Below, one piece after another: positions 1-64,000 of a stretch of 64,000 nt of DNA. The position numbers and the translations under genes were made by a program. The notes under the pieces were generated by a model. It ran no database searches, was not told the origin of the DNA, and saw only the letters and a list, made by a program, of their open reading frames with translations. Position 1 is the stretch's first letter. Every line of letters begins with the position of its first letter. Source of the DNA: Octadecabacter sp. B2R22 (GTDB lineage Bacteria; Pseudomonadota; Alphaproteobacteria; Rhodobacterales; Rhodobacteraceae); assembly GCF_018861045.1 (NCBI RefSeq), contig NZ_JAHKQJ010000002.1:186001-250000 (forward strand), given 5' to 3'.

Positions 1-680
1 TTCTTCTGCTCGGCGAGGAATTCAGCAGCTTCTTCTTCTGCGGAACCACCAATTTCACCGATCATGATCATGGACTGTGTTTCGTCGTCGTCCAAGAACA
101 TGTCCAAAACGTCGATGTGCTCAGTGCCCTTAATAGGGTCGCCGCCAATACCAACAGCCGTGGACTGGCCGAGGCCTGCGTCTGATGTCTGCTTCACGGC
201 TTCGTATGTCAGTGTACCGGAACGGGACACAACGCCAACGGACCCACGTTTGTGGATGTGGCCCGGCATGATGCCGATTTTGCAAGCGTCTGGTGTGATA
301 ACACCCGGGCAGTTTGGCCCGACAAGACGGGAGGCAGAGCCTTCCAAAGCGCGCTTAACTTTCATCATGTCCAGCACTGGGATGCCTTCGGTGATACAAA
401 TGATCAGTTCCATTTCAGCATCAATCGCTTCGAGGATCGAGTCAGCCGCGAAGGGCGGAGGCACATAGATCACAGAAGCATTCGCTTCGGTGACGTGCTT
501 GGCTTCGTGCACGGAGTTGAAGATCGGCAGGTCAAGGTGCGTTTGACCGCCCTTACCAGGTGTTACGCCGCCAACCATTTTGGTGCCGTACGCGATTGCC
601 TGTTCAGAGTGGAAAGTACCCTGCGAACCTGTAAGGCCCTGACAGATGACTTTGGTGTTTTCGTCGATGAGAATTGCCAT
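1..680 (-). CDS. sucD: Succinyl-CoA synthetase alpha subunit (partial)
   Basis: Alpha subunit of succinyl-CoA synthetase, the TCA enzyme that converts succinyl-CoA to succinate with nucleotide phosphorylation. The gene runs off the left edge: 226 codons are present against about 290 in the family. Visible are the N-terminal CoA-binding Rossmann region (GLTGSQG near residue 15), GPNCPG near 120 and GEIGG near 207. The phosphorylated histidine expected near residue 246 lies outside the window. It starts 48 bases after the sucC stop, so both subunits should share a transcript. In relatives the unit continues into sucA/sucB; that part cannot be seen here. Confidence 0.96.
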
Positions 681-728
681 GGTGTTGGCTCCTTGAAATT
701 CGGGGGCGGCCGCAGCCGCCGAAATGGG

Positions 729-1922
729 TTAACCTTTGACGGCTTTCACAATCTTTTCAGCACCGTCGCTAAGGTCGTCAGCTGCGATCACGTCAACGTC
801 TGAGTTGTTGATGATAGCCTTACCTTCTTCGACGTTTGTGCCTTCGAGACGCACAACCAGCGGAACCTGAAGACCAACTTCTTTCACCGCAGAAACAACG
901 CCCTCAGCGATTACATCACAGCGCATGATACCGCCGAAGATGTTCACAAGGATGCCTTTGACGTTCGGGTCAGACGTGATGATCTTAAACGCTTCTGTGA
1001 CTTTCTCTTTGGTCGCACCGCCACCAACGTCGAGGAAGTTTGCAGGTTCAGCACCGTAAAGTTTGATGATGTCCATTGTGGCCATCGCCAGACCAGCACC
1101 GTTCACCATGCAGCCGATTTCACCGTCAAGCGCGATGTAGTTCAGGTCGAACTTGGACGCCGCGAGCTCTTTGGGGTCTTCTTCTGTTTCGTCACGCAGG
1201 GCCGCAATGTCAGCGTGGCGGTAAACCGCGTTGCCGTCGAATGCGACTTTCGCGTCGAGAACCTTGAGGCTGCCTTCGTCAGTGATGATCAGCGGGTTGA
1301 TTTCCAGCATTTCCATGTCTTTTTCGGTAAACGCTTTGTAAAGCTGACCCATCAGCTGAACGCACTGCTTAACCTGTGCGCCCTTAAGGCCCAAAGCGAA
1401 TGCAACGCGACGCCCGTGGTAGGCTTGGTAGCCAGTCGCAGGATCAACTGTGAAGTTCAGGATTTTCTCAGGGGTGTTCTCAGCCACTTCTTCGATGTCC
1501 ATGCCGCCTTCGGTGGAGACAACGAAACCGATGCGGGATGTCTGACGATCAACCAGCAGGGCGAGGTACATTTCTGTTTCAATGCCGGAACCGTCTTCGA
1601 TGTAGACGCGGTTCACTTGCTTGCCGACTGGGCCAGTCTGGTGCGTGACCAACGTGCGGCCCAACATCTTCTTGGCTTCTTCTGCCGCTTCGGCGACAGA
1701 TTTTGTCAGACGCACACCGCCAGCATCGCCAGCGTCTGCTTCTTTGAATTTACCTTTGCCGCGACCACCTGCGTGGATCTGCGCCTTAACAACCCACAAT
1801 GGGCCGTCCATTTCGCCTGCGGCGGTTTTTGCATCTTCTGCCTTCAGGACGGCGCGGCCGTCGCTGACTGGTGCACCGTATGATGCCAATAGCGCCTTGG
1901 CCTGATATTCGTGAATGTTCAT
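729..1922 (-). CDS. sucC: Succinyl-CoA synthetase beta subunit
   Basis: Beta subunit (397 residues, normal length) of succinyl-CoA synthetase, carrying the ATP-grasp nucleotide site and contacting the alpha subunit. The N-terminus MNIHEYQAK is the family signature and decides the start, although the frame stays open about 110 bases further upstream. The glycine-rich [11 protein letters not shown] region and C-terminal [10 protein letters not shown] are typical. The 270-base gap to mdh holds the mdh terminator and a two-part palindromic operator, so sucCD probably has its own regulated promoter instead of depending on mdh read-through. Confidence 0.97.
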
Positions 1923-2021
1923 GGAAGCCGTCCTTCGTCTATGAATTAGCGTTCTCATAGCTATAGACAGGTTAATCGCAGGTTCAGAACGGATTTTTTC
2001 AACTTTACCCGAAAAAGCGAC

Positions 2022-2058
2022 ATTTGTGATCACAGTGTTTTAGGGTGTGATCACAAAT
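2022..2058. promoter_or_regulatory. Two-part palindromic operator upstream of sucC
   Basis: Perfect inverted repeat with 13-base arms, ATTTGTGATCACA and TGTGATCACAAAT, separated by 11 bases. Each arm contains the self-complementary decamer TGTGATCACA (2025-2034 and 2046-2055). The decamer centres are 21 bases apart, about two helical turns, which suggests two dimers bound on the same DNA face. It lies 100-136 bases before the sucC start. The same layout occurs before sdhC at 7361-7397. The regulator is unknown. Confidence 0.75.
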
Positions 2059-2145
2059 CTCCAATGTGGGAGCGCAAACAGTGTTTATTCCTGCTTTACG
2101 GGGAATCACATAAGCCAAAACCTAGCTTGGGCGAGGCCCAAAAGA

Positions 2146-2173
2146 AAACGGGCGCCCTAGTGAGCGCCCGTTT
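2146..2173 (-). terminator. Rho-independent terminator of mdh
   Basis: A 10-bp perfect stem (AAACGGGCGC paired with GCGCCCGTTT) with an 8-base loop, followed on the minus strand by TTCTTTT. It starts 22 bases after the mdh stop, which separates mdh from sucCD transcription. Confidence 0.85.
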
Positions 2174-2195
2174 AAGATCGTCTGGGTCGTTTGGC

Positions 2196-3182
<987 letters not shown>

Positions 3183-3394
3183 TCAGGTTGATCGTAGTGG
3201 TGTATTTCCGAAGGTTGCCTAGTCCTTTGCGCACCATCGTGCAAGCCCGCCGCACCGCCGCATCACGCAAGCCCTTATTTATTGGTCATTGTTTATGGAC
3301 GAAACATTGCGTTAGCGTAAACAAAGCACAGGTCACCGGTATACAATTGCATGCCGAACCCGCTTGGTGATTCCCGTCTGCGAAAGGCCAATTC

Positions 3395-4138
3395 ATGGAA
3401 GGCACGACATTCTGGGCGCTGGCGCTTCTCGCGGCGTTTTGCATTGGCTTGTCGAAAGGTGGGGCACCCGCATTCGGGACGTTGGCCGTACCAATTATGG
3501 CCCTATCGATCTCGCCAGTCGCGGCTGCAGGGCTCTTGCTCCCGGTCTTCCTCTTCTCGGATGTCTTCGGGGTCTGGGCCTACCGAAATCACATCCACTG
3601 GGGGGTCGTCAGGATCGCGTTCGTTGGGCTGCTTGTCGGGACGGCCGTTGGTTGGGCAACAGCGCATGTCGTCCCTGAACGGCTTGTCCGGGTCCTGATT
3701 GGGCTTATCGGGCTTGTATTTGCGCTTTATTTGTTGACCAGTCGTAAAGGCGAAGTTGATCCAAAACCGATTAACAAAAAGGCTGGTTGGATCTGGGCAT
3801 CGATCGCAGGTTTTACCAGCTTTGTAAGCCACGCCGGAGCACCACCTTGGCAGGTTTGGGTGCTACCGCTGGGCCTGCCAAAAATGATTTTTGCAGGCAC
3901 GACGGCGGTTGCATTTGCGATTATGAACATGTTGAAGGTCATACCTTACTACATGTTGGGGCAGCTCCAATTCGAAAGCCTCAAGGTGACGTTAGTGTTG
4001 TTCGTGCCTGCCTTTCTTGGCGTAATGGTGGCTTATCAGCTGGTTCGAGTGATTCCAGTGCGGGTATTCTATGCGATCGTAACTTGGATGCTGTTGGCCG
4101 TGTCGATCAAATTGATCTGGGACGGACTGACTGGTTAA
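3395..4138 (+). CDS. TauE/SafE-family membrane permease
   Basis: A 247-residue polytopic membrane protein of the TauE/SafE (DUF81) family, whose members are linked to export of sulfite, sulfoacetate or other small anions. The pattern is two halves of about four hydrophobic segments joined by a charged linker (SRKGEVDPKPINKK, about residues 115-128). The family glycine motifs appear as LSKGGAPAFGT near the N-terminus and FVSHAGAPPWQ at the start of the second half. It stands alone between mdh and a convergent small gene (4-bp tail overlap), so the substrate cannot be inferred. A second family member lies at 24099-25019. Confidence 0.85.
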   Translation: MEGTTFWALALLAAFCIGLSKGGAPAFGTLAVPIMALSISPVAAAGLLLPVFLFSDVFGVWAYRNHIHWGVVRIAFVGLLVGTAVGWATAHVVPERLVRVLIGLIGLVFALYLLTSRKGEVDPKPINKKAGWIWASIAGFTSFVSHAGAPPWQVWVLPLGLPKMIFAGTTAVAFAIMNMLKVIPYYMLGQLQFESLKVTLVLFVPAFLGVMVAYQLVRVIPVRVFYAIVTWMLLAVSIKLIWDGLTG

Positions 4139-4437
4139 GCCCCACTATCCATGTTCGGCAGACCCTCAGCCAAGACCTGAAAGGCTTCGCCGCTTGCGAC
4201 AAGGCACGTCGGCCCACCGGGCATTGTGACGGTGATTGTCCAAGTTCCGGTTTCGAGCGAAGCAAACACTTCAACCACGGTGTTGTCAGATCCCACCCCG
4301 ATTGACTGGCGCGATTCACCATAACCGGTGGCAAGTCGTTCAACGACAAGCGCATGTTGGGCGCAATTGTTGGACTGCGCGGCGGCAGCCGAGGCTAGAA
4401 AAGTCGTGGCACAGGCGAGGCTCATGATCTTGGACAT
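4135..4437 (-). CDS. Small secreted hypothetical protein
   Basis: A 100-residue protein of unknown function. The N-terminus looks like a signal peptide (MSKIMSLACATTFLASAAAAQ), giving a mature exported domain of about 80 residues with two cysteines, at the start and near the C-terminal third, that could form a disulfide. It converges on the permease at 3395 (4-bp overlap of the ends) and is divergent from the malyl-CoA thioesterase-like gene. I recognise no domain. Confidence 0.7.
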   Translation of the reverse strand: MSKIMSLACATTFLASAAAAQSNNCAQHALVVERLATGYGESRQSIGVGSDNTVVEVFASLETGTWTITVTMPGGPTCLVASGEAFQVLAEGLPNMDSGA

Positions 4438-4518
4438 TGCATTCGTCTCCTTACAGCGGCGGCAAACAGGTCCGCCGGACGTGGTGAATTTCAGCTTAAA
4501 ACCTGCAATCAGTCTGCG

Positions 4519-4546
4519 CCGTTAACCTTTGATAATTGGTTAACGG
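4519..4546. promoter_or_regulatory. Inverted repeat (9-10-9) before malyl-CoA thioesterase-like gene
   Basis: Perfect inverted repeat CCGTTAACC, 10-base AT-rich spacer, GGTTAACGG. It sits in the divergent gap between the small secreted gene (start 4437) and the malyl-CoA thioesterase-like gene (start 4669), 123 bases before the latter. There is no T-run on either strand, so an operator fits better than a terminator. No regulator is assigned. Confidence 0.5.
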
Positions 4547-4668
4547 ACTGGAACGGTGCCGTTGCGCTGCGATGCGGCATTTTCGCCCTTGCAACATCAC
4601 AAAAAATCTGGCCCTTTTGGCGCAACATAATTTCAAGGCCCGTGCGGGCCCAAAATCGAGAGTTCGCC

Positions 4669-5514
4669 ATGTCACGACCACACCGTTCCGCCCTTTATAT
4701 TCCTGGCTCCAAGCCCCGCGCACTGGATAAAGCCCGCGGCTTGCCCGTCGATGTGATCCTGTTTGATCTCGAAGACGCGGTCACACCGGCAGAAAAGATC
4801 GTCGCTCGCACAACCTTGGCCGAAGAGCTTGGTAAGGGCGGCTACGGGACCCGCCTGCGCGTCGTGCGCATTAACGGGTTGGACACGCAGTGGGGCAAAG
4901 AAGACGCCGCCGCCGCCGATAAGATGGAGTGCGATGCAGTGCTGTTGCCCAAAGTAAACAGCGCCGCAGACGTAGATGCACTGGCGGCTCTCACGGACAA
5001 GCCGATCTGGGCGATGATGGAAACGCCGCTCGGTATCCTGAACGCGCTCGAAATTGCGGCGCACCCAAAGATCAAAGGCTTTGTGCTGGGGACAAACGAC
5101 CTCGCCAAAGATTTGAACACCCGCAACCGTGCCGATCGTGAACCGCTGCTCACGTCTTTGCAATTGTGCCTTTTGGCTGCCCGCGCGCACGGCGTTGTTG
5201 CCGTGGACGGCGTCTATAACGCCTTCAAAGACGAAGAAGGGTTCAAAGTGGAATGCGAACAAGGCCGCGACATGGGCTTTGACGGCAAAACCCTGATCCA
5301 CCCTGCACAGGTCGACGCTGCGAATGCTGCTTTTGCCCCCACAGCGGATGAAATCGACCTCGCCGAGCGCCAGATCGCCGCTTTCGCGGAGGCAGAGGCT
5401 GCGGGGCAGGGTGTCGCCGTTGTTGACGGCAAGATCGTCGAGAACTTGCATATCGTCACCGCCCGCGCGACCTTGGCCAAAGCAGCAGCCATCGCGGAGC
5501 TTGAAAGCCAATGA
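4669..5514 (+). CDS. CitE/HpcH family: probable (3S)-malyl-CoA thioesterase
   Basis: A 281-residue member of the HpcH/HpaI aldolase (CitE-like) family. It shows the metal- and CoA-site motifs FDLEDAV (32-38), METPLGI (117-123), GTNDLAKDL (141-149) and GKTLIHPAQ near 215. In Rhodobacter, malyl-CoA lyase (Mcl1, about 318 residues) and the shorter malyl-CoA thioesterase (Mcl2) both come from this family. The length and the position between mdh and mesaconyl-CoA hydratase favour Mcl2, which hydrolyses malyl-CoA to malate at the end of the EMC pathway. A citramalyl/malyl-CoA lyase activity remains possible. ATG at 4669 is preferred because MSRPHRSALYIPG is the usual family N-terminus. The next gene overlaps by ATGA. 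Confidence 0.85.
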   Translation: MSRPHRSALYIPGSKPRALDKARGLPVDVILFDLEDAVTPAEKIVARTTLAEELGKGGYGTRLRVVRINGLDTQWGKEDAAAADKMECDAVLLPKVNSAADVDALAALTDKPIWAMMETPLGILNALEIAAHPKIKGFVLGTNDLAKDLNTRNRADREPLLTSLQLCLLAARAHGVVAVDGVYNAFKDEEGFKVECEQGRDMGFDGKTLIHPAQVDAANAAFAPTADEIDLAERQIAAFAEAEAAGQGVAVVDGKIVENLHIVTARATLAKAAAIAELESQ

Positions 5515-6056
5515 CACTTATCATCCTCGGTCTCGCCCTTTGGGCGGGTGTCCATTTCTGGAAACGGGTCGCACCAGATCACCGCGCCGCGTTTGGCGAA
5601 AAGGGCAAAGGCATCGTTGCCATCGGTAGCGTTATCGCCATTGTTCTTATGGTGATTGGCTACCGCATGGCCGACGGCGCAGGCTTCTGGGGCCGCTCTT
5701 CTGCCATGACAGGCATAAACAACATTTTGATGTTGTTTGCGTTTTACCTGTTTGCCGCGTCCGGTAAGGGCACGCGCATCACTCGCATCATCCGCCATCC
5801 GCAACTGACGGCGATGGTTGTTTGGTCCATCGCGCACCTCTTGGTGAACGGGGATACGACGTCTTTCGTCCTGTTTGGTGGTCTTGGTATCTGGGCTGTC
5901 GCTGAAATGGTCGTGATCAACCGCGCCCAAGGTCCACGCGGCGCCTACCACGCCCCACCGATCAAATCCGAAGTCATCGCCGCCGTTGCCACCCTTGTGG
6001 TGTTCAGCATCGTTGCAGGCATTCACCTTTGGCTCGGCTACAACCCGTTTGGATAA
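5511..6056 (+). CDS. NnrU-family integral membrane protein
   Basis: A 181-residue membrane protein with about five hydrophobic segments and the NnrU-family signature around HPQLTAMVVWSIAHLLVNGD (residues about 98-117) followed by LFGGLGIWAV. NnrU was first noted near nitrite/nitric-oxide reductase genes, but its role is unknown and no denitrification genes are nearby. It overlaps the preceding gene by four bases (ATGA) and is followed after 3 bases by the DUF1737 gene, so it is translated within the EMC operon. Its presence there is unexplained. Confidence 0.85.
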   Translation: MTLIILGLALWAGVHFWKRVAPDHRAAFGEKGKGIVAIGSVIAIVLMVIGYRMADGAGFWGRSSAMTGINNILMLFAFYLFAASGKGTRITRIIRHPQLTAMVVWSIAHLLVNGDTTSFVLFGGLGIWAVAEMVVINRAQGPRGAYHAPPIKSEVIAAVATLVVFSIVAGIHLWLGYNPFG

Positions 6057-6059
6057 TCT

Positions 6060-6266
6060 ATGACCACTATTTACCGTTTCCTCACCGAGGACGACACCTC
6101 CGCATTCTGTCACAAAGTCAGTGAGGCCCTTTCCAAAGGGTGGGCGCTCCATGGCGACCCGCAATACACGTTTGATCAGGCCAACGGCGTGCTGCGCTGC
6201 GGCCAAGCCGTCACCAAAGACATCGATGTAGAGTACACTCCAGACATGAAGTTGGGCCAACAATGA
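6060..6266 (+). CDS. DUF1737-type small protein
   Basis: A 68-residue soluble protein resembling DUF1737: YRFLTEDDTSAFCHKVSEAL followed by GWALHGDP, a compact fold seen in many proteobacterial genomes with no assigned role. It starts 3 bases after the NnrU-like gene and overlaps the mesaconyl-CoA hydratase start by ATGA, so translation is probably coupled. The location suggests a tie to the EMC operon, but nothing in the sequence shows catalysis. Confidence 0.8.
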   Translation: MTTIYRFLTEDDTSAFCHKVSEALSKGWALHGDPQYTFDQANGVLRCGQAVTKDIDVEYTPDMKLGQQ

Positions 6267-7294
6267 CCAAAACAAACTCCGGCCGCTTCTTCGAAGATTA
6301 CACCGTTGGGCAAGTGATCGACCACGCCGTGCCACGGACCGTGTCCGGTGGAGAACGCGCACTGTATCACATGCTCTATCCGGCACGTCATGCGCTGCAC
6401 TCCTCGGATGCCTTCGCCCAAGACTGCGGATTGCCAAACAGCCCACTGGACGACTTGATCGCGTTTCATATCGTTTTCGGTAAGTCCGTGCCCGACATTT
6501 CATTGAACGCTGTTGCGAACCTTGGCTATGCGGAATGCCGCTGGCTTTTGCCTGTCTGGCCGGGTGACACGATCCGTTCTACATCCGAAGTCATCGGCCT
6601 TAAGCAGAATTCTAACGGCAAATCCGGCGTTGTTTATGTGCGCACCACGGGCACGAACCAAAACGGCGAAACCGTCATGCAATTCGTGCGCTGGGTTATG
6701 GTGCGCAAAGGCAATCTGGATGCGCCTGCGCCAGAAACGGTCATTCCCGATCTCGCCAAAGTCGTTGAGGTCGCTGATCTGACGATCCCCAAGGGCCTGA
6801 ATTTTGAGAACTATGACTTTACGCTCGCCGGAGAGCCGCACCGTTTTGGGGACTACAAAGTCGGCGAGATCATTGACCACGTTGATGGTGTGACAATTGA
6901 GGAAGCCGAACACATGATGGCGACCCGTCTTTGGCAGAATACCGCCAAGGTTCACTTTGATGTCACGTCTCGCCCAGACGGCAATCGCTTGATCTATGGC
7001 GGTCACGTGATCTCAATGGCGCGGGCGCTGACGTTCAACGGCCTCGCCAATGCGCAAACGATGGTTGCTATCAATGGCGGTGCCCATGCGAACCCGTGTT
7101 TTTCGGGGGACACCGTGCGCGCATGGTCCGAGGTTCTCGATACCGCGCCAACCTCTGCACCGGGTGTCGGCGCGATCCGATTGCGGCTCGTTGCGACCAA
7201 AGGCGGGGTCGTCGGCGCGCTAAAGGGAGAGGACGGAAAATACCTGCCACATGTGCTGCTTGATCTGGATTACTGGGCGTTGATTCCCGTCTGA
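6263..7294 (+). CDS. mch: Mesaconyl-CoA hydratase
   Basis: Mesaconyl-CoA hydratase of the EMC pathway, hydrating mesaconyl-C1-CoA to beta-methylmalyl-CoA. The 343-residue protein has two MaoC-like hot-dog halves: N-terminal (FEDYTVGQVIDH) and C-terminal (FGDYKVGEIIDHVDGVT), with the second half containing INGGAHANPCFSGDTV. Length and double-domain layout match the Rhodobacter/Methylobacterium enzyme. It is the last gene of a tightly overlapping unit beginning at 4669. Downstream is the sdhC promoter region, with no terminator visible between them. Confidence 0.93.
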   Translation: MTKTNSGRFFEDYTVGQVIDHAVPRTVSGGERALYHMLYPARHALHSSDAFAQDCGLPNSPLDDLIAFHIVFGKSVPDISLNAVANLGYAECRWLLPVWPGDTIRSTSEVIGLKQNSNGKSGVVYVRTTGTNQNGETVMQFVRWVMVRKGNLDAPAPETVIPDLAKVVEVADLTIPKGLNFENYDFTLAGEPHRFGDYKVGEIIDHVDGVTIEEAEHMMATRLWQNTAKVHFDVTSRPDGNRLIYGGHVISMARALTFNGLANAQTMVAINGGAHANPCFSGDTVRAWSEVLDTAPTSAPGVGAIRLRLVATKGGVVGALKGEDGKYLPHVLLDLDYWALIPV

Positions 7295-7360
7295 ACGATG
7301 GTGAAGGGTATAATTTCCGACTGTTTCTGTAGGGATTTTCAACCCCATGGTGTCCGCCTA

Positions 7361-7397
7361 ATTTGTGATCACTCGCCGCAAAGCTGTGATCACAAAT
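7361..7397. promoter_or_regulatory. Two-part palindromic operator upstream of sdhC
   Basis: Arms ATTTGTGATCACT and TGTGATCACAAAT separated by 11 bases, with the same 21-base centre spacing as at 2022-2058. The decamers are 7364-7373 (last base T instead of A, one deviation) and 7385-7394 (perfect). It lies 142-178 bases before the sdhC start and 66 bases after mch. The spacers of the two sites differ in sequence while arms and spacing are kept, which argues for a protein-binding site. Confidence 0.75.
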
Positions 7398-7538
7398 CGA
7401 AAAAAGTGGGCTCCGACGGTGAATTTTCCACCATGTTAGCGCCCACGCTTCGTGACACTCGCGGAATATCCTTTAAGAAGGTGGCAAGATATGCCGTGGC
7501 ATAGCTGCGGCAAATAGCCAGCGTAAGGGATTGAATAC

Positions 7539-7922
7539 ATGGCCGACGTGAATAGGGGCAATCGCCCGCTTTCTCCGCATTTGTCGATCTATCGACCACA
7601 ACTCACCTCAATGACGTCTATCTTTACACGTCTCACAGGGAACGCTCTGATTGTAGGCGCGTTGTTGGCGGTTTGGTGGTTCGTAGCACTCGCCGCTGGG
7701 CCTGTTGCCTACGCTCGCGCAAATGGGTTCATCACCAGCTGGTTTGGCGACTTGATCATGTTCGGGTCTGTGGCCTGTATTTGGTATCACATGCTTGCTG
7801 GCATCCGTCACCTCGTGTGGGATAGCGGGCATATGCTTGACGTTGAACGTTCCGAGCTCGCTGGCATGGCGATCATCATTGTGTCGGTCTTGCTGACCAT
7901 CTTCACCGTCATCGTATTGTAA
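7539..7922 (+). CDS. sdhC: Succinate dehydrogenase cytochrome b556 subunit
   Basis: Membrane anchor subunit of complex II (127 residues, three transmembrane helices), helping bind haem b and ubiquinone. The N-terminal signature RPLSPHLSIYRP carries the serine and arginine of the quinone site, and HMLAGIRHLVWD in the second helix contains the haem-ligand histidine. It is first in the sdhCDAB operon, 12 bases before sdhD, and is preceded by the double-palindrome operator. The ATG at 7539 gives the family-standard N-terminus. Confidence 0.96.
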   Translation: MADVNRGNRPLSPHLSIYRPQLTSMTSIFTRLTGNALIVGALLAVWWFVALAAGPVAYARANGFITSWFGDLIMFGSVACIWYHMLAGIRHLVWDSGHMLDVERSELAGMAIIIVSVLLTIFTVIVL

Positions 7923-7934
7923 GGGGGCTGAAAC

Positions 7935-8306
7935 ATGGCTTTTTTGACTGATCGTAAACGCGCGGTGGGCATGGGCTCCGCTAAATCCGGAACTCAACAC
8001 CACTGGCAGATGATGGTATCCGCTGTTGGACTGTGTGTTCTTGTGCCGCTGTTTGTCTTCACTTTCGGGTATGCGCTGGGCATGTCCTATGAGGACGCCG
8101 CCGCATACTACGCCCGCCCATTTCCCGCGATTGTTGGCATTCTGACCTTGCTGGTCGGTTTCTACCATTTCAAAGGTGGCGTGCAGACATTGATCGAAGA
8201 TTACGTGCACGGCTTTGCCCGCAAAGCACTGATCATCGGCTCTATCTGCCTGAGCTACGCCGCCGCTGCTGCTGGCGTTTTCGCCATCGTGCGAGTTGCC
8301 CTGTAA
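7935..8306 (+). CDS. sdhD: Succinate dehydrogenase membrane anchor subunit
   Basis: Second membrane anchor of complex II (123 residues, three predicted helices). Early residues GSAKSGTQHHWQMM and the third-helix motif HFKGGVQTLIEDYVHG are typical of alphaproteobacterial SdhD. With SdhC it docks the SdhAB catalytic pair to the inner membrane and forms the quinone site. It starts 12 bases after sdhC, and sdhA follows after 29 bases. Confidence 0.94.
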   Translation: MAFLTDRKRAVGMGSAKSGTQHHWQMMVSAVGLCVLVPLFVFTFGYALGMSYEDAAAYYARPFPAIVGILTLLVGFYHFKGGVQTLIEDYVHGFARKALIIGSICLSYAAAAAGVFAIVRVAL

Positions 8307-8335
8307 ATCGGGCCCTATAAGACTGGACATTTCCC

Positions 8336-10141
8336 ATGGCTGAATACGAATACGAAACCCACGAATATGATGTTGTTGTGGTTGGGGCAGGCGGCGCTGG
8401 TTTGCGCGCCACGCTCGGCATGGCTGAACAAGGCCTGCGCACCGCGTGTATTTCCAAGGTTTTCCCGACCCGCTCGCACACTGTTGCGGCACAAGGCGGT
8501 ATCGCGGCATCCCTGTCCAACATGGGGCCGGATCACTGGCAGTGGCACATGTATGACACCGTAAAAGGGTCTGACTGGTTGGGTGACACGGATGCGATGG
8601 AATACCTCGCTCGCGAAGCGCCCAAAGCGGTTTATGAACTTGAACACTATGGCGTGCCATTCTCTCGTACGGAAGAAGGCAAGATCTACCAGCGTCCCTT
8701 CGGTGGTCACACAACCGAATTCGGCGAAGGCCCCGCGGTGCAGCGCACCTGTGCCGCCGCTGACCGGACAGGCCACGCGATCCTTCACACGCTGTATGGT
8801 CAGTCTCTGAAACAGCAGGCTGAGTTCTACATCGAATACTTTGCGATCGATTTGATCATGTCCGATGACGGTGTCTGCACAGGCGTTGTCTGCTGGAAGC
8901 TAGACGATGGCACGATGCACGTCTTCAACGCCAAGATGGTCGTTTTGGCGACTGGTGGTTATGGGCGCGCATATTTCTCTGCCACGTCGGCGCACACCTG
9001 TACAGGTGACGGTGGCGGCATGGTGGCCCGTGCGGGCCTGCCATTGCAGGATATGGAATTCGTTCAGTTCCACCCGACAGGCATCTACGGTTCCGGCTGT
9101 TTGATCACCGAGGGTGCACGCGGCGAAGGCGGTTATCTGACCAACTCCGAGGGCGAACGGTTCATGGAACGCTACGCGCCGAACTACAAAGACCTCGCGC
9201 CGCGTGATTACGTGTCCCGCTGTATGACGATGGAAATTCGCGAAGGCCGCGGTGTTGGCGCCAATGGCGACCACATCCACCTGAACCTCAACCATCTTCC
9301 GAAAGAAGCCTTGGCTGAACGCCTTCCAGGTATCTCAGAATCCGCGAAAATCTTTGCGGGTGTGGACGTGAACAAAGAACCGATCCCTGTATTGCCAACC
9401 GTGCACTATAACATGGGCGGCATTCCAACGAACTACTTCGGCGAAGTCCTGAACCCGACTGCAAAAGACCCGAACGCCGTTGTGCCGGGCCTGATGGCCG
9501 TTGGCGAAGCGGGCTGTGCGTCCGTTCACGGTGCGAACCGTCTTGGGTCCAATAGCCTCATCGACCTTGTGGTCTTTGGTCGTGCCGCGGCGATCCGCGC
9601 TGGCGAAGTCGTGGACCGCTCTTCTGCGATCCCATCCACGAACACCGCATCTGTCGATAAAGCGTTTGATCGCTTTGATGGTCTGCGCAACGCGGACGGT
9701 GGCACAACAACCGCCGATCTGCGCCTTGAAATGCAAAAGGCGATGCAAGCAGATGCTGCTGTGTTCCGTACAGACAAGACCTTGAAAGAGGGCGTCGAAA
9801 AGATGACAGCCATCGCGGGCAAAATGGGCGACCTCAAAGTCACCGACCGCAGCCTCGTTTGGAACTCGGACCTGATGGAAACGCTGGAACTCGACAACTT
9901 GATGCCAAACGCATTGGCCACAATCGTCGGTGCCGAAGCGCGTAAAGAATCCCGTGGCGCCCACGCTCATGAAGATTATGCTACGCGCGACGATGAAAAC
10001 TGGCGCGTTCACACAATCAGCCGCATCGAGGGCGCAAAGGTCGAACTGTCTCACCGTCCAGTGATCACAGAACCGCTGAGCACGGAAAAAGAAGGCGGCA
10101 TCAGCCTCAAGAAGATCGCGCCAAAAGAACGGACGTTCTAA
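8336..10141 (+). CDS. sdhA: Succinate dehydrogenase flavoprotein subunit
   Basis: Catalytic flavoprotein of complex II, oxidising succinate to fumarate. It has 601 residues. The FAD motif [10 protein letters not shown] is at about 14-23, the covalent-FAD histidine is His48 in [11 protein letters not shown], and the active-site regions include HPTGIYGSG and [11 protein letters not shown]. The stop codon shares one base with the start of a small secreted gene, so the sdh operon continues, but sdhB is displaced 0.9 kb downstream by three small genes. Confidence 0.97.
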
Positions 10142-10422
10142 TGCGCCTCGCTGGTTTCCTCGCAATCTTGGCTGTTATGGGATGCGGCACGGCAAGTGCT
10201 GCAGACCGCAACGCCGCGCGCGGGAAACTGGCTGTCTATATGGGGCTGTCGCCCGCTGATCTGACGGAACCGTCAGCTGTAGATTGCATTCTGGATCGCA
10301 TGGCGGACAATCAGGTTCATGCCTTTCTCGCGGCGCAAACCGGAGCAGAGCAGTCTGACATTTTGGGTGGCATCCAAGACCTGAACGGTATGGCAACCTG
10401 CATGCAGGAGGCCGCATCGTGA
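10141..10422 (+). CDS. Small secreted protein inside the sdh operon (1)
   Basis: A 93-residue exported protein between sdhA and sdhB. The start has a signal peptide (about residues 1-21, ending ASAAD). The mature part is helical and holds two cysteines (DCILDRM and MATCMQ) that could pair. Its ATG overlaps the sdhA stop by one base, and the next gene overlaps its stop (GTGA), so it is translationally coupled to sdhA. No known domain. From memory, relatives also have small genes at this point of the sdh operon. Confidence 0.8.
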   Translation: MRLAGFLAILAVMGCGTASAADRNAARGKLAVYMGLSPADLTEPSAVDCILDRMADNQVHAFLAAQTGAEQSDILGGIQDLNGMATCMQEAAS

Positions 10423-10709
10423 ACCGTCTTGTTGCGATCTTGGCTGTGTTCTTACCTGTGGCCGCATGCGCGGCAGCGCCTGCAACACCCGAACGGGCGG
10501 CGGAAATTTGCGAAGAGAAAGCAAGAGCCGCGCAAGGCCCAACCGGATCTGTTAGCGTTGGTGCTAATAGCAACACGGGACCCTATAGCGATGTGCAAAT
10601 CAGCCTGACGTCGGATTACCTCGCTGGGCGGGATCCAAACGACGTCTACGCCGAATGCATTTATGATCAAACGGGCGCTGCCCCGATCCGCCCCCTCGTA
10701 TTGCGTTAA
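10419..10709 (+). CDS. Small secreted protein inside the sdh operon (2)
   Basis: A 96-residue protein with a GTG start overlapping the preceding stop (GTGA). The N-terminus (MNRLVAILAVFLPVAACAAA) is a signal peptide with VAAC, so it may be a lipoprotein. The mature region contains a conserved-looking beta-rich stretch SDVQISLTSDYLAGRDPNDVY and the paired cysteines CEEK and CIYD. Function unknown. Its place between sdhA and sdhB suggests a periplasmic role linked to complex II expression or to the envelope, but that is inference only. Confidence 0.78.
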   Translation: MNRLVAILAVFLPVAACAAAPATPERAAEICEEKARAAQGPTGSVSVGANSNTGPYSDVQISLTSDYLAGRDPNDVYAECIYDQTGAAPIRPLVLR

Positions 10710-10728
10710 CTTAAGTATGGAGAGACTT

Positions 10729-11025
10729 ATGAAACCGATTATTGCTCTTGTTGCTGCTGCATCTCTGGCGGCCTGTTCTGTGGTTGAAACCGCCGCCGTT
10801 GATACGGGCCGCGCTGCCGCCAAAGCAGCTGTCACGCCAATTGTTGCCGACACTGTTCCAGGTCCTGCAGGCGTCGCGATCACCGATTGCATCATCGACA
10901 ACGCATCCGGCCAAGAACTACTGACGCTGGCTGCGGGTGGGACGTCCGCCGAAAACGTCGCGCTGGTCGGCGAAATTCTTGCCCGCACTGAAACCGTGAC
11001 CTGCGCAACCTCAGCACTCACTTAA
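10729..11025 (+). CDS. Small lipoprotein inside the sdh operon (3)
   Basis: A 98-residue predicted lipoprotein: signal peptide with lipobox LAAC (cysteine at residue 16), followed by an alanine-rich helical region and a CIIDNASGQE segment. The ATG at 10729 has a GGAGAG ribosome-binding site and gives a clean signal peptide. Earlier in-frame starts would run into the previous gene and bury it. It precedes sdhB by 33 bases. No family recognised. Confidence 0.75.
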   Translation: MKPIIALVAAASLAACSVVETAAVDTGRAAAKAAVTPIVADTVPGPAGVAITDCIIDNASGQELLTLAAGGTSAENVALVGEILARTETVTCATSALT

Positions 11026-11058
11026 TTTCCGGCCCACATCTGATAGGAGCCTTCCAAA

Positions 11059-11838
11059 ATGGTTCAACTGACCCTGCCTAAGAATTCCCGCATGACGACG
11101 GGCAAAACATGGCCCAAGCCTGAAGGCGCCAGCAATCTGCGCAAGGTGCAGATCTACCGCTGGAACCCTGACGACGGTAAGAACCCGAGCTTGGACACCT
11201 ATTTCGTGGACATGGACAGCTGCGGACCAATGGTTCTGGATGTCCTGATCAAGATCAAGAACGAGATTGATCCGACCCTGACCTTCCGTCGGTCCTGCCG
11301 CGAAGGTATCTGTGGTTCCTGCGCGATGAACATCGATGGTATCAACACGCTGGCCTGTATCTACGGCATGGATGAAATCGCGGGCGATATCAAAATCTAT
11401 CCACTGCCGCACATGCCGGTCGTGAAAGACTTGATCCCTGACCTGACGCACTTCTACGCGCAACACGCGTCTGTCATGCCGTGGCTGGAAACCAAAACGA
11501 ACCGTCCAGCCAAGGAATGGAAACAGTCCATTGAGGATCGTAAGAAACTCGACGGTCTTTATGAATGCGTGATGTGTGCGTCCTGTTCTACTTCCTGCCC
11601 ATCCTATTGGTGGAACGGTGATCGCTACCTTGGGCCAGCAGCGCTGCTGCATGCCTACCGTTGGATCATCGACAGCCGTGATGAGGCCACAGGCGAACGT
11701 CTGGACGACCTTGAGGATCCGTTCAAGCTCTACCGCTGTCACACCATCATGAACTGCGCAAAGACGTGCCCAAAGGGTCTCAACCCAGCGGCCGCCATCG
11801 CGCACATCAAGAAAATGATGGTCGAACGCACAGTCTAA
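11059..11838 (+). CDS. sdhB: Succinate dehydrogenase iron-sulfur subunit
   Basis: Iron-sulfur subunit of complex II (259 residues) passing electrons from SdhA to ubiquinone. All three clusters are visible: the 2Fe-2S motif [15 protein letters not shown] with a downstream LAC, the 4Fe-4S motif [11 protein letters not shown], and the 3Fe-4S/4Fe-4S C-terminal motif [14 protein letters not shown]. It is last in the operon and is followed by a strong terminator 24 bases after the stop. Confidence 0.97.
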
Positions 11839-11862
11839 TCGGCGATATCCGATGTGAATTTC

Positions 11863-11898
11863 AAAGCGGCACCTCGTAAAGGGGTGCCGCTTTTTTGT
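11863..11898 (+). terminator. Rho-independent terminator of the sdh operon
   Basis: Stem AAAGCGGCACC paired with GGTGCCGCTTT, 9-base loop, continuing into a T-run (TTTTTTG). It lies directly after sdhB. Confidence 0.9.
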
Positions 11899-12032
11899 TC
11901 GAACTGCTGCGGAAATTCTGTGCGATGTGCAGTTTTTGCATGGCGAGAATGCGGAACTGTCACGTGAAAGACCCCGAAACTGGGTGTAGCCTATAGTCAC
12001 GGGAGGCCCACAAAGCCACGAAAGTCAGACCC

Positions 12033-12170
12033 ATGACAGAGCAGACTAAAACACCAGAAGAAATCCAGGAAGCCCTCGATGCGCTTGAACAGGCGTATGA
12101 ATACTACACCCAAGAGGCCCTTCCAGAGAACGATCAACCTTACTACGACGACCTACCGTTCGCAGCATAA
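12033..12170 (+). CDS. Very small acidic protein (45 aa)
   Basis: A 45-codon open reading frame between two terminators. The product is strongly acidic and helical at first (MTEQTKTPEEIQEALDALEQ), then rich in tyrosine and aspartate (YYDDLPF near the end). Codon use is like that of the neighbours and it has its own terminator 26 bases downstream, which supports a real short gene. No clear ribosome-binding site beyond GAAAG is visible. Function unknown. Confidence 0.55.
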   Translation: MTEQTKTPEEIQEALDALEQAYEYYTQEALPENDQPYYDDLPFAA

Positions 12171-12195
12171 GCCGTCGTTTGGCCTTTGATTAATG

Positions 12196-12226
12196 AAAAC
12201 GCCGCCCTACTCTTGGGTGGCGTTTT
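12196..12226 (+). terminator. Rho-independent terminator after the 45-aa gene
   Basis: Stem AAAACGCCGCCC paired with GGGTGGCGTTTT (one G-T pair), 7-base loop, with the T-run inside the 3' arm. It separates the 45-residue gene from the gene at 12243. Confidence 0.8.
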
Positions 12227-12242
12227 GTATTTGGAGGTTGCG

Positions 12243-12527
12243 ATGAGTGAACCAGACCTAAAGCTCGCATTTGAGAGCAAAGAAGAATTCCGTGACATCT
12301 GCCGTTATCTCTCGGCGCGCTTGGGGTATCTGAACCGCGTCGCGATCGGCGAAAGCTATTTCGTCGGCGCCATGTCAGATCTGATCGGGCAGGCGGGTCG
12401 GGTGTTTGATGAACACCTCAAGGACGACGAAACTCAAGCCGCCTTTGGCAGTGGTTATGGTGCTGGAACGATCCCGCGCGAGGACCGCGTCGCCGCACTT
12501 TATGCGTTGCTCTACCTGGAGGACTAA
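12243..12527 (+). CDS. Small hypothetical soluble protein
   Basis: A 94-residue protein of unknown function without a signal peptide. The start at 12243 has an excellent GGAGG site six bases upstream. An in-frame ATG at 12186 lies before the terminator stem and would translate it, so it is rejected. The sequence is mostly helical ([21 protein letters not shown]) with a glycine-rich turn [13 protein letters not shown]. It converges on deoD with a 4-bp overlap. Confidence 0.75.
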
Positions 12528-13228
12528 GCGAAGGCCGCGCTCAAGGCGATTTCGACCATGTCTGCGAAACTGCTTTCACGTTGGTCGGACGGCAGGGCCT
12601 CTCCGGTTAGTAAATGGTCGGATACCGTCATGACACCCAACGCACGGCGCCCATAGCGCGCAGCAAGGGTGTATAGCTCGGCCGCTTCCATCTCGACACC
12701 AAGAATCCCGTGACGCTGCATTTCTTTGTTCAGGTCGGGGCGTTCATCATAAAACGTATCACTGGAATAGATCCCGCCGACATGCACGTCGACGTCGATC
12801 TTTTCAGCCGCGTGATAGGCTTTGTGCAACAGCCCAAAATCCGCGCTCGGCGCAAAGTTCAGCTCGCGAAAGATCGTGCTAGACGGTGTAGACACAGTTG
12901 TCGCCGTTTGTGCGAGGATCACATCGCGCACTTTTACGTGCTCCTGCATACCCCCACATGAACCAATACGAATAAGCGTCGAAACGTCAAAATCCCGTAT
13001 TAGTTCGTTTGCGTAGATCGACATGGATGGCATCCCCATCCCGGACCCTTGGATCGTCACGCGATGGCCGTTCCATTCGCCCGTGAACCCGAACATACCG
13101 CGCACTTCATGCACCAGTTTGGCCCCCGTCAGGAAGGTCTCGGCCGCCCATCTTGCGCGATATGGATCGCCGGGCATCAGTACCACGTCAGCGATATCGT
13201 CTTTTTCGGCTCCGATATGGATGGTCAT
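12524..13228 (-). CDS. deoD: Purine-nucleoside phosphorylase, DeoD type
   Basis: Hexameric-type purine nucleoside phosphorylase (234 residues) splitting purine (deoxy)nucleosides with phosphate into base and (deoxy)ribose-1-phosphate. Family markers are MPGDPYRAR near the N-terminus, RIGSCGGMQ, and [12 protein letters not shown], which binds the ribose, with the catalytic aspartate in [10 protein letters not shown] second phosphorylase of the unrelated trimeric type lies at 25094, next to a nucleoside transporter, so the organism salvages purine nucleosides by two enzymes. Confidence 0.95.
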
Positions 13229-13373
13229 GACGTCGGTCCTTTTGTTGTGACCCGTCGATGCTAGGCCGTGTCGCGAAGGGGTTCAAGTCACGACCAAGGG
13301 TCAGGGATTCCAGACTCGCACAAACATGAACAATGTTCAATTATTGACGGAGGAACCAGAGAAAGGACCTACC

Positions 13374-13730
13374 ATGTTATACAAAAGCCTTGGCATTCTT
13401 GCCCTCGTCAGTGGATTGGCTGCTTGCGATGTTGTTACCCATCCGGTTGCCGTCGTCGGCCCCAGCAACACCGTTTACCGTGGCACCGCGACAGCGACCC
13501 TTTTTGAAGGCGGCTGGTTTCAGGTCACCAATGGAGGAAATACATGTCGCGGCCAGTACATGCCCGGCACGTCCAATTCGACGGTGACCTTCCCCGTGTC
13601 TTGCACAAATGGGCTGACGGGGATCGGCACCGCGACCTATCACACGGCCGTCCAGGGCGGCGGTGAAATTGTGATGCAAGACGGCACGCGCTGGCAGTTT
13701 ATCTTCGGGCGCAACGCGTTGAATATTTAA
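13374..13730 (+). CDS. Small lipoprotein, beta-rich
   Basis: A 118-residue predicted lipoprotein. The chosen ATG gives a signal peptide with lipobox LAAC (Cys18) and has a GAAAGGA site upstream; a longer frame from 13326 would put 16 residues before the signal. The mature part looks beta-rich with two cysteines (GNTCRGQY and SCTNGL). It resembles small roseobacter lipoproteins of unknown role. Confidence 0.75.
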   Translation: MLYKSLGILALVSGLAACDVVTHPVAVVGPSNTVYRGTATATLFEGGWFQVTNGGNTCRGQYMPGTSNSTVTFPVSCTNGLTGIGTATYHTAVQGGGEIVMQDGTRWQFIFGRNALNI

Positions 13731-13736
13731 GGGTAA

Positions 13737-13766
13737 CCAGCGGCACTCCTGCTCGGGTGTCGCTGG
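13737..13766. terminator. Possible bidirectional terminator hairpin
   Basis: A 10-bp stem (CCAGCGGCAC with GTGTCGCTGG, one G-U pair) and 10-base loop lie between two convergent genes ending at 13730 and 13778. The T-runs are weak on both sides, so termination is plausible but not proven. Confidence 0.5.
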
Positions 13767-13777
13767 CCGTAGGCCGT

Positions 13778-14101
13778 CTAGATTGCCATGCTGTCCGGGT
13801 CAGTGCCGCCGGAAACCGCAGATTTAAACCATTCGGGCTGGCGACCTTTACCAGTCCAAGTTTGAGACGCATTAGCTGGGTTCGCAAATTTAGGAGCCGA
13901 TTTGGTTTTCGGGCCAGACTTACGTGCCGCTTTGCCACCCAACACTTCTTCCAAGGTTAGATTATTGGCAGCGGCCAATTTTTCCATTTCCGCGCGAACT
14001 TTTTTCACATCCTGTTTGCGTAGGTTCTCAAGAGCGATAGTCACGTCACGGCCCAGGTCTTCGAGATCTTTTCGAGTCATTGTTTCAAGATCGAATTGCA
14101 T
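13778..14101 (-). CDS. H-NS family DNA-binding protein
   Basis: A 107-residue nucleoid protein of the H-NS/HvrA family. The N-terminal half is a coiled-coil oligomerisation region (about 5-47), followed by a lysine-rich linker and the C-terminal DNA-binding motif TWTGKGRQPEW (81-91). In Rhodobacter the homologue HvrA/Spb modulates photosynthesis and nitrogen genes. Here nothing shows its targets. The start MQFDLETMTRKDLE is the family N-terminus; an upstream in-frame ATG at 14164 is unlikely. Confidence 0.92.
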   Translation of the reverse strand: MQFDLETMTRKDLEDLGRDVTIALENLRKQDVKKVRAEMEKLAAANNLTLEEVLGGKAARKSGPKTKSAPKFANPANASQTWTGKGRQPEWFKSAVSGGTDPDSMAI

Positions 14102-14265
14102 TTGTTTGTCCCCTTTATATGCCATCGGCATTAAGAAACGCGCAGGCGTTAAAAAAGGACGCATGCGCCTAAATTGGACAAAAAGATATGAACTTTCTCG
14201 CGATTTGCGAAAATCTGCCGATTGGACGTTGGCTTCACTCTAGTGTGGTGAACTGATAAATCGTT

Positions 14266-16245
14266 TTATTGGGCGGCAATTGTCGCAGGGTCAGCCAAGG
14301 TCACAATATCATTCATTATGACATTCAACTCGAAATCCTTGGGTGTGTAGACCCGCGCGACGCCGATGGCCTCCAAATGCGCGGCGTCTTCGTCTGGAAT
14401 AATCCCGCCGACAACGACAGGAATATGATTTAGCCCTTGGGTGCGCATTTTTTCCATCAATTCAGTGATCAATGGAATATGTGATCCCGATAGAATGGAC
14501 AGGCCAATGACATGCGCCTCATCGCGAACTGCTGCTTCAAGGATTTCGTCAGGCGTCAAACGAATGCCTTCGTAGGTAATATCCATGCCGCAGTCACGCG
14601 CACGGGCAGCGATTTGTTCGGCTCCGTTTGAGTGACCATCAAGGCCCGGTTTGCCCATCAAGAACTTCAACTTACGCCCAAGTTTGGAGCTCACCGCCGA
14701 AACGCGTTCGCGGATCTCGTCGAGGCCCTCTGTGCGGTTGGATGGGTTGTGGCTCACGCCGGTCGGACCACGGTATTGCCCGAATGCCTGACGGATCACT
14801 TCCGCCCATTCGCCTGTTGTAACACCTGCTTTTGCGGCCGCGACGGATGGGATCATGATGTTGCTGCCATCCAATGCCGCCGCCTTCAGGTCGGCCAGTG
14901 CTTTGGCAACAGCGTCACTGTCTCGTTCGGTTTTCCACGCATCAAGGCGCGAAAGTTGGTCTGCCTCTGCTTCAGGATCACTAACCATAATCGCATCTTC
15001 ACCAGACGTCAGCGGCGACGGTTCACCATTCTGGAACTTGTTCACGCCAATAACGGTGGTTTCGCCGCTTTCAATTCCAGCAATGCGGGCAGCGTTGGAT
15101 TCAACCAAACGCCCCTTCATATATTCGATCTTTTCTTGCGCATCGCCCATGGCATTAATCTGCGCCAATTCCGCACGCGCGCCGTCTTTGAGCGCATTCA
15201 CTTTGCGTTCTACCGCTGGATTGCCCTCAAACAGATCGTCGTATTCCAGCAGGTCAGTTTCAAACGCCAAAATCTGCTGCATCCGCAAGGACCATTGCTG
15301 GTCCCAAGGACGCGGCAAACCTAAGGCTTCGTTCCATGCCGGTAATTGCACAGCGCGGGCGCGGGCATCTTTGGACAATGTCACGGCCAGCATTTCGATT
15401 AGAATGCGGTAAACGTTATTCTCTGGCTGCTGCTCGGTCAGGCCCAATGAATTGACCTGAACGCCGTAGCGGAAACGGCGGAATTTCGGATCTTCAACAC
15501 CATAGCGCTCGGCGCAAATCTCATCCCAAAGTTCAACAAAGGCGCGCATTTTGCACATCTCGGTGACAAACCGAATACCCGCATTCACAAAGAACGAAAT
15601 ACGCCCCACCATGGCTGGGAAATTTTCGGCAGGAACTTTGCCTTTAAGATCGTCCAAAACTGCAATTGCTGTAGCCAAAGCGAAAGCCAGCTCTTCTTCG
15701 GGTGTCGCGCCGGCCTCTTGCAGGTGGTAGGAACAGACGTTCATCGGGTTCCATTTTGGAAGATGTTCACGGGTAAACGCGGCCACATCTGTAATCATTC
15801 GTAGGGACGGGGCTGGGGGACAGATATATGTCCCGCGGCTTAGGTATTCTTTGATGATGTCATTTTGCACAGTGCCCTGCAGGGCGGACACATCTGCACC
15901 CTGTTCTTCGGCAACGGCGATATACAGCGCCAACAGCCAAGGGGCCGTCGCGTTGATCGTCATTGAGGTGTTCATCTTTTCCAGCGGAATATCGTCAAAC
16001 AACGCACGCATGTCGCCCAAGTGACAAACCGGAACCCCAACCTTACCGACTTCACCCCGTGCCAGCACGTGATCGCTGTCATAGCCCGTCTGCGTTGGCA
16101 GATCGAACGCAACCGAAAGCCCCGTCTGCCCCTTTGCCAGATTGCCCCGATACAGCGCGTTGGACGCTTTTGCCGTGGAGTGGCCCGCATAGGTGCGAAA
16201 CAGCCAAGGGCGGTCTTTGGTCAGGGTTTTCTGCGTCTGCGACAT
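14266..16245 (-). CDS. ecm: Ethylmalonyl-CoA mutase
   Basis: Adenosylcobalamin-dependent ethylmalonyl-CoA mutase (also called MeaA), converting (2R)-ethylmalonyl-CoA to methylsuccinyl-CoA in the EMC pathway. The 659-residue single chain fuses the TIM-barrel mutase domain (about 1-500) to the B12-binding domain, with GLDGHSNG supplying the cobalt-ligand histidine (His538). The length and the N-terminus KDRPWLFRTYAGHSTA separate it from methylmalonyl-CoA mutase (over 700 residues) and isobutyryl-CoA mutase. It is divergent from the acyltransferase that leads into ccr, whose product is its substrate. Confidence 0.95.
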   Translation of the reverse strand: MSQTQKTLTKDRPWLFRTYAGHSTAKASNALYRGNLAKGQTGLSVAFDLPTQTGYDSDHVLARGEVGKVGVPVCHLGDMRALFDDIPLEKMNTSMTINATAPWLLALYIAVAEEQGADVSALQGTVQNDIIKEYLSRGTYICPPAPSLRMITDVAAFTREHLPKWNPMNVCSYHLQEAGATPEEELAFALATAIAVLDDLKGKVPAENFPAMVGRISFFVNAGIRFVTEMCKMRAFVELWDEICAERYGVEDPKFRRFRYGVQVNSLGLTEQQPENNVYRILIEMLAVTLSKDARARAVQLPAWNEALGLPRPWDQQWSLRMQQILAFETDLLEYDDLFEGNPAVERKVNALKDGARAELAQINAMGDAQEKIEYMKGRLVESNAARIAGIESGETTVIGVNKFQNGEPSPLTSGEDAIMVSDPEAEADQLSRLDAWKTERDSDAVAKALADLKAAALDGSNIMIPSVAAAKAGVTTGEWAEVIRQAFGQYRGPTGVSHNPSNRTEGLDEIRERVSAVSSKLGRKLKFLMGKPGLDGHSNGAEQIAARARDCGMDITYEGIRLTPDEILEAAVRDEAHVIGLSILSGSHIPLITELMEKMRTQGLNHIPVVVGGIIPDEDAAHLEAIGVARVYTPKDFELNVIMNDIVTLADPATIAAQ

Positions 16246-16381
16246 GGGCGGCCTCGTGAATCGGTTTGCGCAATTTTATTGCTTATGTGTGTTGCTACCC
16301 GACATATTATGCCTTTGTCAACGCGCTGCACTGCGGCATGACCCCATTTACGTTAGGGCCTAAGCCTGACACTTTCCCCCC

Positions 16382-17740
16382 ATGACGACCCCAATTGCGA
16401 TCCCCCTTTGGCTGTTGGTCTTGATGGTACTGTTTGCCACCGTGACCTTTGCCTCCCATTTTCTTTTTCCGTCCGTGCGCTGGTTCTTTCGCCGCCGTGC
16501 AGAAAAGGTCGTGGCGCGGCTCAACAAACGGCTGGCCAAACCGATTGAACCGTTCAAGCTCGCGCGGCGTTACGACACCATTGAACGTCTGGTGTTTGAC
16601 CCAGAAGTCATCAATGCCGTCAACGAGTACGCCAAAGCCGAAGACGTCCGCGAAGACGTGGCCTTTGAGAAGGCCCGCCACTACGCCCGCGAGATCGTGC
16701 CGTCCTTTTCAGCCACGGCCTATTTCTCATTCGGGATGCGGTTGGCGAAATGGTTGTCCCGTTTCTTGTATCGTTTGCGCGTTGGGCAATTTGACCGCGC
16801 CGAATATGAAGCCATCGACAAAGACGCGACCGTTATCTTTGTGATGAACCACCGTTCCAACATGGACTACGTTCTGGTCACTCATCTGGTCAGCCGCGCC
16901 GGGGCCATGTCCTATGCGGTCGGTGAATGGGCGCGGGTTTGGCCGCTGTCGGCGATGATTAAGATGATGGGTGGTTACTTTATTCGCCGCAAATCCCGCA
17001 GCACACCGCCCGCTCGCGCCTTATATCGCAGGGTTTTAGCGCGTTACGTGCAGATGGCGACCGCGGGCGGGGTGACCCAAGCGGTCTTTCCCGAAGGCGG
17101 TTTGTCCATCACAGGGGCGCTCAGTGATCCGCGTTTGGGTATCCTAAGTTACATCATTGACGGCTATGACGCAGATGGCCGTGATGTCATCTTTGTGCCT
17201 GTGGCACTGAACTATGACCGCGTCCTCGAAGACCGGTTCTTGATACAGGCCTATACATCCGGAAAACGCCGATTCCGTCCGCCCTTATTTACGGTCTTGG
17301 GCGGTGTCTCTGGCTATCTTTGGGCGCGGCTTAGGGGCAAAATGACAACCTTTGGCACGGCGAACGTCAGTTTCGGTCAACCACTCTCTCTTAAAGAATT
17401 TGTCCAAAGCCATTCAGGAGAGACCGAAGCCGTGGGCAGCTCCCTGATGACGCGGATCGCCGGCGCGGTGCCGCTCTTGCCTGTGCCATTAGTGGCGCAC
17501 GCCGTCTTAGCGGGTGCCAAAACAGAAGCCGAAGTGACCACCTATATTACCGAAGCTTTAGAAAACCTTCCCTCCTCCGTGCCCAAACCCCGCCGTGGCG
17601 CAAGCGACGTTGCCAAGGATGGCATCGCAAATCTGCGCCGTCGTGAGATCCTGACAGGCACCGAGTCGTTTACTTACACGGAAGATGATGGGACGGTTCT
17701 ACGGTACTACGCCAACTCGATTGCCCATCATTTCTCATAA
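16382..17740 (+). CDS. Glycerol-3-phosphate acyltransferase-like protein
   Basis: A 452-residue membrane-associated acyltransferase. One N-terminal transmembrane segment (about 7-30) precedes a PlsC/PlsB-type domain with the catalytic HX4D motif NHRSNMDY and the FPEGG motif, indicating acyl transfer to glycerol phosphates in phospholipid synthesis. It is longer than typical PlsC (about 250), so PlsB-like 1-acyltransferase activity is plausible. It lies between ecm (divergent) and ccr, a linkage I recall from other Rhodobacterales; a functional link to the EMC pathway is not evident. Confidence 0.85.
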   Translation: MTTPIAIPLWLLVLMVLFATVTFASHFLFPSVRWFFRRRAEKVVARLNKRLAKPIEPFKLARRYDTIERLVFDPEVINAVNEYAKAEDVREDVAFEKARHYAREIVPSFSATAYFSFGMRLAKWLSRFLYRLRVGQFDRAEYEAIDKDATVIFVMNHRSNMDYVLVTHLVSRAGAMSYAVGEWARVWPLSAMIKMMGGYFIRRKSRSTPPARALYRRVLARYVQMATAGGVTQAVFPEGGLSITGALSDPRLGILSYIIDGYDADGRDVIFVPVALNYDRVLEDRFLIQAYTSGKRRFRPPLFTVLGGVSGYLWARLRGKMTTFGTANVSFGQPLSLKEFVQSHSGETEAVGSSLMTRIAGAVPLLPVPLVAHAVLAGAKTEAEVTTYITEALENLPSSVPKPRRGASDVAKDGIANLRRREILTGTESFTYTEDDGTVLRYYANSIAHHFS

Positions 17741-17880
17741 CGCTGCGTTGCAGCAGACATAAAGTTACAAAAAAACACTCCACAGAGTTGCAATCTTTCT
17801 TTAACGGTTCTAATCCTTGCTCAAAGCCGCAGCGATTCCGCGCTGCAGCAATCACGTTTATGGACCTGATGGAGATGCAC

Positions 17881-19164
17881 ATGGCCCTCGATGACAACGC
17901 GACCTTTACTTACGAAGCAGAGAAGAAAGACCTCTATGACATGGGTGAAATTCCACCCATGGGTCACGTCCCCGCTCAAATGCATTCTTGGGTGATCCGT
18001 CGCGAACGTCACGGCGAACCTGATAAGGCGTTCGAACTCGAAGTCGTGGACACACCCAAGCTCGACAGCCACGAAGTTCTCGTGCTCGTTATGGCTGCAG
18101 GCGTTAACTATAACGGCGTTTGGGCCGGTCTCGGCCAGCCCATCAGCCCGTTTGATGGCCACGGTGCAGAATACCACATTGCAGGCTCTGATGCCTCTGG
18201 CATCGTCTGGGCGGTTGGCGACAAAGTGAAACGCTGGAAGGTCGGCGATGAAGTTGTTGTGCACTGCAACCAAGACGACGGTGATGACGAAGAATGCAAC
18301 GGTGGCGATCCGATGTTCTCTACGTCTCAGCGCATCTGGGGCTACGAGACGCCTGATGGGTCCTTCGCGCAGTTCACCAACGTGCAAGCGCAGCAATTGA
18401 TGCCGCGCCCGCAGCACCTGACATGGGAAGAATCGGCGTGCTACACGCTGACGCTCGCCACGGCCTACCGCATGTTGTTCGGCCACGAACCACATGACCT
18501 TAAGCCAGGTCAGAACGTGCTCGTTTGGGGCGCATCCGGTGGTCTGGGGTCCTACGCGATCCAGCTGATCAACACGGCTGGCGCAAACGCAATCGGCGTG
18601 ATCTCGGACGAAGACAAACGTGACTTCGTTATGGGTCTTGGTGCCAAAGGCGTTATCAACCGCAAGGACTTCAACTGCTGGGGCCAGTTGCCGACAGTGA
18701 ACACACCTGAATACGCCACGTGGTTCAAAGAAGCGCGCAAGTTTGGCGCGGCGATCTGGGCCATTACAGGCAAGGGCAACAACGTCGACATGGTGTTTGA
18801 ACACCCCGGCGAAGCGACGTTCCCAGTATCCACTTTGGTCTGCAAAAAAGGCGGCATGGTCGTTATTTGTGCGGGTACCACAGGCTTCAACTGTACGTTT
18901 GACGTGCGTTACCTTTGGATGCACCAAAAGCGTGTTCAGGGCAGCCACTTTGCGCACCTGAAACAGGCGTCCTCTGCTAACAACCTGATGGTTGAGCGCC
19001 GCCTTGATCCGTGCATGTCCGAAGTGTTCCCATGGGACGAGCTGCCAGCAGCGCACATGAAGATGCTGCGCAACGAGCATAAGCCGGGCAATATGTCGGT
19101 TCTTGTTCAGGCGCCCAAGACGGGTCTACGCACCCTCGAAGAGGTTCTCGACGCCAAGGGCTAA
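17881..19164 (+). CDS. ccr: Crotonyl-CoA carboxylase/reductase
   Basis: Key enzyme of the EMC pathway: NADPH-dependent reductive carboxylation of crotonyl-CoA to ethylmalonyl-CoA. It has 427 residues and belongs to the zinc-free MDR superfamily. Visible are the N-terminal DLYDMGEIPPMGHVP, the cofactor loop WGASGGLGSYAIQL and the substrate/CO2 region HQKRVQGSHFAH. The ATG at 17881 has a GGAG site and gives the known N-terminus; an in-frame extension to 17788 is unlikely. It is followed by a strong terminator. Together with ecm, mch and the thioesterase-like gene it implies acetyl-CoA assimilation without the glyoxylate bypass. Confidence 0.97.
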   Translation: MALDDNATFTYEAEKKDLYDMGEIPPMGHVPAQMHSWVIRRERHGEPDKAFELEVVDTPKLDSHEVLVLVMAAGVNYNGVWAGLGQPISPFDGHGAEYHIAGSDASGIVWAVGDKVKRWKVGDEVVVHCNQDDGDDEECNGGDPMFSTSQRIWGYETPDGSFAQFTNVQAQQLMPRPQHLTWEESACYTLTLATAYRMLFGHEPHDLKPGQNVLVWGASGGLGSYAIQLINTAGANAIGVISDEDKRDFVMGLGAKGVINRKDFNCWGQLPTVNTPEYATWFKEARKFGAAIWAITGKGNNVDMVFEHPGEATFPVSTLVCKKGGMVVICAGTTGFNCTFDVRYLWMHQKRVQGSHFAHLKQASSANNLMVERRLDPCMSEVFPWDELPAAHMKMLRNEHKPGNMSVLVQAPKTGLRTLEEVLDAKG

Positions 19165-19194
19165 TGGCCACTGCGCGCATGACAAACCAAAAAC

Positions 19195-19232
19195 AGGGCC
19201 GCCAGCAAAAGCTGCGCGGCCCTTTTCGTTTT
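19195..19232 (+). terminator. Rho-independent terminator of ccr
   Basis: Stem AGGGCCGCCAGC paired with GCTG and GCGGCCCT (one bulged C), AAAA loop, then TTTTCGTTTT. It lies 30 bases after the ccr stop. Confidence 0.9.
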
Positions 19233-19286
19233 CAATCGCTTATGAAATTGCCGCCCCCTCATTTCTAGCGGGGTCGTTTCAGTAGG

Positions 19287-19302
19287 GTGATTTGTTAATC
19301 AC
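19287..19302. promoter_or_regulatory. Palindrome upstream of the quorum-sensing unit
   Basis: Inverted repeat GTGATT, TGTT, AATCAC, 57-72 bases before the small gene that leads luxR. No T-run follows. It may bind a regulator; its sequence is not a classical lux box. Confidence 0.4.
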
Positions 19303-19322
19303 TCCGGTTCTATACTCGATTC

Positions 19323-19338
19323 TTAACCATTCTTTAAC
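19323..19338 (+). promoter_or_regulatory. Putative CtrA-binding site
   Basis: Exact match to the CtrA consensus TTAA-N7-TTAAC (TTAA at 19323 and TTAAC at 19334), 21 bases before the start of the small gene at 19359. CtrA is the response regulator that in roseobacters links quorum sensing with motility and gene transfer agents. The position, close to the start, could overlap the promoter. Not tested. Confidence 0.5.
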
Positions 19339-19358
19339 GGAACACGCAGAGGGTAAAT

Positions 19359-19574
19359 ATGGGACAGAAATGGATCATCGACGTAATTTCCGACCTGCGT
19401 GCCTTCGCCGACCAGAATGGGTTGCCTCTTTTGGCTGCCCAACTGGACGTCACGTCTAGCATTGCCGAGTCAGAGATCACCTCGATGCTAGAGGGGGCGC
19501 CCCAAGCGGCGAATGTAAATGCAAGCCAACCTGCGGCAGTTCTTGCTGAAATTGGATCAGGCCACAGATCTTAG
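19359..19574 (+). CDS. Small conserved-looking protein leading luxR
   Basis: A 71-residue protein with a good GAGGG ribosome-binding site 7 bases before ATG. The N-terminal part MGQKWIIDVISDLRAFADQN is amphipathic; the rest is alanine-rich. It overlaps the luxR start by 56 bases in another frame, implying coupled translation. I recall similar short proteins (with a KWIIDVL-like start) before luxR genes in other Rhodobacterales, but cannot verify this. The function is unknown; an adaptor or modulator of LuxR is inference. Confidence 0.7.
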   Translation: MGQKWIIDVISDLRAFADQNGLPLLAAQLDVTSSIAESEITSMLEGAPQAANVNASQPAAVLAEIGSGHRS

Positions 19575-20292
19575 CGATCTCCAAGAGTGCATCACCGCGC
19601 TGCGCGATCACTTTGACGTCGCGCATCTGGTCTATCACTGGGTCTCTGCGGACGGGGAGCAATACGGCTGCGGAACCTATGCCGCCTCGTGGGTTCAACA
19701 CTACTTGGACCAAGGGTACTTACGCATTGATCCTGTCGTGATAGGCTGCTTCCAACGGTTTCACCCCGTCGATTGGAAGGCGCTGGATTGGACAAGTAAA
19801 TCCGCCATTACATTCCGGCTAGAAGCGCTCAGCGCGGGGGTCGGTAATCAGGGCTATTCCATCCCGATACGCGGGCCATCCGGCCAGTTCGCAATGTTTT
19901 CGATTTCCGACAACACCGATGACAGCACTTGGGCCAATATCATCGAAAAGAACCGTCGCGATTGGCTGCTTTGTGCGCATTCTTTCAACCAAAAGGCGCT
20001 GGAACTTGAAACACGGCGCCTGCCCAATCCCGTCAAACCGCTGTCGGGGCGCGAAGTCGATGTTTTGACCCTTTTGGCCATGGGATATTCGCGCGGTCAG
20101 GTCGCGCAAACGCTCGCGATCTCGGAACACACCCTGCGTGCCTACGTCGAAGGCGCGCGTTTCAAGCTTGGGGCCTCGAACACGATGCATGCCGTTGCCC
20201 GCGCTGTCTCGGAAGGGTTGATCGTTATGGGCGGTGCGGCCCGCAATGCGCGTGGTGACTGGCCGGGCAGAACCGGCGCCGCTGCGGAATAA
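19519..20292 (+). CDS. LuxR-family autoinducer-binding transcription regulator
   Basis: A quorum-sensing regulator of 257 residues. The N-terminal autoinducer-binding domain (about 20-165) retains the TraR pocket residues at nearly the same numbers: Trp58, Tyr62, Asp71 and Trp86. The C-terminal LuxR helix-turn-helix (about 175-235) begins with LSGREVDVLTLLAMGYS. It is followed after 91 bases by its cognate synthase. The start at 19519 lacks a strong ribosome-binding site, which fits coupling to the overlapping small gene. N-acyl-homoserine lactone is the expected ligand. Confidence 0.93.
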   Translation: MQANLRQFLLKLDQATDLSDLQECITALRDHFDVAHLVYHWVSADGEQYGCGTYAASWVQHYLDQGYLRIDPVVIGCFQRFHPVDWKALDWTSKSAITFRLEALSAGVGNQGYSIPIRGPSGQFAMFSISDNTDDSTWANIIEKNRRDWLLCAHSFNQKALELETRRLPNPVKPLSGREVDVLTLLAMGYSRGQVAQTLAISEHTLRAYVEGARFKLGASNTMHAVARAVSEGLIVMGGAARNARGDWPGRTGAAAE

Positions 20293-20356
20293 ACGGGCGC
20301 AGGCAACACCGAACGAACGCTCTCCATACCTTGAATTAACCCCAATCGCATAGCGT

Positions 20357-20374
20357 TCCATCCCAACGGATGGA
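20357..20374 (+). repeat. Hairpin overlapping the luxI ribosome-binding site
   Basis: TCCATCC, CAAC loop, GGATGGA. The 3' arm includes the first three bases of the GGAGG Shine-Dalgarno (20372-20376) of the gene at 20384, so folding could limit translation. This may be chance; no covariation data are available. Confidence 0.4.
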
Positions 20375-20383
20375 GGCTCGAAA

Positions 20384-21022
20384 ATGCTACGTTATCTTTA
20401 TGGATCGCAACTGAACCAACACCCAGCCTTGGCGGGTTCGATGTTTCGCCACCGCGCTGTGCAGTTTCATGACCGTCTTGGATGGGACGTCACTGTTGAT
20501 GAAAACGGACATGAACGTGACGGCTATGATGACCAAGACCCTCTCTACGTGGTCTGGCAAACCCCCAATGGGCGTCACGGCGGGTCCATGCGGTTTTTGC
20601 CGACCACAGGGCCGACCATGGTGAACGATCACTTTAGTGACCTGATCGACGGGCGCAAAATCTGTAGCCCGCATATCTGGGAATCCACTCGGTTTTGTTT
20701 AGCGCCGGATGCCAATGCCCGCGTGGCTGCGGCCCTTATGCTGGGCGGAGGCGAATTGATGCGTGGCTTTGGTGTTCGCCAATTCGTCGGGGTGTTCGAT
20801 GCGCGTATGGTGCGTATTTACCGCCGAACCGGATCAAGCCCGACCGTCTTGGGCAGCAGCGGACAAGGGCGCGATAAGATCAGCGTTGGACTTTGGGACT
20901 ATGACCCAACGGATCGCCTGAATGTCTTGGCACGTGCTAGGCTGTCATCAGCGGTCTCCGAACACTGGTATGCGCGCGCCTTTGGGCAAAAGCCCGAAAA
21001 TTCCCGCCCCCGCGCGGCCTAA
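20384..21022 (+). CDS. Acyl-homoserine-lactone synthase (LuxI family)
   Basis: Autoinducer synthase of 212 residues that makes N-acyl-homoserine lactone from acyl-ACP and S-adenosylmethionine. The canonical LuxI residues are present at standard positions: Arg24, Phe28, Trp34, the acidic DGYDDQD stretch (46-52), Arg70 in SMRFLPT, Phe84, Glu100 and Arg103 in WESTRFC. It lies directly downstream of its luxR partner. The acyl-chain length cannot be predicted. It is followed by a helicase gene after 39 bases. Confidence 0.94.
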   Translation: MLRYLYGSQLNQHPALAGSMFRHRAVQFHDRLGWDVTVDENGHERDGYDDQDPLYVVWQTPNGRHGGSMRFLPTTGPTMVNDHFSDLIDGRKICSPHIWESTRFCLAPDANARVAAALMLGGGELMRGFGVRQFVGVFDARMVRIYRRTGSSPTVLGSSGQGRDKISVGLWDYDPTDRLNVLARARLSSAVSEHWYARAFGQKPENSRPRAA

Positions 21023-21061
21023 CCGCTGGCCCCGCCCGCGCCCCGCCGTTAGGGTCGCGCC

Positions 21062-22606
21062 ATGACCGATATTGCCCTGACCCTCTCTGACGACCAAGCC
21101 GAAGCATGGGACGCCGTGTCCGACCTTTTGGGCGCGGCTGGGGTGGATATCCTCAGCGGCGAAACACGTGCCCCCAAAGAAAACCCCGACAGTTCTGTTG
21201 TGGCGGTTTTGGGCAAAGCGGGGAGCGGTAAAACGCTTCTGCTGGCTGAACTGTTCAAGTCCTTGAAAGAGGCGGGCGTTGATATCGTCTCGGGCGACTA
21301 CGAGGGCAAAAAACGCCGTGACAGACGCACCCTTGCGATCCTTGCGCCCACAAACAAAGCCGCCAGCGTGTTGCGCAACCGCGGTGTGCCCGCCACGACG
21401 ATCCACCGTATTCTCTACACGCCGATGTATGATCCCGAATATGAAAAGATCGCGGAATGGCTGGCGGGGCAGGGCGACAAACCCGAGATCGAGGGCCTCA
21501 CCGAGGTCGCGCTGGATCGCGCGTTCGCGTCCTATCAAATCAATTCGTCCGTTCCTGCAGCCCTCGCGGCGGCAGGCCTGCGTGGCAGCGATTTCATCAC
21601 AGGATGGAAGCGTCGTGAAGATCCTCTCGACATCGGGTTCGTGGATGAATCCTCCATGCTCGACGCCAAACAGTTTGAAGACCTCAAAGACATCTTTCCA
21701 ACGCTCGTGTTGTTCGGCGATCCTGCCCAGCTCCCACCCGTTAAGGCCGAAGGCGGGCAAATGGTGTTTCACCAATTGCCAGACTCGCGCCAATTGGTGC
21801 TGTCCCGCGTCCACCGCCAGACCGCCGACAACCCGATCCTCGATCTCGCCCATGCGCTGGCTGATCCGCAGGTGGATTTCTACGCGTTCGAACAACTCGT
21901 TGCCGAAGCCGCCGCCAAAGACGACCGCGTCGTCATGGCCCAGCGGGTCGAAAGCGATCTTATGGCGCGCAGCCCGTGCCTTGTGTGGCGCAACGCGACC
22001 CGCATCAAACTGATCCACGCCTTTCGCAACGCCTTTGGCGCGCCATCCGATGAGCTCCTCGAAGGGGAACCACTGATCTGTGACGGCATCGAACTTCCGA
22101 TGAAACACCGCAAAAAACGTCTCGACCTTGAAGCCCGCGGCCTCATCAAAGGGGCGCAAGTCATCTACCTCGGGCCAGGCCGAAAGCCGGGGTTCTCGCG
22201 ACTTCATGTGATGGGCGCCGAAGACCCGCAAGTCAGCGCCGCCAGCATCGTGAAGATCGAACTTGAAGGCGACGAAGAACCCTTCATCCCCTTTGCCGCG
22301 CGTATGGGGGCGACGTTCCTGCACGGGGCCGCCGTCACGATCCACAAAGCCCAAGGCAGCCAGTGGGACACCGTGCAAGTCTTTGCGCCCGACATCTACG
22401 CCGCCTCTCGCATGGGGCGGGTCGAGGCGGGGCAACCGCTGTGGAAACGCCTTGCCTATGTGGCGATCACCCGTGCTGAAAACCGTCTGTGTTGGGTGGT
22501 TCGAAACCGACTTGCGCGGCCTTCGGGAACCCTGCGAACAGATGATTTGGTCGTCGCCCCAGCGCCGCTAGAACTCGAAGCGCAAATCGACGGAGAGATA
22601 CATTGA
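21062..22606 (+). CDS. RecD-like ATP-dependent DNA helicase
   Basis: A 514-residue superfamily 1 helicase of the RecD/UvrD_C_2 type. Motif I GKAGSGKT is at about 50-57, motif II is VDESSML, motif III GDPAQLPPV, then the C-terminal UvrD_C_2 region with TIHKAQGSQW and VAITRAENRL. It lacks the recBC partners and matches the short RecD2-like proteins of Rhodobacterales, with a probable role in replication-fork or repair processing. It overlaps the following dehydrogenase start by TTGA. Confidence 0.88.
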   Translation: MTDIALTLSDDQAEAWDAVSDLLGAAGVDILSGETRAPKENPDSSVVAVLGKAGSGKTLLLAELFKSLKEAGVDIVSGDYEGKKRRDRRTLAILAPTNKAASVLRNRGVPATTIHRILYTPMYDPEYEKIAEWLAGQGDKPEIEGLTEVALDRAFASYQINSSVPAALAAAGLRGSDFITGWKRREDPLDIGFVDESSMLDAKQFEDLKDIFPTLVLFGDPAQLPPVKAEGGQMVFHQLPDSRQLVLSRVHRQTADNPILDLAHALADPQVDFYAFEQLVAEAAAKDDRVVMAQRVESDLMARSPCLVWRNATRIKLIHAFRNAFGAPSDELLEGEPLICDGIELPMKHRKKRLDLEARGLIKGAQVIYLGPGRKPGFSRLHVMGAEDPQVSAASIVKIELEGDEEPFIPFAARMGATFLHGAAVTIHKAQGSQWDTVQVFAPDIYAASRMGRVEAGQPLWKRLAYVAITRAENRLCWVVRNRLARPSGTLRTDDLVVAPAPLELEAQIDGEIH

Positions 22607-23331
22607 AAAGCATCATCATCACCGGCGCCAGCAGTGGCATTGGCCGGACGGTCGCTGAAAAGTTTCTGGCCGAGGGATGGACCGTGGGCTTGATCGCGCG
22701 GCGTGAACAGGCGCTGCGCGATGTGGCGGGCGATCATGCCAATGCCCATGTGTTGCCGTGCGACGTGACCGATGCGGATGCGGTTGAACAGGCCTTTGCC
22801 TCCTTTGCCAAGGCCTCCCCGCAACTTGATGTTTTGTTCAACAACGCAGGCATCTTCACCGATCCCGCGCCGATTGACGAAATTCCGGTGCAGGATTGGT
22901 TGGACGCGGTGAATGTGAATCTGACCGGCATGTTTCTGTGCGCGCGTGCGGCTTTTGGTGCAATGCGGCACCAATCCTCACAAGGTGGGCGGATCATCAA
23001 CAACGGGTCCGTTTCCGCCCATACCCCCCGCGAGGGGTCTGTGACCTATACGACCACCAAACATGGCGTCAGCGGGTTGACCAAAACCCTAGCGCTGGAT
23101 GGTCGCCCCTTTGATATCGCATGTGGCCAGATCGATATCGGAAACGCCGAAAGCCCGATGATCAATGCCATCGCCGAACGAAACGCAGACGCCGGATTGT
23201 CGCCCCCACCCATGATCGAAGCCAGCCTCGTGGCGGATGCGATTTGGACCATGGCGAACTTGCCCCTGACAGCCAACACGTTGTTTCAGACATTGATGGC
23301 GACCCAAATGCCCTTTGTCGGGCGAGGCTGA
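22603..23331 (+). CDS. Short-chain dehydrogenase/reductase
   Basis: A 242-residue classical SDR oxidoreductase. Cofactor motif GASSGIGRT is near 7-15, NNAG is at about 84-87, and the catalytic YxxxK appears as YTTTK, with the serine in NNGSVSAHTP. The start is TTG (TTGA overlap with the helicase stop) preceded by GGAGAG. An arginine pair after the second strand (RREQ) suggests NADP. Substrate unknown. It converges directly on the next gene with no gap. Confidence 0.88.
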   Translation: MKSIIITGASSGIGRTVAEKFLAEGWTVGLIARREQALRDVAGDHANAHVLPCDVTDADAVEQAFASFAKASPQLDVLFNNAGIFTDPAPIDEIPVQDWLDAVNVNLTGMFLCARAAFGAMRHQSSQGGRIINNGSVSAHTPREGSVTYTTTKHGVSGLTKTLALDGRPFDIACGQIDIGNAESPMINAIAERNADAGLSPPPMIEASLVADAIWTMANLPLTANTLFQTLMATQMPFVGRG

Positions 23332-24099
23332 TCAGCGCTGGAAAACCCGGAACGCAGCGGAGGCCAGCCATCCAGCAGCGATCGCAATCGCCAAAGACAT
23401 CAGCCCGTAAAACAACGGTTGGTTGCGCGACGTCTCATAAAGCCAGCGTTCCAGCCCTGCTTTATAGACAACAATCGTGGTCTCGTAGTCGTCCACAATC
23501 ATGCCGCCACGTGTCAGAAAGATGCGGATGGCGTAGTCGCCCTCAGTCAACGCGGCAGGCAGCGTGATCTGGCCACGAAACAGCGTTTCTTCTTCGAAGT
23601 CGATCGTACTGTCGAGAACCTGATAAAGGCCTTCGCCCGCGCGAATACGGATCAAGGCGTTGCTAAAGGCAAGACCATCCATAAGTTCGCTTGGCGCCCC
23701 CGAGGCGTTGACGGCTCTTGGAATGGTGATGTTATGGCGCAGGTCTTCAACTGCGCTTAGCGCATCACCCATGGGTGCAGATGTGGCAACCGCATAAAAC
23801 GACGGCGCGGCGTCGATCTCAATCTGGTCACGGTTGGCCCAGATGCCCAGAATGCGTTCTTTACGGCGCACCGTGACGGGTTCGGATGGTCCGGCCAGTG
23901 TGATGATGACCTCCAACGGGCCACCCTCGGGCAATGGCGCGTCCCGCTTTACGGCACCAAAGATAAGAACGTCGGAACCGTTAAAGGTCGCCGTAATTGC
24001 AACCTCGTCGCGGCTTAGCCCAAGCACAATTTCTTCGGACTGGGCGGCGGCTATCGTCGGCAGCAGCGTAACGAAAAGCAGGGCGAACAGGCGGATCAT
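23332..24099 (-). CDS. TIGR02186-type transmembrane protein
   Basis: A 255-residue protein with an N-terminal signal peptide (ending AAAQ near 20), an extracytoplasmic beta-rich domain and one C-terminal transmembrane helix (about 225-250). It matches the TIGR02186 family, which in alphaproteobacteria accompanies TauE/SafE permeases. It overlaps the preceding permease by one base (TAATG), so the two are coupled. Role unknown; an accessory subunit of the permease is the natural inference. Confidence 0.82.
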   Translation of the reverse strand: MIRLFALLFVTLLPTIAAAQSEEIVLGLSRDEVAITATFNGSDVLIFGAVKRDAPLPEGGPLEVIITLAGPSEPVTVRRKERILGIWANRDQIEIDAAPSFYAVATSAPMGDALSAVEDLRHNITIPRAVNASGAPSELMDGLAFSNALIRIRAGEGLYQVLDSTIDFEEETLFRGQITLPAALTEGDYAIRIFLTRGGMIVDDYETTIVVYKAGLERWLYETSRNQPLFYGLMSLAIAIAAGWLASAAFRVFQR

Positions 24100-25019
24100 T
24101 AGTGCCCCCCCGCTGCGCCAAGGGAATAAAGCTCGCTTGGCGTGAGCAACAGATCAAGCGCCAGCTTACCGCACACCGCGAGAACCATCATCGCCAACAA
24201 GATGCGCAGCGATTCCGCTTTCATCTTTACACCGATCCGCGTGCCGATCTGTGCCCCGATCACCCCGCCGACCAGCAGCAAAACGGCCAGAACAATATCG
24301 ACGGTAAAGTTGGTGGTCGCGTGTAGCATCGTTGTGAACGCGGTCACGAAAATGATCTGAAACAGCGATGTGCCGATCACAACTTTCGTGGGCATGCCCA
24401 GCAGATAGATCATTGCAGGCACCATGATGAAACCACCACCTACGCCCATGATTGCCGCCAGAATGCCCACGGCCAAGCCCACCAAAAGTGGCGGAATAAC
24501 CGAAATATAAAGCCCCGACACTCGGAACTTCATCTTGAACGGAAGCGCATGGACCAACCCGTGTTTGCGCCGCACAGGTGCACCGCCGCCGGGTTTGCGC
24601 GACCTGCGAATGGCACGAAGGCTCTCGATAAACATCAACCCACCGACGACGCCCAAAAAGACCACGTAGCAAAGTTTGACCAGCAGATCGACTTGGCCCT
24701 GCGCCTTGAGGTAGTTGAACAAGACCACACCAATGGCAGCCCCAATCAGGCCCCCGATCAGCAGAACCGTTCCCATTTTCAAATCGACGGTTTTCCGCCT
24801 GAGGTGCGCTAGCACACCCGAAAAAGAAGACGCCACAATCTGATTGGCCTCTGTCGCGACCGCTACGGCAGGTGGAATGCCGATGAAGAACAACAGCGGC
24901 GTCATCAAGAACCCGCCGCCCACGCCAAACATGCCTGAGAGTATACCAACAATGCCGCCCAGACCGAGCAACAGAAAGGCATTTACCGACACTTCCGCAA
25001 TGGGCAGGTAGATTTGCAT
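24099..25019 (-). CDS. TauE/SafE-family sulfite/anion exporter
   Basis: A 306-residue polytopic membrane protein, longer than the family member at 3395 because of a basic linker (about 140-165, RRSRKPGGGAPVRRKHG). The duplicated glycine motif is clear: GMFGVGGGFLMTPLL in the first half and AIMGVGGGFIMVPAMI in the second. It probably exports sulfite or an organosulfonate. The ATG at 25019 is chosen because the upstream in-frame ATG at 25067 adds a charged tail not typical of the family. Confidence 0.9.
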   Translation of the reverse strand: MQIYLPIAEVSVNAFLLLGLGGIVGILSGMFGVGGGFLMTPLLFFIGIPPAVAVATEANQIVASSFSGVLAHLRRKTVDLKMGTVLLIGGLIGAAIGVVLFNYLKAQGQVDLLVKLCYVVFLGVVGGLMFIESLRAIRRSRKPGGGAPVRRKHGLVHALPFKMKFRVSGLYISVIPPLLVGLAVGILAAIMGVGGGFIMVPAMIYLLGMPTKVVIGTSLFQIIFVTAFTTMLHATTNFTVDIVLAVLLLVGGVIGAQIGTRIGVKMKAESLRILLAMMVLAVCGKLALDLLLTPSELYSLGAAGGH

Positions 25020-25093
25020 AGGGTCTCTTACGCCTCTCTTGGCGGATGGCGCTACGGCCAAATACAAGCCAGTGTTATGGCCAGATGTTATAC

Positions 25094-25897
25094 TTAAATA
25101 TGGGGCAATGCGGCGCGTAAGACCAGTTCAAGTTTTGCGGCCCCGAGTGGTGCCATTGCTTTTGTATGTTCATGGCTGATGGATTCGTTGGACATGCCCG
25201 CCGCCATGTTGGTGATCGTAGAAATCGCAGCGCAGCGCAGCCCCAAGAACCGCCCAAGGATCACCTCGGGGACCGTGGACATACCAACGGCATCAGCACC
25301 TAACGTGCGTATCGCCTTGATCTCGGCAACGGTCTCAAAGGACGGGCCAGAATACCACGCATAAACCCCGCTGTGCATATCGACTTTTGCGGTCTTGGCG
25401 GCACTTTCCAGCAGATCGCGCAGTTCCGGATCATAGCAGTCTTTCATCGGCACGAACCGCGCGTCGGACTGTTCGCCAATCAACGGGTTCAACCCGCTGA
25501 AATTGATGTGATCGCTGAGGTTCATGATCGCCCCGGTGGGCATCTCAGGCACCATCGATCCAGCCGCATTGGTTGCGATCATCACTTCGCCACCCAGCGC
25601 CTTGAGCACCTCAAGCGGCAAACGCATCGCGTCGCCACGTCCGCTTTCGTAATAATGCGCGCGGCCACCAAACACAGCCACCCGCACCCCCTCAAGCTGA
25701 CCAATCACAAGGTTCGGGTTGTGCCCGCTGACCCCAGCGTGCGGGAACCCTTCAAGCTCGTCGTAGGGAATGGCGACCCCCTCAACAGCGCCCGCCAGAT
25801 GCCCAAGCCCCGACCCGAGGATCAAACCAACTTTGACCGGTGCATCGCCTGCAATTTCGCGGATCTTATCCGCGAGTTCTTCAGCGTTCCTTGACAT
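25094..25897 (-). CDS. punA: Purine-nucleoside phosphorylase (trimeric type)
   Basis: Trimeric-class PNP (267 residues), cleaving inosine/guanosine-type nucleosides with phosphate. Markers are the phosphate loop GSGLGHLAG near 26-34, GGRAHYYES, TNAAGSM, GPSFETVAEI and GMSTVPEVI. It is the last gene of the nucleoside ABC transporter cluster and its start overlaps the upstream permease gene by 17 bases, so imported nucleosides would be split directly after uptake. Confidence 0.93.
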   Translation of the reverse strand: MSRNAEELADKIREIAGDAPVKVGLILGSGLGHLAGAVEGVAIPYDELEGFPHAGVSGHNPNLVIGQLEGVRVAVFGGRAHYYESGRGDAMRLPLEVLKALGGEVMIATNAAGSMVPEMPTGAIMNLSDHINFSGLNPLIGEQSDARFVPMKDCYDPELRDLLESAAKTAKVDMHSGVYAWYSGPSFETVAEIKAIRTLGADAVGMSTVPEVILGRFLGLRCAAISTITNMAAGMSNESISHEHTKAMAPLGAAKLELVLRAALPHI

Positions 25898-27041
25898 AAG
25901 GCTGCCCCCCAGCACGTGGTGGAATGGCCTTGCCGACAAAGCCCGCCAACACAATTACCACAAAGAGATAGGGCAGGGACTGGATCAACTGGCTCGGAAC
26001 CTTAACGGTTTCAAACAGGGCCGCCATCGCGCCGATTTCATCGGTAACCGCGCCACGCCACGCCAAGAGCGCAACAAGCGTCAACACAGCCGACAACCCA
26101 CCCAAAACCCAAAGGTCGATCTTTTCTTTACGCGCCGCCCATGACGTCATCAGGACGGAAACGCCGATCAACAGAACCATGATCCAGATGACCTGTAATT
26201 GGATGTTCTGGAACCGGTTATCGATCGCAAAGAACAAGCCGAACAACAAACACGCGCCAAGCGCATACCATGGTCGCCACTTGGCAAAGATCAACGCTGC
26301 CAGCGCGATGAAGCCTCGGTTGGCTGTCATGTCTTTGGTGAACCCGGCCTGAACTGCGGTCGACAGATACGCGCCCGCAATGCCGCACAAAATACCGGCG
26401 ATGATCACGGCACTAAACCGCAACCGCACGACTGAAATACCTGCTGTATCTACGGCTTCTGGCGCTTCGCCGACCGCACGCAGGCGCAGGCCAAAACGTG
26501 TCCGATACAAAATCCACCATGACAAAGGCACAGTCAGCAAGCCCAGATAAACAAGGATCGAGTGGCCCGAGATGAATTCGGAGTAAAACTGCATGCCGGG
26601 GCTCGCTTGCATCTTGTCGCGGACCCGCGTCAACGCCCCTGGGAAATCAACGCTGCCAAACCGTGCATCACGTGGCAGGGACGGTGTGCGCCCGCCTTGG
26701 GCGAACCAGCCTTGTGCGATGACGACCGTTAATCCGGCGGCGAAAAAGTTAATAGCGACGCCCGAAATCAACTGGTTCCCGCGAAACGTGATCGATGCGA
26801 TCCCGTGGATCAATGACAAGGTCACCGAGATCGCGATGCCCGCCAACAGGCCAACCCAAACTGACCCCGTGGTGAACGACACAGCCGCCGCCAGAAAAGC
26901 CGCCGCGAGCATCTTGCCCTCAAGGCCGATGTCGAAAATACCGGCGCGTTCCGAAAACAGACCTGCCAAACAGGCGAGCAACAACGGGATCGCCATGCGC
27001 ACGGAAGCATCGCCAAGTTGAACGAATGTAAAGAAATCCAT
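25881..27041 (-). CDS. Nucleoside ABC transporter permease 2
   Basis: A 386-residue permease of the BPD_transp_2 family with about eight to nine helices. The sequence ERAGIFDIGLEGKML near the N-terminus is the NupQ/YufQ-type signature of BMP (basic membrane lipoprotein) importers. The C-terminal region carries extra helices and a basic tail. It is paired with the permease at 27045 (3-base gap) and upstream of punA, which supports purine nucleoside uptake. Confidence 0.9.
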   Translation of the reverse strand: MDFFTFVQLGDASVRMAIPLLLACLAGLFSERAGIFDIGLEGKMLAAAFLAAAVSFTTGSVWVGLLAGIAISVTLSLIHGIASITFRGNQLISGVAINFFAAGLTVVIAQGWFAQGGRTPSLPRDARFGSVDFPGALTRVRDKMQASPGMQFYSEFISGHSILVYLGLLTVPLSWWILYRTRFGLRLRAVGEAPEAVDTAGISVVRLRFSAVIIAGILCGIAGAYLSTAVQAGFTKDMTANRGFIALAALIFAKWRPWYALGACLLFGLFFAIDNRFQNIQLQVIWIMVLLIGVSVLMTSWAARKEKIDLWVLGGLSAVLTLVALLAWRGAVTDEIGAMAALFETVKVPSQLIQSLPYLFVVIVLAGFVGKAIPPRAGGQPYVKER

Positions 27042-27044
27042 GTC

Positions 27045-28151
27045 TTATTCCCCCGCCGCTGAACTGCGATCCATGCGCAAGAAAATCTTGCGGATCGGGC
27101 TGCGCACCATTTCATCCAATGCGCCTGTGAACATGATCACCAAGGCCTGAATGACGACAACAATCTGCACCTGTACCGACGTTGCAGCCGACAGTTCTGC
27201 ACCCCCTTGATACAGCGCACCAAACAACAGCGCCGCAATCACGATGCCGACAGGGTGGTTGCGCCCCATCAACGCCACGGCGATCCCGATGAACCCAGCG
27301 CCGCCTGCGGCGTTGTCCACCAACTGCGGCGAATTGATACCCATCGTGTTATTCACGGCCATCATCCCAGCGAGCCCCCCAGATATCAGCAACGCAATCA
27401 TGGTGATGTTCACGGCAGAAATCCCCGCATATTTCGCGGCACTTTCCGACCGCCCGAGCGCTCGGATCTCAAACCCCAACCGCGTGTGCCAGATCAACGC
27501 CCAAACACCAACGCAGGCCGCCAAGGCAAGGAAGATTGAGATGTTCACAGGGGAGCGACCGAACAGATCAAGCCCAAAGACGCCCGCCAGATCATGCAGC
27601 GATGGCAAATGCGTCGCTTCAGGGAAAATCCCCGTAGCCACCTGCATGGTTCCCGCTGGTTTTAGCGGCCCAGCGAGCATGAAAATCAACAAACCCGATG
27701 CCATGAAATTAAACATAATCGTCGTGATAACGATGTGCGAGCCGCGCCGCGCTTGCAGATAAGCAGGGATCACGACCCACAGCGCGCCGAACAACGCCGC
27801 AGCGGCCGAGCCTGCGACCAAAGCCAATGTCCAATGGGGCCACGGAATGAAAATGCAGACGATCGCTGCACCAAGACCGCCCAACAGCACCTGACCTTCA
27901 CCCCCAATGTTGAACAAAGACGCATGAAACGCCACGGCAACACAAAGGCCCGTGAAGATAAAGTTGGTGGCATAAAACAACGTATACCCAAGGAAATCAG
28001 ACGTTCCGACCGCGCCGTACGCCATCAGCTTAATTGCTTCCCACGGGTTCTGACCGATCGCCATAAACACAATCACCGAAATGATCGCTGCCAACAACAG
28101 CGAGATCACCGGAACGAGCACCACATCGGCCCACTTTGGCATGCCATCCAT
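27045..28151 (-). CDS. Nucleoside ABC transporter permease 1
   Basis: A 368-residue BPD_transp_2 permease, the NupP/YufP-type partner. Visible are an N-terminal helix pair, the conserved NIGGEGQVLLGGLGAAI segment and RALGRSESAAKYAGIS in the cytoplasmic loop that contacts the ATPase. Its ATG overlaps the ATPase stop by one base. It forms the membrane channel with the permease at 25881. Confidence 0.9.
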   Translation of the reverse strand: MDGMPKWADVVLVPVISLLLAAIISVIVFMAIGQNPWEAIKLMAYGAVGTSDFLGYTLFYATNFIFTGLCVAVAFHASLFNIGGEGQVLLGGLGAAIVCIFIPWPHWTLALVAGSAAAALFGALWVVIPAYLQARRGSHIVITTIMFNFMASGLLIFMLAGPLKPAGTMQVATGIFPEATHLPSLHDLAGVFGLDLFGRSPVNISIFLALAACVGVWALIWHTRLGFEIRALGRSESAAKYAGISAVNITMIALLISGGLAGMMAVNNTMGINSPQLVDNAAGGAGFIGIAVALMGRNHPVGIVIAALLFGALYQGGAELSAATSVQVQIVVVIQALVIMFTGALDEMVRSPIRKIFLRMDRSSAAGE

Positions 28152-29692
28152 TACGCAGCCTCCCCGTTAGTCATGCCTGCCATCAGCAGGCCTAGTTCTT
28201 TTTCATCCGTCTCATCGGGCATCCGTTCGCCCATGATCTGCCCGTCAAACATGACGGCGATCCGGTCGCTTAGGCCCATGATCTCTTCCAGTTCTACAGA
28301 GACCAACAAAATCGCCTTGCCCGCATCGCGCAGGGCCACAATCTGTTGGTGAATAAATTCAATCGCGCCGATATCCACGCCGCGCGTCGGCTGCCCGACA
28401 AGCAACACATCAGGGTTGCGCTCAATTTCACGGGCGACGACGATTTTCTGTTGGTTCCCACCGGAAAAATTCTTAGCCGCAAGCATCGGATTGGGCGGTC
28501 GTACATCGAAACGATCCATCTTTTCCTGCGTGTCTTTCAGGATGGCGGCATTGTCCATAATGAACCGATTGCGCTGATAGCGTGGGTCATGATGATAGCC
28601 GAAGGCGGTGTTTTCCCATGCGGCAAAATCCATGATCAGCCCTTCTTGCTGACGGTCTTCCGGCACATGGGCGATGCCACGTGCGCGGCGGCTCTGGCCG
28701 TCGGATTTATCCCCCGTCAGATCCAACTGGTCGCCGTTAAGATAGATTTCGCCAGTGGCTTTTTCATAGCCGCCCAGCACTTCTAACAGCTCTGACTGCC
28801 CGTTGCCGGACACGCCCGCGATGCCCAAAATCTCTCCGGCGCGAATGTTGAATGACACGTCTTTGACACGGTGCACGCCCTTGTCGTCGGTGACGTTCAG
28901 ATTGCGAACATCCAACACGACGTCTTTGGGCTGTGCTGGCACTTTGTCGACCCGCAACAAGACTTTACGCCCCACCATGCGTTCCGCAAGGTCGGCGGGA
29001 TTCGTCTCGGACGTCTTAACGGTCGAGGTCATCTCACCACGGCGCATCACACTTACCGTGTCGGTGATATCCATAATTTCACGCAGCTTGTGGGTGATCA
29101 GGATGATGGTTTTACCCTCTTCTTTGAGGCGCCCCAAAATGCGGAACAACTGGTCGGCCTCAGCAGGGGTCAATACGCCCGTGGGTTCATCCAAGATTAG
29201 AATGTCCGCTTGGCGATACAGCGCCTTAAGGATTTCCACACGCTGCTGCATGCCGACGCCGATATCTTCGATGACCGCATCGGGGTCGACGTTAAGTTCA
29301 TATTCTTCGGACAGCGCGGTCAGCTGTTTGCGGGCCTTGCGCAGGCTCGGCTTCAGGAGAGCACCGTCTTCGGCCCCAAGCACCACGTTTTCCAACACGC
29401 TAAAGTTTTTCACCAGTTTGAAGTGCTGAAAAACCATGCCAATACCAGCAGAAATCGCCGCCTGACTGTCTGGAATTTCGGTTTTCACACCCGAGATAAA
29501 CACCTCACCGGCGTCGGCCTTATAGAAGCCATACAGGATCGACATCAGCGTGGATTTTCCTGCACCGTTCTCACCAATAATGCCGTGGATCGTGCCCGGC
29601 ATCACGCGGATCGAAATGTCTTTGTTGGCTTGCACAGGGCCAAAGGCCTTGGAAATACCTTTGAGTTCGATGGCTGGTGCTATGTCATTCAT
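28151..29692 (-). CDS. Nucleoside ABC transporter ATPase (two nucleotide-binding domains)
   Basis: A 513-residue ATP-binding protein with two fused ABC domains, as in the sugar/nucleoside (RbsA/NupO) class. First domain: Walker A GENGAGKST, then LILDEPTGVLTPAE. Second domain: Walker A-like GVSGNGQSE and signature SGGNQQK, with a degenerate Walker A as is usual for this class. The start MNDIAPAIEL is chosen over an in-frame upstream ATG at 29725. The preceding small gene stops one base before it. Confidence 0.92.
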   Translation of the reverse strand: MNDIAPAIELKGISKAFGPVQANKDISIRVMPGTIHGIIGENGAGKSTLMSILYGFYKADAGEVFISGVKTEIPDSQAAISAGIGMVFQHFKLVKNFSVLENVVLGAEDGALLKPSLRKARKQLTALSEEYELNVDPDAVIEDIGVGMQQRVEILKALYRQADILILDEPTGVLTPAEADQLFRILGRLKEEGKTIILITHKLREIMDITDTVSVMRRGEMTSTVKTSETNPADLAERMVGRKVLLRVDKVPAQPKDVVLDVRNLNVTDDKGVHRVKDVSFNIRAGEILGIAGVSGNGQSELLEVLGGYEKATGEIYLNGDQLDLTGDKSDGQSRRARGIAHVPEDRQQEGLIMDFAAWENTAFGYHHDPRYQRNRFIMDNAAILKDTQEKMDRFDVRPPNPMLAAKNFSGGNQQKIVVAREIERNPDVLLVGQPTRGVDIGAIEFIHQQIVALRDAGKAILLVSVELEEIMGLSDRIAVMFDGQIMGERMPDETDEKELGLLMAGMTNGEAA

Positions 29693-29693
29693 T

Positions 29694-30002
29694 TCAATAC
29701 ATCTTTCGGCAGAATACGGCGGCAATGTCGGCGGCAGTTATGCCATCAACCACGATTATCCCACGATCACCCATTGAGTTGGCCGTCGCAATCGCAGTGT
29801 TGAGGTGGTTCCTGATTACACAGTGATACATTGTGCCACGTTGTCCGCTAAATTCAACAACAGCTCTGTCGTTTTGGCTGTATATGCGGCCAATGGTGAC
29901 GTCAGGGTCGGACCCTTCGTCCATCGGGTGGGCGGCCAAGGCGGGTGTCAGGGCAAGGGCGGCAAGAACTGGGGCCGCTATATTTCCAAGGTCGGATTTC
30001 AC
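29694..30002 (-). CDS. Small secreted protein in the nucleoside transporter cluster
   Basis: A 102-residue protein with a GTG start that overlaps the preceding stop (GTGA). The N-terminal 25 residues look like a signal peptide (…ALTPALAAHP). The mature part has two cysteines (YHCVIRN and VFCRKMY). It lies between an NTF2-like gene and the ATPase gene, in the same direction and nearly overlapping. No family recognised; a role tied to the transporter is only suggested by position. Confidence 0.65.
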   Translation of the reverse strand: MKSDLGNIAAPVLAALALTPALAAHPMDEGSDPDVTIGRIYSQNDRAVVEFSGQRGTMYHCVIRNHLNTAIATANSMGDRGIIVVDGITAADIAAVFCRKMY

Positions 30003-30367
30003 TCAACGGCCCCTACGCCGACAAACCCCGCAAGCATTGTCAGTTTTCCATCCGCGCCCGCCTCGCAAAAATAGGTGCCGTGTTGCACCATTTCTGTTCC
30101 ATCTGGGCCCATGCCACCAAAGGCTACAATCGCGCGGGAGTATCCGTTCACTTCGTCACAAGAGGTCACTTTCGCGGTCCATCCGGGCGCGTTGGCGCTG
30201 AACATGCCGACATAGTCCGCAACTGCTTGGATTCCCGAAAGGCGCTCTCCGCTTCGAGGATCGGAATAAGTAACCGTTGAAGAACAGGCGTATTTTAACA
30301 TCGCCAGCCGAGCATCGGCATCTTCCGTTCCCCAAGCGTCAAAGAATGTGGTCAGTGCATCGCTCAT
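29999..30367 (-). CDS. NTF2/SnoaL-like small protein
   Basis: A 122-residue protein of the SnoaL/NTF2-like fold: N-terminal helices (LTTFFDAWGTEDADARLAML), then YSDPRSGERLSGIQAVADYV and a beta-sheet C-terminus with FCEAGADGKLTMLAGF. Such folds host isomerases, cyclases or simple binding proteins; no catalytic residues are recognised. It sits between the transporter binding-protein terminator and the ATPase, so it begins a second transcript or is read through. Confidence 0.75.
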   Translation of the reverse strand: MSDALTTFFDAWGTEDADARLAMLKYACSSTVTYSDPRSGERLSGIQAVADYVGMFSANAPGWTAKVTSCDEVNGYSRAIVAFGGMGPDGTEMVQHGTYFCEAGADGKLTMLAGFVGVGAVE

Positions 30368-30396
30368 CTTGCCGTCCCCCTTTGGCTTATCGAAAA

Positions 30397-30425
30397 GGGC
30401 CGCACCGATCTGATCAGCGCGGCCC
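30397..30425 (-). terminator. Terminator after the BMP binding protein gene
   Basis: Stem GGGCCGC paired with GCGGCCC, 15-base loop, followed on the minus strand by TTTTCG. It lies 24 bases after the stop of the binding-protein gene. Abundant binding protein relative to the transporter proper would be explained by partial termination here. Confidence 0.75.
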
Positions 30426-30448
30426 CCTTAACTGTCTGTCAGGCCAGC

Positions 30449-31447
30449 TTAGAATTCAAGCACTGGGCAAGTTTCATCTGACATATAATCGTGGACCATC
30501 AGTTCGCCGGATGTGATCGCAGCCGCAGCTTCGTCAACCATGGCCTGCATTTCAGCAGTGATCAGCTCAGCGTTGAACTCGTCCAATGCGTAACCAACAC
30601 CTTCGTTGGCAACGCCCATGACGTTGAAGCCAACTTCAACATCGGCACCTGCCGCGAATGCTTCGTAGACAGCGTTATCAACGCGCTTGAGCATCGAAGT
30701 CAGAACCTGACCCGGGTAGAGATAGTTTTGGTTCGCATCAACGCCAATGGACAAGATGCCCTCGTCAGCAGCCGTGCCCAAAACGCCGATGCCTGTGCCG
30801 CCAGCAGCCGCAAACACAACGTCAGACCCTTGGCCAATCTGGCTCAATGTCAGCTCGGAGCCTTTTACCGGGTCATTCCAAGCCGCAGGCGTTGTGCCTG
30901 TCATGTTGGAAATCACAGTCGCATCAGGGTTCACAGCCAGAACACCTTGCGCGTAGCCACAAGCGAACTTGCGGATCAGTGGGATGTCCATGCCGCCCAC
31001 AAAGGACACAACGTCTGTTTCGGAGGCTTCAGCAGCCAACATGCCAACAAGGTAAGACCCTTCGTGCTCGTTGAAGACAACAGAACGCACGTTTGGCGCG
31101 TCTACGACCATGTCGATGATCACGAATTTCGTGTCAGGGTAGTCGCCCGCTGCTTCGGACAAAGGTGTCGCCCAAGAAAAACCAGCCATAACGATCGGGT
31201 TGTTGCCAGCTTCGGCAAAACGACGGATCGCTTGTTCGCGCTGCGCGTCGGATGTGATTTCGAACTCAGCGAATTCTTCACCGGCTTCTTCAGCCCAACG
31301 TGTGGCGCCACCGAATGCGGATTCGTTGAAGGATTTATCGAATTTACCACCCAGATCGTAGATGATTGCAGGGCCGTCAGCCAAAGCTGAACCAGCTGTC
31401 AGTGCCAAGGCCGCAGTGGCGCTCAGGAATGTTTTTGTAAGGCTCAT
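30449..31447 (-). CDS. BMP-family nucleoside-binding protein
   Basis: Periplasmic substrate-binding component (332 residues) of the nucleoside ABC transporter, in the BmpA/PnrA family. A signal peptide ends near residue 23 (SALADG). The mature domain shows DLGGKFDKSFNESAFGG, GYAQGVLAVNP and GIGVLGTAADEGILSIGVD, the last lining the ligand site in PnrA-type proteins. ATG at 31447 is chosen since it gives the signal peptide directly. A terminator separates it from the downstream genes. Confidence 0.92.
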   Translation of the reverse strand: MSLTKTFLSATAALALTAGSALADGPAIIYDLGGKFDKSFNESAFGGATRWAEEAGEEFAEFEITSDAQREQAIRRFAEAGNNPIVMAGFSWATPLSEAAGDYPDTKFVIIDMVVDAPNVRSVVFNEHEGSYLVGMLAAEASETDVVSFVGGMDIPLIRKFACGYAQGVLAVNPDATVISNMTGTTPAAWNDPVKGSELTLSQIGQGSDVVFAAAGGTGIGVLGTAADEGILSIGVDANQNYLYPGQVLTSMLKRVDNAVYEAFAAGADVEVGFNVMGVANEGVGYALDEFNAELITAEMQAMVDEAAAAITSGELMVHDYMSDETCPVLEF

Positions 31448-31620
31448 GATGAGAACTCCCATGTTCTGTTGTCGTATTCTTTTTGCTGGCCACAATGGTC
31501 CGCGGCCATCCAACAACTGCTCCCCGAAACGGGCAGGGCTGTCGTGCATGGCGCAAAGTAGGCAATGGCACGGGAGAAAGTTCAACCGATTCTTGAAAAA
31601 ACGTGAACGGAACCCGATAT

Positions 31621-32034
31621 TTAACCGCGAGACGTTGGGTAAAGTGCGACTTTCATACAGATCGCGGCGGCGCCGCTCGCATAATAGGCATCCCGTCGCG
31701 CAAACGGCGCAAAGCCCGTGTGGTCGTACAATGCGCAGGCTGCTTGGTTGTCCTCTGCAACGTCCAAGAACACCTCCTCGACCTGCATATCAGTCAACGT
31801 CACCAAGGCTTTTTGCAACATAACACCCGCGCGCCCCTTGCCCTGTTCGTCCGGATGAGTGGCGAGCGTCAGAACCTCGGCCTCCGGCCCGGCAAGCCTG
31901 AAAACCGCGAAACAGATGTCGTCGCCGCTGACCAAAATTTTCGGATCGTTCAGATAAGTAGCGAAATCCGCGATGGGCCAACCTTTGCCGACAAAAGCAG
32001 CATCATGGGTTTGTGCTAATCCCTCGGGGGTCAC
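31621..32034 (-). CDS. rimI: Ribosomal-protein-alanine N-acetyltransferase-like (RimI)
   Basis: A 137-residue GNAT acetyltransferase. The acetyl-CoA loop is in LATHPDEQGKGRAGVML, followed by LDVAEDNQAACALYDHTGF, the standard GNAT ending. The gene uses a GTG start overlapping the tsaB stop (GTGA); the tsaB-rimI pair is conserved in many bacteria. RimI acetylates the N-terminus of ribosomal protein bS18; other targets are possible. Confidence 0.85.
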   Translation of the reverse strand: MTPEGLAQTHDAAFVGKGWPIADFATYLNDPKILVSGDDICFAVFRLAGPEAEVLTLATHPDEQGKGRAGVMLQKALVTLTDMQVEEVFLDVAEDNQAACALYDHTGFAPFARRDAYYASGAAAICMKVALYPTSRG

Positions 32035-32708
32035 GGCAGGATCACGGGCGGCGCTTCGCGCGACGGGGCCGCATCTGCAGGCCGCACATAAAGAGGGGCA
32101 GGGCGTGTGGTCGTTGCATGGCTTTGCGCCGCGCCGATCCGAACGATTGCCTCGATTGGGGATACAGACTGAGGCGCAATTTCATCTTCTGACAGGGTGC
32201 GGCCCAGATAAGCGGTCGCAACATCCAGCGCTGCGGGCCCACAAAACCGTGGCTTAGTCTGCACAGGTACGTCGGGGAATGCTCTAATGTCGTTCAAGTC
32301 AATCAAGGCTGGTGACGGGTCGGCGCCCGAAACCAACACCTGTACATACGCCTGATCGCGCGGGGCAGGTATGCAGGCGATCACATTATCCATCCCGAAA
32401 GCCGCTGATTGAAATCCACTGACCCCAATGGCTGGTACATTCAACCCCAACGCCAACCCGCGCGCGGCGCTGACGGCGATGCGAATACCCGTAAAATTAC
32501 CCGGGCCCGTGCCGACGGCAATCGCATCCAGATCAGCCCATGTCACGCCTTCTGACTCAAGTAATTCTTCCAACAATACCATCAGGCGTTCGCCCTGACC
32601 GCGTGTCATATCTTCTTGGCGGGTCACAAGATGCCCGTCCGCCCTCAGCAAGGCTGCGGCGCAAAAAGGGCCGGATGTATCAAACGCGAGCGTTACAGGA
32701 TCAGTCAT
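32031..32708 (-). CDS. tsaB: tRNA threonylcarbamoyladenosine biosynthesis protein TsaB
   Basis: A 225-residue Kae1/YeaZ-type protein, partner of TsaD in forming N6-threonylcarbamoyladenosine on ANN-decoding tRNAs. It shows LAFDTSGPFCAAAL at the start and GTGPGNFTGIRIAVSAARGLA in the conserved middle. The ATG at 32708 follows the usual N-terminus MTDPVTLAFDTS. It overlaps the preceding GFA-type gene by 8 bases and rimI by 4. Confidence 0.93.
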   Translation of the reverse strand: MTDPVTLAFDTSGPFCAAALLRADGHLVTRQEDMTRGQGERLMVLLEELLESEGVTWADLDAIAVGTGPGNFTGIRIAVSAARGLALGLNVPAIGVSGFQSAAFGMDNVIACIPAPRDQAYVQVLVSGADPSPALIDLNDIRAFPDVPVQTKPRFCGPAALDVATAYLGRTLSEDEIAPQSVSPIEAIVRIGAAQSHATTTRPAPLYVRPADAAPSREAPPVILP

Positions 32709-33129
32709 CAAAGGCCTCATTCAAGGTATCCCGCCCCGATGCTGTTTCTCGGGCTAAGTCATCCTCGATATGGAGCCATTTGGGTTTGGATGCCACATGA
32801 CAATGTAACTGTGGCGGATAGCGATCCGGATTATTCAGCACCCCCACAGGCACATAGATCTGATCTGGCAAATAAGGGAATGCTGCCGTCAGCGGCGATC
32901 CACAATCAGGACAGTTTTGGCGCACGGCACCGCTTTCATAGCGCGCGCTGGGCACATCTGGGGTCACCGCCACATCACCCGTTGTGAACGCCACAAAAGC
33001 AGGCAACGCCGCTCCAGTCCATCGTCTGCAGTCTGAGCAATGGCAGTAAAGGACCGTCAAGGGATCAGCCGTGGTAGAAATGGAACAGGCGCCGCAATAG
33101 CAGCGCCCGATATTCCGTTGTTCGGTCAT
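32701..33129 (-). CDS. GFA-family zinc protein
   Basis: A 142-residue protein of the GFA (glutathione-dependent formaldehyde-activating enzyme-like, CENP-V) family. It has the zinc-binding cysteines CYCGAC, CHCSDCRRW and CPDCGSPL. Family members bind zinc structurally and some conjugate glutathione with formaldehyde; most are uncharacterised. It overlaps tsaB and is 4 bases downstream of the NifU-like gene, so the four genes form one unit. Confidence 0.9.
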   Translation of the reverse strand: MTEQRNIGRCYCGACSISTTADPLTVLYCHCSDCRRWTGAALPAFVAFTTGDVAVTPDVPSARYESGAVRQNCPDCGSPLTAAFPYLPDQIYVPVGVLNNPDRYPPQLHCHVASKPKWLHIEDDLARETASGRDTLNEAFDD

Positions 33130-33133
33130 GCGA

Positions 33134-33694
33134 CTACGCCGCGACGGGCCGAACTTCGACCACTTCAGGGATGTAGTGGCGCAGCAGGTTTTCGATGCCC
33201 ATTTTCAACGTCAATGTAGAACTCGGGCAGCCCGCACAAGCGCCCTGCATATGCAGGTAGACTACACCGCGATCAAAGCCGTGGAACGTGATGTCACCGC
33301 CATCTTGTGCAACAGCCGGGCGAACGCGCGTATCCAGCAATTCTTTAATCTGGTTGACGATTTCACCGTCTTCACCTGTGTGCTCTGCGTGGCCGGACGC
33401 CTCTTGTTCGCCTTCAATCACGGCCGCGCCGGATTGATAATGCTCCATGATCGCGCCAAGAATTGCAGGCTTGATGTGATCCCATTCCACCGTTTCCGCT
33501 TTTGTAACGGTCACGAAATCCGTGCCGAAAAACACGCCTGCCACGCCCTCAACAGCGAACACGCGCGCGGCCAGTGGGCTCTTGCCTGCTGCGTCGGCGC
33601 TTGGAAAATCAGCAGTCCCCATCTCAAGCACGGTTTGTCCCGGCAGGAATTTCAGCGTCGCTGGGTTCGGTGTGGTTTCGGTCTGGATAAACAT
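33134..33694 (-). CDS. NfuA-type iron-sulfur cluster carrier
   Basis: A 186-residue protein with an N-terminal Nfu domain (MFIQTETTPNPATLKFLPG) and a C-terminal NifU-like domain containing CAGCPSST, the CxxC pair that holds a 4Fe-4S cluster at a dimer interface. It delivers clusters to apo-proteins. In alphaproteobacteria it commonly stands near tsaB/rimI, as here. Confidence 0.93.
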   Translation of the reverse strand: MFIQTETTPNPATLKFLPGQTVLEMGTADFPSADAAGKSPLAARVFAVEGVAGVFFGTDFVTVTKAETVEWDHIKPAILGAIMEHYQSGAAVIEGEQEASGHAEHTGEDGEIVNQIKELLDTRVRPAVAQDGGDITFHGFDRGVVYLHMQGACAGCPSSTLTLKMGIENLLRHYIPEVVEVRPVAA

Positions 33695-33781
33695 CGGAAT
33701 AAACCTTTTTTGTCAGGATTTATATATGCGCCTGCGACCTGAAAGTGTCAAGGTTTGGAACGGTTCTAAAACGCAAACGGA

Positions 33782-33797
33782 CCGCCCGAATGGGCGG
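33782..33797 (-). terminator. Terminator after the duplicated secreted genes
   Basis: Stem CCGCCC paired with GGGCGG around a GAAT loop, then TCCGTTTGCGTTTT on the minus strand. It lies 40 bases after the downstream copy of the duplicated gene. Confidence 0.65.
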
Positions 33798-33836
33798 CCC
33801 GCAGCGGGGAGGGAGAAGGGAGAAGGTTTTGTAGAC

Positions 33837-34175
33837 TTAATTGAACATATCGAAGTTCAGAACTTCGGAGTCCACAACCTGGCCGCCAACTTTCAGTAAA
33901 GCGATTGCGTCGCCGTATGCAGGTGTCACTTCGACTTCTACGTCGGCGTTACCACCAGCGTGAACAGCTTCCGTGCCGAGCAATGCGCCAGTTTGGCCGT
34001 TTGTGTAGGAGTAGATTTCAACAACGCCGGGGGCTTCAGCAACAACCAAGCCAAGCTGGATTTCAGTATCGCGGTCCGTGGATGGCGCGAAGTTGGTCAG
34101 GTAGTTGCCGTCAGCGGAAGCGATAGTTGCGGAAGCTGCGATTGCTGCGAGAGCGAGGGATACGGATTTGAACAT
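33837..34175 (-). CDS. Small secreted protein, downstream tandem copy
   Basis: A 112-residue protein with a signal peptide (about 1-22, ASADG). The mature part looks beta-rich and acidic (VEVEVTPAYGDAIALL), with no cysteine. It differs from the copy at 34232 at only two residues, Thr68 and Leu93 here against Met68 and Val93 there. Its ATG has an AAGGA site. No known family; calling it an envelope or extracellular protein is inferred from the signal. Confidence 0.88.
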   Translation of the reverse strand: MFKSVSLALAAIAASATIASADGNYLTNFAPSTDRDTEIQLGLVVAEAPGVVEIYSYTNGQTGALLGTEAVHAGGNADVEVEVTPAYGDAIALLKVGGQVVDSEVLNFDMFN

Positions 34176-34231
34176 GGTATTTTCCTTTTTGGGAGGGAGA
34201 AGATTCTATATTTGTGTGTGTGGATAAGGGC

Positions 34232-34570
34232 TTAGTTGAACATGTCGAAGTTCAGAACTTCGGAGTCCACAACCTGACCACCAACTTTCAGAACAGCGAT
34301 CGCGTCGCCATAAGCCGGTGTCACTTCGACTTCTACGTCAGCGTTGCCGCCAGCGTGTACAGCTTCCATGCCGAGCAATGCGCCAGTCTGGCCGTTTGTG
34401 TAGGAGTAGATTTCAACAACGCCGGGGGCTTCAGCAACAACCAAGCCAAGCTGGATTTCAGTGTCGCGGTCCGTGGATGGCGCGAAGTTGGTCAGGTAGT
34501 TACCGTCAGCGGAAGCGATAGTTGCGGAAGCTGCGATTGCTGCGAGAGCGAGGGATACGGATTTGAACAT
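34232..34570 (-). CDS. Small secreted protein, upstream tandem copy
   Basis: A 112-residue exported protein, the first copy in the transcript. The signal peptide is MFKSVSLALAAIAASATIAS. The ATG at 34570 has an AAAGGA site 7 bases before it; the frame is open to 34720 but the extension does not look coding. It likely shares a promoter in the 450-base region upstream with the second copy. Function unknown. Confidence 0.88.
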   Translation of the reverse strand: MFKSVSLALAAIAASATIASADGNYLTNFAPSTDRDTEIQLGLVVAEAPGVVEIYSYTNGQTGALLGMEAVHAGGNADVEVEVTPAYGDAIAVLKVGGQVVDSEVLNFDMFN

Positions 34571-35024
34571 TTTGTTTCCTTTCTGTGCCCGTTTGGGCTG
34601 AGTGATTTGCCGTTCGTATATGTTGTACGTTCGGCGGTTTGATTTCTGTCGTTGCAGTGTTGTTCTGCGTTTCGATGAGATGAAACTGGGGCCAAAAACG
34701 GCGTTCGAAAACCCCGCCACTGTTCACGAAAAACTGAGCATTTCGTGTGGTGTCTCGCCCCTTGTAATCCAGAAAATGACCGCAATAGGGGCCCAAAGGC
34801 CGTGGGCGCACAGAGCGCCTGAGATGACTGTGCAGGAACGCACAGTTGTTTCTTTCAAACGTTCACGGTGACTAGGGTAACGCAAAAACGTGAGGTGGAA
34901 ATATTTCACACATCTCGCGCTGCGGTGAGAAATCTAACGATAAAACAACAGAATAGGGCCCGACAGACGGGTGAAATACGGACTAAATCTGAATGTGGTG
35001 TCTGGTTGTGCGTCGAGTCGCGAC
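34571..35024. other. Intergenic stretch of 454 bases
   Basis: Region upstream of the duplicated secreted genes and downstream of the universal stress gene. I see no coding gene: the short frames, such as one at 34724-34909 on the minus strand, lack ribosome-binding sites. It holds an inverted repeat at 34827-34846 and otherwise presumably the promoter and 5' leader of the duplicated genes. Confidence 0.6.
34827..34846. repeat. Inverted repeat in the intergenic stretch
   Basis: ACTGTGC, AGGAAC spacer, GCACAGT: perfect 7-base arms. On the plus strand it is followed by TGTTTCTTTC, so it could be a weak terminator on that strand; otherwise an operator or RNA hairpin of the leader. Confidence 0.4.
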
Positions 35025-35480
35025 TCAGGTAATCGCCTGAAGCCGCTCTTTTGACATCTCGCCGGGGACAATGGTCATCGGGATCGGCAATTCGCCCGCC
35101 TGTTTCGTCAAAGCAGAGATCAGAGGGCCCGGGCCCTTCTTACCAGTCGCAGCCCCAAGGACCAAAACACCGACTTCGGGGTCTTCGGCGATCTGCGCCA
35201 TGATTTCTTTGACGGGGACGCCTTCGCGGATGACCAATTCAGGGTCGACACCCTGTTTGTCGCGCATCCATTTGGCGAAGACTTCGAAATGAACCTCAAT
35301 GCGTTCGCGAGTTTCCGCACGCATCACTTCGCCCACGCCAATCCAGTGATTGAACTCATCTGGTGGAATGATCGACAGCACTTCGACACCACCGCCTGTT
35401 TTTGCCGCACGCATTGCGGCAAACCGCATGGCGTTCAAACATTCACGGCTGTCATCTAAGATCACGAGGAACTTGCGCAT
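35025..35480 (-). CDS. Universal stress protein family
   Basis: A 151-residue single-domain UspA-like protein. The start MRKFLVILDDSRECLNAMRFA and the C-terminal nucleotide-binding region GAATGKKGPGPLISAL (a variant of the G2xG9xGS/T motif) support ATP binding. ATG at 35480 is chosen over a long upstream extension because it begins the first beta strand. It stands alone with no visible stress-related neighbour. Confidence 0.87.
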   Translation of the reverse strand: MRKFLVILDDSRECLNAMRFAAMRAAKTGGGVEVLSIIPPDEFNHWIGVGEVMRAETRERIEVHFEVFAKWMRDKQGVDPELVIREGVPVKEIMAQIAEDPEVGVLVLGAATGKKGPGPLISALTKQAGELPIPMTIVPGEMSKERLQAIT

Positions 35481-35544
35481 GTGAGACTCCCTAAAGTCCG
35501 CTAACTTTGCAGGACGAATGGGCGTCGTGCAATCTCTATGTGAC

Positions 35545-36627
35545 TTAGGCGCGCCGTCCGCCCGCTGCCCGCCCGACACTGCGCAGGCAAATATTGCCAC
35601 ATTGTTGTGCGCCAAATACCAAGATCTGCATCACTAAAGCATAGATTGCCACGCCAGCACCAAGCGCCAGATCGCTAAGCCGCGCAGTCGCCCGCAGGAC
35701 GCGAGACTTGCCCAAAACCTCAAATGCGCCGCGGGTCTTTGGCCCTAACGCGTCCGTGACGCGTGCCAACTGGGCGGCCTCTTGTGCGTTATCGACATGT
35801 CGGACCAACGAAACGGCTTCTGCGACGGATGTATTATCAGCGACACGGCGCAGTGATCCGCCGATTTCAGTCAGCTCACCCAGTTTGGCACTGTTCACCA
35901 TATCCGCAGGGCCAATGCGCAAGGCTGCCAAATCACCCAGTCGATCCCATTTCACAGCGTCGCCCATCAATCCTGTCAGCCGCGCACTCAACGCGGGGCT
36001 TAACGTGCCCAACCGCCGCGCCATGCGCAAAACCGATGTGCCTGCTTTAATTGTGTAACTGCTGCCGCCCGTTGCAATCACTGCCCCCGTCGCGCCAAGC
36101 CCAACCAGCGCAAGCCCAACATCGAGCCGGTCAATGGTTTCACCGGCCACATAGTCCACACCCGCACGGCGCAAGGCGTTTACATCCCCCGCCGGCGTCA
36201 ATTCAAACGGCAAGGCACAGGCCCCGATCTGCGCCAAACTATCGCAACCCGTGATATCAACAGCGCAGGCACCACATCGAATTCCGCGTGCAAACAGCCC
36301 GTGTGTTGCTGCGTCGATCCCGATCATGTCTTCGACCATCGTTCTCGGCAGTACGACGCCGTGGTCATTTGCCAAGCCGACCAACACATCCATCTGGATC
36401 AGGTCTTCTTGGATGATCGCGTCCTGCACCCGCGGCAAAAGCCACGCCAAATCCACATCACGCGCCATCGCGCGGGTGAGGCGGGCTTCGATCTGGTCTG
36501 AAGTGCGCTCCACCAGCGGCGCGGCAAACGGAGATTGCTTCACCATCCAAAGCACGCAGACCAGCGTCAGCCCGAAAGGCAACAGCCGAAGCCCAAGGCT
36601 TAGAAAGGTCAGTACGCGCTGGATCAC
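35545..36627 (-). CDS. Conserved-looking membrane protein of unknown function
   Basis: A 360-residue protein beginning with GTG preceded by GAGGTGG. It has an N-terminal transmembrane helix (about 8-28), a long periplasmic or cytoplasmic middle region with a cysteine cluster (IRCGACAVDITGCD near 115-128), central hydrophobic segments (ALVGLGATGAVIATGG) and a C-terminal hydrophobic stretch. I recognise no domain. It is neighboured by the stress protein and by a possible structured RNA. Confidence 0.75.
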   Translation of the reverse strand: MIQRVLTFLSLGLRLLPFGLTLVCVLWMVKQSPFAAPLVERTSDQIEARLTRAMARDVDLAWLLPRVQDAIIQEDLIQMDVLVGLANDHGVVLPRTMVEDMIGIDAATHGLFARGIRCGACAVDITGCDSLAQIGACALPFELTPAGDVNALRRAGVDYVAGETIDRLDVGLALVGLGATGAVIATGGSSYTIKAGTSVLRMARRLGTLSPALSARLTGLMGDAVKWDRLGDLAALRIGPADMVNSAKLGELTEIGGSLRRVADNTSVAEAVSLVRHVDNAQEAAQLARVTDALGPKTRGAFEVLGKSRVLRATARLSDLALGAGVAIYALVMQILVFGAQQCGNICLRSVGRAAGGRRA

Positions 36628-36749
36628 AGCCCACCTCGCGCCTGTGCAAACTGATCTGTTGTATCAGGGTGTTTGATTGTCGTCATTTCGCGCTCACCTC
36701 AGACGGCGAACCTAGCACCGCGCCAAACACGCTCCAACACCTCACAGCG

Positions 36750-36905
36750 AAAAACGCCCGAACCGCTGGGGGCGGATCGGGCGAAGATGGAAATGTCAGC
36801 AGGGACACGCCGACATAATGGGCCCTGAGGGGCAGGGCGGCAGTGAAGTTGTCAGGCGGACCAAGCTGCACCGCACAGATCAATCTTTGGGGCGATTCTG
36901 AATCA
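36750..36905 (-). ncRNA. Candidate structured RNA or long 3' UTR
   Basis: A 281-base gap holds a series of hairpins ending in a rho-independent terminator on the minus strand: GCCCTG/CAGGGC (36822-36838), ATGTC/GACAT (36793-36816), then a strong two-part stem CGCCCGA with inner CCGC (36755-36783) followed by TTTTTCGC. It could be an independent small RNA or the structured 3' end of the VOC gene transcript. No coding frame fits well. Confidence 0.4.
36755..36783 (-). terminator. Rho-independent terminator
   Basis: Outer stem CGCCCGA paired with TCGGGCG and inner stem CCGC with GCGG, followed on the minus strand by TTTTTCGC. It ends transcription coming from the VOC gene at 36909 or from a small RNA in between. 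Confidence 0.8.
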
Positions 36906-36908
36906 GTT

Positions 36909-37415
36909 TCATGACAGCTCGCTTGCGGTCTTGCCCTCGGCGATCAACGCCGCCACATCCAGACGGCTATTATTCATCGCGAGTGTGCCGTCTTCATCGC
37001 GGGGGTAATCGGCGGCGTCACGGTCTACATAAAGTTCAACACCATTTCCATCGGGGTCACGGAGATAGACAGCTTCGCTTACTCCGTGGTCAGCAGCACC
37101 TTCTAAAGAAACGCCAGCGTCCATGATGCGGTCAATGGCTTGGCCTAGGCGCGCGCGGGACGGGTAAAGAAATGCGCTGTGGTACAGGCCGGTATGCCCT
37201 GCGGGCGGAGGCGTAGCCCCCGCGCTTTCCCATGTGTTCAGCCCGATATGGTGGTGATAGCCGCCCGCACCAAGAAACGCAGCCCCGTCGCCATAGCGCT
37301 GCGTCACTTCAAACCCCAACAAGCCCGCATAGAACGCGATCGAACGTTCAAGGTCAGCAACTTTCAAGTGGATGTGCCCGACGAGCGGGGTTTGATTGGG
37401 TAAAGGTATGGTCAT
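36909..37415 (-). CDS. VOC-family (glyoxalase/dioxygenase superfamily) protein
   Basis: A 168-residue vicinal-oxygen-chelate protein. The first module is GHIHLKVADLERSIAFYAGLLGFEV, with AGGYHHHIGLNTW supplying metal-type histidines; the second half has YHSAFLYPSR and RDPDGNGVELYVDRD, which resembles catechol 2,3-dioxygenase-like proteins. Substrate unknown. The ribosome-binding site lies in the loop of a small hairpin (37416-37432). Confidence 0.88.
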   Translation of the reverse strand: MTIPLPNQTPLVGHIHLKVADLERSIAFYAGLLGFEVTQRYGDGAAFLGAGGYHHHIGLNTWESAGATPPPAGHTGLYHSAFLYPSRARLGQAIDRIMDAGVSLEGAADHGVSEAVYLRDPDGNGVELYVDRDAADYPRDEDGTLAMNNSRLDVAALIAEGKTASELS

Positions 37416-37432
37416 GGTGAAGTCCTTTCACC
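37416..37432 (-). repeat. Small hairpin holding a ribosome-binding site
   Basis: GGTGAA, 5-base loop, TTCACC directly before the VOC gene start. On the minus strand the loop contains AAGGA of the Shine-Dalgarno. It may modulate translation or be chance. Confidence 0.35.
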
Positions 37433-37537
37433 ATCCAAGCTAGTTGCGTGTGCAAGTTAACAGTAGTCCCGTTTCCGCGCAGAAGCTCTGCAGATTTGCA
37501 CAGCTACATTAAAGCGGGCCCAAGCCGGATCAAACGT

Positions 37538-38554
37538 TTAGCGGAGCAACCCGACAATATCGTAGGTCTTGTCCAAGATCGGTGTCGCAATTTCGCGCGC
37601 GCGCTCTGCACCGCGCGCCAGCTTGCGATCAATCTCGGCTGGATCATCCATCAAGCGTTTCATCTCGTCTGAAATCGGGGCCAGTTTTGCCACAGCCAAA
37701 TCGGCCAATGCCGGCTTGAATTTACCCCAGCCCGCGCCAGCGTACTCAGCAACAACAGCTTCTGCCGAAATGTCCGCCAACCCAGAGTAAATATCGACAA
37801 GGTTCTTCGCCTCGGGGCGTCCGTTCAGGCCGTCAAACGTTTCAGGAATACCGTCAGGGTCCGTCTTCGCCTTCTTGAATTTTTTAGCGATGGTGTCGGC
37901 ATCATCGAGCATATTGATGCGTTCCATGTCGCTTTCGCCAGACTTGGACATCTTCTTGGTGCCGTCGCGCAGGTTCATCACGCGCGTTCCGGGGCCTTCG
38001 ATCACAGGTTCCGTCACCGGAAAGAAATCCACGCCGAAATCATTGTTGAATTTGTTGGCGATGTCGCGCGTTAGTTCGACATGCTGCTTTTGGTCTTCGC
38101 CAACAGGCACATGAGTCGCGTGATACAATAGAATGTCAGCCGCCATGAGTGACGGGTAAGCATATAAACCAAGCGACGCTTTCTCGGCGTTCTTGCCAGC
38201 TTTGTCTTTGAACTGGGTCATCCGGTTCATCCAACCCAGACGCGCAACGCAGTTGAAAATCCACGCAAGCTGCGTGTGCTCTGGCACTTGGGATTGATTG
38301 AATAGGATCGACTTTTCAGGGTCGATGCCACTGGCCAACATACCGGCCGCGATTTCGCGTGTGCCAGCCTTTAGGCCCGCCGGATCCTGCCAAACAGTGA
38401 TCGCATGCAGATCAACGGCGCAATAGATCGTCTCGGTCTCGCCATCTTGCATATCGACCCAGCGTTTGATCGCGCCCAGATAGTTGCCAAGCGTCAAGCC
38501 GCCAGACGGTTTGATGCCGGAAAAGACGCGCGGGGTGAATGTGCTATCGGTCAT
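37538..38554 (-). CDS. trpS: Tryptophanyl-tRNA synthetase
   Basis: Class I aminoacyl-tRNA synthetase charging tRNA-Trp. It has 338 residues, normal for bacterial TrpRS. It shows [16 protein letters not shown] in place of the HIGH motif (TLGN), [15 protein letters not shown], and KKMSKSGES as the KMSKS loop. It is divergent from the rhomboid-like gene at 38636. Here it is followed by the VOC gene in the same direction. Confidence 0.97.
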
Positions 38555-38635
38555 GGATCGATCCTAAGCCTAGATTTATCAGTTCCCCTCGCTTACCCAT
38601 GCCCCTGAACATCGTCAACCGGAGTGAGCGACCAG

Positions 38636-39343
38636 ATGCACGACACAGACCACTCAGAATCCGAGTACCGCGAAGAAAACCCGTTCAATTCGGTGCCGTG
38701 GGTTCCGTTGCTGTTGGTCTTGGTGATCGCGGGTGTCGAACTGACGTTGACCGCCGCCGCAAACGGATTGGTCGGCGGCGCACAAGGGGTGGGTTGGCGC
38801 GCAGCCGTTTTCGGTGAGTTGCAATTCTATCCAGAGCTGATGACGCAAATCTTTGAACGCGGGCGTGGATCGTTCGATTATTTCAAACGCTTCGTGACCT
38901 ACCCGTTTGTGCATGGCGGCTTTACCCACGCGCTGTGGGCTTGCGTTCTGCTTTTGGCGCTGGGCAAATTTGTGGGCGAGGTGTTCCGCCCCCTAGCTTT
39001 CCTGATCCTGTTTTTCGTCAGCACCATCTTTGGCGCGGCGGCCTACGGGGTCTTGGCATGGGAAAACACGCAACTCATCGGTGCCTATCCGGGCGTCTAC
39101 GGGCTGATCGGTGCTTATACCTATTTGATGTGGCTGACCCTTGGACAGATGGGCGAAAACCAACTGAAGGCGTTCCAACTGATCGCTGTCCTGCTGGGCC
39201 TTTTGCTGGTCTATTCCATGATCTTTGGATCATCACCGACATGGATCGCCGAAGTTGCTGGCTTTATTGTAGGGCTTTTTGTGGCGCCTGTTCTTGCCCC
39301 GGGGGGCTGGCGGGCCTTCGTCAATCGTATGCGCAAAAGGTAA
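38636..39343 (+). CDS. Rhomboid-family membrane protein lacking catalytic residues
   Basis: A 235-residue polytopic membrane protein with the rhomboid pattern: TYPFVHGGFTHALW (88-101) at the second helix and LIGAYPGVYGLIGAYTY around the fourth. The catalytic GxSG is GVYG (153-156), so serine is tyrosine; the helix-6 histidine position is AEVAGF (205-210); and the oxyanion asparagine is alanine. It is therefore probably a pseudoprotease, like iRhom or derlins in concept. Start ATG 38636 is preferred to GTG 38624 because the GGAG site is correctly spaced only for the former. Confidence 0.8.
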   Translation: MHDTDHSESEYREENPFNSVPWVPLLLVLVIAGVELTLTAAANGLVGGAQGVGWRAAVFGELQFYPELMTQIFERGRGSFDYFKRFVTYPFVHGGFTHALWACVLLLALGKFVGEVFRPLAFLILFFVSTIFGAAAYGVLAWENTQLIGAYPGVYGLIGAYTYLMWLTLGQMGENQLKAFQLIAVLLGLLLVYSMIFGSSPTWIAEVAGFIVGLFVAPVLAPGGWRAFVNRMRKR

Positions 39344-39348
39344 CTGAT

Positions 39349-39747
39349 ATGGCTTTCACTTCAGGACTTAATCACCTCGGCCTAACCGTGCGCGATCTCA
39401 ACGCGACGACGGATTTCTTTGCCGATGTGCTCGGATGGGAGGTCACCGCCCGCGATGACAGCTACCCGCGCACGACCGTGACAGACGGCAATTTGCGATT
39501 GACCCTCTGGCAGGTGCAAATCGACGATCCTGTTCCGTTTGATCGCAAGACGGCCCTTGGGCTGCATCACCTCGCACTCGAAGTAGCGGATCAGGCCACG
39601 CTCACGACGCTCGCCGCGACGTTGTCAGCCCATCCTGATGTGGTGGTCGAATTCATGCCCGAACCCATGGGCGCAGGCCCGCGCCAACATATGATGTTCG
39701 CAGAACCGGGTGGATTGCGGATTGAGCTGCTTTGGGCGGGCGTTTAG
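39349..39747 (+). CDS. VOC-family (glyoxalase-like) protein
   Basis: A 132-residue single VOC module: LNHLGLTVRDLNATTDFFADVLGWEV, then LGLHHLALEVAD and a C-terminal PGGLRIELLW. Metal-type histidines and the terminal glutamate are present. It follows the rhomboid-like gene after 5 bases and is probably cotranscribed. It converges on murJ with a 4-base overlap. Substrate unknown. Confidence 0.87.
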   Translation: MAFTSGLNHLGLTVRDLNATTDFFADVLGWEVTARDDSYPRTTVTDGNLRLTLWQVQIDDPVPFDRKTALGLHHLALEVADQATLTTLAATLSAHPDVVVEFMPEPMGAGPRQHMMFAEPGGLRIELLWAGV

Positions 39748-41309
39748 CCGCGTCGCATTGCGGCCTTGAACTCTGCCATCCGGAACGCGCCTAGAAGTTG
39801 GCCAAACCCGAAATAGCTGACGATACCTAAGATCACCACAAACGCGAGTGCTGCGTAGCGCACGCCGGGCATGCCCAGTGCGGGTCCGACCAGTAGAACG
39901 GTAACAATCAGCACAGCCCCCATCAAGACGGACGCAAGAACGATCCGCCAGATGCGAGTCTTGAAGCGACGATCAAACCGCGCAGCGTCGCCCATATCGC
40001 GGCTGCCACGCCACAGTAGCCAAACCATGACCCAACCGGCCAAAGTTGTCGCGACCGCTGCCGCGATAAATCCGATGTAGAACGACAGCCCGATTGCGAC
40101 GACTGCATTCACAACCATCGCAACGGCAGCAAAATAGAACGGGCGTTTGGTGTCTTCGCGCGCAAAGAACAACGGCTGCAAGGATTTCTGCAATACAAAC
40201 GCCGGAAGGCCCGCGCCATACACAGACACCGCAAGGGCAGTGGCGGCTGCATCGTCACTGTCAAAAGCGCCGCGTTCAAACAGCACGCTGACCAGCGGCA
40301 GCGGGATGACGATCAAGGCGATGGCAGCAGGGATTGTCAGGGCCAGCGCCAGTTCAGACGCACGGTTAAACGCATCGCGCCCTCCGGCCTCGTCGCCAGC
40401 AGCAAGGCGTCGGCTGAGGTCCGGCAACAGCACAACGCCCAGCGCGATCGCGACCACGCCCAACGGCAGTTGATACAAACGGTCCGCATAGGACAGCCAC
40501 GCGATTGCACCGTCATAAAAACTCGCCACTTGGCGGCCGACCAGCAGGTTAATCTGCACCACGCCGCCCGCAAGCATGGCAGGGGCCGCGATGATCGCCA
40601 GCTGTTTGATTTCGGGTGTCAGGCGGGGCAGGCGCGGTGTTAGCGTGAACCCAGCGCGATGCGCAGCCCACCAGACCAGCGCCAATTGCGCGACACCAGC
40701 AACCGCCACGCCCCATGCAAGGTGAATACCAATCCAGAATTGTTCCTCGCCGGGTGTACATTTGCACCCTTGAGCGCCGATCCACACGGCGCCAATCAAG
40801 ATGATATTCAGCAACACTGGCGCAGCGGCCGCGGCTGCAAACCTACCCGACGCGTTCAACACGCCTGACGTCAGTGCCGCCAAGGAAATGAACAGTATGT
40901 AAACAAAGGTGATCCGCCCCAAATAGACAGCCAGTTCCAGCCGTTCGTCCACGGCAAACCCGCTGGCCATCATCAAGACCAAATAGGGCATGAAGATATG
41001 GGCCAATACAGTCAGTACGATCAGAATCGTCGCAAGTCCCGCAAAAGCGTCGCGCGCAAAACTGGCGGCATCTTCGCCTTTTTCCAGCTTCTTTGAAAAC
41101 ATAGGCACAAAGGCCATGTTGAACGCGCCTTCGGCAAAGAAACGGCGGAACATATTGGGCAGCGCAAAGGCGATCAGGAATGCCTCTGCGACGGGGCCTG
41201 CGCCCAAGAAACCTGCAATCAGGATGTCACGTACAAAGCCCAAGACGCGGCTCAGCAGCGTCCAGACACCAACGGTCAAAAAGCCGGAGATAAGGCGGAT
41301 AGGTTTCAC
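39744..41309 (-). CDS. murJ: Lipid II flippase MurJ
   Basis: Peptidoglycan precursor flippase (MviN), 521 residues with about 14 transmembrane helices, moving lipid II across the inner membrane. It shows the N-terminal GFLTVGVWTLLSRVLGFVRD, the RRFFAEGAFNMAFVPMF motif and central-cavity arginines expected of MurJ. It is next to glnD in the same direction; this pairing is frequent in alphaproteobacteria. Confidence 0.95.
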   Translation of the reverse strand: MKPIRLISGFLTVGVWTLLSRVLGFVRDILIAGFLGAGPVAEAFLIAFALPNMFRRFFAEGAFNMAFVPMFSKKLEKGEDAASFARDAFAGLATILIVLTVLAHIFMPYLVLMMASGFAVDERLELAVYLGRITFVYILFISLAALTSGVLNASGRFAAAAAAPVLLNIILIGAVWIGAQGCKCTPGEEQFWIGIHLAWGVAVAGVAQLALVWWAAHRAGFTLTPRLPRLTPEIKQLAIIAAPAMLAGGVVQINLLVGRQVASFYDGAIAWLSYADRLYQLPLGVVAIALGVVLLPDLSRRLAAGDEAGGRDAFNRASELALALTIPAAIALIVIPLPLVSVLFERGAFDSDDAAATALAVSVYGAGLPAFVLQKSLQPLFFAREDTKRPFYFAAVAMVVNAVVAIGLSFYIGFIAAAVATTLAGWVMVWLLWRGSRDMGDAARFDRRFKTRIWRIVLASVLMGAVLIVTVLLVGPALGMPGVRYAALAFVVILGIVSYFGFGQLLGAFRMAEFKAAMRRG

Positions 41310-41387
41310 GGGGTCACTGCTCGGTTCATTCTTGTTGCCGTCCTTCTAATGAAAAGGGCCCCTGAACTCTATGGAGAACTTGTGCAG

Positions 41388-44225
41388 CTAGGCCCGCGCC
41401 CGTTTCGTTCCCTGATCAATGGCCTCGCGGAGGCGGCGCTCCAAGGCCTGCTGCTTGTGCTCGGCGTTGAATTTTAGTCCGAACATGTCCTTCACATAGA
41501 AGGTGTCCACCACCTGTTCGCCATAAGTCGCGATGACCGCGCTTGCGATATAAATGTTGGCCGCCGCGAGCGTGCGGGTCAGGTCAAACAACAGACCGGG
41601 GCGATCGCGGGTATCGACTTCGATGATGGTGTAAATCTCGGACCCATCGTTGTCGAAGGTGATCGAGGTCTGAACACGGAACGCTTTCTCACGTTTTTTG
41701 AACTTGTCCTTATCGGCCAAGGCCGTCCCCGCGATGACATCCCCGTGCAGGGTCTTTTCGATCATGGTGCGCAGACGCGGCAGGCGGGATTCCTCATAGG
41801 GGTGGCCATCGCTGTCCTGAATCCAGAACGCAGCCGTTGCAAAGCCGTCTTTGGACGTGAACGTCCGTGCATCCACCACGTTCGCCCCCACAAGGGACAA
41901 CGCGCCACACATACGGCTAAAGATACCCGGATGATCGGCCATGGCGAAACACACACGCGTCGCATCACGGTCGTCATCCGGTGTGAGGTCGATGCGGACC
42001 TCATCGTTTCCAATCCCGCGCAGCAGCCCCGCGAAATCGACGTGCGCTGTTACATGCAAACCCTGCCAATACGGCGGGTAGTGGCGCGCAATCTCTTTGC
42101 GGATGGATTTGTCATCCCAATCGTACCCGTCTTGCTCAAGCAAGGCGGCGCGCAGGTTCTTGCGGGCCTCGGTGCCGCGCTCTTCGCGGTTCAGGGCTTC
42201 CATACCGTTTTCGAGCGCATAACGGGTCTGGCGATAAAGCGCCCGTATCAGAACGGCTTTCCAATTGTTCCACGTGTTCGGGCCAACGCCACGAATGTCA
42301 CACACCGTCAGAACACACAGCAGATCAAGCCGCTCAACAGTTTTTACTGCCTTAGCAAAATCACGCACTGTGCGCGGATCGGCGATGTCGCGTTTCTGCG
42401 CCATGTCCGACATCAGCAAGTGATATCGCACCAACCATTCAACGGTTTCGCATTCCTTCTTGGAGAGACCAAGCCGTGGGGCAACCTTGCGGACAATCTT
42501 TGCACCAAGGATCGAGTGATCCTCATCACGGCCTTTGCCGATGTCATGCAGAAGCAACGCTACATAAAGAACTTTGCGGTTGATGCCGTCTTTGATGATG
42601 GAAGCCGACACAGGCAGTTCTTCGTCAAGTTCAGCGCGTTCGATTTGCGCCAGATGGCTGATGACTTGAATCGTATGCTCGTCCACAGTGTAGTGGTGAT
42701 ACATGTTGAACTGCATCATTGCGACGATAGCTTCGAATTCAGGGATAAACGCCCCCAGCACGCCAAGTTCGTTCATGCGACGCAGCGCCCGTTCGGGATT
42801 GCCGTGTTTCAACATCAGATCAAGGAAAATGCGACGCGCTTCTTTGTTGTTGCGCATGGTGTCGTCGATTAAATGCAGGTTCGACTTGATCAAACGCATG
42901 GCTTCGGGGTGGATCAACGTCCCTGTGCGCAAGGCTTCTTCAAAGATCCGCAACAGGTTAAGCGGGTCTTCCAGAAAGGCGTTCGGTTTTTCAACGGTCA
43001 GACGGTTCTGTTTGATCGCATAAGGCGCTTTGGCCTTTTTGCTGCGGCCAAACAGGCGCTGCAACATCGGTTCGGCTTTAAGGTGGGCTGCTTCTTGGGC
43101 GGTTAGGAAGATGCGCGTCAAATCACCAACGTTGGTCGCGTGGCGAAAGTAGTCTTGCATGAAGTGTTCCACCGCACGGCGTCCACCTTTGTCGGTGTAT
43201 CCCATGCGCTCGGCGACCTCGACTTGCATGTCAAATGTCAGCTGGTCGGCGGCGCGGCCTGAGATCAAATGGAGATGACAACGCACGGCCCACAAAAACT
43301 CATGGGCGGCTTTGAACTCTTCATATTCATCTTGCGTAAAGACCTTGTGCTCAACCAGCTCGGAAGCGTTCTTGGCGCCATAGATGTACTTGCCGATCCA
43401 ATACAGCGACTGCAGATCACGCAGCCCGCCTTTGCCCTCTTTGACATTGGGCTCGACCATGTAACGCTGGCCGCCTTGCTTGCGGTGCCGCTCTTCGCGT
43501 TCTTCGAGTTTGGCTTCGATGAAATCAGGGATCGTCTGGGAGAACAGCTCGTTGCGCAGTCGTTCCGTCAGCTCTTGGGCCAAGCTTTCGTCACCAGCCA
43601 AATACCGCTCTTCCACGAGGCTGGTGCGGATGGTGTAATCTTCGCGTGCAAGGCGCAGGCAGTCTTTGACGGTGCGGCTGGCGTGGCCAACTTTCAGGCG
43701 CAAATCCCACAGCACGTAGAGCATGCTTTCGATCAGGCTTTCGGCCCATGGGGTCAGTTTGTACGGCGCAAGAAACAGCAAATCCACGTCAGAATGCGGA
43801 GCCATTTCGCCACGACCAGACCCGCCAACTGCAATCAACGCCAGACGCTCGCCGTCGGTTGGGATGGGGTTGGGGTGCAGGTGTGATTTGGCGAGCGTGA
43901 ACACTTCGATGACGATACAATCTGTCAGCCACGCATAGGCTCGCGTGGTCGGGCCCGCGGTAAAAGGTGACTTAGAAAAAGCGTCTGCAATGGTGTCCTG
44001 TCCAGCCGCAAGCGCGTCTTTCAGGACCGGAACGATGGCGGCCCGTTTCTGTGCGCCCTCAGATCCGGCCGCATCAAGTGCTGCCACAAGGTCGCGATAC
44101 AAAATTGCGCGGTCAAGAATTTCAACAGCAGGACAGATAAGGTCGTAAGGCGCCGCAGTGTCGTGTGCAACGGCGCCCGTTAAATCAAGATCCACCACGG
44201 CCGAACGCCAATGGGGCAGGATCAA
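41388..44225 (-). CDS. glnD: PII uridylyltransferase / uridylyl-removing enzyme
   Basis: Nitrogen sensor GlnD (945 residues) that uridylylates or deuridylylates PII proteins according to glutamine. Domains in order: nucleotidyltransferase (GGSGRGEMAPHSDVDLL, 134-150), linker, HD hydrolase (LLHDIGKGRDEDH near 555), and two C-terminal ACT domains (VCFAMADHPGIFSRM and IIEVDTRDRPGLLFDL). The 44225 start is TTG and overlaps the upstream gene by 41 bases; GTG codons at 44195 or 44192 are alternatives, so the exact N-terminus is uncertain. Confidence 0.96.
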   Translation of the reverse strand: MILPHWRSAVVDLDLTGAVAHDTAAPYDLICPAVEILDRAILYRDLVAALDAAGSEGAQKRAAIVPVLKDALAAGQDTIADAFSKSPFTAGPTTRAYAWLTDCIVIEVFTLAKSHLHPNPIPTDGERLALIAVGGSGRGEMAPHSDVDLLFLAPYKLTPWAESLIESMLYVLWDLRLKVGHASRTVKDCLRLAREDYTIRTSLVEERYLAGDESLAQELTERLRNELFSQTIPDFIEAKLEEREERHRKQGGQRYMVEPNVKEGKGGLRDLQSLYWIGKYIYGAKNASELVEHKVFTQDEYEEFKAAHEFLWAVRCHLHLISGRAADQLTFDMQVEVAERMGYTDKGGRRAVEHFMQDYFRHATNVGDLTRIFLTAQEAAHLKAEPMLQRLFGRSKKAKAPYAIKQNRLTVEKPNAFLEDPLNLLRIFEEALRTGTLIHPEAMRLIKSNLHLIDDTMRNNKEARRIFLDLMLKHGNPERALRRMNELGVLGAFIPEFEAIVAMMQFNMYHHYTVDEHTIQVISHLAQIERAELDEELPVSASIIKDGINRKVLYVALLLHDIGKGRDEDHSILGAKIVRKVAPRLGLSKKECETVEWLVRYHLLMSDMAQKRDIADPRTVRDFAKAVKTVERLDLLCVLTVCDIRGVGPNTWNNWKAVLIRALYRQTRYALENGMEALNREERGTEARKNLRAALLEQDGYDWDDKSIRKEIARHYPPYWQGLHVTAHVDFAGLLRGIGNDEVRIDLTPDDDRDATRVCFAMADHPGIFSRMCGALSLVGANVVDARTFTSKDGFATAAFWIQDSDGHPYEESRLPRLRTMIEKTLHGDVIAGTALADKDKFKKREKAFRVQTSITFDNDGSEIYTIIEVDTRDRPGLLFDLTRTLAAANIYIASAVIATYGEQVVDTFYVKDMFGLKFNAEHKQQALERRLREAIDQGTKRARA

Positions 44226-45396
44226 CGATAGACACTTGGTTGTTCAAGATGCGCGCCACAGCCAATGCACGCTGGTTGCTGCCGTCAGGACGTAGACGGA
44301 AAGCGCCAGTCGCACCCGCAAAACCGGACGAACGGGTCAGTGAACCGACGGTCAAAGCATCACGGTCGCCAGTCGCTGCCAACGCACCGATGGCTGCGAT
44401 GCCATCATATGCAATGCTCGCCAGTGGGTGCGGGGCTGCGCCGTATGTGCTTTCATAACGGTTGCGGAAGGCGGCTTCGCGGCCAGCGTCGGCCATCGCA
44501 AAGATACCGCCCTGCAAACCCGGAAGTGTTGCGCTTTGGGGGGCAGCGTCCCAACGTGTGATGCCGACCAAAGGTGTGGATGTCGGTGTCAGGCCTTGAT
44601 CATCAAGCGATGTCGCAAGGATCGGCAGACCACCTGCAACATTGTCGGTGACAAAAATAGCTTGTGTGCCGTTGCTGTTGGCTGCACTCGCAATGGAAGG
44701 CGCACGGGCAAAGATGCCTTCTTGGCTAAACGGGTAGGATTCGACTGCGACCAAGTTTGCGCCTGCACTGTTGATAGAAGTCGCAATTGCATCGCGGCCA
44801 ACTGCGCCCGCAAGGTCATCTTGGTGAACGATCATGAATTGGTTCATGCCTTGGCTTCCGGCGTAGCTGACCAAACGGTCAGAGATATTGCCGAATGTGT
44901 TGCCCAAAACAAAGACGTTGCCGCCGGCGATGGCTGAGTTGTTGGAAAATGCCAAAACATTAACGTTGGCAGGGCCTACGGTGACGCCCACTGCATTGGC
45001 GCTGGTCGCATCAAGCGGGCCGAGGATGATTTTTGCACCATCAGCAACAGCAGTCGCCGCCATTTGGCTGGCTTGGCCTGGATCGCGTGCGGTGTTGTAG
45101 ACGCGCAGATCAATCGCGACCCCGTTGAGGTCGGCAATCGCCATGCGCGCCGCGTTTTCAAGGCTGGCCGCAATTGCGCTGGCTTCGGCAGAGCCGGTGC
45201 CGCCTGGCACCAGAAGTGCGACTTGAACGGGGGCGTTTGGGTCGATCTGCTGGCCAGAGTTGCCACCAGCACTTGGAAGAGCGAGATCACACGCCGCCAA
45301 AAACGCCAGTGACGTCAGCGCAAAGACTCGCGCGGCAATTTTGCGGGGGTCCATGGCGCGCAAAGGTGTGGGTAGGCTGGGCAAACGGGCAAACAT
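44185..45396 (-). CDS. Penicillin-binding protein activator (LpoA-like lipoprotein)
   Basis: A 403-residue lipoprotein with lipobox LAAC (Cys36) and a periplasmic-binding-protein-like (Peripla_BP_6) domain, as in the C-terminal half of LpoA. VQVALLVPGGTG starts the fold, ILGPLDATSANAV and AYDGIAAIGALA follow. LpoA activates class A penicillin-binding proteins in enterobacteria; the short alphaproteobacterial version lacks the TPR half. It is divergent from rsmI, matching the conserved rsmI-lpoA-yraN locus. Start 45396 gives a somewhat long signal region; Met15 (45354) is possible. Confidence 0.88.
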   Translation of the reverse strand: MFARLPSLPTPLRAMDPRKIAARVFALTSLAFLAACDLALPSAGGNSGQQIDPNAPVQVALLVPGGTGSAEASAIAASLENAARMAIADLNGVAIDLRVYNTARDPGQASQMAATAVADGAKIILGPLDATSANAVGVTVGPANVNVLAFSNNSAIAGGNVFVLGNTFGNISDRLVSYAGSQGMNQFMIVHQDDLAGAVGRDAIATSINSAGANLVAVESYPFSQEGIFARAPSIASAANSNGTQAIFVTDNVAGGLPILATSLDDQGLTPTSTPLVGITRWDAAPQSATLPGLQGGIFAMADAGREAAFRNRYESTYGAAPHPLASIAYDGIAAIGALAATGDRDALTVGSLTRSSGFAGATGAFRLRPDGSNQRALAVARILNNQVSIVDPAPLAFGRGGS

Positions 45397-45481
45397 GGAT
45401 TATCTCACTTCTTTCTGGTTGCAGGTGTGTCCTGCGACATCTTGGGGCACATCATAAGGCCCTCTCGCGGAGGGTCTAGGT

Positions 45482-46345
45482 ATGAATCATCGCATTATTC
45501 CCCTGTCGGCAGGTCTTTACCTGTGTGCAGTTCCGATCGGCAATGCGAGGGACGTCACCCTGCGCACTTTGGATATCCTCGCCAGCGCTGATGTTATCGC
45601 CGCAGAGGATACGCGGACAGCGCGTAAGTTGATGGAAATTCACGGGATTAGTATCGGTGATCGGCCGATGGTGGCCTATCATGATCACTCTGATCAAAAG
45701 GTTCGCGACCGGATTATGGGGGCCGTGAAGGACGGTAAATCTGTTGCCTATGTTTCAGAAGCCGGTACGCCATTGGTTGCCGATCCGGGCTACAAATTGA
45801 CCGCCGCATTCCGCGACGCAGACCTACCATTGACCGCTGCACCCGGCGCATCGGCTGTTTTGACAGCGCTTACGGTGTCCGGATTACCGAGCGACGCCTT
45901 TTACTTTGTCGGCTTTTTACCAAACACAACCACAGCGCGCTGCACTGCTTTGGAAAAGCTGCGTGATGTCCAGGCTACGTTGGTGCTGTATGAATCACCG
46001 CGCCGCGTTAGTGGTTTATTAGGTGATTTGGTTCAAACCCTAGGAGGCGAACGGCAGGTGGTGATCTGTCGGGAGTTGACGAAAAAGTTTGAGGAAGTGC
46101 TGCGCGGATCAGCGGAGGACCTGATTGGTGAACTTGAAGGTCGCAATCTGAAGGGTGAAGTCGTCGTTTTGATTGAACGCGGCGGTACCGCGCAACTAAG
46201 TGAAGATGATGTGGCGGAAGCCCTTAAAACGGCGCTGAAGACGATGAGAATCAAAGATGCTGCCACTGCTGTGGCAGGGGCCACAGGAATGGCGCGGCGA
46301 GATGTTTATCAATTGGCATTGTCGATGAAAGATGACGAAACATGA
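45482..46345 (+). CDS. rsmI: 16S rRNA (cytidine-2'-O)-methyltransferase RsmI
   Basis: A 287-residue SAM-dependent methyltransferase of the tetrapyrrole methylase fold that modifies C1402 of 16S rRNA. Typical motifs are LYLCAVPIGNARDVTLRTLD, IAAEDTRTARKLM, VSEAGTPLVADPG and FYFVGFLP. It overlaps yraN by four bases and is divergent from the LpoA-like gene. Confidence 0.95.
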   Translation: MNHRIIPLSAGLYLCAVPIGNARDVTLRTLDILASADVIAAEDTRTARKLMEIHGISIGDRPMVAYHDHSDQKVRDRIMGAVKDGKSVAYVSEAGTPLVADPGYKLTAAFRDADLPLTAAPGASAVLTALTVSGLPSDAFYFVGFLPNTTTARCTALEKLRDVQATLVLYESPRRVSGLLGDLVQTLGGERQVVICRELTKKFEEVLRGSAEDLIGELEGRNLKGEVVVLIERGGTAQLSEDDVAEALKTALKTMRIKDAATAVAGATGMARRDVYQLALSMKDDET

Positions 46346-46716
46346 TGCAGGCAAACCAGCAGCGCGGCGCGACATCCTATCATGCGGGCCTCGCTGCCGA
46401 AGATATTGTTGCACAACGGTATACGCGCGCGGGTTATCCGGTTCTGGCAAAACGTTGGCGTGGGTCAGCCGGTGAGATTGATTTGGTTGTGCAAGACGAT
46501 GACGGCATTATCTTTATCGAAGTAAAGAAAAGCCGCAGTCACGCACAGGCCGCGGCTCGTTTGACGCGCCGCCAAATGGACCGGATTTTTGGAGCGGGGT
46601 CTGAATTTCTTGCAACGCAACCGCGCGGGCAATTGACCGACGTGCGCTTTGATGTGGCGTTGGTCGATGGGCAGGGTCATGTAGATGTGATCGAAAATGC
46701 GTTCATGGATGCATGA
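46342..46716 (+). CDS. yraN: UPF0102 (YraN) family protein
   Basis: A 124-residue protein with a PD-(D/E)xK nuclease-like core: GEIDLVVQDDDGIIFIEVKKS holds the Asp, Glu and Lys positions. Function is unproven in any species. It overlaps rsmI (ATGA), and the rsmI-yraN order is conserved widely. No partner is visible. Confidence 0.9.
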   Translation: MMQANQQRGATSYHAGLAAEDIVAQRYTRAGYPVLAKRWRGSAGEIDLVVQDDDGIIFIEVKKSRSHAQAAARLTRRQMDRIFGAGSEFLATQPRGQLTDVRFDVALVDGQGHVDVIENAFMDA

Positions 46717-46777
46717 TCCCATTGCGATTCCGAAAGGCGACGTTCATGTGTTAGGGTAACTTTACGGAGAACGCCTT

Positions 46778-47722
46778 ATGCCCCCCCTCAAAATTGCCTT
46801 TCAGATGGATCCGATCGATGCGATCGATATCAACGCGGACAGCTCGTTTCGTTTGGCTGAAGAAGCCCAAGCTCGTGGGCATTCTTTATTTTACTATACG
46901 CCTGATCAACTTAGTTACCAAGAAGGTCGCGTCATGGCGCGGGGGCAGGACTTGGTCGTGCGCCGTGAGGTGGGCAATCATTTTGACGTGGGCGAGATGC
47001 GCGAACAGGACTTGTCCGAACTTGATGTAATATGGTTGCGCCAAGATCCGCCGTTCGACATGGGCTATATCACAACGACGCATATTCTGGATCGCGTACA
47101 TCCTGATACTTTGGTGGTGAATGACCCGTTTTGGGTCCGCAATTACCCGGAAAAGCTGCTTGTGTTGGATTTTCCTGATTTGACCCCGCCAACCGCGATT
47201 GCGCGTGATCTTGATACGCTCAAAGCCTTTCGCGCTCGCCACAAAGAGGTGATCCTAAAGCCGCTTTACGGCAATGGCGGTGCGGGTGTGTTCAAGTTGA
47301 CTGAACAGGATAGCAACCTCGCGTCGCTGCATGAGCTGTTCAGTGGTATTAACCGCGAACCCTTGATTATGCAGAAGTTTTTGCCTGACGTAAGCGCGGG
47401 TGACAAGCGGGTGATCCTTGTAGATGGGGAACCCGTTGGTGCGATTAACCGTGTTCCAGCCAAGGGTGAGACGCGATCCAATATGCATGTTGGTGGACGC
47501 CCCGAGAAGGTTGGGCTGACGGAGCGTGACCTTGAGATTTGTGCTCGCATCGGGCCGTTGTTGCGCGAAAAGGGCCAAGTCTTTGTCGGGATCGACGTGA
47601 TTGGCGACTACCTGACCGAGATCAACGTAACCTCGCCAACCGGCATTCAAGAACTTGAACGATTTGACGGCGTAAACATTGCGGAAAAGATCTGGGAGGC
47701 GATTGAGGCCAAACTCCCATGA
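46778..47722 (+). CDS. gshB: Glutathione synthetase
   Basis: ATP-dependent ligase joining gamma-glutamylcysteine and glycine, the last step of glutathione synthesis. It has 314 residues, with the N-terminal [24 protein letters not shown]-type ATP-grasp segment [16 protein letters not shown], and [13 protein letters not shown] near the C-terminus. It is followed by an esterase (4-base overlap) and preceded by yraN by 61 bases. Confidence 0.96.
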
Positions 47723-48606
47723 CCCCGTCGCGGCGCCTGCGCGTGCTGAAGTTCGGGATGCGCTGGCTGGTCAAGCCGAAGTTGCGTCGAACTGGAACGC
47801 CGGAACGGGCGAACCGAGACTTCGAGCGTGCGGCGCCCTTTTTGTTTCGTAAACCTAAAGGGTTGGCCTCGCAGGATGTTGGTCCTTGTTTGAAGGTAAC
47901 AGTCGGAGAACCCGAACAAGATCGCGCCATTCTTTACCTTCATGGCGGTGCATTTGTGACCGGATCGCGGCGCAGTTACCTGGCACTTGCAGGCCGTTTG
48001 GCGAAACGCACAAGAGCAGTGGTGTATCTGGCGGATTATCCAAAATTGCAGAAGGCGCCTTTTCCAGCGGCGCCCGAGGCGGTTCTGGCGGCGTGGGACT
48101 ATTTGATAGAGCAGGAGTGGCAACCGCATCAAATCGTCATCGCAGGGGATAGTGCGGGCGGCAATCTGGTATTTGGCTTGTTGGCGCGGCTTTTGGCTCG
48201 CGGACAGCGCCCCGCTGGTGTCGCGGCGTTTTCACCTTGGGGCGATCTGACGCTGTCGGGCGAGACGATCACCACGAATGCCAAGGTCGATCCGTTGATT
48301 CCGGTTGGCCGAATTCAAGAGGCTGTCGATCTCTATCTTGATGGAGAGAATCCCCGCGATATCCGTGCAAGTCCGGTGTTTGCCGATTATCCGAACCCGC
48401 CCCCTGTCTTGATTCAAGTGGGTGCGGAAGAGGTATTACTGAGCGATTCAGAAAGGTTAGCAGCGTTAACGGGCGCAACCCTGGAGGTCTGGCCAAGTGT
48501 GCCCCATGTCTGGCAGATATTTGACGGCCGCCTACCCGAAGCCAATGCGGCGATGCGCAAGGCGGCGGCGTTCATTCAGACCTCTTTTGAGAGCGCCAAA
48601 CGATAG
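47719..48606 (+). CDS. Alpha/beta hydrolase (hormone-sensitive lipase type)
   Basis: A 295-residue esterase. The oxyanion-hole motif is [10 protein letters not shown] (near 74-83), the nucleophile [11 protein letters not shown], with acid and histidine in the C-terminal part (SVPHVWQIF). The family includes carboxylesterases of broad specificity. It overlaps gshB by 4 bases and its end overlaps the convergent ComM-like gene by 31 bases. Confidence 0.88.
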
Positions 48607-50087
48607 CCTACAGCTTCGGCTACATGGGGTTTTCGCACGTCTGCGGCTCCGTCCAGATCAGCAATCGTACGCGCCACGCGCAAAACGCGGTGGTAGCCGC
48701 GCGCGCTAAGGCCAAAGCGGTCGGCGACTTTCAAAAGCAGGTCTTTGCCTTCGGCGTCAGGCGTCGCGACCTCTTCTAATGCACTGCCTTCGAGGTCGGC
48801 ATTGACCCGCATGGCCGTCCCCGCGAACCGCGCAGTCTGCACGGAGCGACCGGCGGAGACGCGCGCCGCGATGACCTCGGACGGATCGCCTGTTTGGGCC
48901 AGGTCGAGGTCCGAGAGCGCCACGGGCGGCACTTCTATCCGCAGATCGAAACGGTCCATCAGGGGGCCGGAAATGCGCGACATGTATTCTTCGCCGCAAA
49001 TCGGGACGCGGGCGCAGGCGCGGTTCGGGTCCGGTAAATACCCGCATTTACAGGGGTTTGCGGCAGCGATCAGCATGAAGCGACAGGGGTATTTGACGTG
49101 GGCATTCGCACGCGCGACGACGACTTCGCCGGATTCGATGGGTTGGCGCAGGGTCTCGAGAACGGCGCGGGGGTATTCTGGAAACTCGTCCATGAACAAC
49201 ACGCCGTTGTGCGCCAACGAGATTTCCCCCGGCTTGGCGCCGCGCCCACCGCCAACAATCGCCGCCATTGAGGCCGTATGATGGGGTTCGCGAAACGGAC
49301 GCGCGCGGTTGATGCCGCCTTCACTCAGCAACCCTGCAAGAGAATGCACCATTGAGGTTTCCAATGCCTCGGCAGGGCTGAGGGGGGGCAAAATACTGGC
49401 CAGCCGCGCGGCGAGCATGGATTTTCCCGACCCTGGCGTGCCGACCATCAACACATGATGACGGCCAGTCGCTGCGATTTCCAAGGCGCGTTTGGCTTTT
49501 TCTTGTCCCTTAACGTCAGTGAAATTACGCGGGCCAGAGTTTGGCAAAACTTCGCCCGGTTCTGCTGGGGAGAGGGGGGATTGTCCTGTGAAATGTCGCA
49601 CTGCTTCGGCCAAAGAACGCGGCGCGTAGACGGCGGCGGCGTCCACCCAAGCGGCTTCGGGGCCGCAGCTGCGGGGGCAAAATAGAGCTTTGTCTTCGGT
49701 TGCGGCTGTCATCGCGGCGGGCAAGGCGCCCAATACGGGGACCAAGGTTCCGTCGAGCGACAGCTCTCCTAAGGCGACGGTTTCGGATACTTTGTCGTGG
49801 GGGATGACATCCAAGGCGGCGAGCAGGGCCAGTGCGATGGGCAGATCGAAATGGGAGCCTTCTTTGGGCAGGTCGGCGGGCGACAGGTTGATGGTGATTT
49901 TCTTGCTCGGCAGGGCGATCGACAGGGCCGAAAGGGCCGCGCGTACGCGGTCGCGGGCCTCGCTCACGGCTTTGTCGGGCAGTCCGACGATAGAAAATGC
50001 GGGCATGCCGGGGGACGTAGCGCATTGCACTTCGACCAGCCGCGCATCCACGCCTTCAAACGCGACCGTATAGGCACGTGCCACCAT
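48576..50087 (-). CDS. comM: YifB/ComM-type Mg-chelatase-like AAA ATPase
   Basis: A 503-residue AAA+ ATPase: N-terminal Lon-like domain (VEVQCATSPGMPAFSIVGLPDKAV), Walker A GTPGSGKSM near the middle, AHNGVLFMDEFPEY with Walker B, and a cysteine motif NPCKCGY. ComM is a hexameric helicase promoting branch migration in natural transformation; in non-competent bacteria the role is unclear. The ATG at 50087 has an AAGGAGA site. Confidence 0.92.
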   Translation of the reverse strand: MVARAYTVAFEGVDARLVEVQCATSPGMPAFSIVGLPDKAVSEARDRVRAALSALSIALPSKKITINLSPADLPKEGSHFDLPIALALLAALDVIPHDKVSETVALGELSLDGTLVPVLGALPAAMTAATEDKALFCPRSCGPEAAWVDAAAVYAPRSLAEAVRHFTGQSPLSPAEPGEVLPNSGPRNFTDVKGQEKAKRALEIAATGRHHVLMVGTPGSGKSMLAARLASILPPLSPAEALETSMVHSLAGLLSEGGINRARPFREPHHTASMAAIVGGGRGAKPGEISLAHNGVLFMDEFPEYPRAVLETLRQPIESGEVVVARANAHVKYPCRFMLIAAANPCKCGYLPDPNRACARVPICGEEYMSRISGPLMDRFDLRIEVPPVALSDLDLAQTGDPSEVIAARVSAGRSVQTARFAGTAMRVNADLEGSALEEVATPDAEGKDLLLKVADRFGLSARGYHRVLRVARTIADLDGAADVRKPHVAEAVGYRLALSKEV

Positions 50088-50157
50088 GTTTACCGTCTCC
50101 TTAACCTTGGTTAACGGTTTGACAGGTGAGGCGTTTAAGAATGGTTAACGTCGCGAA

Positions 50158-50835
50158 TTAGGGAAACGGAAAAGCGCAGCGTTCCAGTGCCATATCGTAT
50201 TGGGGCAGCTCGGTATCCAACATAAGTCCATCTTTGCGCCATTGCTGCACAGCAGGGTGGGACAGTTGGGCCGTGACATAGGCCTTGGCAGTTTCCGAGA
50301 CGGGCAGATCATAGCCGGCGATGCGGATCGCAACAGGAGCAAAAAAGGCATCCACGAGTCCGTATTCGCCAAATAGAAATGGACCGCTGGACGCGTTGAG
50401 TGCCGAGCTCCAGACCGCATCGATCCGCGAAAGGTCTGCTTTGACAGCCTCGCTGGGGACGAAGCCAAGCCACCCCGTTGCGAGATTCATCGGGCAATCT
50501 CCGCGTAGGGCCGTAAACCCGCTGTGCATTTCCGCGATCAAACTCTGGGCTTGTGCGCGAGCAATTGGATCGGTTGGCAAAAGTCCGCGGTCAGGGAAGG
50601 CATCTGCCAAACCCCAGCAGATCGATAGACTATCTGCCCAGATGCCGCCTTCCGGTGTCCTGACCGTTGGAACGGTCCGGTTGCCGCCGAATTTTGCGAC
50701 ATCATCATAGAAGGAATCGCCATAAAGTAACGTGTCGTGCACGGTGACAGGAATATCGTGGACCGCAAATGGAAGCCAGCCGCGCAGCGACCAACTTGAA
50801 TATAAACGTTGTCCGATCAAAAGGTTATAGGTCAT
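50158..50835 (-). CDS. Glutathione S-transferase family protein
   Basis: A 225-residue GST-like protein. The N-terminal thioredoxin fold begins YNLLIGQRLYSSWSLRGWL, with a serine (SSWS) near the catalytic position, and VPTVRTPEGGIWADSLSICWGLA contains the cis-proline and the ES/DS glutathione-binding pair. The C-terminal helical domain follows. Substrate unknown. Confidence 0.88.
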   Translation of the reverse strand: MTYNLLIGQRLYSSWSLRGWLPFAVHDIPVTVHDTLLYGDSFYDDVAKFGGNRTVPTVRTPEGGIWADSLSICWGLADAFPDRGLLPTDPIARAQAQSLIAEMHSGFTALRGDCPMNLATGWLGFVPSEAVKADLSRIDAVWSSALNASSGPFLFGEYGLVDAFFAPVAIRIAGYDLPVSETAKAYVTAQLSHPAVQQWRKDGLMLDTELPQYDMALERCAFPFP

Positions 50836-50893
50836 GATGGTAGTCTGTCAGATTTGCAATGACCGATCAAATTGCAATTTGTGTGCTTTGGCG

Positions 50894-51469
50894 TCACGGG
50901 ACGTGATTTATGCGGGCAACGCCAGCCGTCGGGCGCATCTGTATTTCGGTGATCGAATAGTTGTCGATCCGGTGAGACAGGGTGCGAAAAGGTGTGATGC
51001 CGGCGGCGCGTTGTACTTGGGATAAGATGGCCCCGAAATGGGCGACGGCGATGATGTCGCGGCGCGGGTGCTCTGCAATGACGGAGTGTATGTCTTGGGT
51101 GACGCGATCGGCCGCAGCATTCCAGCTTTCACCATTCGGCGGAGCAATATCACCAGGTGTTTCCCAATAGGCGCGCGACAGGTCAGGCCATTTTTCGGCA
51201 ACGTCACTAAAGTGCATTCCGTCCCAATCTCCGAAATCGAATTCGCGCAATCCAGCGCGGTGGGGCAATCGGGTGCGCCCGTTTTCAAGTGCGGTCGCGG
51301 TGTCGATTGAGCGGCTCAGGTCGGAGGACACGAGTAAGGCATTCTGAGGCAGGGCAGCGGTCAGTCGCTTGATTTGGGCGGTGTCGCTCAGGTCGGCGGG
51401 TATGTCACGATGGCCGACAAAACTACGCGCATGGGTGGGCGCGTGGCGAACCCAAAAGATGACCGTCAC
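50894..51469 (-). CDS. Histidine phosphatase (CobC/alpha-ribazole phosphatase-like)
   Basis: A 191-residue histidine phosphatase: RHAPTHARSF at residues 8-17 holds the phosphorylated histidine and VAHFGAILSQ the second histidine. Because it overlaps the adenosylcobinamide kinase by four bases (GTGA), the best assignment is alpha-ribazole-5'-phosphate phosphatase for cobalamin assembly. The family is broad, so certainty is moderate. Confidence 0.8.
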   Translation of the reverse strand: MTVIFWVRHAPTHARSFVGHRDIPADLSDTAQIKRLTAALPQNALLVSSDLSRSIDTATALENGRTRLPHRAGLREFDFGDWDGMHFSDVAEKWPDLSRAYWETPGDIAPPNGESWNAAADRVTQDIHSVIAEHPRRDIIAVAHFGAILSQVQRAAGITPFRTLSHRIDNYSITEIQMRPTAGVARINHVP

Positions 51470-52005
51470 GGTAATGTTCCCTTCAGAACTTGAGGCAGCC
51501 CGGCGATCACCTGCACCACCAACCCCGCTTGTGCGGCGAGCCGTTGGTTGAGCCGCCCTTGCGCATTTCGGAACTGCCGCGAGAGCGCGTTGTCTGGCAC
51601 GATGCCGTTACCGACCTCGTTTGAGACCACGACGATTTGGGCGTGGCAGGCGGTGAGGGCTGTCATCAGCGCCGTCATGGCAGTGTCGAGATCTTGATCG
51701 GCCAAGAGGACATTCGACAGCCAAAGGGTGGCACAATCTAGGAGCACGATTTCGTCTGGCGTCCGTTCGGAAAGCGCAGGCCCTAAATCGAGGTGGGCCT
51801 CGATTGTTAACCAATTTTCCCCCCGTTGCAGGCGGTGGGTCTTAATCTTGTCCCGCATTTCATCGTCAAAAGCCTGTGCCGTGGCGATGTAGGTTTTCGG
51901 CTTACCCGCTTGAAAACACAGGCTTTCCGCAAAGCCTGATTTACCAGACGCGGCACCCCCTAGGACAAGTGTGATATCGGGTAAGGACACAGGCAATGCT
52001 TTCAT
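51466..52005 (-). CDS. cobP: Adenosylcobinamide kinase / guanylyltransferase
   Basis: Bifunctional enzyme (CobP/CobU) of cobalamin nucleotide-loop assembly, 179 residues. The P-loop GGAASGKSGFAE is near 16-27, followed by ETYIATA-like KTYIATAQAFD with the guanylylated-histidine region RLQRGENW. It supplies GDP-cobinamide and so supports the B12-dependent mutase of this window. The histidine phosphatase follows in the same unit. Confidence 0.92.
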   Translation of the reverse strand: MKALPVSLPDITLVLGGAASGKSGFAESLCFQAGKPKTYIATAQAFDDEMRDKIKTHRLQRGENWLTIEAHLDLGPALSERTPDEIVLLDCATLWLSNVLLADQDLDTAMTALMTALTACHAQIVVVSNEVGNGIVPDNALSRQFRNAQGRLNQRLAAQAGLVVQVIAGLPQVLKGTLP

Positions 52006-52163
52006 TCGGTCTCAGCTTTGGACACAGCTAACCAGAACAGGCGAAAAAGCAAAGTGTTGTCCGGTTAGGAGAGCGTTGCAAGCCGCACGTCTAACCCTTC
52101 GTTTCTGCTGGTTCTTTTGAGACCCAGAGCCTAATCTTTGCCCGTAAATTGAAGGGCAGGCAT

Positions 52164-53360
52164 ATGGCTGACACGCACGGCAAGAAAATATTGCTTATCA
52201 TTGGCGGCGGGATTGCGGCGTTCAAATCACTGGATTTGATCCGTCGTCTGCGTGAACGCGGCCATGTGGTGACTCCTGTTTTGACGAAGGCAGCGGCAGA
52301 ATTTGTGACTCCGCTTAGCGTGTCAGCGCTGGCGGGTGAGAAAGTCTATCAGGATTTGTTCGATCTCAACGATGAGGCCGAGATGGGCCATATCGAGCTA
52401 AGTCGCGCTGCCGATCTGGTTGTGGTTGCCCCTGCGACGGCGGACCTGATGGGCAAGATGGCGGCTGGGTTGGCCAATGATCTGGCGTCGACGTTGCTGA
52501 TGGCGACGGACAAACGAGTGTTGATTGCGCCCTCGATGAACGTTCGGATGTGGGATCATCCTGCGACGCAGCGCAATTTGTCGACTTTGCTGGGGGATGG
52601 TATTTTGACGTCAGGACCCAATGAGGGCGATATGGCCTGTGGTGAATTTGGTTTTGGCCGCATGGCCGAACCGATGGAGATTGTTGGCGCGATCGAAGCG
52701 GCGGTGAATGATGGCCCGCTTAAAGGCAAGCATATTCTGGTGACGTCTGGCCCGACCCATGAGCCGATTGACCCCGTGCGCTACATCGCAAACAGGTCTT
52801 CGGGGGCGCAGGGGGCTGCGATTGCACGCGCACTTTTGGCGCTTGGGGCGCGGGTGACGTTTGTCAGCGGACCAGCGGATGTGCCGGCTCCGATGGGGGT
52901 GGATTTGGTCGCGGTCGAAACGGCGGCTGAGATGCTGGCCGCAGTTGAAAGCGCGAAGGACGTTGATGCAGGCATTTTTGCCGCTGCCGTTGCGGATTGG
53001 CGGGTGGCCAGCGCGTCAGACGAAAAGATTAAGAAAGACGGCAACGGGCTGCCTGTGCTGGAGTTTGCGGAAAACCCAGACATTCTGGCTCAGTTTTGTG
53101 CTTCGGCGACGCGCCCGAAATTGGTTGTCGGTTTTGCTGCCGAAACACAAAATGTGATCGAGAACGCGACCGCCAAACGTAAGCGGAAAGGGTGCGATTG
53201 GATCGTTGCCAATGACGTTTCCCCCGTGACGGGTATCATGGGCGGATCAGAAAACGACGTGACCCTGATTACCGCAGACGGAGCCGAAGATTGGCCGCGA
53301 ATGGGCAAGGATCAAGTGTCTCAAAAGCTGGCGGAAAAGATTGCCGAGGCTTTGAGCTGA
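52164..53360 (+). CDS. coaBC: Phosphopantothenoylcysteine decarboxylase / synthase
   Basis: Bifunctional coenzyme A enzyme (398 residues). N-terminal CoaC flavoprotein: [27 protein letters not shown] and catalytic cysteine in [12 protein letters not shown]-terminal Coa[20 protein letters not shown] and the CTP-binding region. ATG at 52164 has a GGGCAGG site; a TTG at 52149 is unlikely. The stop shares one base with the dut start. Confidence 0.96.
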
Positions 53361-53812
53361 TGGTCGCGATCCGGATTGAATGGCTGGAGGGCGCGGACCA
53401 GAGCCTTGGCTTGCCTGTCTATGCGACTGCAGGCGCGGCAGGGGCAGACGTGCGAGCAAATTTTGAGGGTGGCCAAGGGGTTACGCTAGATGCGGGCGCA
53501 CGGCTATTGATCCCGACCGGGCTGCGCATCGCAATTCCAAGCGGGTTTGAAGTGCAGGTTCGGCCACGGTCTGGGCTTGCTCTGAAGCACGGGATTACAT
53601 TGCCAAACAGCCCAGGAACGATCGACAGTGACTATCGCGGGCCATTGGGGGTCATCGTGCAGAATGGCGGATCGGAGCCGTTTGAGGTCACCCATGGAAT
53701 GCGAATCGCTCAGCTGGTGGTCGCGCCTGTGGTGCAGGCCCGTTTTGAGGTCGCCAGTTTGGACGATACAGTTCGTGGATCTGGCGGGTTCGGATCGACG
53801 GGGACGGGTTGA
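53360..53812 (+). CDS. dut: dUTP diphosphatase
   Basis: Trimeric dUTPase (150 residues) keeping uracil out of DNA. All five motifs are visible: [46 protein letters not shown] and C-terminal [10 protein letters not shown]. The ATG overlaps the coaBC stop (TGATG). The coaBC-dut pair is conserved across proteobacteria. Confidence 0.97.
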
Positions 53813-53816
53813 CGCG

Positions 53817-54863
53817 ATGATGCTTGTGTTGGCCTTGGCGGCGGTGATCTGGGCCGGTGGTTGGGCGCTGAACGTGCCACGCGTCGTGCGGGCTGCGTTG
53901 GTCGGGGTGCTGTTGGCGGCGGTGATCGTGATGCAGCTGACTTTGCCGGACGGCCACCCGATAAGGGAGGCGACGGGCGGCGGCGCTGCGCTGTGGATTT
54001 CTCTTATTATTGGCTTTTTTGTCGTGTATGGATATGGTTTTTTGCTGTCACGGCTGCGCCGTAAGGCGCTGCGGTCTGAGGGTAAAGCGGTCGAGGTTGA
54101 GCCTCAGGTCGGGCCATTTAGTGATGCTGAACTTCAGCGGTATGCGCGACATATCGTGTTGCGCGAAATCGGTGGTGCTGGGCAGAAGGCGCTAAAAGAC
54201 GCGCGTGTCTTGGTGGTTGGTGCAGGTGGTTTGGGCGCGCCCGCTTTGCAGTATTTGGCGGCGGCTGGCGTTGGTACAATCGGTGTGATTGACGACGATG
54301 AGGTCGATAATTCCAACCTGCAACGCCAAGTGATCCATACATTTGAGCGCATCGGGATGCCCAAGGTGCAGTCAGCGCAGCGTGCGCTTGAGGCGCTTAA
54401 CCCAGACATCACTGTGCAGCCGTATCAGCGCCGTTTAACGCAGGATATCGCGACCGACTTAGTGTCCGACTATGATCTGGTGCTGGACGGAACAGACAAC
54501 TTTGACACGCGGTATTTGGTGAATGAGGTCTGCACAAAGGCCGGTGTTCCGTTGATCGCGGCGGCGCTGACCCAGTGGGAAGGCCAGATCAGCCTTTACG
54601 ACCCAAAAAACGGAACACCCTGTTATCAATGTGTTTTCCCAGAACGACCTGACCCATCGTTAGTGCCAAGTTGTGCCGAAGGTGGTGTGTTGGGCCCGCT
54701 TCCTGGTGTTGTCGGGGCGATGATGGCGGTTGAAGCCGTTAAGGCGATCACGGGCGCAGGCGAGGGGCTGCGCGGGCGGTTGCTGATTTATGACGCGCTC
54801 TACGCCGAGACCCGCATCATTACTGTGAAGCCACGAGAAGGGTGCCCGATTTGCGCTGGCTAG
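53817..54863 (+). CDS. Membrane-anchored ThiF/MoeB-type E1-like enzyme
   Basis: A 348-residue protein. The first 80 residues form about three hydrophobic segments (2-17, 24-41, 57-77); then comes a complete ThiF/MoeB/HesA adenylyltransferase domain with GAGGLGAPALQYLAAAGVG (135-153), IDDDEVDNSNLQRQV, and the zinc pairs CYQCVF and CPICAG at the C-terminus. Such enzymes adenylate the C-terminal glycine of ThiS/MoaD-like carriers. The membrane anchor is unusual; no carrier protein gene is adjacent. Start may be 53817 or 53820. Confidence 0.88.
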   Translation: MMLVLALAAVIWAGGWALNVPRVVRAALVGVLLAAVIVMQLTLPDGHPIREATGGGAALWISLIIGFFVVYGYGFLLSRLRRKALRSEGKAVEVEPQVGPFSDAELQRYARHIVLREIGGAGQKALKDARVLVVGAGGLGAPALQYLAAAGVGTIGVIDDDEVDNSNLQRQVIHTFERIGMPKVQSAQRALEALNPDITVQPYQRRLTQDIATDLVSDYDLVLDGTDNFDTRYLVNEVCTKAGVPLIAAALTQWEGQISLYDPKNGTPCYQCVFPERPDPSLVPSCAEGGVLGPLPGVVGAMMAVEAVKAITGAGEGLRGRLLIYDALYAETRIITVKPREGCPICAG

Positions 54864-55603
54864 GACGCGGTTTTGTTTTCGTGCTTTTGACGGTCCTGAC
54901 GCAAGTTGGGGGGCTGGCATATTTGGTCGCGCTTGCGACGCGGCGAAAGCTATTGGTGTTCGTTCTGGCCTACGCTGCGGTCTGGGGCGGCGTTCAGATC
55001 GCGGCTCCGTTGGTCGGACGGGTCGCGTTGCCTTGCTTTGGGGAACCACTGCGGATGCAATCGCCGCTTTATTGCGGATTAATGCGCAATTTCGTGACGG
55101 CGGAGCTCGCCGATGTGGCGCAGGATGTGGCGCAGAACATGGCTGAGGGGTATTCAGGCACGGTGACTTTGGCGCTGGATGGAAGTTTTCCGTTCTTTGA
55201 TGGATTTCCACTGCTGCCGCATCTGTCTCACGACGACGGAGAGAAGCTGGATCTGGCGTTCTATTATCAGGATGAAAAAGGGTACTTGCCCGCCGCGACC
55301 CGAAGCCCGCTGGGGTATTTCGCATTTGAGGCATTGCGCGATGGGGCCGTGGACGACACTTGCCCCGCGACGTGGGCCACCATGCGCTGGGATCTACGCT
55401 GGTTGCAGGGGATTTGGGCGGATCATGACCTTGACCAGACACGCACCGCAGCGTTGATCCGGCTGCTTGCTGCGGATCAGCGTGTTGCAAAGATATTTGT
55501 TGAACCGCCTTTAGGGCAATCAATGGGGCTGGCTGACCCGAAGCTGCGGTTTCAGGGCTGCCGCGCGGCGCGTCACGATGATCACATACATCTGCAACTT
55601 TAG
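54842..55603 (+). CDS. Membrane protein with LAS-type metallopeptidase motifs
   Basis: A 253-residue protein with a GTG start overlapping the ThiF-like gene by 22 bases. Two N-terminal transmembrane helices (about 10-30 and 38-58) precede a soluble domain. It shows LSHDDGEKLDLAF (H130-x2-G-x3-D137) and a final HDDHIHLQL (His248, His250). This HxxGxxxD plus HxH pattern matches the zinc ligands of LAS enzymes (MepA, D-Ala-D-Ala carboxypeptidases). A cell-wall peptidase is inferred; the sequence otherwise resembles no family I know. Confidence 0.7.
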   Translation: MPDLRWLGRGFVFVLLTVLTQVGGLAYLVALATRRKLLVFVLAYAAVWGGVQIAAPLVGRVALPCFGEPLRMQSPLYCGLMRNFVTAELADVAQDVAQNMAEGYSGTVTLALDGSFPFFDGFPLLPHLSHDDGEKLDLAFYYQDEKGYLPAATRSPLGYFAFEALRDGAVDDTCPATWATMRWDLRWLQGIWADHDLDQTRTAALIRLLAADQRVAKIFVEPPLGQSMGLADPKLRFQGCRAARHDDHIHLQL

Positions 55604-55690
55604 GCCGTCGGGATAAATTTCGCGAATTATCAACTTGTCGGTGGAAGGTCAGGGCTTGGCTACTTAGGTTAAGTCCAAAGGAGAATTTCC

Positions 55691-57703
55691 ATGACAAACC
55701 CGTTGCGTGCCCCGTGGGACACCCCGTTCGAATTGCCCCCGTTTGCCCTGATTGAGGATGCGCATTTTGCGCCTGCTTTGGATGAGGCACTGGTTGAGGC
55801 ACGTGCCTCGATTGCAGCGATTTGTGATGGCTCCGAGCCGACGTTTGAAAACACGGTTGAGGCCTTGGCGCTGGCGGATGCGCCGCTGGAAAAGGCGCTC
55901 GCTCCGTTCTTTGCAATGGCGGGTGCCGACAGCAATGACGCGCGCGAAGCTTTGATGCGGGATTTCTCTCCGCTTTTGTCTGCTTATTCGAGCGAGATTA
56001 CGGCCAACGCGGAATTGTTCGCGCGGATTGAGGCCGTCTGGGACACGCGCGATACGCTGGACCTCACGGATGAGCAGCAGCGGGTGTTGATGTTGTTGCA
56101 CCGTGGGTTTGTGCGCTCTGGGGCGCAGTTGAAGGGCGCTGAAGCGGATCGATTGGCCGCCGTAAATCAACGGCTTAGCGTGTTGGGTACCGAGTTTACC
56201 CAGAACCTTTTGGCCGATGAACGCAGCTGGTTCATGGCGCTTGGTGACACGTCCGGTCTGCCGGATTTCGTGATTGCAGCGGCTAAATCCGCGGGCGAAG
56301 AAAAGGATGCGGGCGGGCCTGTTGTGACACTGTCGCGGTCCTTGATCGTGCCGTTCTTGCAGTTTTCTGACCGTCGTGACTTGCGAGAAAAGGCCTATGA
56401 GGCGTGGACAGCACGCGGCGCGAATGGGGGCGATACAGACAACCGCGCCATTGCCGCCGAGATTTTGGCGCTGCGCCATGAAAGGGCGCACTTGCTCGGC
56501 TATGAGAATTTCGCAACCTACAAACTGGAAACCGAAATGGCGGGCACGCCGGATGCGGTACGTGATCTGTTGATGCAGGTTTGGACGCCAGCAAAGGCAA
56601 GTGCCGAAGCGGACGCGAAAATCTTGGAAGAGATGCTGGTCGCTGATGGCCAGCCTGCACCTTTTCAGCCTTGGGACTGGCGTTATTACAGTGAAAAACG
56701 CCGCGCCGCCGAGCATGATTTGAACGAAGCAGAGCTGAAGCCCTATTTGCAGCTGGATCGCATGATCGAGGCGGCGTTCGACTGTTCGAACCGCTTGTTC
56801 GGGCTGGAGTTCTCGCCCATCGATGCGCCGCTTTACCATGAGGATTGCCGAGCGTGGGAGGTAACCCGCGACGGCAAACATATGGCCGTATTTATTGGCG
56901 ATTACTTTGCCCGTGGGTCCAAACGATCAGGGGCGTGGTGTTCTGCCATGCGTAGCCAACAGAAACTGGCGGGGGATATCCGTCCGCATGTGATCAACGT
57001 CTGTAATTTTGCCAAGCCGCCAGCGGGCGAACCAGCGCTGTTGTCTTATGACGATGCGCGCACGTTGTTCCATGAATTCGGCCATGCGCTGCATCAGATG
57101 TTGTCTGACGTAAGCTATGAAAGCATTTCGGGCACGTCCGTAGCGCGTGATTTCGTTGAACTTCCCAGCCAGCTTTATGAACACTGGCTTGAAGTGCCTG
57201 AAGTGTTGGAAGAATTCGCAACCCATGCCGAAACCGGTGAAGCGATGCCGCGTGACTTGCTGGACCGGATGCTCGGTGCTGCGACCTATGACATGGGCTT
57301 TAGCACGGTTGAATATGTGGCAAGCGCGATGGTTGATCTGGCGTTCCACGACGGTCCGCCCCCTGCCGATCCGATGCAGAAACAGGCCGAAGTTCTTGAG
57401 GGTTTGGGCATGCCAAGCGCAATCCGCATGCGCCACGCGACCCCACACTTTGCCCATGTATTTGCGGGCGACGGATATTCATCGGGCTATTACAGCTACA
57501 TGTGGTCCGAAGTGATGGATGCGGATGCGTTCCAAGCGTTTGAAGACAATGGCGGCCCGTTTGACCCAAAGATGGCGAAAAAGCTGGAGAAATTCATCCT
57601 ATCCGCTGGCGGATCGGAAGACGCGGCGGTTCTGTACAAAAAGTTCCGTGGCTCAATGCCGGATGCAACGGCTTTGCTGAAAGGACGGGGGCTGGCGGTT
57701 TAG
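55691..57703 (+). CDS. M3-family oligopeptidase
   Basis: Zinc oligopeptidase of the M3 family (670 residues, PrlC/Dcp-like), degrading short peptides in the cytoplasm. The zinc motif is HEFGHALHQ near 457, with the downstream glutamate in the ELPSQLYEHW region, and FAHVFAGDGYSSGYYSYMWSE at the C-terminus. AAAGGAG precedes the ATG. No signal peptide, so cytosolic. Convergent with the SH3 gene (4-base overlap). Confidence 0.95.
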   Translation: MTNPLRAPWDTPFELPPFALIEDAHFAPALDEALVEARASIAAICDGSEPTFENTVEALALADAPLEKALAPFFAMAGADSNDAREALMRDFSPLLSAYSSEITANAELFARIEAVWDTRDTLDLTDEQQRVLMLLHRGFVRSGAQLKGAEADRLAAVNQRLSVLGTEFTQNLLADERSWFMALGDTSGLPDFVIAAAKSAGEEKDAGGPVVTLSRSLIVPFLQFSDRRDLREKAYEAWTARGANGGDTDNRAIAAEILALRHERAHLLGYENFATYKLETEMAGTPDAVRDLLMQVWTPAKASAEADAKILEEMLVADGQPAPFQPWDWRYYSEKRRAAEHDLNEAELKPYLQLDRMIEAAFDCSNRLFGLEFSPIDAPLYHEDCRAWEVTRDGKHMAVFIGDYFARGSKRSGAWCSAMRSQQKLAGDIRPHVINVCNFAKPPAGEPALLSYDDARTLFHEFGHALHQMLSDVSYESISGTSVARDFVELPSQLYEHWLEVPEVLEEFATHAETGEAMPRDLLDRMLGAATYDMGFSTVEYVASAMVDLAFHDGPPPADPMQKQAEVLEGLGMPSAIRMRHATPHFAHVFAGDGYSSGYYSYMWSEVMDADAFQAFEDNGGPFDPKMAKKLEKFILSAGGSEDAAVLYKKFRGSMPDATALLKGRGLAV

Positions 57704-58239
57704 TCGCGCAGCTCGTCCGCGCCGACACCAAATAAAGCGGCTTTCGGGGCCCAGCCACGATAGCCGCCCGCGCTGAGGCGGCACCATTCGGCGCCGCATT
57801 CGCCAAGGTCGGCAATTACGCCGAGTTCGAGCATGGCAACTTCGGTCGCATCAGGCAGGGGTTGATTGCGCAGCACCAACAGGTCGCTGTCGATGATTAC
57901 AGTGCGATTGCCGGAGATCAGGGAATAGTGAACCCAGCCGCCCATGCCTTCGCGATCAACGACGCGGCGCCAGTGGCCATATTCACCGACCACACGCAGC
58001 GGCATGTCACGACGTTGAAAAACCCAGTCGATACGATGGGACAGAGACGGGCCGCGTCGAATATTCGCCTCATTGGCTTTCAAGGAAACATAGCGCGGCA
58101 TTGGCAAATTGGTCACGGGGCCACGGTCACCTTGGACGGCGGTGATCGGCGTGATGACGGCCTCTTGAGTTTGTTGCGCGGCGACGGGTGCGGCGATTGC
58201 CACGGCCAAAGCGACCCACAAGATGCGTGCTAACTTCAT
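57700..58239 (-). CDS. Secreted SH3-domain protein
   Basis: A 179-residue exported protein: signal peptide ending near AAPVAAQQ, then a bacterial SH3 domain (LPMPRYVSLKANEANIRRGPS, with a second SH3-like segment around 120-170). Bacterial SH3 domains often bind peptidoglycan. It is common in Rhodobacterales next to the hydroxyacid dehydrogenase found upstream here, and is divergent from it. Confidence 0.88.
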   Translation of the reverse strand: MKLARILWVALAVAIAAPVAAQQTQEAVITPITAVQGDRGPVTNLPMPRYVSLKANEANIRRGPSLSHRIDWVFQRRDMPLRVVGEYGHWRRVVDREGMGGWVHYSLISGNRTVIIDSDLLVLRNQPLPDATEVAMLELGVIADLGECGAEWCRLSAGGYRGWAPKAALFGVGADELRD

Positions 58240-58347
58240 TTTACTGCCCTCGGTCGGTCTGAATTATTATGGTGGTTCTTGTGCCACCGGACCTTTGCAG
58301 GCAATTTGTCAGGAGTGGCCCGTTCGGGCAAGCAAGGAGAACAATTC

Positions 58348-59334
58348 ATGCCAAGCAAACGCCTAAGTGTTACCGTCACGCGACGGTTGCCAGACGCAGT
58401 CGAAACGCGGATGCGGGAATTGTTCGATGTCACCCTGCGTGAGGACGATACTCCGATGACGCCCGCCGAATTGGTTGCGGCCATGCAAACCTGTGATGTG
58501 CTGGTCCCGACCGTAACAGACGAGATCAACGCCAAGGTGATCGGCCAAGCCGGTGAGCGGTTGAAACTCATCGCGAATTACGGCGCTGGGGTTGATCATA
58601 TTGACGTTCAGACGGCGCGCCAGCGTGGCGTTTTGGTGTCCAACACGCCAGGTGTTGTGACTGACGATACAGCGGATATGACAATGGCGCTGATTTTGGC
58701 GGTGACGCGGCGCATCCCTGAAGGACTGGCGCTGATGCAGTCAGGTGATTGGGACGGATGGGCACCGACGGCGCTGATGGGTGGCCGTATTGCGGGGCGT
58801 CGTTTGGGCATTTTGGGGATGGGCCGTATTGGCCAAGCTGTCGCCAAACGCGCCCGCGCCTTTGGGATGCAAATTCACTACAACAACCGCCGTCGCCTGC
58901 GCCCCGAGGTGGAAGACCAGCTAGATGCCACATGGTGGGACAGCCTGGATCAGATGGTGGCGCGGATGGATATCATCTCGATCAATTGCCCACATACGCC
59001 TGCGACGTTCCATTTGATGAATGCGCGGCGGCTGAAGCTGATGAAACCGGATGCGGTGATCGTGAACACCGCCCGCGGTGAGGTGATCGACGAAAATGCC
59101 CTGACGCGCATGCTGCGGGCTGGCGAAATCGCGGGGGCCGGACTGGATGTCTATGAGAACGGCACCGACATTAATCCACGCATGCGCGAACTAAAGAACG
59201 TCGTGCTTTTGCCCCATATGGGGTCGGCAACTGTCGAAGGTCGCGTCGAAATGGGCGAGAAGGTTTTGTTGAATATCAAGACCTTCGATGACGGTCACCG
59301 CCCGCCGGACTTGGTCGTTCCAGCGATGATGTGA
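58348..59334 (+). CDS. D-isomer-specific 2-hydroxyacid dehydrogenase
   Basis: A 328-residue NAD(P)-dependent dehydrogenase, probably a glyoxylate/hydroxypyruvate reductase type. Motifs: substrate region NYGAGVDHIDV, Rossmann GMGRIGQAVAKRARAFGM, catalytic arginine in NTARGEVIDENAL, glutamate in AGLDVYEN and histidine in LLPHMGSAT. The start follows AAGGAGAACA. Substrate is not deducible with certainty. Confidence 0.92.
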   Translation: MPSKRLSVTVTRRLPDAVETRMRELFDVTLREDDTPMTPAELVAAMQTCDVLVPTVTDEINAKVIGQAGERLKLIANYGAGVDHIDVQTARQRGVLVSNTPGVVTDDTADMTMALILAVTRRIPEGLALMQSGDWDGWAPTALMGGRIAGRRLGILGMGRIGQAVAKRARAFGMQIHYNNRRRLRPEVEDQLDATWWDSLDQMVARMDIISINCPHTPATFHLMNARRLKLMKPDAVIVNTARGEVIDENALTRMLRAGEIAGAGLDVYENGTDINPRMRELKNVVLLPHMGSATVEGRVEMGEKVLLNIKTFDDGHRPPDLVVPAMM

Positions 59335-59354
59335 TCGCCCGCTTAGGTCTGAAG

Positions 59355-59990
59355 TCAGCGCGGCCAGCTTTTGACGATTTTGCCCTGTCGGCGTTCGACC
59401 TCCATCAAGCTGATATAATTTTGCATGGAGTGATCCTCGCCGGGGTTGTTGGCGGGCGGGTGCATGACTTCGGTATTGCCAACACGGCGAAACCCGAAAT
59501 GTTTGGGCGGCATGTGGCACACGGTGTCGTCGTTGCGCACGACATTCAGGACAAGACCTTCGTGGGTCAGGCGCGCGCGTCCGCGACGGGGCATGGGGGA
59601 CGCAAAGCCAATCGCGGGAACGCCGTAGATGCAGCCCAAGATCTGTGCCGCTGCCGCGCCGAGGCTGTGGCCGACGATGAATGACGGTTTGCCCGACCCG
59701 ACCTTATTGGCGATTACTGAGGCATGATTGGCAAATCCCTTGTGCCAGATCGCATTGCCTGCGGCCTTGCCCATCTTGTCCCAACCGATTTTGGCTTTGC
59801 CCGTTACCAGATTGGATTTCGTGTAATCGATCAGCTCATTGCTGCCTGGAATGACCAGCGTGTTGTCGGCCAGCAAATAGGCTTGGACGTGGCCTTCGTT
59901 CACCGTGAGGCGGATAGGGGGCAAATGCGAACGCCCCTTATAACTGTTGTCGACCAAACGCGCGGCGGTCATCAAATCCATTTTTCGCAT
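59355..59990 (-). CDS. Lipase class 3-type protein
   Basis: A 211-residue alpha/beta hydrolase of the lipase-3 type with nucleophile elbow GHSLGAAAAQ and a downstream NDDTVCHMPP loop that likely carries the catalytic aspartate and leads to the histidine in PGEDHSMQNY. Start ATG at 59990 is chosen because GGGGAG lies seven bases before it; earlier in-frame ATGs (60005, 60023) lack this. No signal peptide, so probably cytosolic. Confidence 0.8.
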   Translation of the reverse strand: MRKMDLMTAARLVDNSYKGRSHLPPIRLTVNEGHVQAYLLADNTLVIPGSNELIDYTKSNLVTGKAKIGWDKMGKAAGNAIWHKGFANHASVIANKVGSGKPSFIVGHSLGAAAAQILGCIYGVPAIGFASPMPRRGRARLTHEGLVLNVVRNDDTVCHMPPKHFGFRRVGNTEVMHPPANNPGEDHSMQNYISLMEVERRQGKIVKSWPR

Positions 59991-60154
59991 GTCATTGCTC
60001 CCCATCGGTTGCCTTAGGGTCAACCGAAAGGAAGCACATGTCGAGTGGGGTTTCCCGCACCCAAAGCATTAAGAGACGTTGATCAAGAGGCCGTCCAGTT
60101 GGCAGGCCGGATCATTCGGTAATGGCCCGCGTGAACGGACCCAACGGGATGCGC

Positions 60155-60355
60155 TTATTGCGACATCGACATCGTTGAGAAACGCATGAAGTCGTTTTCA
60201 GCGCGCACACCGACAGGGGTGGGCGTATAGCTGTCCGCCGGTTCAAACCCGGAATACAGCGCATCATTTGTATCCAGACGGGACGTGATTTCGGGCGGCG
60301 TGCATGCGCCCAACAACAAAGCAGCGCAAAGCGCTGTTAAACAATTACGTGTCAT
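60155..60355 (-). CDS. Very small lipoprotein
   Basis: A 66-residue predicted lipoprotein with signal MTRNCLTALCAALLLGAC (lipobox LGAC). The mature part is only about 48 residues, rich in aspartate/serine with no known domain. The start at 60355 is preferred over an upstream in-frame ATG at 60397. No partner gene is evident. Confidence 0.6.
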   Translation of the reverse strand: MTRNCLTALCAALLLGACTPPEITSRLDTNDALYSGFEPADSYTPTPVGVRAENDFMRFSTMSMSQ

Positions 60356-60714
60356 ACCTGCTCTCCTCGTGGGGCTGCTTATATACAGCTCTCTCACGTT
60401 ACTCTGACGTCAACTTAGTGAGTTTCGGTCATTTTGCCAATGGAAACTGCGCCGGAGGGTCGGCCTGTATCAATTGTGCACCATGACTAATCCTTTGGTA
60501 AAAAATGATTTTCACGCTCTGATTGTTTTGGGTGACGTAAGGATACCTTTGGATGCCTTACCCATATTGATTGGGCGGACAGCTTGGGGCGCGCGGCGCA
60601 ATCATAAATAATTGGAAGTGTGGGTCGGTTTTGGTGCGTTTCGCGTCGGGTCGGTTTGGCGTGGCGCGTATGATTAGGGCAAATTACGCAGGAACACGTC
60701 AGGGAATCGGTGAA
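60356..60714. other. Intergenic stretch of 359 bases
   Basis: Divergent region between the small lipoprotein and the large flavoprotein gene. An open frame of 42 codons at 60483-60611 (plus strand) lacks a ribosome-binding site and is doubtful. No clear palindrome or terminator was found. The region presumably holds the promoter and leader of the flavoprotein gene. Confidence 0.5.
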
Positions 60715-63225
60715 ATGAAAACAACTGTCAAAGCTTTGGTCGTCGGTGGCGGTGCCGTCGGAACATCAATTGCCTATCATCTTGCAAAGGCGGGATGGGA
60801 TGACGTCATGCTGCTGGAACGCGATGAGCTGACGTCTGGGTCCACATGGCACGCGGCGGGGCTGCTGCCTTTGTTTAACATGTCTTATGCCACGACCCAC
60901 ATTCACAAATACTCGGTCGATTTCTACAAAACGTTGGAAGAAGAAACAGGGCTAAACGCGGGCTTTGCGGTGGTGGGCAATCTGCGCATGGCCCAGACCA
61001 AGGAACGCATGGAAGAATACATGCTTTATGCGTCCACGGCGGAAACTTGTGATGTGCCGTTTGAATGGCTCACAGCGGATGAGATTAAGGAACGCTGGCC
61101 ACTGATCAATTGCGAGGACCTTGAGGGCGCGATTTATCACACCGAGGACGGCTACATTAACCCAGCCGACGTGACGATGGCGATGGCCAAGGGCGCGCGC
61201 CAACGTGGCGTGATGATCGAACGCAAATGGCAGGCGGATGCGTTCAATTGGAACGGCGATGCATGGGACGTGACCTGCACCAAGATGGTCGAAAAGGGCG
61301 GCAACCTCGTGCCCAGCGATGAGCAGATTGTGATTACGGCAGAACATGTCGTGACGGCAAGCGGCAACCACGCGCAGCGTACGGCCAAGATGCTGGGAAT
61401 CAAGATGCCTGCCATCCCCGTTGAACACCAGTTCATCGTGATGGATCAGGACGCGGATCTTGTGAAATACCGTGCTGAGGGCAATGCAGAACACCCTGTT
61501 GTACGCGATGCGGATGCGCAGTCTTACGTGCGCGAAGAACGTGGTGGTTGGATCTTGGGTGTCTATGAAAAAGGCGCGCCTGCTGTGTTTGAACACGGCG
61601 TGCCAGACAGTTTCCGTGCCGACCTGTTCCAGCTTGATCTGGAGCGTATCGAAGAGCAATACATGGCGATGATCCACCGTGTTCCATCCTGCGAAGACAG
61701 CGGGTTGAAGGATGATTTCAACGGTCCGATTTGTTACACGCCGGATGGAAATCCGTTGGTTGGTCCCGCACCGGGTTTGCGTAACATGTGGCTGGCCGAA
61801 GGGTTCTCATTCGGGATCACTGCCGCTGGGGGCACGGGGTATTACCTTGCGCAGATGATGGTCGATGGTGAGGCCGAGATCGACATGGCGAGCCTTGATC
61901 CAAAACGTTACGGCGACTGGATGACGACCGAGTTCGCGGCGCGTAAGAATGAGGAATGCTACGACCACGTCTATATTCTGCACCACCCAGATGAAGAACG
62001 CCCAGCCTGCCGTCCGCTTCGCACGGCACCCGCCTATGACCGCCAAAAAGCGCGCGGCGCCCAGTTTGGGTTTGTGAACGGTTGGGAACGCCCGAATTAT
62101 TTCGGGCCGTTAGATGCGCCTGACAGCTTCGATCACGACGCGCGATCCTTCCGCCGTGGCGAATGGTGGCAACACGCTGTGGATGAGGCAAAGGCGATCC
62201 GTGAAGGGGTTGGCCTGATCGACGCTACAGCCTTTACCAAACATATCGTCAAAGGCGCGGGCGCTGCGGCGTTTCTGGATTGGTTCACGACCAATAAACT
62301 GCCCCGCGTCGGCCGCATCAACCTGACCTATGCGCTGACATCTCACGGGACGACGCGCACGGAATACACGATTGTGCGTTTGTCCGAAGACGAGTTCTAT
62401 TTGGTGAGTGCTGGCGCGTGGACAGATTATGACGCTGATTTCTTGCGCAAGGCGATTGAGGACAAAGAGCCGGAGTATGGCCGTATCGAATGCCAGAACG
62501 TGACGACCCAGTGGGGTGTCTTCGCGATTGCTGGGCCAAAATCTCGTGATGTGTTGAACGCGGTTATCAATGATGCCGATCCAGAGACTGCGCTGACCAA
62601 CAAGCGGTTCCCGTGGTTGTCAGCAAAACAGATCGAGTTGGGCATGTGTCCCGTGAATGCGATCCGCGTTGCCTATACCGGTGAGTTGGGCTGGGAATTG
62701 CACCACCCGATGGAGATGCAGAACTACCTGTTTGATTTGCTCGAAAAAGCAGGCGAACCACACGGAATGAAACTGGTCGGCGCGCGGGCGCAGAACTGGC
62801 TGCGTCAGGAAAAATCCTATCGCGCGTTCGGCACGGAACTTGGCCGCGACGCGACCCCTCTTGAGGCTGATTTACCGCGCTTTGTGGATTTGGAAAAGGA
62901 CTTCCAAGGCAAAGAAGCGATGGAGAAGATCGGTATTCGATCCAAGTGTGTGACCTTGCTGATCGACGGGCCTGAGGACGCGGACCCATGGGGTCGTGAA
63001 GCGTTGATCCATGGCGGGCAAAAGGTCGGGCGCCTGACCTCGGGCGGCTATTCTGTGGCCTTTGGCAAATCCATCGGCATGGGATATCTCCCGCCTGAGT
63101 TGTGTGCCGTCGGAACCAAAGTTAAGGTGCGCATGTTCCGTGAGTTGTGGGACGCTGAAGTTGTACAGGACAGCCCCTATGACCCGAAAAACGAAACCAT
63201 TCGCAAGAACGCTGAGGGCGCTTAG
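60715..63225 (+). CDS. Dimethylglycine/sarcosine dehydrogenase-like flavoprotein
   Basis: An 836-residue two-part enzyme: N-terminal DAO-type FAD domain (VVGGGAVGTSIAYHLAKAG near 9-27; SGSTWHAAGLL with His46, the family's covalent-FAD histidine) and C-terminal GcvT/aminomethyltransferase domain binding tetrahydrofolate (from about 450). Such proteins oxidise N-methylated amines (dimethylglycine, sarcosine) and pass C1 units to folate. Roseobacters have many paralogues, so the substrate is uncertain. ATG at 60715 gives MKTTVKALVVGGG, the natural N-terminus. Confidence 0.92.
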   Translation: MKTTVKALVVGGGAVGTSIAYHLAKAGWDDVMLLERDELTSGSTWHAAGLLPLFNMSYATTHIHKYSVDFYKTLEEETGLNAGFAVVGNLRMAQTKERMEEYMLYASTAETCDVPFEWLTADEIKERWPLINCEDLEGAIYHTEDGYINPADVTMAMAKGARQRGVMIERKWQADAFNWNGDAWDVTCTKMVEKGGNLVPSDEQIVITAEHVVTASGNHAQRTAKMLGIKMPAIPVEHQFIVMDQDADLVKYRAEGNAEHPVVRDADAQSYVREERGGWILGVYEKGAPAVFEHGVPDSFRADLFQLDLERIEEQYMAMIHRVPSCEDSGLKDDFNGPICYTPDGNPLVGPAPGLRNMWLAEGFSFGITAAGGTGYYLAQMMVDGEAEIDMASLDPKRYGDWMTTEFAARKNEECYDHVYILHHPDEERPACRPLRTAPAYDRQKARGAQFGFVNGWERPNYFGPLDAPDSFDHDARSFRRGEWWQHAVDEAKAIREGVGLIDATAFTKHIVKGAGAAAFLDWFTTNKLPRVGRINLTYALTSHGTTRTEYTIVRLSEDEFYLVSAGAWTDYDADFLRKAIEDKEPEYGRIECQNVTTQWGVFAIAGPKSRDVLNAVINDADPETALTNKRFPWLSAKQIELGMCPVNAIRVAYTGELGWELHHPMEMQNYLFDLLEKAGEPHGMKLVGARAQNWLRQEKSYRAFGTELGRDATPLEADLPRFVDLEKDFQGKEAMEKIGIRSKCVTLLIDGPEDADPWGREALIHGGQKVGRLTSGGYSVAFGKSIGMGYLPPELCAVGTKVKVRMFRELWDAEVVQDSPYDPKNETIRKNAEGA

Positions 63226-63640
63226 CACCGTTGCACTGATGTTGCTTGTCAGCCCGGTCTGGGCGTTGGGGTTTGCTAGCCCCAGCGGCAATATCAAATG
63301 TTACGTGGAGACCTACGGCGAGGATTCGATCATTGAAGCGGACCTCGTTTGTCTGATTTTCGACGCTGCTTGGGACTTACCGCCTGACTATGGTGATGGC
63401 GATCCTACGTGCGATTTGGATGAAACACGGACGCTGGTCCTGCCGACGTCTGGGCAGCCTGAGGAACGTTGGACATGCCACGGGGACGTGTTTTGGCCGG
63501 CGCCGCTAGCAACGATCAGTTACGGATCCGAATGGTCATTTTATAGCTATACCTGCGCCATGGCTGCCAGCGGAGTGAGTTGCGAGAACCGCAATGGCAA
63601 CGGGTTTTCCGTTAATCGCGCGGGCCGCACGTTGAACTGA
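63179..63640 (+). CDS. Secreted DUF6636-like protein
   Basis: A 153-residue exported protein: signal peptide (about 8-29, ending VWALG), then a domain beginning FASPSGNIKCYVE, with several cysteines (IKCYV, LVCLI, PTCDL, WTCHG, YTCAM, SCENR). The pattern resembles DUF6636. The ATG lies within the end of the preceding gene (47-base overlap), so translation is likely coupled. Role unknown. Confidence 0.8.
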   Translation: MTRKTKPFARTLRALSTVALMLLVSPVWALGFASPSGNIKCYVETYGEDSIIEADLVCLIFDAAWDLPPDYGDGDPTCDLDETRTLVLPTSGQPEERWTCHGDVFWPAPLATISYGSEWSFYSYTCAMAASGVSCENRNGNGFSVNRAGRTLN

Positions 63641-63681
63641 TCAACATACGGCCCGTGTTCGAGTGATGAAGGGCTGCCTGC

Positions 63682-64000
63682 TTAGTGGCTGCCAGGGCCG
63701 AAGTCGGCGGATGTGACGCTGCCGTCTTCGTTTTTGTCCAGCATGGCGAACCAGCCTGTGCTGCCTGCAACGAATTCTTCGCGTGTGACGTTGCCGTCGC
63801 CATCTGTGTCATTGAAGGTCAGCGTCATGCCTTCCATCATACGACCACCGCCATTGCCGTTGCCGTGACCGCCTGCATTGGCTTCCATGTCGGCTGCGCG
63901 GGTTTCATCGAATTGGGCGTATTCTTCGGCGTTCAGCAGGTCGTTTTCATCGTTGTCAAACATGTTGAAAACCATGTCGCGCCGCTCCGTGATTTCTTCA
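63682..64000 (-). CDS. EF-hand calcium-binding protein (partial)
   Basis: A minus-strand gene cut by the right edge: the frame continues coding-like upstream of the first in-window Met (residues EEITERRD before it). Three EF-hand-like loops are visible: DNDENDLLNAEEY, DTDGDGNVTREEF and DKNEDGSVTSADF, each with acidic positions 1, 3, 5 and 12 or close. It probably has a signal peptide and more EF-hands outside the window. Calcium binding is expected; role unknown. Confidence 0.82.
   Translation of the reverse strand, partial: EEITERRDMVFNMFDNDENDLLNAEEYAQFDETRAADMEANAGGHGNGNGGGRMMEGMTLTFNDTDGDGNVTREEFVAGSTGWFAMLDKNEDGSVTSADFGPGSH

Follow-up and report, generated by a model that had tools for sequence, protein, structure and literature searches.

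A two-palindrome operator upstream of sdhCDAB and sucC in Octadecabacter, most likely the target of an AkgR ortholog

The window analysed here, a stretch of 64,000 nucleotides from Octadecabacter sp. B2R22, carries the genes for succinate dehydrogenase and the beta subunit of succinyl-CoA synthetase, each preceded by an operator made of two palindromes (hereafter the doublet):

729..1922, minus strand: sucC, succinyl-CoA synthetase beta (ATP-grasp_2 and Ligase_CoA domains)
2022..2058, minus strand (that of the gene): two-palindrome operator upstream of sucC, cores at 2026-2033 and 2047-2054 (pattern search)
7361..7397, plus strand: two-palindrome operator upstream of sdhCDAB, cores at 7365-7372 and 7386-7393 (pattern search and family conservation)
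7452..7479, plus strand: predicted sdhC promoter, -35 GTGACA at 7452-7457, -10 TAAGAA at 7474-7479, 16-bp spacer (Gibbs/PWM alignment of sdhC upstream regions)
7539..7922, plus strand: sdhC, succinate dehydrogenase cytochrome b556 subunit (NCBIfam TIGR02970, over cut-off)
7935..8306, plus strand: sdhD (TIGR02968, over cut-off)
8336..10141, plus strand: sdhA (TIGR01816, over cut-off)
11059..11838, plus strand: sdhB (TIGR00384, over cut-off)

The sucC gene heads a run of genes on its strand, sucC-sucD-DUF805-sucA-sucB-(298-codon ORF)-lpd, which continues past the start of the window. Ethylmalonyl-CoA-pathway-like genes adjoin the TCA cycle genes and lack the operator. Between the mdh block and sdh (4642-7294) lie CitE/malyl-CoA-lyase-like and hydratase-like genes, which score below the curated NCBIfam cut-offs, and a methylmalonyl-CoA-mutase-type gene is found downstream of sdh (14266-16245). 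A gene for a small H-NS-like protein (PF00816) occupies 13778-14164 on the minus strand.

The doublet before sdhC has the form ATTTGTGATCAC-N13-GTGATCACAAAT, spelled out ATTTGTGATCAC TCGCCGCAAAGCT GTGATCACAAAT, and lies between an open frame ending at 7294 and the sdhC start at 7539. Its counterpart, on the minus strand, precedes sucC by about 100 bases. The core of each palindrome is GTGATCAC, and the distance from core centre to core centre is 21 bp at sdhC and at sucC alike. Re-reading of the sequence upheld the coordinates that a first-pass annotation had given for the sdhC element, as well as its 21-base centre spacing in both copies. The 11-base spacer it described applies to arms taken as 10-mers (13 bases separate the 8-bp cores), and the single altered base it reported is a T in place of A, in the sdhC-distal arm at the position adjoining the spacer. 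A search of the window with the core-plus-spacer pattern TTTGTGATCAC-N8..18-GTGATCACAAA returned two matches, against none in 100 shuffles. The absence of a third copy from the 64 kb, also reported in that annotation, extends to the whole genome (3.3 Mb, 99% complete), where a search for exact cores separated by 8-18 bases returned just the two doublets, as did one allowing up to three mismatches with spacer 13. The hits are thus not scattered before unrelated genes. When the single arm TTGTGATCACAA was sought with at most one mismatch, 12 places were found in the genome. Three are doublet arms and one is a perfect copy before a GntR gene (G000:C4:175804-175815); the other eight fall within open frames 150 or more codons long, although an open frame is no proof of a gene. 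The operator pair before sdhC and sucC is confirmed as real, and its anatomy is unusually clean.

The doublet (cores GTGATCAC, spacer 8-18) is present in 175 of 198 genomes surveyed from the host's family. By eye, exactly two doublets were counted in about 128 of these genomes, a single one in 37, and three or four in 10; the reversed control pattern scored 0 in the rows of the survey table. In a draw across the class, with spacer 12-14, the doublet was found in 6/6 genomes of the family versus 5/381 others, and so the operator is mainly a feature of the host's family. Two doublets outside the family (L225 and L231) fall inside open frames. Those at L223, L224 and L232 lie between likely genes, and only the one at L224 adjoins a relative of AkgR, the regulator discussed below. 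The L232 copy (L232:1501-1530, another alphaproteobacterial family) is a GTGATCAC doublet with a 14-base spacer, located between class-III aminotransferase and chemotaxis-receptor-like genes. Among sucC and sdhC doublets with spacers 12-14, at loci not selected for 13, the spacer is 13 in 63/69 and 12 in 6/69.

A scan of named genomes with the pattern TTGTGATCAC-N13-GTGATCACAA yielded at least 119 loci and at least 122 doublets. Among the matches listed (122 doublets, 119 named loci), sucC lies downstream of 90 and sdhC of 29. One of the other three is placed before sucA and two are on a sucC side that is cut; in the latter (L052 and L113) the doublet is on the sucC side of mdh, with sucC truncated by the end of the locus. 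The sucA case, also among the matches listed (L141:597), has the doublet directly before sucA (777-3710) and adjacent to mdh; a sucC was not found in this locus, and its SucA protein is 72% identical to that of the present genome over 981 residues. The genes of this locus run sucA-sucB-lpd and then sdhB, and its G+C content is 39%. A third doublet in genome G042 (L018:1501-1529) lies about 125 bases before fumC, encoding a class II fumarase (1654-3024; TIGR00979, over cut-off), and by its position would add one more TCA step to the regulon of that lineage. Other third sites were set aside: two copies with 10-base spacers in G044 (the L017 copy lies inside an open frame) and one with a 16-base spacer in G047 were taken as chance matches, and those of G135 and G191 proved to be triplet arrays (see below) rather than new targets. 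The way in which doublets keep to these genes strongly supports the idea, already put forward from the window, that the sucC and sdhC units share one dedicated regulator. The regulon had also been described as centred on succinate. With sucAB in the sucCD strand run, sucA in L141 and fumC in G042, the controlled segment would rather extend from 2-oxoglutarate to fumarate. Copies before further TCA cycle genes, for which the first-pass annotation had suggested a search, were found at sucA in L141 and at fumarase, the latter in a single genome among those whose extra sites were inspected.

A Pfam scan of nine ORFs near sdh and mdh detected no GntR protein among them, and none of the nine FCD matches in the genome falls inside the window. 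The search with the palindrome pattern located a candidate regulator outside the window: a gene of 216 codons (L166:5823-6473 = G000:C4:175823-176473), about 10 kb before the window with its end about 9.5 kb before the window start, whose product has GntR (PF00392) and FCD (PF07729) domains, both over cut-off. One perfect palindrome lies directly 5' of its ATG. Opposite to it stand a TerB-like gene and then lpd, sucB, sucA, the DUF805 gene and sucD, all on the sucC strand; the candidate thus faces the far end of the sucCD-sucAB-lpd run, with the small TerB-like gene separating it from lpd. AkgR of Rhodobacter sphaeroides, which we take to be the protein RSP_0981, reportedly activates several TCA cycle genes directly, as described in an mBio paper on this regulator. 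In the accessible part of PMC4344238, RSP_0981 is a GntR-family protein, like the candidate, predicted to control sucCD, sucAB and sdh, i.e., succinyl-CoA synthetase, 2-oxoglutarate dehydrogenase and succinate dehydrogenase, as here. The accessible part of PMC6365646 gives GTGATCAC among the AkgR binding sites, again as here. The present genome encodes a regulator with GntR and effector domains and has exact GTGATCAC cores at both doublets and before its own akgR; the sucCD, sucAB and sdh targets agree by position, in this genome and in the family loci, and regulator and operator occur jointly in 171 of the 198 genomes. The candidate gene is probably the ortholog of R. sphaeroides akgR, and, judged by motif, targets and family, the regulator of the doublets is most likely this AkgR ortholog. 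The dedicated regulator proposed from the window is therefore not a new one.

The best E-values obtained with the candidate protein in the 198 genomes leave a gap between 3e-78 and 2e-61, and strong orthologs were defined by E <= 1e-75. Both doublet and strong ortholog are present in 171 genomes and both are missing from 19; four have the doublet only (G019, G033, G096 and G114) and four the ortholog only (G040, G147, G155 and G166). The association gives a Fisher p of 5e-19, from counts read by eye and with ancestry ignored, and the co-occurrence owes partly to shared ancestry. The 8/198 discordant genomes speak against binding by AkgR. Four of them (G147, G166, G033 and G096) are 71-77% complete. 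G040, with the ortholog only, has a one-mismatch doublet before sdhC, and G155 and G019 gave no sdhC match. G114, rated 100% complete, has two doublets yet a weak AkgR match (1.8e-29). An sdhC match was obtained in 17/22 genomes, namely 20 of the 23 doublet-negative ones plus G114 and G019. In the 15 sdhC-bearing genomes without a strong ortholog (G114 and G040 excluded), no doublet within 3 mismatches of 16 was found in the 450 bases upstream of sdhC, the nearest being that of G157, with 4 mismatches.

Among the best 30 akgR loci (the present genome included), an exact core lies upstream of akgR in 20 and in none of the other 10. The core starts 17 bases before the ATG in 13 of the 20. All 30 loci have a YgjP-like match, and 16/30 an Lpd match, in about 3.6 kb each. 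In G135 (C8:374318-374367) and G191 (C11:327609-327658), three palindromes stand in a row with a 21-bp pitch; these triplets correspond to loci L242, L250 and L252, classed as suc-side by gene match. Because one core is found at akgR, two at sdhC and sucC, and three in G135 and G191, the unit is the palindrome and not a long inverted repeat.

Alignment of the sdhC upstream regions revealed, on the gene side of the operator, a promoter-like sequence, GTGACa-N16-TAtnaa; at the sdhC site of the window, a generic sigma-70 scan did not detect any promoter. In the window, the -35 element begins 59 bases after the operator core, the mode of the family being 59-60. A clear -35, defined as [GT]TGAC, occurs in 69 of 79 distinct sdhC regions. 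In all 69, the distance from operator core to -35 start falls into one of four narrow classes: 48-49 (2 regions), 58-61 (58), 70-71 (4) and 79-81 (5). Thus, in clear cases, the distance changes by whole helical turns and never by a fraction; across the family, the predicted promoter appears shifted relative to the operator by minus one, plus one or plus two whole turns. For the same 69 regions and a period of 10.5 bp, the Rayleigh R reaches 0.89 when distances run from the operator to the -35, but only 0.10 and 0.08 when they are taken from operator to ATG and from -35 to ATG, respectively. Restricted to the 11 off-mode sites, R is 0.90 (p 1.5e-4 under independence), and a quickly built DNA tree covering 77 of the 79 regions requires at least 8 changes of distance class. 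The remaining 10/79 regions, which lack a clear -35, were left out of this analysis; the best weak matches in them include some in phase and some out of phase. Shuffling produced a clear -35 in, on average, 11.7 of 79 regions, so that chance might account for a few of the 69; yet none is out of phase. When every [GT]TGAC was counted and not just the best, 70/79 occurrences were at the whole-turn places.

Phasing is messier at sucC than at sdhC. Two promoter searches there were discarded: the first had converged on an A+T element beside the operator, the second chiefly on sequence immediately 5' of the ATG. A third, started from a fixed offset, yielded a weaker -35-like element, its 16-column version being noisier. 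Of 140 regions examined, 111 could be scored: 81/111 are in a peak at 36-38 bases, 21/111 (the window's own copy among them) are one turn nearer, and 9/111 are elsewhere. Off-mode sites give R 0.84 with a 34-column model (111/140 scored) and 0.62 with a 16-column model (108/140). Two of the nine are the triplet genomes, which appear two turns off because their distances were measured from the outer pair.

These data bear on how the doublet acts. The whole-turn distances at sdhC favor activation from a fixed face of the DNA. Most FCD/GntR regulators are repressors, however, and repression loops also need helical phasing; AkgR might therefore bind the doublet and repress sdhCDAB and sucCD, for instance through a DNA loop or by obstructing another activator. 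The position of the akgR site, immediately 5' of the ATG, resembles that of a repressor site. The sdhC operator, in contrast, is clear of the predicted -35, which begins about 59 bases farther downstream, and in the present genome no additional arm (exact or with one mismatch) that could serve a loop was found close to either promoter. AkgR is, moreover, termed a transcriptional activator in the accessible part of PMC6365646. On balance, repression seems unlikely.

Activation by AkgR must also be weighed against the possibility that the doublet is bound by another regulator of central carbon metabolism, either CceR, of the LacI family, or NtrC. For R. sphaeroides, sdh is a predicted target of both CceR (RSP_1663) and NtrC (PMC4344238, accessible part), and the CceR regulon of that species is said to include succinate dehydrogenase, 2-oxoglutarate dehydrogenase and fumarase (PMC11323563, accessible part). 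Yet the RSP_1663 motif given in the former source, [A/G/T]GTT N6-8 AAC[A/C/T], compared by eye, is not GTGATCAC, and the doublet tracks an FCD GntR gene that has the same palindrome upstream of itself, which makes binding by CceR or NtrC very improbable. CceR probably shares the sdh and suc promoters through its different motif, and it is quite possible that CceR and NtrC both control these promoters from sites other than the doublet. That the inverted repeat works as an RNA hairpin (an attenuator, or a processing or stability element) is harder still to credit: both copies do fold as RNA (-17.2 and -19.9 kcal/mol, z about -5.4), but so does any DNA palindrome; the element lies upstream of the predicted sdhC promoter; and the occurrence of single copies, and of triple ones with a 21-bp pitch, suits a repeated protein-binding unit and not one stem.

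We are thus fairly confident in a reading in which the AkgR ortholog binds the doublet, two dimers on the same face activate sdhCDAB and sucCD-sucAB, and the single akgR site serves autoregulation. One dimer would occupy each GTGATCAC-centred palindrome, and the 21 bp between two of them, equal to two helical turns, would place both dimers on one face of the DNA. At sdhC, the pair would be centred about 107 bp before the presumed start. From some 100 bp upstream of the transcription start, it would activate sdhCDAB and sucCD-sucAB through a face-dependent contact with RNA polymerase or a short loop; this direction of regulation, like AkgR binding itself, is inferred or taken from the papers cited above. 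The single palindrome near the akgR start codon would mediate autoregulation, most likely negative, limiting AkgR synthesis. It seems somewhat more plausible than otherwise that, in general, the AkgR operator is a phased array of one to three dimer-binding palindromes with a 21-bp pitch and a fixed helix face toward the polymerase, whose copy number sets its role (one for akgR autoregulation, two or three for sdh and suc activation).

Both the regulator and its principal targets have been described before in the related species R. sphaeroides. Compared with that regulon, the doublet and triplet arrays, the single akgR site and the helical phasing are described here from sequence, and one genome has the further doublet before fumC. 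A literature search, the reach of which did not include the original AkgR paper, returned, among the matches listed, no other description of the operator, its array structure or the whole-turn spacing; within that reach, GTGATCAC and GntR occur jointly in one paper. GTGATCAC is also the proposed site of PS417_07240 of Pseudomonas simiae, a regulator of the deoxyribonate cluster 32% identical to AkgR (PMC6365646, accessible part); it differs in controlling a catabolic cluster, in having one palindrome near the start codon and in belonging to another bacterial class. In another alphaproteobacterial family, an FCD/GntR gene (L224:992-1903; 32% to AkgR over 215 residues) has GTGATCAC-N13-GTGATCAC upstream; this gene, unlike akgR, is divergent to a TonB-receptor-like gene (Plug domain), with no sdh or suc match in the 2.5 kb examined. 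The GTGATCAC palindrome thus seems to be shared by a wider FCD subgroup. The best solved relative of the candidate by sequence, McbR (PDB 4p9f; E 1.3e-20), is a distant one.

What had been an isolated pair of palindromes is now tied to a named regulator and to a compact regulon (sucCD-sucAB, sdhCDAB and akgR) kept across a large bacterial family. To our knowledge, the mechanism of activation has rarely been shown for the mostly repressive FCD/GntR family, and the whole-turn spacing amounts to a natural experiment on activation by such a regulator from about 100 bp upstream.
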